A stretch of DNA of 11,620 nt from Tannerella sp. (lineage in GTDB: Bacteria > Bacteroidota > Bacteroidia > Bacteroidales > Tannerellaceae), in contig JAIRXI010000291.1 of NCBI GenBank assembly GCA_031268395.1, positions 1-11,620 of the forward strand, given 5' to 3'. Under the pieces are notes generated by a model that saw nothing but the letters and a program-made list of their open reading frames with translations, was not told the DNA's origin and did not search any database. The stretch's first letter is position 1. Each line of letters begins with the position of its first letter. Both the position numbers and the translations under genes were made by a program. Shown piece by piece: positions 1 to 11,620 of this stretch.

Positions 1-132
1 GCAAAGGCATTTGAGACTGTGGAATTTTGTGTTTTTATAGATGTTCCTGGTTGGGCCAGATTTGATTATGGACATAACGTGTTCGTTGACACTTGTGGTT
101 TTACCGAAAAAGTCGTAAGCGCTTTTGCCTGA
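1..132 (+). CDS. Possible 3' end of a convergent gene, partial, unrecognised
   Basis: Frame 1 on the plus strand is open from the window edge to a TGA at 130-132, giving 43 codons. The translation has a balanced, protein-like composition (it includes the stretch VFIDVPGWARFDYGHNVFVD). The bases are visibly richer in A and T than the neighbouring cutC. I do not recognise the family. If real, it converges on cutC and marks the end of the minus-strand export operon. The minus strand is also open across the same bases in one frame, so the strand assignment is uncertain. Bases 133-260, between this stop and the cutC stop, hold no gene or convincing terminator that I can see. Confidence 0.3.
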   Translation, partial: AKAFETVEFCVFIDVPGWARFDYGHNVFVDTCGFTEKVVSAFA

Positions 133-260
133 GCGGATGCATCGCCGGCGAAGGAGGCTTCGCGACATCAGCAGCCGAACAGTCACAATTGGGAGCGTTG
201 AAATGCCTCCGGATCATCCGGCCAATGGACATTTTGAGATTATTTGCTCGAGCGGATGGG

Positions 261-1013
261 TCATGCCGTCACGTCCGTCCGGGCGACGAGGGCTGCCACT
301 TTCCGGCGGTCGGTCCGGAGCGTTTCAAACTCGGAGAGCGTCACGGCTGTGCCCATCGGGACATTCTCGTTGCGGAAGATCATCCGGCTGCGAAGGAGGC
401 TGCGGGCGGAGGCATGAAACTCAGTCGCTTTCGTTTCGGTCTCGATCCGGGCGATATTCCCTTCATGGATGCCGCATCCGGGCATGACGACGATGCGTCC
501 GGCGGCGCGGTCGACCAGTCCGGCAATCAGCGGAATGCCCCGGAGGGCGTCCGGCTGCCGGCCGGATGTCAGAATGCGGTCGACGCCCAAGTCGATCAGC
601 AACTCCATCGTCCCGAAGGGGTCGCGGCAGAGATCGAAGGCCCGGTGGCAGGTGACCGACAGGGGCGCGGCGGCTTCGACCAGGCGTTTCATCCGCCGCC
701 CGTCCAGGCTGCCGTCAGCCGTCAGGCAGCCGAATGCGACGCCCTGCACGCGCAGTTGTTTCGCCATTTCAATGTCATACAGCATGGAGCACAGTTCGGC
801 CCCGGTGTAGAGGAAGTCGCCCCCGCGCGGACGGATGATCACGTGTATGGCCAGCGTCGAGGTCAGCGCCTGCGCCGTCCGTATTTCGCCGTAACTGGGC
901 GTGGTGCCGCCTTCGGGTATCCCGGCGCACAACTCCACCCGCCGGGCGCCGCCCGCTTCCGCTTCCACGCAACTTTGCGCCGAATTGGCGCATATTTCAA
1001 TCACGCGCCCCAT
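261..1013 (-). CDS. cutC: CutC family protein (copper homeostasis, TIM barrel)
   Basis: The 250-residue product matches the usual length of the CutC family, which forms a TIM barrel and is thought to act in the cytoplasm. Family signatures are present in order: IEICANS at 5-11, ELCAG at 27-31, EGGTTPS at 34-40, RPRGGDF at 61-67, TCHRAFD at 121-127 and ILTSG at 147-151. CutC was named for copper tolerance in E. coli, but its biochemical role is still debated, so the copper function rests on family naming only. The ATG lies inside the last codons of the flippase gene (17-bp overlap, different frame), and AAGGA sits about 5 bases upstream as a ribosome binding site, which suggests translational coupling. 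It appears to be the last gene of the export operon. Confidence 0.93.
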   Translation of the reverse strand: MGRVIEICANSAQSCVEAEAGGARRVELCAGIPEGGTTPSYGEIRTAQALTSTLAIHVIIRPRGGDFLYTGAELCSMLYDIEMAKQLRVQGVAFGCLTADGSLDGRRMKRLVEAAAPLSVTCHRAFDLCRDPFGTMELLIDLGVDRILTSGRQPDALRGIPLIAGLVDRAAGRIVVMPGCGIHEGNIARIETETKATEFHASARSLLRSRMIFRNENVPMGTAVTLSEFETLRTDRRKVAALVARTDVTA

Positions 1014-2301
1014 TTTTCCTTTTTAGGCAGGGGTGCAGCAGCATGTCCCCGAATCCGAGCAATCCGTATTTCAGGCTGTAGCGGAAACGGTAGCCGAGAA
1101 CGACGCCTTCCGCCAGCGCCAGCGTGAAGGCATACAGGTAAATGGAACTGCTGTGCGTCGCCACCATCAGTGCGTAACAGACCAGCAGTACGGCCGACGA
1201 CAGGATCACGCTCATGTTGAACGGGCGCTGATGCCCGAAGGAGATCAGCGCCGATGAACCCAGGTAGACGGAAAATCCGGCCATGAAAATATACAGGCAC
1301 AGGATCCGCAGGAGAGTTGCGGCCTCGGGCGTTTTCCCGTGCGACAGCAGATCCGTCAGCCACCCGGAGAGGAAAAACAGCAGCAGGGCGATGGCGAAGG
1401 TTATCAGGGCGGTGACGCCCAGGCCGCGCCGGAGCATGTCCCGGTTCCGGCTCCTGGAGAGGCTGGGATAGAGGGCCTGGCTGAACATCTGCATGGGGAT
1501 CATCGCGCCGTTGCAGATTTTCTGGGCGACATCGAACGCCGCCACGTCGCCCGGCGACAGGTAGAATCCGCACATGATCTTCGCCATGTAGGAGTTGATA
1601 ACCAGCGAGGCCCGCGAGAAGAAGAACGGCACGCTCTCCCTGAATATCCGGCGCATCAGGGAAAGGGAGGGGAGGTGGAAGCGTATCCGCTCCACGACGA
1701 GCAGGAACCAGCCGGAAACCAGCGCGGAGAGGATCATTCCTCCCGACTGGAGCAGCGGGATATACACGTAGTCGGCGGCCGAACGGATCACGATGAACAG
1801 GCTTGCCGTGTAAAATGTCACGGAAAAGAAGCGGACAAGGGTCAGCAGTTTCATGTTTTCCTTTCCCTGATAGTACCAGGCTGGCAGCAGCACGTCTGCA
1901 ATGCAGGACAGAAAGGCGAAATAGAACAGGACGGCATCCTGCTTCAGCCGGGGCACCGTCTGTACCAGCGCCGCCAGCGCAAGGAAGGAAAGGAGGCACA
2001 GCCCGGCTTTGACCGTCATGACGGCCGAGACGAGCGCGTCCCGTCCGGGCTTGTCGTCCCGGAGCCGTGCTACGTCTCTGACGACGGAAACGTCCAGTCC
2101 GAAATTGACGACCAGCGAGAAACAGGCGACAATGGCCTGTGCAAAGACGACATTGCCGTAGCTGTCTTCACCCACCGTACGGAACAGGTAGGGCAGGGCA
2201 ATGAAGGGCATGATCACCCGCAGTACCTCGAAGGCGGCGAGCCAGGTGGCGTTTTGAACGACCAGTGCAAACTTCCCGAATACGGAAGGCCCGATTTTCA
2301 T
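997..2301 (-). CDS. Oligosaccharide flippase, Wzx/RfbX type
   Basis: This 434-residue protein is strongly hydrophobic throughout, with about a dozen candidate membrane segments. The N-terminal pattern (NATWLAAFEVLRVIMPFIALPYLFRTVG, residues 18-45, then YGNVVFAQAI) is typical of polysaccharide biosynthesis proteins of the MOP/MATE superfamily. Such proteins flip lipid-linked oligosaccharide repeat units across the inner membrane. The length fits a complete Wzx. It lies 21 bp after the chain-length gene and overlaps cutC at its own end, so it is an internal gene of the export operon. The substrate cannot be predicted. An O-antigen, capsule or exopolysaccharide unit are all possible, because no glycosyltransferases are visible nearby. 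Confidence 0.88.
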   Translation of the reverse strand: MKIGPSVFGKFALVVQNATWLAAFEVLRVIMPFIALPYLFRTVGEDSYGNVVFAQAIVACFSLVVNFGLDVSVVRDVARLRDDKPGRDALVSAVMTVKAGLCLLSFLALAALVQTVPRLKQDAVLFYFAFLSCIADVLLPAWYYQGKENMKLLTLVRFFSVTFYTASLFIVIRSAADYVYIPLLQSGGMILSALVSGWFLLVVERIRFHLPSLSLMRRIFRESVPFFFSRASLVINSYMAKIMCGFYLSPGDVAAFDVAQKICNGAMIPMQMFSQALYPSLSRSRNRDMLRRGLGVTALITFAIALLLFFLSGWLTDLLSHGKTPEAATLLRILCLYIFMAGFSVYLGSSALISFGHQRPFNMSVILSSAVLLVCYALMVATHSSSIYLYAFTLALAEGVVLGYRFRYSLKYGLLGFGDMLLHPCLKRKNGARD

Positions 2302-2322
2302 ACCGTCCGCGTGCGTTACCGG

Positions 2323-3951
2323 TTACTTTGTCCGCAGATACTCTTCCTTCAGCGCCATCCAGATGCTTTGGGCAAACAGGTATCCCAGCGGCAGGATCAG
2401 CGTCAGCAGGAGTATGCCGCAGGCGGCATAGAGTTTTCGCGGGCCGATGGGCTTCCGCAGTACATACGCCGGGTCGATGATCCGGATATGTTCGTAGTCC
2501 TGCCCGTGCGAGAGCGCTATTTCTTCCCTTTTCTGCAGCAGCAGCAGGTAGACACCCTGCAAAATCTCCTGCTGGCGCTTGAAGCTCACGTATTCATTTT
2601 CCAGGGCCGGGACGGTCTTCATCTTATCGTCCAGGGTCTTTTCCTTGGCCCGCAGGTCGGCCAGGGTCATGTCGCAGCTTCGGTTCGCATTCTCAATGGC
2701 CAGGTAGACGCCGTTGCGCAGTTTGTCTACCTGTGCGTTCATGCTTATGAAAACCGGGTTGTTTTCATTGGCACTTCTCCGCAGGCGATCGCGCTCCACG
2801 ATGGCCTGATTGTAGGAAATCACGGCGCCACTGCTGCCGCCGCCATTTTCTCCTCCTTCCACGCTGCCGGCCATCGGGGAGGGTACGACTTCGTAGCGGT
2901 TGGCCGGATTCTTCACATAGTTGTCCATCATACGGATAAGATGCGACTGCGTTTCCATTTCCATGATTTTGATCTTCAACTCCTTCATCTGTTCCGTGTA
3001 AAACAGCACGTCCGATTCCAGCAGCGTCATTTCGTTCTGCGTCTTGTATGCCTTCAGCGCCAATTCCACCTCTCTCAGTTCCGAGATGACCGAATCAATG
3101 CGCTGCTCCACGAACGCCATCATGGGATTGTCTTTCGAGCGCTTGAACAATTTTGCATGCTCGTTGAACTTTCCGATCAGGGTATTCAGCATGGCCTTGC
3201 CGCGCACTTTCACGTGGTCGCTGCAACCCATCTCAATGATATTGGACGATTTCGAGAGATCTTCGATCAGGAAGTCTTCGGCAAACTTCTCGGCTACCCA
3301 GCCGGCCGGCAGGCACTTGATGTTCAGCCTGAAATTCCCGTCTATCGAAGCGCCGTTGTCAAAATCCAGCGTAAACGCCACCTCTTTTGCCTTTAGCTGC
3401 GCCGGCAGGGAGGTGAAGATGAACTGTTCATTCCAGCCGCCGGTCTTGCTTTTGGCCTTTACCGTCACTTTTCCGCCGGAGACCGAAACGGCAAACCGGT
3501 ATTCGTCGTCCAGGCGGGCCATGGAAATGGAATCTGCCGAGAGTTTCAGCGGCGCGTCGTGATACATTTTGTAGAAGGAATACGGACGGTAATATTCCAC
3601 GTTCAGTCCGAGGTCAAGAATCATGCTGGAAAACAGCCAGTTGGACGAGAGAATGGCGATTTCGTCTTCAATATTCACGCCGACGCCGCTGCCCCCGATG
3701 CCGAACGACCGCATCAGCCCGGCCGCCTCGCCCAGCCCCAGTCCCGACACGCTGACATCCTTGTCTTCCTGTATCTGGATGCGTGCTACGAAATCGAATG
3801 TCTGCGGATAAAACACCAGATATAAAGCGGCCGGAATGAGCGAAAAGAGAAAAGCTGCCAGAAACAGTTTCCACCGATGCATGTAGCGCACAATGACGGT
3901 TTTCAGTCCCAGCGATTCCATATCCCGGCTTTCCTTTATTTCATTTTCCAT
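2323..3951 (-). CDS. Polysaccharide chain-length determinant / co-polymerase (Wzz type, no kinase domain)
   Basis: The 542-residue protein has the polysaccharide co-polymerase layout. A first membrane helix lies near residues 28-48. A large periplasmic part follows, with charged helical, coiled-coil-like stretches (around 275-350 and 400-480). A second membrane helix lies near 508-530, just after a PIGPRKL motif typical of the family. An ENEYVSFKRQQEILQGVYLLLLQKREE segment resembles the GNVR region of Wzc-like proteins. A Gly/Ser-rich linker (GGENGGGSSG) interrupts the periplasmic part. After the second helix only about a dozen residues remain, so there is no fused BY-type tyrosine kinase. 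The protein probably sets chain length and contacts the export lipoprotein encoded 10 bp upstream. The start ATG at 3951 gives a short cytoplasmic N-terminus, as expected. Confidence 0.88.
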   Translation of the reverse strand: MENEIKESRDMESLGLKTVIVRYMHRWKLFLAAFLFSLIPAALYLVFYPQTFDFVARIQIQEDKDVSVSGLGLGEAAGLMRSFGIGGSGVGVNIEDEIAILSSNWLFSSMILDLGLNVEYYRPYSFYKMYHDAPLKLSADSISMARLDDEYRFAVSVSGGKVTVKAKSKTGGWNEQFIFTSLPAQLKAKEVAFTLDFDNGASIDGNFRLNIKCLPAGWVAEKFAEDFLIEDLSKSSNIIEMGCSDHVKVRGKAMLNTLIGKFNEHAKLFKRSKDNPMMAFVEQRIDSVISELREVELALKAYKTQNEMTLLESDVLFYTEQMKELKIKIMEMETQSHLIRMMDNYVKNPANRYEVVPSPMAGSVEGGENGGGSSGAVISYNQAIVERDRLRRSANENNPVFISMNAQVDKLRNGVYLAIENANRSCDMTLADLRAKEKTLDDKMKTVPALENEYVSFKRQQEILQGVYLLLLQKREEIALSHGQDYEHIRIIDPAYVLRKPIGPRKLYAACGILLLTLILPLGYLFAQSIWMALKEEYLRTK

Positions 3952-3961
3952 AAGTTGTGTA

Positions 3962-4777
3962 CTATTTGTTCATCTGGCTGGTGATTGCCAGAATGATTGT
4001 TGAAATGACGTTGACGCCGGTCATAATCGTCGAGACGATCGTCAACGTATATTGCTGCGCCGAACTGTAATTGGCGTTCTTTATTTTGGCCTTGTTCGGT
4101 TCCACGTAGATCATGTCGTTCTGTTTCAGGTAATAATAGGGCGAGGCCATGATGTTCGGGTCGGTGATGTCGAGGCGCACATGCTCTTTTTTACCCTCGC
4201 TGTCGCGGATCAGCAGGATGTTTTTTCGGTTGGCATTGATCGTCAGGTCGCCGGCCATGGCAATCAAGTCCAGGATCGAGATGCGGCTGTTCGGGATGGT
4301 ATACATGTTGGTCCGTGTTACTTCGCCAAAGATACCCACCTTAAAATTCACGATCTGTACATTGACCAGGGCGTCCGGCACATATTCCACAATCAGGCCC
4401 TGCAGTTTCCGGTTGGCTTCGAGCACCGTCAGGCCTGCCAGGTGTACCTGCCCCACTACGGGGAAATTGATGTCTCCCTCCCGGTCGACCAGGTAGGAAT
4501 AAAGGTTCTGCACGCCCTGAGTCATGTCCTTTTCGCCCTGCGGATAATATCCGTATGCCGGGGGATTAAACGGTGCCACCACGGTCGGGTCCCACGACGA
4601 TACGTTGATGGTCAGCATGTCGTCGGCGCATATCGCCGTATTATAGGTCTGCTTCATGGCCTCCCACTGCTGCCGCGAGAGGTCGTCGATTCCCTGGAAA
4701 TAGGTCACATCCCTGGGAACCCTGCACGAGCCTGACAGCAATATAACACACAGCATCAATCCTGCTTTACTTTTCAT
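3962..4777 (-). CDS. Polysaccharide export outer-membrane lipoprotein (Wza/poly_export family)
   Basis: I chose the ATG at 4777, giving 271 residues. The product then begins with a short basic stretch and a hydrophobic signal ending in LLSGSC, a lipoprotein signal with lipidated Cys18. AGGA also lies upstream of this ATG. The open frame extends to an ATG at 4819, which would add 14 residues ahead of the signal and is less likely. A polysaccharide export domain spans about 45-145 (VDREGDINFPVVGQV is typical) and an SLBB-type segment about 147-225 (GIFGEVTRTNMYTIPN). A hydrophobic helix near 245-266 ends the protein, as in many Bacteroidetes homologues. It should form the outer-membrane export channel. 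It is the first gene of the export operon, 10 bp before the chain-length gene. I could not identify a perfect TAnnTTTG promoter in the 142 bp upstream. Confidence 0.9.
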   Translation of the reverse strand: MKSKAGLMLCVILLSGSCRVPRDVTYFQGIDDLSRQQWEAMKQTYNTAICADDMLTINVSSWDPTVVAPFNPPAYGYYPQGEKDMTQGVQNLYSYLVDREGDINFPVVGQVHLAGLTVLEANRKLQGLIVEYVPDALVNVQIVNFKVGIFGEVTRTNMYTIPNSRISILDLIAMAGDLTINANRKNILLIRDSEGKKEHVRLDITDPNIMASPYYYLKQNDMIYVEPNKAKIKNANYSSAQQYTLTIVSTIMTGVNVISTIILAITSQMNK

Positions 4778-4880
4778 ACAATTCCTATCAAATGAGGTAT
4801 TCATGTTACAAGCCCGCAAAGGCTCTTTATTAAAATATCGTCTAAATAACGAAAGAATGGAAAAGTTATTGTTATCCCGG

Positions 4881-4931
4881 CAAATAAAAATCGGAGCCGA
4901 AACAACCTTCCCCTAGGCGCTAAAACTCCGA
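4881..4931 (-). terminator. Possible weak intrinsic terminator after prfC
   Basis: On the minus strand TCGGAG (4931-4926, overlapping the last prfC codons) can pair with CTCCGA (4896-4891), followed at once by TTTTTATTT. The loop is about 29 bases and the stem only 6-8 bp, so this is a weak candidate. It sits in the right place to separate rfbD-prfC from the export operon. Confidence 0.35.
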
Positions 4932-6500
4932 AGTAAAATGAAACTTTATTTCCGGAAAATCATGCTGCGCCATGGTCAAGACATACGGCGAATCGGCCAG
5001 GTAGACTTCCCTGCCTTCGCGATCGGAGGCCATGTACCGGGATTTGCGTTTCCTGAAATTTTCCAGTACCGTCGCGTTTACACTCTCGATCCAGCAGGCC
5101 TTGTACAGATCTACAGGCTCCCAGCGGCACCGTGCACCGTATTCGTGCAGCAGGCGATACTGAATCACTTCAAACTGCAACTGCCCTACCGTTCCGACGA
5201 CTTTCCGGCCGCTGAGCCGGTTGACGAACAGTTGGGCGACGCCTTCGTCCATCAATTGCTCAATACCTTTCTGGAGCTGTTTCGCCTTCATGGGGTCGGC
5301 ATTTTCGATATACTTGAACATTTCTGGCGAAAAACTCGGCAGGCCCTTGAAGTGCAGACTTTCGCCAGAGGTCAGGCTGTCTCCGATCTTGAAATTCCCG
5401 GTATCGGGCAACCCGACAATATCGCCGGCAAAGGCCTCGTCCACAATTTCCTTCTTCTGCGCCATGAAGGCTGTCGGACTGCCGAAACGCATCATACGGT
5501 CAAAACGCACGTGTCTGTAGTTTGCGTTGCGCTCAAAACGTCCCGAACATATCTTTACAAAGGCAATGCAACTGCGGTGATTCGGATCCATGTTGGCATG
5601 AATCTTGAAAACGAAGCCGGAAAAAGATTCTTCTTCCGGTTCCACCCGCCGCTCAAGCGCCTGCATCGGACGCGGCGACGGTGCAATCTGCACAAAACAG
5701 TCCAGCAATTCCCTTACCCCGAAATTATTGAGCGCCGAGCCGAAAAACACCGGCGCGAGCGCTCCCCTCAGGTAACTCTCGGTCTCGAAGGCGGGATAAA
5801 CACCGTCGATCAGTTCGATGTTGCCGCGAAGCTTTCCGGCCAGTTCCGGGCCAAGGTGTTTCTCCAGTTCCGGACTGTGAATATCCGTAAATTCGATGCT
5901 TTCCGTGACGGTCTGTTTGCTTGGCGTATACAGGTCCAGCTTCCGCGCATGAAGATTATACACGCCCCTGAATCGCTGCCCCATTTCTATCGGCCAGCTC
6001 AGGGGACGCGCCTGGATGTGCAGTTCTTCCTCGACTTCGTCCAGCAGGTCGAACGGGTCTTTTCCTTCGCGATCCATTTTGTTGACGAACACGATCACCG
6101 GCGTTTGCCGCATCCGGCAGACTTCCATCAGCCTGCGCGTCTGCGCCTCGACGCCTTTTGCCGCATCGACGACGATAATCACGCTATCCACGGCTGTTAA
6201 CGTACGGAACGTATCTTCCGCAAAATCCTGATGACCGGGGGTATCCAGTATGTTAATCCTGTAATCGCGGTAATCAAATGCCATGACCGAAGTCGCGACC
6301 GAGATGCCTCTTTGTTTTTCGATTTCCATCCAGTCGGAGGTTGCCGTCTTCCGGATCTTGTTCGATTTCACTGCGCCGGCCACATGAATGGCTCCTCCAA
6401 ACAGCAGTAATTTCTCCGTAAGGGTCGTCTTCCCCGCGTCGGGATGACTGATGATGGCGAATGTCCTTCGCCGCTGTATTTCTTCCGAATAAGTAGACAT
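4920..6500 (-). CDS. prfC: Peptide chain release factor 3 (RF3 GTPase)
   Basis: The 526-residue product is a translational GTPase that recycles RF1/RF2 from the ribosome after termination. The G1 loop is SHPDAGKT at 18-25, RGIS at 64-67 is the switch I region, DTPGH is at 86-90 (G3) and NKMD at 140-143 (G4). The length is almost identical to E. coli RF3 (529), and the C-terminal part ([15 protein letters not shown], then [12 protein letters not shown]) is RF3-like rather than EF-G-like. The ATG at 6500 is 3 bp beyond the rfbD stop, so the two are surely cotranscribed and possibly coupled. The pairing of rfbD with prfC is one I know from Bacteroidales genomes. Nothing is missing or damaged. 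Confidence 0.97.
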
Positions 6501-6503
6501 GAA

Positions 6504-7388
6504 TCAACTGTGCCGATGCGTTAATACTTGGATGCAATGCCGCAGACTTGTTTCCCAGTCAGGGATTGTCACCTGATAAGTCCGTTTTATTTTATCCTTG
6601 TTCAGGAGGCTGTATGCCGGACGGGCGGCGCGTGCGGGCCAGTCCTGCGTGGCAATCGGACGCACTTGACAGTCCAGTCCTGCCAGCGTCATTATTCTCA
6701 CGGCGAAATCGTACCAGGTACACATTCCGTCACCGGAATAATGGTAGATGCCTGGTACGGGTGTCGGACAGGCAATTATCGCCAGCATCATCGCCGCCAG
6801 ATCGCCTGCATAGGTGGGCGTTCCCGTCTGGTCGGAAACGACGTTTATTTCTTTCCGTTCGCTGCCCAGACGCAGCATGGTTTTTACGAAATTGGAGCCG
6901 AACTCGGAATACAGCCAGGCCGCACGGATGATCACCGCTTCCGGGCAGACCTGCTGCAACGCCATTTCTCCCGCCAGTTTGCTTTGTCCGTAAACCGACA
7001 GCGGACCGGGTGCGTCATCCTCGCGATAAGGATGCGCGGCACAGCCGTCGAACACGTAGTCGGTGGATACGTGAATCACCCCGATTCTCTCTGCCCGGGC
7101 CACCTCTCCGACCGTTCGCACGGCATCACGGTTGATACGCATGCACGCCTCCACATCGTCCTCCGCCCTGTCGACCGCCGTATAAGCCGCGCAGTTCAGC
7201 AGCCAGTCGATTTGACGGGCGCGGACAAAGCCGGCCAGTCGACCGGCGTCGCAGATATCCAGCGTATCAACATCCGTAAAATGAAACGTCGCTCCACCGC
7301 AATCCTGCGCCAGTGTCCGGATTGCATTGCCCAACTGTCCGTTTGCTCCGGTCACCAAAATATTCTTCTTCTGAAACCTTTCTGTCAT
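6504..7388 (-). CDS. rfbD: dTDP-4-dehydrorhamnose reductase
   Basis: The 294-residue protein is a short-chain dehydrogenase of the RmlD/RfbD type. It carries out the last step of dTDP-L-rhamnose synthesis in the cytoplasm, reducing dTDP-4-dehydro-L-rhamnose with NAD(P)H. The nucleotide-binding GANGQLG motif is at 14-20, STDYVFDG at 108-115, and the catalytic YxxxK pair is Tyr133 and Lys137 (YGQSKLAGE). The length matches the family. The start at 7388 adds about six residues before the usual NILVTGANG opening. The rest of the rhamnose pathway (rfbA, rfbB, rfbC) is not in the window. Its product could feed polysaccharide assembly, but the export genes nearby appear to be a separate transcript. 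Confidence 0.95.
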   Translation of the reverse strand: MTERFQKKNILVTGANGQLGNAIRTLAQDCGGATFHFTDVDTLDICDAGRLAGFVRARQIDWLLNCAAYTAVDRAEDDVEACMRINRDAVRTVGEVARAERIGVIHVSTDYVFDGCAAHPYREDDAPGPLSVYGQSKLAGEMALQQVCPEAVIIRAAWLYSEFGSNFVKTMLRLGSERKEINVVSDQTGTPTYAGDLAAMMLAIIACPTPVPGIYHYSGDGMCTWYDFAVRIMTLAGLDCQVRPIATQDWPARAARPAYSLLNKDKIKRTYQVTIPDWETSLRHCIQVLTHRHS

Positions 7389-7395
7389 TGCGGCG

Positions 7396-7425
7396 CAAAG
7401 TTACGCAAAATTCCTGTCAGACAAA
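7396..7425 (-). promoter_or_regulatory. Promoter of rfbD-prfC (Bacteroidetes sigma-ABfr type)
   Basis: On the minus strand TAACTTTG (7403-7396) matches the -7 consensus TAnnTTTG exactly, and TTTG (7425-7422) lies 18 bp upstream as the -33 element. The expected transcription start, 5-8 bases past the -7 box, falls at about 7388-7391. That is at or just before the ATG, so the message may be leaderless or nearly so. Confidence 0.65.
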
Positions 7426-7562
7426 GCAAAATAAATCACTTGCTTCCGTAATCGGAACCGTTGCCGGATGTGTGCGCCGATACATGGTTCTTAAAATCAA
7501 ACTCTTTTCAATGTCGAACAGGGGAGGGGAAAAACGGTTCCGGCCGGAGGTCCGGTTTCCCT

Positions 7563-7637
7563 GCTTAATAACTCATGTTACGCATCCACTGTGCCGGTAT
7601 GGAATTTGTTGCAGTGCGTACATCAGTTAATTAGTAA
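7563..7637. repeat. Short fold-back repeat, matching the ends of the element at 8086-8384
   Basis: ACTCATGTTACGCA on the left (7571-7584) is an imperfect inverted match to TGCGTACATCAGTTAAT on the right (7615-7631). Bases 7571-7597 match 8088-8114 with one difference. Bases 7595-7620 match 8344-8369 exactly (26 bp), and 7621-7630 match 8371-8380. The short copy therefore looks like both ends of the long element joined at CCGG, without its roughly 229-bp interior. Confidence 0.75.
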
Positions 7638-7701
7638 TGCTTACTTATCAGTTCGTTATTTATTATTCATTGTTCCCTGTTTATCGCTTCCCGTTCTCAA
7701 A

Positions 7702-7968
7702 TGCCTGGTATCAGGGACCAGATGAAAATCATCAGTGTACAGACAGCGGCCATCTGGGACCAGACTGCGGCAGTCATGGACCAGATGAATGTCAAAAACG
7801 GGAAACAGATTTCAATCTGGCCCCTGGAAGCCGTCATCTGGTCCCAGATGACCGTCAAAAACGGGAAATGGATTTTAATCTGGCCCCTGACAGCGGCAGT
7901 CTGGTCCCAGATGGCTGTTGCCTGTGTACTGATGATTTTCATCTGGTCCCTGATGCCGGGCGCCTGTC
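7702..7968. repeat. 21-bp repeat array that forms a large imperfect palindrome
   Basis: About twelve consecutive 21-bp units follow the loose, self-complementary form CCAGATGA(N5)TCATCTGG. TCTGGnnCCAGA-like dyads are centred at 7716.5, 7758.5, 7779.5, 7821.5, 7842.5, 7884.5, 7905.5 and 7947.5. The spacing alternates exactly 42 and 21 bp, and weaker dyads fill the missing positions at 7737.5 and 7926.5. Bases 7780-7842 and 7843-7905 are a tandem 63-bp repeat (about 51 of 63 identical). The whole array is also an inverted repeat about position 7832: 7707-7775 matches the complement of the segment ending near 7962 at about 61 of 69 bases. Long open frames exist on both strands, but all arise from the 21-bp period. 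I call no gene here. Confidence 0.9.
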
Positions 7969-8018
7969 GACAGCCACCCGTCATTTGCCGCCTGATTTCC
8001 TTCATTTCTCCGGTCATG

Positions 8019-8083
8019 TAAACACGGAGACACGGAGGACACAAAGAAAGGGATGCACGATTTCCTCCGTGTCTCCGTGTTTA
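8019..8083. repeat. Perfect 21-bp inverted repeat (long hairpin)
   Basis: Bases 8019-8039 and 8063-8083 are exact reverse complements with a 23-base loop. Each arm contains two copies of ACACGGAG-like sequence (ACACGGAG, ACACGGAGGA). There is no U-tract of terminator type on either side, so an intrinsic terminator is unlikely. The motif resembles the repeated CACGGAG/CACAGAG intergenic sequences known from many environmental bacterial genomes; I make that link from memory only. Confidence 0.85.
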
Positions 8084-8085
8084 AA

Positions 8086-8384
8086 TTACTCATGTTACGC
8101 ATCCACTGCGCCGGACACCGGCAAGCCCGCATGCCCGAAGGGCGTTATTTTCATAACCGCAGGCAAGCAAAGCGCAGCTGGCGGAAGGTATGGCAGCCGG
8201 CGGTTCGCTGCCTGATAAGGCAGGACGTCGCTGTCGACAGGGAAACGGTCCTGCCTTTCAGGCAGCCACCGTATGTTCGGGTCTTTCGCCGCAGGTCGCC
8301 GGCCTGCGGTTATGAAAATAATGTCCTTCGGACTTGGGCTTGTCGGTATGGAATTTGTTGCAGTGCGTAACATCAGTTAATAAG
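8086..8384. repeat. Fold-back element of about 300 bp (MITE-like)
   Basis: The outer ends are imperfect inverted repeats: CTCATGTTACGCA near 8089-8101 and, on the complement, CTGATGTTACGCA near 8374-8362. A second arm pair follows inward: 8118-8164 pairs with 8302-8346, including an exact 20-bp match between 8145-8164 and 8302-8321. An inner stem uses GCTGCCTG...GGCAGGAC (8207-8226) and its counterpart at 8248-8266. Open frames exist on both strands, but they mirror each other through the inverted repeat and resemble no protein. No transposase is encoded, so if mobile it would need one supplied in trans. A target-site duplication is not evident. Confidence 0.7.
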
Positions 8385-8385
8385 C

Positions 8386-8416
8386 AAAAAAAGCAGGATG
8401 CACTGTAGCATCCTGC
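8386..8416 (-). terminator. Intrinsic terminator of rpoD
   Basis: Read on the minus strand, GCAGGATGC (8416-8408) and GCATCCTGC (8401-8393) form a perfect 9-bp stem with a 6-base loop, followed by seven T residues (8392-8386). It lies about 45 bp after the rpoD stop. Confidence 0.92.
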
Positions 8417-8460
8417 CTTCCTGTCAATATACGGCAAAATATGTCAACCCGTCTTGTCTT

Positions 8461-9321
8461 TTACCCCAAGTATGATTTCAGCAATTTGCTGCGCGAACCC
8501 TGCCTCAGCCGGCGAATCGCCTTTTCTTTAATCTGACGCACCCGCTCGCGGGTAAGACCAAACTTGTCGCCAATCTCTTCCAGTGTTACTTCCTGGCATC
8601 CAATACCGAAAAACATCTTGATGATGTCGCATTCCCGTTCGGTCAGCGTAGCCAGCGCCCGGTCAATTTCTTTCGACAGGGATTCATTCATCAGCGTTCC
8701 GTCGGCCACGGGAGCATCGTCATTCACCAGGACGTCCAGCAAACTGTTGTCTTCGCCTTCCACAAACGGCGCATCCACAGAGATAGACCGTCCGGACACT
8801 TTCAGCGTATCTGAAATCTTGTCTACCGGAATATCCAGTTCTTCCGCCAGTTCTTCGGCCGACGGTCTGCGTTCATTTTCCTGCTCAAAGCGCGAAAATG
8901 CCTTGCTGATTTTGTTCAACGAACCTACCTGATTCAACGGTAAACGCACGATGCGCGACTGCTCTGCCAGCGCCTGCAAAATGGATTGACGAATCCACCA
9001 GACGGCATAGGAAATGAACTTGAATCCACGCGTTTCATCGAATTTCTCCGCAGCCTTAATCAAACCCAGATTTCCTTCATTGATCAGGTCAGGCAGACTC
9101 AGTCCCTGATTTTGATACTGCTTGGCCACGGATACGACGAAACGCAAATTTGCCCGCGTCAGTTTCTCTAACGCTTTCCGGTCTCCTTTCTTAATGGCCT
9201 GCGCCAGTTCTACCTCTTCCTCAACCGTAATAAGATCTTCACGACCAATCTCTTGGAGATACTTGTCCAAGGAGGCACTTTCCCGATTGGTAATGGACTT
9301 TGTTATCTTTAGCTGTCTCAT
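8461..9321 (-). CDS. rpoD: Primary sigma factor RpoD (sigma-ABfr type)
   Basis: The 286-residue protein is the short form of the housekeeping sigma factor found in Bacteroidetes, lacking region 1.1 and the large non-conserved insert of E. coli sigma-70. Region 1.2 is near 17-47 ([19 protein letters not shown]). Region 2 is at about 53-121 with [30 protein letters not shown] and the -10-reading helix [16 protein letters not shown]. Region 3 spans about 130-205. Region 4 is near 220-275 with the helix-turn-helix [20 protein letters not shown]. It directs core RNA polymerase to the TTTG/TAnnTTTG promoters, several of which occur in this window. It is transcribed alone, with a promoter in the gap from htrA and a strong terminator downstream. 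Confidence 0.97.
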
Positions 9322-9352
9322 CCACTATTAAATATTGAAATGCAAAAGGGTG

Positions 9353-9384
9353 CAAAGGTAGTCATTTTATCATGAAAAGCATCT
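9353..9384 (-). promoter_or_regulatory. Probable rpoD promoter
   Basis: TACCTTTG on the minus strand (9360-9353) matches the TAnnTTTG -7 consensus exactly. The upstream region about 20 bp away is T-rich (CTTTTC, around 9375-9380) but lacks a perfect TTTG. The 5' leader would be about 25 bases. Confidence 0.55.
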
Positions 9385-9478
9385 TTCCACCCCTGATTTT
9401 ACTGTTAATTTACACTTAAAACAATCTTTTCTTCCTGTTTGTTCATTCCTTTTTTGTTTGCCGTCAGACATTTACCTT

Positions 9479-11005
9479 TTATTCCGTCAAGTCGATCGCA
9501 TAATGACGCGTCGAGCCGTCCGGATAGAATCCCTTGATAAACAAACCCTGTTCTTCGGACGAGCCTTTCAGTATCCTGTCCACAATTTTGTACAGATCGT
9601 CCGGCGTTGCGATTTTCTGGTCGTTGACAATCATAATGACAAATCCTTTCCGGATCCCGGCATCCTGGATCTTGCCCTTGCCGACACCGTTCACCTCGAT
9701 CCCGTAGCTGATGCCGCCGTACGCCTTCTTCTGGTCGGCAGTCAGTTCGCGGAATGCAGCGCCAAGTATTTCGCCGCTGTCGTCCGTTTTGCCGATCACT
9801 TCCGTCCCGCCCCGCACGTTGCGAAGTTCCACAGTAAAGACTTTCTTCGTTCCGTGACGGTCGAGTTCTACCTTTACCCTGTCTCCCGGGCGATATTTGC
9901 TGATCTGCTCCTGCAATGCGCTCGGCGATTTCACTTTTATATCATTCACGGCCGTGATCACATCGCCTTTTTCCATACCGGCTTCCCTGGCGGGACTGCG
10001 TTCGGCGAAATCAACCACACAAGCGCCTTCGAGCATCTTGATGTTATCATCTTTCAATTCGCTTTTAGCCGCTTGCGGAGGCAGCATCATAACGCCCAAC
10101 TGGGCGCGCTGTACCGTTCCGTACTGCTTCAGGTCGGCTACAACCTTGCCGGCAATACTGATGGGAACGGCGAACGAATAACCGGCAAAATTTCCGGTTT
10201 CCGAATAGATGGCCGTATTGATGCCAACCAATTCGCCTTTGGTGTTAACCAGCGCACCTCCGCTGTTACCCGGATTGACGGCAGCATCGGTCTGGATAAA
10301 CGACTCGATTTTATTCCGGTTCGACTCGCCCGTCATAATGGAACGCCCTTTGGCACTGACAATCCCCGATGTCACGGTTGATTTGAAACTGAACGGATTA
10401 CCGACAGCCAATACCCATTCGCCGACTCTCAGCTGCTCGGAATCTCCGTACGGAAGCGTATGTAAATCGGAGGCTTCAATCTTTAACAGTGCGATGTCCG
10501 TATTGGGATCGGTCCCGATGATTTTGGCCCGAAATTCTCTGTTGTCGTTCAATGTCACCTCCAACTCGTCCGCACCTTCCACTACATGATTGTTGGTTAT
10601 GACATAACCATCCGTCGAAATAATCACGCCGGACCCAAATCCCACGCGAGGCTGCTGCTGACGGGGAGCGCCTCCGCCGAAACCAAAGAAATATTCGAAC
10701 GGGTCAATATAACGCCTTTCGTCTTTCGCCCTCTGCGATTTGGCCACGGACTTAATATGCACAACAGCCTGAATTGCCTGTTCTGCAGCGTATGTAAAGT
10801 CTGTATTTTCAGCTGCCACAGAAGCATAGCTGGTCAGTCTGACCGGCTGTTCGAATGAGGAATCCCTTTCCATAAGGGCCGCCCGGATTCCCCCGTTATG
10901 TTTCACCATGTAAGTTACTGCCCCAATAGAGGTGACAAAACTTACTACTGCTATCACTGCGACAGCCAATCCTTTTTTCCACATTGTTTTCATAATTCCA
11001 CTCAT
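9479..11005 (-). CDS. htrA: Periplasmic serine protease, HtrA/DegP-DegQ family
   Basis: The 508-residue protein begins with a basic stretch and a hydrophobic segment (about 11-33), a signal peptide or membrane anchor that places the enzyme in the periplasm. The trypsin-like domain spans about 70-290 with the full catalytic triad: His140 in TNNHVVEG, Asp170 in NTDIALLK and Ser248 in GNSGGALV. PDZ1 lies at about 300-395 (SPAREAGMEKGDVI) and PDZ2 at about 415-505 (AGIRKGFVIMIVND). The family degrades or refolds misfolded envelope proteins. The ATG at 11005 is used here, but Met5 (10993) or Met8 would also leave a complete signal. No terminator is visible after its stop, and the 157-bp gap before rpoD holds the rpoD promoter, so some readthrough into rpoD is possible. 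Confidence 0.95.
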   Translation of the reverse strand: MSGIMKTMWKKGLAVAVIAVVSFVTSIGAVTYMVKHNGGIRAALMERDSSFEQPVRLTSYASVAAENTDFTYAAEQAIQAVVHIKSVAKSQRAKDERRYIDPFEYFFGFGGGAPRQQQPRVGFGSGVIISTDGYVITNNHVVEGADELEVTLNDNREFRAKIIGTDPNTDIALLKIEASDLHTLPYGDSEQLRVGEWVLAVGNPFSFKSTVTSGIVSAKGRSIMTGESNRNKIESFIQTDAAVNPGNSGGALVNTKGELVGINTAIYSETGNFAGYSFAVPISIAGKVVADLKQYGTVQRAQLGVMMLPPQAAKSELKDDNIKMLEGACVVDFAERSPAREAGMEKGDVITAVNDIKVKSPSALQEQISKYRPGDRVKVELDRHGTKKVFTVELRNVRGGTEVIGKTDDSGEILGAAFRELTADQKKAYGGISYGIEVNGVGKGKIQDAGIRKGFVIMIVNDQKIATPDDLYKIVDRILKGSSEEQGLFIKGFYPDGSTRHYAIDLTE

Positions 11006-11287
11006 TTAATAAACCTACTTACTATTCAAACTTCAAGCTTCTTCTTATCGTGAATTAGAACTCAAATTAAGTGCAATTATTGGACGTCCCGACCTTTTTT
11101 TGGGCACATTTAACGCCGGGATTTAACAATTAACCCGGCTTAACGGAAAGCCATACAGCCTCATACCATTTTAACATTTGCTGTCAGTCATTTTGTCAGA
11201 CTGTCAGCGTCTCGAAATGCATCCGGATGGAATCAGCGCGTGAGGCTTGTTTTAATTCCTAAGAAAACATAAAAAAGGAACACGACA
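11006..11287. other. Upstream region of htrA with dyads and repeats, no gene seen
   Basis: No open frame here looks coding. GCCGGG (11115-11120) and CCCGGC (11134-11139) form a dyad embedded in several TTAAC copies between about 11109 and 11145. TGTCAG occurs three times (11182-11187, 11194-11199, 11202-11207). CATCCGGATG (11220-11229) is a 10-bp palindrome. I found no exact TAnnTTTG promoter for htrA close to its start. A near match (TTAATTTG on the minus strand) lies around 11062-11069. The dyad region could therefore be an operator or part of an alternative-sigma promoter, but that is inference. Confidence 0.5.
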
Positions 11288-11318
11288 TTTGCAGAAACAA
11301 ATATAACTCCTAATTTTG
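11288..11318 (+). promoter_or_regulatory. Promoter of tRNA-Lys
   Basis: TTTG (11288-11291) and TAATTTTG (11311-11318) are separated by 19 bp and match the Bacteroidetes -33 and TAnnTTTG -7 elements. Transcription would begin about 10 bases before the tRNA. Confidence 0.8.
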
Positions 11319-11336
11319 CACCCGCATTGAAACATT

Positions 11337-11409
11337 GACTCCGTAGCTCAGTTGGTAGAGCAAATGACTCTTAATCATTGGGTCGAGAGTTCGAGCCTCT
11401 CCGGGGTCA
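11337..11409 (+). tRNA. tRNA-Lys (anticodon CTT)
   Basis: This is a complete 73-base cloverleaf. The acceptor stem GACTCCG pairs with CGGGGTC (one G-T pair), with discriminator A at 11409. The D arm is GCTC...GAGC. The anticodon stem is AATGA/TCATT with loop CTCTTAA, placing CTT at 11370-11372. The T arm is GAGAG-TTCGAGC-CTCTC. No CCA is encoded, so it must be added after transcription. Confidence 0.97.
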
Positions 11410-11433
11410 CAGCTTATAATATGATGATAATTA

Positions 11434-11464
11434 GGGAGATGCCAGCCGGCATACTCCCTTTTTT
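11434..11464 (+). terminator. Intrinsic terminator after tRNA-Lys
   Basis: GGGAGATGCC (11434-11443) pairs with GGCATaCTCCC (11448-11458, one bulged A) around a 4-base loop and is followed by six T residues (11459-11464). It ends the tRNA transcript and separates it from the promoter at 11488. Confidence 0.88.
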
Positions 11465-11487
11465 ATGCGATTTATGTTGTAAAACAT

Positions 11488-11519
11488 CTTGCTTTTTCAC
11501 GCTATTCATGCTATATTTG
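11488..11519 (+). promoter_or_regulatory. Promoter for the gene starting at 11555
   Basis: CTTG (11488-11491, close to TTTG) and TATATTTG (11512-11519, an exact TAnnTTTG) are 20 bp apart. A transcription start near 11525 would give a leader of about 30 bases before the ATG at 11555. Confidence 0.7.
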
Positions 11520-11554
11520 CAGTCATCACGGACAAATTTTATCTTATAAAAACG

Positions 11555-11620
11555 ATGGTGCTACATACAATTTGCATAAGGCGAAGAGTTAAAAGAAACG
11601 GGACCTATCCGGTATTATCC
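11555..11620 (+). CDS. 5' end of a gene, possibly a tyrosine recombinase/integrase, partial
   Basis: From the ATG at 11555 the frame stays open for 22 codons to the window edge. The segment RRRVKRNGTYPV resembles the N-terminal arm-type DNA-binding domain of Bacteroidetes site-specific integrases, where a basic stretch followed by a (K/R)(D/N)GTYP(V/I) motif is common. The position supports this reading: it lies just downstream of a tRNA gene, points away from it and has its own promoter. Only 22 residues are visible, so the family call is tentative; another small protein or a chance frame is possible. Confidence 0.45.
   Translation, partial: MVLHTICIRRRVKRNGTYPVLS

Follow-up and report, generated by a model that had tools for sequence, protein, structure and literature searches.

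Iteron and operator arrays carry repeated sites at whole-turn spacing, one word being read by one protein, and REPIN/RAYT systems combine dispersed palindromic repeats with an associated gene. In a literature search outside which most subscription journals lay, no earlier description came closer to the locus reported here than BrickBuilt (PMC4596501), a MITE minisatellite of Porphyromonas gingivalis with a 23-nt unit. According to its description, one consensus runs across 19 elements, no BLASTn match is given outside the species, copy number is variable, and a leader and a tail carry small inverted ends (PMC4596501).

The window, i.e. the whole stretch of 11,620 nucleotides that was analysed, contained a block of 259 bases that lay in an intergenic gap of a Tannerella-like bacterium, with an ordinary gene on either side. 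As in BrickBuilt (PMC4596501), blocks of this kind were intergenic and dispersed, consisted of short tandem dyad units and gave long predicted stem-loops. Set against the same published description, they differed in their tandem unit (21 bp instead of 23 nt in the window, and multiples of 21 bp in the gene-linked blocks), in their words, which varied from block to block, and in their setting, many of them preceding members of a single gene family across several bacterial families. They resembled phased arrays in having sites at whole turns whose spacing was kept while the sequence changed; unlike in iteron or operator arrays, the word was free and the pitch fixed. Dispersed palindromic repeats and a gene are also found in REPIN/RAYT, but the tandem blocks were longer here and, as the linked protein fell below all Pfam cut-offs, no transposase domain was recognised in it, unlike in RAYT. 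The window block comprised the following features.

7703-7961, no strand: whole block, a single inverted repeat built from 21-bp steps about an axis at 7832
7703-7789, no strand: left inverted-repeat arm, 86% complementary to 7875-7961
7875-7961, no strand: right arm of the inverted repeat, 86% complementary to the left arm
7711-7722, no strand: dyad 1, centre 7716.5, one mismatch to TCTGGNNCCAGA
7753-7764, no strand: dyad 2, centre 7758.5, perfect TCTGGNNCCAGA
7774-7785, no strand: dyad 3, centre 7779.5, two mismatches to TCTGGNNCCAGA
7816-7827, no strand: dyad 4, centre 7821.5, two mismatches to TCTGGNNCCAGA
7837-7848, no strand: dyad 5, centre 7842.5, perfect TCTGGNNCCAGA
7879-7890, no strand: dyad 6, centre 7884.5, one mismatch to TCTGGNNCCAGA
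7900-7911, no strand: dyad 7, centre 7905.5, perfect TCTGGNNCCAGA
7942-7953, no strand: dyad 8, centre 7947.5, one mismatch to TCTGGNNCCAGA

The original prediction had placed eight dyads at these centres, and a search for TCTGGNNCCAGA with up to two mismatches recovered all of them in one 21-bp residue class: eight of the nine matches in the window fell at 7711-7953 (three perfect, three with one mismatch and two with two). Shuffling the whole window yielded 4.36 matches (sd 2.21), with nine reached in 5 of 200 shuffles; the dyad count alone is modest, and the single residue class is the striking part. A tandem-repeat finder (TRF), one of the checks proposed with the prediction, reported periods 21 and 63 in the block. 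Complementarity within units was no better than between units (0.52 and 0.51, respectively; p = 0.475), and independent dyads were dropped as the conserved unit in the window. The whole-block symmetry score reached 59, compared with a maximum of 44 in 200 permutations of unit order, for a region centred on its best axis, a choice that biases the comparison towards the observed score. The mirror of this block is better conserved than its unit dyads, which are imperfect and derivative. Since a 21-bp direct repeat combined with one mirror must give mirrors every 10.5 bp, the lattice first noticed follows from these two properties; its positions stood, whereas its symmetry belongs to the whole inverted repeat and not to separate dyads. 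Folded as RNA, the block gave -179.3 kcal/mol, compared with -93.3 (sd 5.5) for shuffled sequences (z = -15.75; none of 200 as good). The Rfam search returned no match for the block, a tRNA at 11337-11409 being the only feature to reach its cut-off.

Whole-block symmetry is the outcome that copying of one arm from the other would give, and it therefore favours template switching, which can create and maintain hairpins according to PMC8794818. A neutral minisatellite, in which slippage copies 21-bp units, template switching equalises the arms and the pitch is inherited without function, is the main and serious rival explanation, albeit a somewhat unlikely one. For the window copy in particular, a decaying minisatellite may be the origin.

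Two further copies with the same word were found in the same genome, on contigs C38 (84%) and C321 (79%), and contigs C327 and C85 showed related layouts with other words. The flanks and neighbouring genes of the window block are listed below.

8461-9321, minus strand: sigma-70 factor gene, on one side of the gap holding the block
6504-7388, minus strand: RmlD-like reductase gene, on the other side of the gap
7627-7702, minus strand: gene-facing flank, which in C321 separates the block from the linked gene and has an extra 21-bp tandem copy there
7962-8080, no strand: other flank, common to C38 and C321, with a second 21-bp tandem duplication in C321
7562-7637, no strand: short MITE-like repeat, its ends matching those of 8084-8387
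8084-8387, no strand: longer MITE-like repeat with ends as in 7562-7637, present in whole or partial copies on other contigs of the genome
8013-8089, no strand: ACACGGAGACACGGAGG hairpin repeat, of high copy number across the genome

When the window, C38 and C321 copies were aligned (C327 and C85 being left out), all three internal indels measured exactly 21 bp, one lying in the block and two being tandem duplications in the flanks, outside the dyads. The original prediction had named indels of other sizes as one result that would speak against it, and these same-genome copies had none. The two duplications in non-dyad flanks are, at the same time, an observation in favour of the minisatellite.

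The flanks also bear on a non-autonomous mobile element, a BrickBuilt-like MITE with the array as internal filler. The window block is bordered by MITE-like repeats, the C38 copy has the same arrangement with junctions in common, and blocks are dispersed and mostly intergenic, all of which would suit such an element. Against it, the period was 21 and not 23, and inspection by eye did not reveal that MITE in the displayed flanks of gene-linked blocks; we hold this explanation to be unlikely. The MITE-like ends on either side of the window block belong to separate repeats. The window copy had no linked gene, and its distance to the next gene was 328 bp (13 mod 21), off the register usual for gene-linked blocks. 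It probably lost its gene and was carried or rearranged with the flanking MITE-like repeats.

Of 28 rmlD loci compared within the genus, over limited flanks, the one in this genome alone had sigma-70 next to rmlD (window 6504-9321): no rpoD was found beside rmlD in the other 27 (flanks of at most 1.5 kb, shorter in some), and these loci yielded no orthologous empty site. Arrays were also seen upstream of two rmlD homologues, a 21-bp dyad array in G030 (L272:3012-3177), a single-contig genome where the linked family was not found, and a 23-bp dyad array in G004 (L247:2475-2632).

Beyond its own genome, the sequence of the window block matched at E ≤ 0.01 in 2 of 60 relatives, over at most 26 bp each, and by this comparison its letters are not conserved. 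A linker pattern at 21-bp spacing occurred in 23 of the 41 same-genus genomes and its reversed control in none of them, although several single matches resembled one shared coding sequence and not arrays. Blocks in rows of 21 had differing cores (CTCTATAGAG, CTCCCGGGAG, CTCGCGCGAG, CTGTACACAG and others) at one pitch. The original prediction had looked to other loci for a constant phase with changing sequence, and this was what they displayed, unrelated words being spaced by the same 21 bp. Whole-block symmetry was significant (p < 0.05) in 16 of 34 blocks (8 of 42 sequences were left out, and each region had its best axis at the centre). Unit dyads were weak overall: complementarity was higher within than between units in 45 of 66 blocks, with p < 0.05 in 16 of the 66.

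The commonest setting found for the blocks was directly upstream of one conserved, unnamed protein family of about 325 residues, which recurs beside them and whose members are about 50% identical to each other. Domain searches of the linked protein gave nothing near the cut-off in Pfam, NCBIfam or PADLOC, and comparison with the PDB gave no clear match, only weak coiled-coil-like ones. It had 302 relatives at E ≤ 1e-3 and, among the 120 listed, those with names were hypothetical proteins. The family was present in 15 of 41 same-genus genomes; a collection of viral contigs contained no relative by the patterns used, and a phage origin of the linked gene was dropped on this ground. The N terminus was hydrophobic in 40 of 50 members and the protein acidic (median net charge -10.5) and, judged by these sequence properties, it is not an obvious DNA binder. 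A genome scan located 67 loci of the linked gene in records titled Tannerella, Tannerellaceae, Prevotella, Prevotellaceae, Odoribacteraceae, Dysgonamonadaceae, Proteiniphilum, Bacteroidales and Planctomycetaceae, the last of which probably reflects mis-binning. In the window's own genome, all seven long copies had an upstream block, each with differing words; the C321 copy matched the query from residue 51 only, and an eighth match, on contig C144, was a fragment. Apart from the linked gene with its block, the only recurrent neighbours found were ORFs in reverse frame and a few ORFs that we take to be SusC/SusD-like. At L052:2296-4911 and L053:1680-4835, long ORFs that are presumably SusC-like followed the linked gene and had an N-terminal stretch in common.

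Upstream of the linked gene, lag 21 was the best of lags 13-33 in 44 of 56 copies, compared with 1 of 44 in the downstream control; 11 of the 67 loci, with starts less than 150 bp from a contig end, were skipped, and many loci lay on the same contigs as the earlier same-genus gene-linked loci and are not independent of them. The 12 failures included eight fragments, L199, which preferred lag 22, the weak L203 and L224, and L178, a clean exception with a full-length linked gene and no array. TRF applied to 51 upstream regions reported period 21 in 21 of them, 42 in 12, 63 in 12 and 22 in one; 45 of 46 calls near multiples of 21 were thus exactly 21, 42 or 63, with a filter that kept periods within one or two bases of these values and left five regions without a call. 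The spacing kept among the same-genome copies was not exact throughout: blocks L127 and L139 had occasional 1-bp slips and 16 of the 46 upstream calls contained some indels (30 had none), which counts against the original prediction.

The register relative to the start codon was also often fixed: of 31 scorable blocks, 18 had their dyads centred at 7 mod 21 relative to the ATG (the other 20 of 51 regions fell under the symmetry threshold), and the spacer between block and ATG was mostly not conserved in sequence. Common descent with few spacer indels could add to this fixed register. An exact n × 21 pitch upstream of a gene family with about 50% identity, despite unrelated words, argues against the neutral minisatellite, as do the ATG register and the downstream control. 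Many gene-linked blocks closed with a T run that lay some 60 bases ahead of the ATG. The promoter motif TAnnTTTG was found between block and gene in 1 of 48 cases (1.2 in shuffles). Predicted DNA curvature exceeded that of shuffles in 28 of 40 blocks; this was a weak trend only, and curvature was set aside as an explanation.

Two readings at the level of the transcript were weighed against these blocks. If the repeat were coding, 21 bp would be seven codons of a heptad-repeat protein, and one forward frame indeed lacked stops in 32 of the 51 gene-linked blocks, compared with 18 and 5 for the others; the constant phase of that frame relative to the ATG follows from that of the spacer. The synonymous ratio in the candidate frame (1.13) showed no excess over the other frames (1.15 and 1.12) or the opposite strand (1.09-1.39), stops interrupted the frame in L150/L182, L193 and L223, many heptads contained proline and no common start codon was seen in the loci inspected. 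Coding heptads were rejected as extremely unlikely. A transcribed block whose long hairpin serves the linked gene as a terminator or an attenuator would fit the strong predicted fold of the window block and the T run of many gene-linked blocks. The window copy, however, had no such run, RNA pairing gives the 21-bp pitch no reason, and arrays in G030 were not enriched between convergent genes. On the gene strand, arm mismatches were G.T in 163 cases and A.C in 215 (26 of 51 blocks), a bias opposite to tolerance of wobble G.U pairs to which A-rich composition may contribute, and 11 loci favoured G.T compared with 13 for A.C. A sense-strand RNA hairpin was not supported and is very unlikely.

The background of such arrays was estimated by a TRF census (score ≥ 100, at least 3 copies) of samples chosen without regard to the window block. 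Three same-genus samples contained 86 arrays in 764 kb (G030, 61 in 400 kb; G062, 14 in 193 kb; G000, 11 in 171 kb), with periods of 20-24 in 12, 40-44 in 60, 25-39 in one and other values in 13. Two more same-genus samples, of 80 kb and 101 kb, had 2 arrays each, and none were found in about 604 kb from other genera (241 kb from the same family and 362 kb from other families). By a simple gene finder, 47 of 53 arrays in G030 lay outside predicted genes, though the sample was 78% coding; their settings were convergent in 7 cases, divergent in 14 and tandem in 24. The abundance of arrays of this sort within the genus, mainly outside genes, is in keeping with the neutral minisatellite. The G030 samples L290-L309 had about 15 tandem arrays per 100 kb, mainly of period 41-42 and each with its own sequence. 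In the window's own genome, where the 21-bp type occurs, five tandem arrays had a 23-bp period, the BrickBuilt unit length (L330:1-196, L331:364-465, L331:3399-3598, L336:9208-9319 and L349:4633-4722), and a 69-bp tandem repeat lay within an open frame of 731 codons (L336:581-1754). As periods of 22, 23 and 41 bp are present, exactly 10.5 bp per turn is no general rule: the claim of two exact turns of B-DNA fits the window and the gene-linked blocks, and 23-bp and 41-bp arrays coexist with them in the genome. An exact 21 is a property of the gene-linked blocks and of the window.

The window block is, with high probability, a member of a family of spacing-constrained, non-coding DNA arrays. The best explanation, to which we assign a probability of roughly 50%, is that it belongs, as a solo copy, to a dispersed, DNA-level phased-array family read by a candidate protein. 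That a protein bound along one helix face is the reason for the 21-bp pitch is a step we infer, at slightly less than even odds. Each unit would have to show the same helix face, so that the pitch is retained; a dimeric or oligomeric DNA-binding protein would align along one side of the array, and once bound it would control the linked gene or organise the local DNA. Given that seven copies in one genome have different words, the putative protein probably reads shape and spacing over letters. More tentatively, blocks and gene may form a two-part module, for which no description was found in the literature searched: a gene for a probably membrane-anchored protein and an upstream 21-bp lattice whose pitch, mirror and ATG register would be selected and whose letters would not, each gene copy having its own word and solo lattices such as that of the window being satellites. 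What defines such a module, as a regulatory or architectural element, would be helical geometry and not sequence.

Whereas it is usually by its letters that a DNA element is identified, in these blocks the letters are replaced and the two-turn pitch, the mirror and often the distance to the ATG persist, in genomes assigned to several families. Should the pitch not be kept by selection, the blocks would show how a mutational process can imitate a geometry code. Should it be so kept, these loci would provide a natural setting in which to study regulation coded by geometry, and a way into a large unnamed family of proteins, with its 302 relatives.
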